Positions 1-5,097 of a DNA stretch of 5,097 bases are shown here, piece after piece; the first letter of the stretch is position 1, and every line of letters begins with the position of its first letter. The notes under the pieces were generated by a model. It did not search any database. It was not told the origin of the DNA and worked only from the letters and a program-made list of their open reading frames with translations. Location: NCBI GenBank assembly GCA_030628225.1, contig DAOVRJ010000180.1, forward strand, positions 1 to 5,097, in the 5' to 3' direction. The position numbers and the translations under genes are program-made. This DNA comes from Candidatus Zixiibacteriota bacterium. Its GTDB lineage: Bacteria; SM23-81.

Positions 1-1611
1 AACGTTGCAATGCGGGCAGGTCATGACGAACCCGCACTCCTGGCATTTGATGCAGGTGGAAAAACCGCGGCGGTTCAGGAACAGAATGATCTGCTCTTTT
101 TCCTCCAGCCGCCCGGCAATCTTCTCTCTTAAAATCCGCGAAAAGATCCCCCAGTTATCATCTTTCTTCTCCTGGCGCATGTCCACGATGTCCACTGTGG
201 GGAGGGGCAAATCGTCGATCCTGTTTGGCAAAGAACAGTAGGTGAACTTCTTTCGCTGAACGTTGTGATAGGATTCCAGGGAAGGGGTGGCGCTGCCCAA
301 AATGACAACGGCACCGGATAGTTTTCCCCTCATGATAGCTACATCCCGGGCATGATACCGGGGCTGGGCCTGGGACTGCTTGTAGGAATCCACGTGTTCC
401 TCGTCTACAACGATGAGACCCACGTCCTTCAGGGGGGCAAACACGGCCGAGCGAGCGCCCACCACGATCTGGTAGTGTCCCGCTCTCATCCTCCGCCAGG
501 CATCATATCGTTCGCCTGCGGAGAGACCGCTATGGAACACGGTCACCTTTTGGCCGAAGCGAGCCCGAAACCGGGAGACCGTCTGTGGCGTCAGGGAGAT
601 CTCCGGGACCAGAACGATAGCCCGTTGACCACCCTCCAGGGTTCGCCAGATGGCCTGTATGTAAACTTCTGTCTTGCCGCTGCCTGTCACCCCGTGGAGC
701 AGGATGACCTGGAATTTGCCCCGCGCAACGGCTCTGTTCACCCTGTCCAGGGCGATTTGCTGATCCGCGTTTAGCCGGTGAGCTGACTCAGAACCCAGGG
801 GTAAATCGACATAGGCTTCTCGCAATCTCTCCCGCTTGAACACCTCCACCAACCCCTTGTCCCGAAGACGACCAAGGGTCTCCCCGGAAATTCCCCTTTC
901 TCGGGACAGATCTGCGGCCCGGGCAACCCCACCCATCTGCAAGAGTGCTTCCAGCCCGGCAGCCTGTTTGGGAGCTCGCTTTTGTAAACCCTCGGCGGCA
1001 GTTCTCACCTCCTCCGGCGATATCAACAGACGTGTTGCCTTCTCTGTACGCACCCCCACACGTGGTTTAGCCATTTCCATGCGCACCTGCAAGTGCCCGG
1101 CGCTCTGAAGTTGATGAAGGGCCGCGAACAATCCTTCCCTGCCCACCCGGCGGGCCAGGGCTGTGTCGCTGATCTCTCCCCGGCAGACGAGGGTTTTTAC
1201 AATCTCCGCCTGTAGAGGGGAGGAACGTCGCAATTTCCGTGCCAAGGCCTCGGCATATGGCTCCCTGAGCCGGATCAGTTTTTTCCCCTTGCGCCGAAGC
1301 TCAGCAGGCAAAGCGGCCTTAAAAGCATCGCCCCAGGAGCAGAGATAATATTCCGAGATCCAGCGGGTCAGGGCCACCATATTGGCGTCGAAGAGGGGCT
1401 CGGGATCCAAGAGGTCCAGGATGTCCTTGACCTGCGAAACGGAACTTCTGCCCACCAGATCCACCACGATGCCGGTAGTCGTTCGTCGGCCCAGGGGCAC
1501 CAGCACCCTGCTGCCCACCTTTACTGTGCCGCGCAACGACGGCGGCACAGAATAGGTAAATTCCTTGTCCGCTCCAAAGGGCAGGACGATCTGGGCGTAG
1601 AATTTGGGCAT
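1..1611 (-). CDS. priA: Primosomal protein N' (PriA), superfamily 2 replication-restart helicase; 3' end cut by the window edge
   Basis: PriA recognises abandoned replication forks and loads the replicative helicase through the primosome in the cytoplasm. The frame is open without a stop from ATG at 1611 to the window edge, giving 537 residues; family members are about 730-800 aa, so roughly the last 200-270 are missing. Residues 1-95 match the 3'-DNA-binding domain (MPKFYAQIVLPFGADKEF start). A winged-helix region follows, then the helicase core: LNADQQ at 280-285, Walker A GVTGSGKT at 307-314, VPEISLTPQ at 335-343, the DEEH box at 403-406, GSATPS at 439-444 and NRRGF at 513-517. The first zinc-site cysteines are C523, C526, C532 and C535; the remaining ones lie beyond the edge. 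A GGGGAG ribosome-binding site sits 5 bases before the start (1617-1622). The nearest promoter seen is at 1889-1917. All motifs are intact, so the gene looks functional. Confidence 0.97.
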   Translation of the reverse strand, partial: MPKFYAQIVLPFGADKEFTYSVPPSLRGTVKVGSRVLVPLGRRTTTGIVVDLVGRSSVSQVKDILDLLDPEPLFDANMVALTRWISEYYLCSWGDAFKAALPAELRRKGKKLIRLREPYAEALARKLRRSSPLQAEIVKTLVCRGEISDTALARRVGREGLFAALHQLQSAGHLQVRMEMAKPRVGVRTEKATRLLISPEEVRTAAEGLQKRAPKQAAGLEALLQMGGVARAADLSRERGISGETLGRLRDKGLVEVFKRERLREAYVDLPLGSESAHRLNADQQIALDRVNRAVARGKFQVILLHGVTGSGKTEVYIQAIWRTLEGGQRAIVLVPEISLTPQTVSRFRARFGQKVTVFHSGLSAGERYDAWRRMRAGHYQIVVGARSAVFAPLKDVGLIVVDEEHVDSYKQSQAQPRYHARDVAIMRGKLSGAVVILGSATPSLESYHNVQRKKFTYCSLPNRIDDLPLPTVDIVDMRQEKKDDNWGIFSRILREKIAGRLEEKEQIILFLNRRGFSTCIKCQECGFVMTCPHCNV

Positions 1612-1701
1612 GGAGACTCCCCAGCGGCGATTTGCAGGAAAATGCTGTATCAGCTTAATAAAACAGAGGTTATGGTTAGGGAAAAACACGACCAAATACT
1701 G

Positions 1702-1791
1702 TCAGCGGAGATTGAAGACATCGTAACCGCGCACCCGGATCTCGCCCGGCTTGATCTGCGCCATAGCCGTCTTCCACAAATTCTCGGCCAT
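1702..1791 (-). pseudogene. N-terminal remnant of a citryl-CoA lyase / citrate synthase-like gene (29 codons)
   Basis: From ATG at 1791 the frame reads MAENLWKTAMAQIKPGEIRV, continues with RGYDVFNLR and stops with TGA. The pattern WKTA..xIxPxxIxxRGYxxxxL recalls the N-terminus of citryl-CoA lyases and the short citrate-synthase-like proteins related to them. In those proteins the helices and the active site follow over another 200 or more residues. Here nothing recognisable follows in any frame of the 90 bases before priA. I therefore read it as the broken 5' end of a deleted gene. The same frame stays open upstream to an ATG at 1935, but that segment overlaps a promoter (1889-1917) and is unlikely to be translated. 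No strong ribosome-binding site precedes 1791 (only an A/G-rich stretch). It could alternatively be a chance short ORF or a leader peptide for priA. The homology is from memory of the family and was not searched. Confidence 0.4.
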
Positions 1792-1835
1792 CAATTTCTT
1801 CTTTTCGCTGTTGGTCAAGAAACCCAAAAAACTAA

Positions 1836-1851
1836 AACGCGGACCGGCGTT
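1836..1851 (-). terminator. Possible weak attenuator hairpin in the priA-side leader
   Basis: On the minus strand AACGC (1847-1851) and GCGTT (1836-1840) form a 5-bp stem with a 6-base loop. A T-rich run interrupted by one A and one G follows (TTAGTTTTTT). It lies about 30 bases after the inferred start of transcription from 1889-1917. The stem is short, so it may only be a chance hairpin. Confidence 0.2.
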
Positions 1852-1888
1852 AAGCTCGGCCCGAGATGCCCCATTCTCTCCAGCTTTC

Positions 1889-1917
1889 AATATAGAGGAC
1901 GTCCCAGCTCCAGTCAA
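1889..1917 (-). promoter_or_regulatory. Sigma70-type promoter for the remnant ORF and probably priA
   Basis: Read on the minus strand, TTGACT (1912-1917) and TATATT (1889-1894) are separated by exactly 17 bases. Each box matches the consensus at 5 of 6 positions. Transcription would begin near 1882, about 90 bases before the 29-codon remnant and 270 before priA. No better promoter was seen closer to priA. It lies about 50 bases from the divergent promoter at 1966-1994. Confidence 0.6.
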
Positions 1918-1965
1918 GAAAATTTCTTTATCCAAGAATCATTCCATTTTTTTTAAAAAAAATAC

Positions 1966-1994
1966 TTGCTTTTTTCATTTTTTGTTCATATTAT
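1966..1994 (+). promoter_or_regulatory. Probable promoter of the first DUF3303 unit
   Basis: TTGCTT (1966-1971) and TATTAT (1989-1994) are 17 bases apart. The -10 box matches 5 of 6 consensus positions; the -35 box keeps only the TTG core. An A/T-rich tract just upstream (1948-1963) could help as an UP element. The predicted start near 2001 gives a leader of about 158 bases before the ATG at 2159. Confidence 0.5.
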
Positions 1995-2000
1995 TGTGCC

Positions 2001-2158
2001 GAACGCCAACGGAAGTCGCCTGGGGCCGATGGTTAGCCAGTTGGCGGCCCTGGCGACTCCGAGGTTGAAACTCGAAAAGGAGGCGATGCCCATCGAGAGG
2101 TAATCGTGCGAAGTTCCCTCCTCAGGTTGATTACGCTAAATAAAAAAGGGGGGGCGAC
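2001..2158 (+). promoter_or_regulatory. Structured 5' leader of DUF3303 copy 1, candidate cis-regulatory RNA
   Basis: The leader has a strong stem-loop: AGTCGCC (2014-2020) with GGCGACT (2052-2058), continued inward by GGGCC (2023-2027) with GGCCC (2046-2050). A small CGAG/CTCG hairpin follows (2060-2074). The part from about 2075 to the start codon aligns with the leader of copy 2: AAAGGAGGCGATGCCCATCGAG here against AAAGGGGGTGATGCCATCGAG there, then GAAGTTCCCTCC against GAAGTTACCTCC. The CCTCC element (2117-2121) can pair either with GGAGG upstream (2079-2083) or with the G-run ribosome-binding site (2148-2154). I do not recognise it as a known riboswitch class. Confidence 0.5.
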
Positions 2159-2494
2159 ATGCTTTTCTTATCCATCTTCACCTTTGATGCGGTGAACCGA
2201 GGGACTATCATCAAAAGACGCGCCTTGGATGGTGAGAAAGCCCCCGAGGGCGTCCAAGTGATCATGGAGGTGGTTGATCTAGCTAAAAATCGCGTTTTCC
2301 GCATCTCTGAGGTAACCGATCCCAGAGCCATCTTGGCTGCAAACATGGCCTGGAGCGATCTGGGAAAGATCGAGACCTTTCCGGTCATGGAAACCGCAGA
2401 GGTTCTGGAAACCATGCGGCGGATGAATGAGAAGGAACGTTGCCGTGAGAAGAACGTTCGCCCGCTGGAGTTCATCTCGCAACCTCAACTTTGA
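2159..2494 (+). CDS. DUF3303-family small protein, copy 1
   Basis: This 111-residue protein of unknown function begins MLFLSIFTFDAVNRGTIIKR. Typical for DUF3303 are the hydrophobic first strand, the PEGVQV segment (residues 29-34) that starts the second strand, the EVTDPRAIL segment, the AWSDL motif (residues 64-68) and a following ETFPVME strand. That order suggests a ferredoxin-like, dimeric alpha/beta-barrel fold; no signal peptide or membrane segment is seen, so it should be cytoplasmic. It is about two thirds identical to copy 2 over the first 88 residues, with divergent charged C-terminal tails (here ERCREKNVRPLEF...). The ATG is supported by alignment with the paralog and by a GGGGGGG ribosome-binding site 4 bases upstream. 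Conserved coding similarity alongside diverged third positions argues that both copies are under selection. The gene is monocistronic: own promoter, leader and terminator. The family assignment is by recalled motif pattern. Confidence 0.85.
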   Translation: MLFLSIFTFDAVNRGTIIKRRALDGEKAPEGVQVIMEVVDLAKNRVFRISEVTDPRAILAANMAWSDLGKIETFPVMETAEVLETMRRMNEKERCREKNVRPLEFISQPQL

Positions 2495-2500
2495 GGTTTT
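2481..2500 (+). repeat. Inverted repeat over the copy 1 stop codon
   Basis: AACCTCA (2481-2487) and TGAGGTT (2492-2498) form a perfect 7-bp hairpin with a 4-base loop, and four T residues end at 2500. The TGA stop is inside the 3' arm. The T-run is short, so it may slow decay or add weakly to termination rather than act as the main terminator, which lies at 2564-2600. Confidence 0.4.
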
Positions 2501-2563
2501 ACAGATCCGCTGGGCTTTCCAGGCTATCCTCTGCGGTGGTCAACTCGATCGGATTTGATGGAA

Positions 2564-2600
2564 AAAGCGGGGCAGGCTGACAAACAGTCTGCCTCGCTTT
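2564..2600 (+). terminator. Terminator of DUF3303 copy 1
   Basis: A 16-bp hairpin, fully paired with two G-U pairs (2564-2579 with 2585-2600), encloses an ACAAA loop. The 3' arm ends in TTT but is followed by GCATC, so the T-tract is short. It aligns with the terminator of copy 2 (similar arm sequence, A-rich 5-base loop and the same TTTGCATCT after the stem), which supports its role. Confidence 0.7.
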
Positions 2601-2708
2601 GCATCTGTGGTCAATTTTTCGCTGAAACCCTCAGCACCCGGAAGTGGACTTCGATGAGGTGCCGGCAAACAGAAAAGAAAAAAATCTGTAAAAACTTAAA
2701 AAAAGGGC

Positions 2709-2737
2709 TTGACAAAAATCGGCCGATATGATAAAAT
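2709..2737 (+). promoter_or_regulatory. Strong promoter of the second DUF3303 unit, with a palindrome in the spacer
   Basis: A perfect TTGACA (2709-2714) is followed after 17 bases by TAAAAT (2732-2737). A-rich tracts immediately upstream (2680-2704) resemble an UP element. Transcription should begin near 2744, giving a leader of about 190 bases. The spacer holds the perfect 10-base palindrome ATCGGCCGAT (2718-2727), a plausible repressor or activator site. This promoter is closer to consensus than that of copy 1. Confidence 0.8.
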
Positions 2738-2743
2738 GGAATT

Positions 2744-2932
2744 GTAAGGTGAGAAAACCATGTTTGTGGCTCGTGATCCGTTTTCGCAGAAAAGCCTTCC
2801 TATTGTCATAACCACGCCCCATGAAACGAACACGAGCTACCCGTTCCCTGTAAAGGGGGTGATGCCATCGAGGGGTATTTGTAAGAAGTTACCTCCGGCG
2901 CTCGATTGCGCTGCATCGGAAAAGGAGGACAT
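2744..2932 (+). promoter_or_regulatory. 5' leader of DUF3303 copy 2, candidate cis-regulatory RNA
   Basis: The 3' part (about 2850-2932) aligns with the leader of copy 1. Visible pairings are GATGC (2861-2865) with GCATC (2913-2917) and ATCGAG (2867-2872) with CTCGAT (2901-2906), which together form an interrupted 11-bp stem. CCTCC (2892-2896) can pair with the ribosome-binding site GGAGG (2924-2928), or with the upstream G-run (2855-2859). The first 100 bases differ from copy 1 and lack its large hairpin. No known riboswitch consensus was recognised. Confidence 0.5.
2922..2928 (+). promoter_or_regulatory. Ribosome-binding site fixing the copy 2 start at 2933
   Basis: AAGGAGG is a full-length Shine-Dalgarno match 4 bases before ATG 2933. 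A TTG at 2906 in the same frame would extend the protein by 9 residues. It would put this element inside the coding region, and it has no counterpart in copy 1, so 2933 is chosen. Confidence 0.85.
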
Positions 2933-3262
2933 ATGCTTTTCCTAACCATCTTCACCTTTGATGCGGCAAACCGAGAGGCCATCGTCAAAAGGCGCGCTCT
3001 GGAGAAAGATACTGTCCCCAAGGGCGTCCAGGTACACATGGAGGTGGTCGATCTTAGTAAAAACCGGGTTTTCCGCATCTTCGAGGTGACAGACCCGAAG
3101 GCTATCCTGGAGTCTAACATGGCCTGGAGCGATCTGGCAGAAGTAGAGACCATTCCGGTCATGGAGATCTATGAGATGATGGAGGTCATTGAGCGGATCA
3201 ATCGGCGGGAGCAGCTCGGCAAAGAGCTGAGCGATTCTCTGGAGTTGGCTTCTCTGATGTAA
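2933..3262 (+). CDS. DUF3303-family small protein, copy 2
   Basis: This 109-residue protein begins MLFLTIFTFDAANREAIVKR. It matches copy 1 through the whole predicted domain: PKGVQV at 29-34, the DLSKNRVFRI segment, EVTDPKAIL and NMAWSDL, then the ETIPVME strand. A C-terminal segment rich in Glu, Arg and Met follows (EMMEVIERINRREQ), probably a helix, and the tail differs from copy 1. The family's biochemical role is unknown; members are small single-domain proteins that look like dimeric ferredoxin-like barrels. No signal peptide or membrane segment is present. The start is set by a perfect ribosome-binding site. It has its own strong promoter, a long leader with possible switch-like pairing, and a good terminator, so it is probably the more highly expressed copy, but that is inference. 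Confidence 0.87.
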   Translation: MLFLTIFTFDAANREAIVKRRALEKDTVPKGVQVHMEVVDLSKNRVFRIFEVTDPKAILESNMAWSDLAEVETIPVMEIYEMMEVIERINRREQLGKELSDSLELASLM

Positions 3263-3325
3263 GAACTCCGAGATCCGCAGGTTCTACCAGGGATGCTCTG
3301 GAACTTTCAGGAAAGCCGTAGTAGC
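3263..3325 (+). other. 3' UTR of copy 2, partly conserved with that of copy 1
   Basis: The stretch from 3271 (AGATCCGCAGG...CCAGG.AT.CTCTG) matches 2503-2534 after copy 1 (AGATCCGCTGG...CCAGG.AT.CTCTG). Similarity outside the coding frame and between stop codon and terminator shows that the duplication covered the whole transcription unit. It contains no ORF of note. Confidence 0.5.
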
Positions 3326-3361
3326 AAAGGGGCCAGGTTGAAAAACAGCCGGCCCCTTTTT
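3326..3361 (+). terminator. Rho-independent terminator of DUF3303 copy 2
   Basis: AAAGGGGCC (3326-3334) pairs with GGCCCCTTT (3351-3359), and after a bulged A the inner GGTTG (3336-3340) pairs with CAGCC (3346-3350) around an AAAAA loop. Five T residues (3357-3361) close the element. The layout repeats that of the copy 1 terminator. Confidence 0.85.
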
Positions 3362-3507
3362 GCATCTATACAAAATTGATCTTGAACAGCTTAAGATGGA
3401 AATCCCACAGCGCGTGCTAATCAGCGGAGAAAACAGTCATCTCCTTAGCATGCCACAATCTGTTTGCGGAACGAGAACGGCGAGAGTCCGGCAAGTTGAC
3501 AAGATAG

Positions 3508-3546
3508 AAAAAAAGAGGACAGGGAACAACCTCTTCCTGCCCTCTT
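3508..3546 (-). terminator. Rho-independent terminator of the PEP-CTERM gene
   Basis: On the minus strand AAGAGGGCAGG (3536-3546) pairs over 11 positions, one of them G-U, with CCTGTCCTCTT (3513-3523) around a 12-base loop. Seven T residues follow, overlapping the arm. It lies 28 bases past the stop codon at 3574. Between this and the copy 2 terminator (3362-3507) I see no gene or other signal. Confidence 0.88.
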
Positions 3547-3573
3547 CGATCTTTCCATGAATTCAGATTGGCT

Positions 3574-4263
3574 TTAGCTCTTCTTCCGTCTCCGGGAGAA
3601 TCTGCCGAAGACGCCTAAACCCAGCAAGCCACTGCCCAAGAGCATGAGAGTGCCCGGCTCGGGGACAGGAGCAAAAGTTTCCTGTCCAGCAGACAGCGGC
3701 TCAGGTGTGTAGATATACGGCAGATCAAAACTTTCCCGATGATCGTAAGCCTCCGCCAACCAATCTACCGCATCCCCATATGAGCTACTCGTCCGGAAAG
3801 CACCGCTGGCCAGGTTAAGAGAAGATTTGGTGCCGCTGAAATCTGTGGCCACCTCCCACAAGGCCAGATTTAAGTTCGCCCGTCCATATTTGTCCAAGCT
3901 GTGCCTATATGTGGTGTAAAGATAATTGACCATGCGGTACTGTTGGATCGCTGTGGCGTTAGAGGAGTAGTTAAAAAGCTTTCCATTGCCTAAAGCGATG
4001 TTGCCGGGTGCGTAATAATGAGCCTGCCACGTATCTCCGGAGCTCATGAAGGTCCGAGTATCAAAACAGAGTGACAGCCAAGGGTTTCCATCTACCTCAA
4101 AATTATAGAGGCCGGCATAGACATCCCTCCACTGGCCTATATAGACACGCTTTATTACCTGGTCATAGGCCCCCAGAAAATGGATGCCGACATAGGCAGA
4201 GGCAACTGTTGAAATAAGAAAAATAGTTGCCATTATACTCACAACCACGATAAGCTTCTTCAT
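3574..4263 (-). CDS. Secreted PEP-CTERM protein with a thioester-domain-like region
   Basis: This 229-residue protein is exported and probably sorted to the outer surface by an exosortase. Residues 1-23 are a signal peptide (MKKLIVVV, hydrophobic core, cleavage likely after ASA). The C-terminus is a standard PEP-CTERM signal: VPEPG at 200-204, a hydrophobic helix at about 205-220 and a basic end (RFSRRRKK). The body resembles thioester (TED-like) domains found in other PEP-CTERM proteins: YAGLYNF at 49-55, LCFD with C66, MVNYLY at 111-116 and LNLALWEV at 131-138. In that family a Cys and a Gln form the bond; the Gln position appears to be N132 here. I chose the start at 4263 because AAGGAG lies 9 bases upstream (4273-4278) and the signal peptide begins there; an in-frame ATG at 4305 would add 14 charged residues before it. 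The gene is monocistronic, with no exosortase nearby. Confidence 0.9.
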   Translation of the reverse strand: MKKLIVVVSIMATIFLISTVASAYVGIHFLGAYDQVIKRVYIGQWRDVYAGLYNFEVDGNPWLSLCFDTRTFMSSGDTWQAHYYAPGNIALGNGKLFNYSSNATAIQQYRMVNYLYTTYRHSLDKYGRANLNLALWEVATDFSGTKSSLNLASGAFRTSSSYGDAVDWLAEAYDHRESFDLPYIYTPEPLSAGQETFAPVPEPGTLMLLGSGLLGLGVFGRFSRRRKKS

Positions 4264-4740
4264 TTCAGCTCTCTCCTTTCTAAAGTAACTTCTTCTACCT
4301 GCCATTTCTCCTAAGTTTCAACTCCCTCTTTATTTTCCCTGCCTCGTTTCTATTTATGTAGGAGATGCAAAATCCGCGCCTAAAGATGAGATTTTGCCCA
4401 AAAAGATTTAATTATTCTCCTAAGACGCTGTTAGTCATATCGATATAATTTCACACTCAGGCGCTTTTTCAAAGCTGAGACCTTTCCCAATTTCTCAAAA
4501 ATAGCCGAAAATGTAAACAATCCCGACATATAATCTGCTCTAGTTTTGGTTAACTCAAAACATAAAAGGGCATTAACTTAATAAAGGGAATTTTATCAAC
4601 TATCCGACATCTCTCTGGCAAGCCGGAGCAAAGCTATACCTATCTTAAGTAATTGTACAGGGTTATGAATTTTGTGCCCGGTGTAATAAAAGCTGACACA
4701 ACGGTTAAAACATTAGTATTTAAGACGTTAAATAGATTAG
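4264..4740. other. AT-rich intergenic region upstream of the PEP-CTERM gene, no gene seen
   Basis: No ORF with coding character was found. It must hold the PEP-CTERM promoter, but no clear -35/-10 pair stands out. On the minus strand TTGAAA (about 4468-4473) precedes a TATATC box at 19 bases, which is weak. A perfect 10-base palindrome ATATCGATAT lies at 4437-4446 beside that box. A small bulged hairpin (4456-4479, arms CTCA..GCTTT / AAAGC..TGAG) is also present. The roles are unknown. Confidence 0.4.
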
Positions 4741-4806
4741 ACCGGGGCGTGAGCTGGTGGGGATGCAGATGTGTTTGTGACCGGTGATACGTGAAAAGAT
4801 AAAACA

Positions 4807-4841
4807 GATACTGGATTCTGGATACTGGATGCTGGATAAAG
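4807..4841. repeat. Heptanucleotide tandem repeat, unit GATNCTG
   Basis: Four consecutive 7-base units read GATACTG, GATTCTG, GATACTG and GATGCTG, followed by a degenerate GATAAAG. Only the fourth base varies. The 7-base period is not codon-based, which argues against coding in this stretch. Confidence 0.85.
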
Positions 4842-4860
4842 GCAAAGACAATGCAAAAAT

Positions 4861-4888
4861 CGAGACTCGAGACTGGAGACTCGGGAAA
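4861..4888. repeat. Second heptanucleotide tandem repeat, unit CGAGACT
   Basis: CGAGACT occurs twice in direct succession, followed by GGAGACT and a degenerate CGGGAAA. It has the same 7-base period as the array 20 bases upstream but a different unit and phase. Together they make a compact patch of short tandem repeats. Confidence 0.8.
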
Positions 4889-4898
4889 GAAAGGCGAA

Positions 4899-4964
4899 TC
4901 CTGGATTATAGTTCAGAGAGTTGGGATACCAGATGTTCGATACTGGTAAATAACTAATCCAGGA
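4899..4964. repeat. Nested inverted repeats with CTGGAT/ATCCAG core
   Basis: TCCTGGATTA (4899-4908) is the exact reverse complement of TAATCCAGGA (4955-4964). Inside it, TACCAG (4927-4932) matches CTGGTA (4943-4948) in reverse. More CTGGAT-type words lie on both sides: ACTGGATTCT at 4810-4819 is the reverse complement of a word at 4972-4981. The patch could fold into a hairpin or be the eroded core of a dispersed intergenic repeat. Confidence 0.6.
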
Positions 4965-4994
4965 AAAAATAGAATCCAGTTTTCTCACCAGCAT

Positions 4995-5097
4995 CTAGGA
5001 TCAAGCTTGCTATATTGTAGAAAAGGGTAGTTGAGCCTGTAAAAAAAGGCTATACTCCTTCTGATTTGAATTTTTGATTAGCAGCTCATTGATTTTC
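4995..5097. other. Window end, no supported gene
   Basis: The only open frame at the edge is on the minus strand, from 5096 to a TAG near 5013, about 28 codons (KINELLIKNSNQKEYSLFLQ...). It could be the C-terminus of a gene entering from the right, but the length is compatible with chance in AT-rich DNA. A small AGCC/GGCT hairpin with an A-rich loop lies at about 5034-5051. Confidence 0.2.

Follow-up and report, generated by a model that had tools for sequence, protein, structure and literature searches.

A conserved 45-nt core in the leaders of two DUF3303 genes of an uncultured Zixibacteria relative, a candidate cis-acting RNA stem-loop

Leaders that sequester the Shine-Dalgarno (SD) sequence include translational riboswitches, RNA thermometers and autoregulatory leaders of the ribosomal-protein type. 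The leaders of two DUF3303 genes in an uncultured sediment bacterium (Candidatus Zixiibacteriota) resemble them in carrying a conserved, putative 5' stem-loop ahead of the SD and a C-rich strand that could pair with it, and in that each gene appears to lie in a transcription unit of its own. They differ in that no aptamer is supported by covariation, SD pairing is favoured in only one of the four copies that we compared, and Rfam holds no match. A search of the leaders gave a best E of about 2, to unrelated families and far below the gathering scores, in line with a sequence-only reading of this DNA that had assigned the leaders to no known class. As in FourU thermometers, a U-rich partner, CUUUUYC, is predicted for the SD (AGGAGG) in leader 2 and in both leaders of the related genome SM23_81; however, the U tract lies here downstream of the SD, in codons 2-4 (an MLF start), and not upstream. 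A thermosensor, which the same reading had listed among its candidates, does not hold for the FourU type: no upstream UUUU tract pairs with the SD, and the sole U tract that does (CUUUUCC in leader 2) is inside the coding region. The hairpin between the SD and the first codons was no better than its shuffles, and since the U tract encodes an MLF start, common among the DUF3303 proteins seen here, protein coding may explain the U-rich codons.

The window, by which we mean the whole stretch of 5,097 nt that was analysed (contig DAOVRJ010000180.1), comes from an incomplete genome of 2.34 Mb, and the analysis covered four genomes of the phylum. The nearest relative among these is Zixibacteria bacterium SM23_81 (LJUY01000070), which belongs to the same family and to another genus, and whose bin name is consistent with the White Oak River estuary sediment series (PMC4411801). 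Both DUF3303 genes of the window are on the plus strand, copy 1 at 2159-2494 (111 aa; PF11746, E 2.7e-18) and copy 2 at 2933-3262 (109 aa; PF11746, E 1.9e-19). They are duplicated genes of unknown function whose proteins share 60% identity, and a divergent priA fragment precedes them both. SM23_81 has a tandem DUF3303 pair too, adjoining priA and an intact citryl-CoA lyase gene. At the equivalent position of the window (1702-1791) we observed a remnant of the latter, 28 codons with 68% identity to the intact SM23_81 gene. As only this remnant is present and no second copy was found elsewhere in the incomplete source genome, this genome appears to have lost the citryl-CoA lyase gene.

Each DUF3303 gene has a predicted sigma-70-like promoter on the plus strand. 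The one before copy 2, TTGACA-17-TAAAAT (2709-2737), matches the consensus at 11 of 12 positions in the promoter scan. That before copy 1, TTGCTT-17-TATTAT (1966-1994), was missed by the scan and was read by eye; its stretch CTTGCTTTTTT...ACATATTTTTG aligns in the SM23_81 ortholog. Terminator-like hairpins lie on the same strand 3' of copy 1 (2564-2600; -27.6 kcal/mol, z -7.7) and of copy 2 (3326-3360; -25.3 kcal/mol, z -4.6), with folds far stronger than that of the leader core described below. With its own promoter and a strong terminator-like hairpin, each copy probably forms a monocistronic unit whose leader is 160-190 nt long. The two hairpins are mutually alike, with a stem of the GGGGC..GCCCC type, and comparable hairpins are found 3' of both SM23_81 copies. 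Leader 1 has, further upstream (2015-2057), a long GC-rich hairpin that the other three copies do not conserve.

Three segments had been described as common to both leaders, in the same order: a purine-rich element, a middle element containing CCTCC, and the SD. Direct reading confirmed the segments and their order. In leader 1 they are GGAGG (2079-2083), GAAGTTCCCTCC (2110-2121) and the SD GGGGGGG (2148-2154), followed by the ATG at 2159; in leader 2 they are GGGGG (2855-2859), GAAGTTACCTCC (2885-2896) and the SD AAGGAGG (2922-2928), with the ATG at 2933, all on the plus strand. The earlier coordinates were all correct except that the middle element of leader 1 starts at 2110 and not at 2111. 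Further, the conservation in orthologous leaders on which the sequence-only reading depended was found, with equivalent segments kept in order and position in both SM23_81 DUF3303 leaders. Among dinucleotide shuffles of a single leader, 8-13% contain a 5-mer able to pair with the SD as well as with another 5-mer further upstream (loose criterion), and 0.2-0.9% do so when the segments must be as G- and C-rich as those observed, a strict criterion that was chosen after the data had been seen. Conservation across genera, judged from sequence comparison, is much stronger evidence than such a single-leader test, and it is the evidence that we regard as decisive.

The conserved part is a core of about 45 nt that begins with AAGGRGG and ends with CYTCY. 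Copy 1 of the core (AAGGAGGCGATGCCCATCGAGAGGTAATCGTGCGAAGTTCCCTCC; 2077-2121, plus strand) agrees with its SM23_81 ortholog at 41/45 positions and with copy 2 at 36/45. Copy 2 (2853-2896, plus strand), one C shorter after GATG, agrees with its own ortholog at 35/45. Over all six pairs of the four copies, identity is 76-91% in the core, 71-75% in the last 80 nt 5' of the start codon, and 40-54% in the transcribed 70 nt upstream of those 80 nt; it is 50-66% from the core end to the start codon and 46-69% at four-fold degenerate codon sites. In the two orthologous pairs, the core is set apart from the upstream leader (Fisher, p = 8e-11), the downstream part (p = 2e-4) and the four-fold sites (p = 1e-4), and the edges of the conserved block coincide exactly with the complementary arms GGRGG and CYTCY. 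These comparisons demonstrate, at the level of sequence, a lineage-specific 45-nt core conserved in both DUF3303 leaders and under selection, because its identity exceeds that of the rest of the leader and of the four-fold sites.

We found the element only 5' of DUF3303 genes, at four places in total. A covariance model of the core recovered the four known copies (E 4e-16 to 1e-17); no other match in the phylum's four genomes fell below E 0.6. Twelve weak extra matches appeared in 386 sampled genomes, and they are at chance level, since the best E of 0.0048 is a per-genome value that spans 386 genomes; those inspected look like coding sequence or lack the leader layout. When about 85,000 species genomes were scanned for the exact pattern, 44 stretches were returned, with SM23_81 as the sole true relative; the other stretches look like chance matches, mostly within coding sequence. 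No relevant match was present in the viral contigs searched, and a two-sequence protein alignment found none in the genome contigs, the patterns being too narrow. DUF3303 genes in other phyla belong to the same protein family (PF11746), but those of their leaders that we inspected are without such an element. By these searches, the element appears to be confined to one small lineage.

The explanation that we favour, and to which we give an even chance of being right, is a lineage-specific cis-acting RNA stem-loop in the leader of each DUF3303 copy, probably with an effect on translation. Each leader would contain one element of about 45 nt, its 3' end 36-37 nt upstream of the start codon, folding into an imperfect stem-loop. 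Its arms would be GGRGG(Y)GAU on the 5' side and GUU(M)CYUCY on the 3' side, and the loop between them, GYCCAUCGAGRGGUAWUYGURYRRR (about 25 nt), is highly conserved. Acting as RNA with its arms paired, the element would set the translation of the gene behind it, either via the CCUCC arm and the SD or via a factor that binds the loop. A protein, a small RNA, a ligand or temperature could serve as the trigger, and our first guess would be a trans-acting factor reading the conserved loop.

The candidate arms are GGAGG (2079-2083) and CCTCC (2117-2121) in copy 1, and GGGGG (2855-2859) and CCTCC (2892-2896) in copy 2, where one A-U pair has become G-U. Pairing of GGRGG with CYTCY is kept in 4/4 copies (20/20 cells), and together with the inner GAU:GUU helix 32/32 cells are paired, with two one-sided G-U changes. 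When the two-helix structure, which was derived from the same four sequences that it was scored on, is slid by 1-3 columns, 50-65% of the cells pair. Besides these paired cells, the stem-loop is favoured by the excess identity of the core, the bounding of the block by the arms, the occurrence at DUF3303 genes only, and the promoter and terminator-like hairpin of each copy. Against it, no compensatory double change is seen, the RNAalifold consensus of the four sequences was no better than column shuffles (197/1000 as good), and one of the four cores prefers an alternative stem, GAGGG:CCCUC; taken singly, the cores are only 0.7-2.4 sd more stable than their dinucleotide shuffles. Because only four sequences exist, a constraint at the DNA level or from coding is statistically compatible with the data.

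If the stem-loop is true, a poorly sampled phylum would gain a cis-regulatory RNA motif not described before, and a link would be made between regulated expression and a domain of unknown function. The gene pair also makes a small and clean test case, with a promoter, a leader and a terminator-like hairpin per gene, and the element reused in two paralogs and two genera. A further step, namely a new lineage-restricted class of regulatory RNA, possibly sensing a ligand or a protein, in which the 25-nt loop is closed by a GGAGG:CCUCC stem, seems to us decidedly doubtful. We give just as little credence to the accompanying idea that this stem mimics the SD/anti-SD pairing, competes with ribosome binding and so controls the DUF3303 protein.

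The sequence-only reading had gone on from the three segments to a switch of the anti-SD/anti-anti-SD kind, in which CCTCC would be paired with GGRGG when the gene is on and with the SD when it is off, and this we consider unlikely. The layout survives, as each of the four copies can form two helices that exclude one another and use one strand in common; CYTCY pairs with the SD 5/5 in every copy, leader 2 needing a one-base shift. In the predicted ensemble of leader 1, CCTCC is mainly with the SD, and SM23_81 copy A is predicted to be partly in the other state. The switching itself did not fare as well. The SD-bound state has weight only in leader 1 and is almost weightless in the other three, and the two states are thus not of comparable predicted stability. 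In the ensembles of leader 2 and both SM23_81 leaders, the partner of CCTCC is mostly an upstream segment, frequently the inner GAGRG rather than GGRGG, while that of the SD is the U-rich start of the coding region; the GGRGG-bound state is weighty only in SM23_81 copy A and, given a short 3' end, in leader 2. The covariation that had been proposed as a check was not seen, since neither in GGRGG:CYTCY nor in CYTCY:SD is any pair changed on both sides among the four sequences. Also, the link from CCTCC to the SD is outside the conserved block and evolves about as fast as silent sites, and chance pairing between G-rich and C-rich 5-mers is common, as the loose criterion above shows. Switching of CCTCC between GGAGG and the SD is therefore weakly supported by the four sequences.

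It is improbable that the core is a DNA-level operator, that is, 45 bp downstream of the promoter bound by a transcription regulator. The high conservation, the short inverted repeat GATG-YC-CATC and the position in single copy per gene would suit an operator, but the predicted promoters are about 80-110 bp upstream of the core, the half-site spacing differs by one base in leader 2, and the block ends exactly at the complementary RNA arms.

A translated upstream ORF, starting at the ATG inside GGAGGYGATG and controlling the gene by coupling or attenuation, is quite improbable. This ATG, with an SD-like sequence 5' of it, is present in 4/4 copies, and would encode MPIER*, MSIER* and MSIEGYLYKVPSSA* in three of them. 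Leader 2, however, is frameshifted after ATGCC, and its 27 residues extend past the DUF3303 start; read in the unshifted frame, the codons that follow would be similar to those of SM23_81 copy B (EGYL), and the missing base could be an assembly error. Against the ORF stand the differing stop positions (5, 5, 14 and 27 codons), with start, frame and peptide not conserved, and the conservation that extends beyond the stop codons. Further, the ATG is just 2 nt after AGGAGG, and none of 30 AGGAGGYGATG sites inspected in the two genomes is a convincing start of a long gene. As a separate observation on short frames, in both genomes a 62-codon frame starting with GTG is preceded by AAGGAGGTGATGGGNTAAGGTG, a two-codon upstream frame directly 5' of the start.

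Finally, a functionless similarity left from gene duplication is very improbable: the genes are paralogs and the region adjoins coding sequence, but the two genera share the core, while outside it the leader is randomised and identity at four-fold sites is down to 46-69%, and recent gene conversion is not the reason for the likeness because the copies group by orthology (leader 1 with SM23_81 copy A, leader 2 with copy B).

As for the proteins, none of the papers searched named DUF3303. The predicted fold (pLDDT 75) reaches TM values of only about 0.4-0.5 to small alpha/beta proteins, and the model is suggestive of a resemblance to monooxygenase-like, LsrG-like and muconolactone-isomerase-like folds. 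Downstream of the pair, the window carries on the minus strand (3574-4263) a gene for a PEP-CTERM protein (TIGR02595, score above the cut-off).
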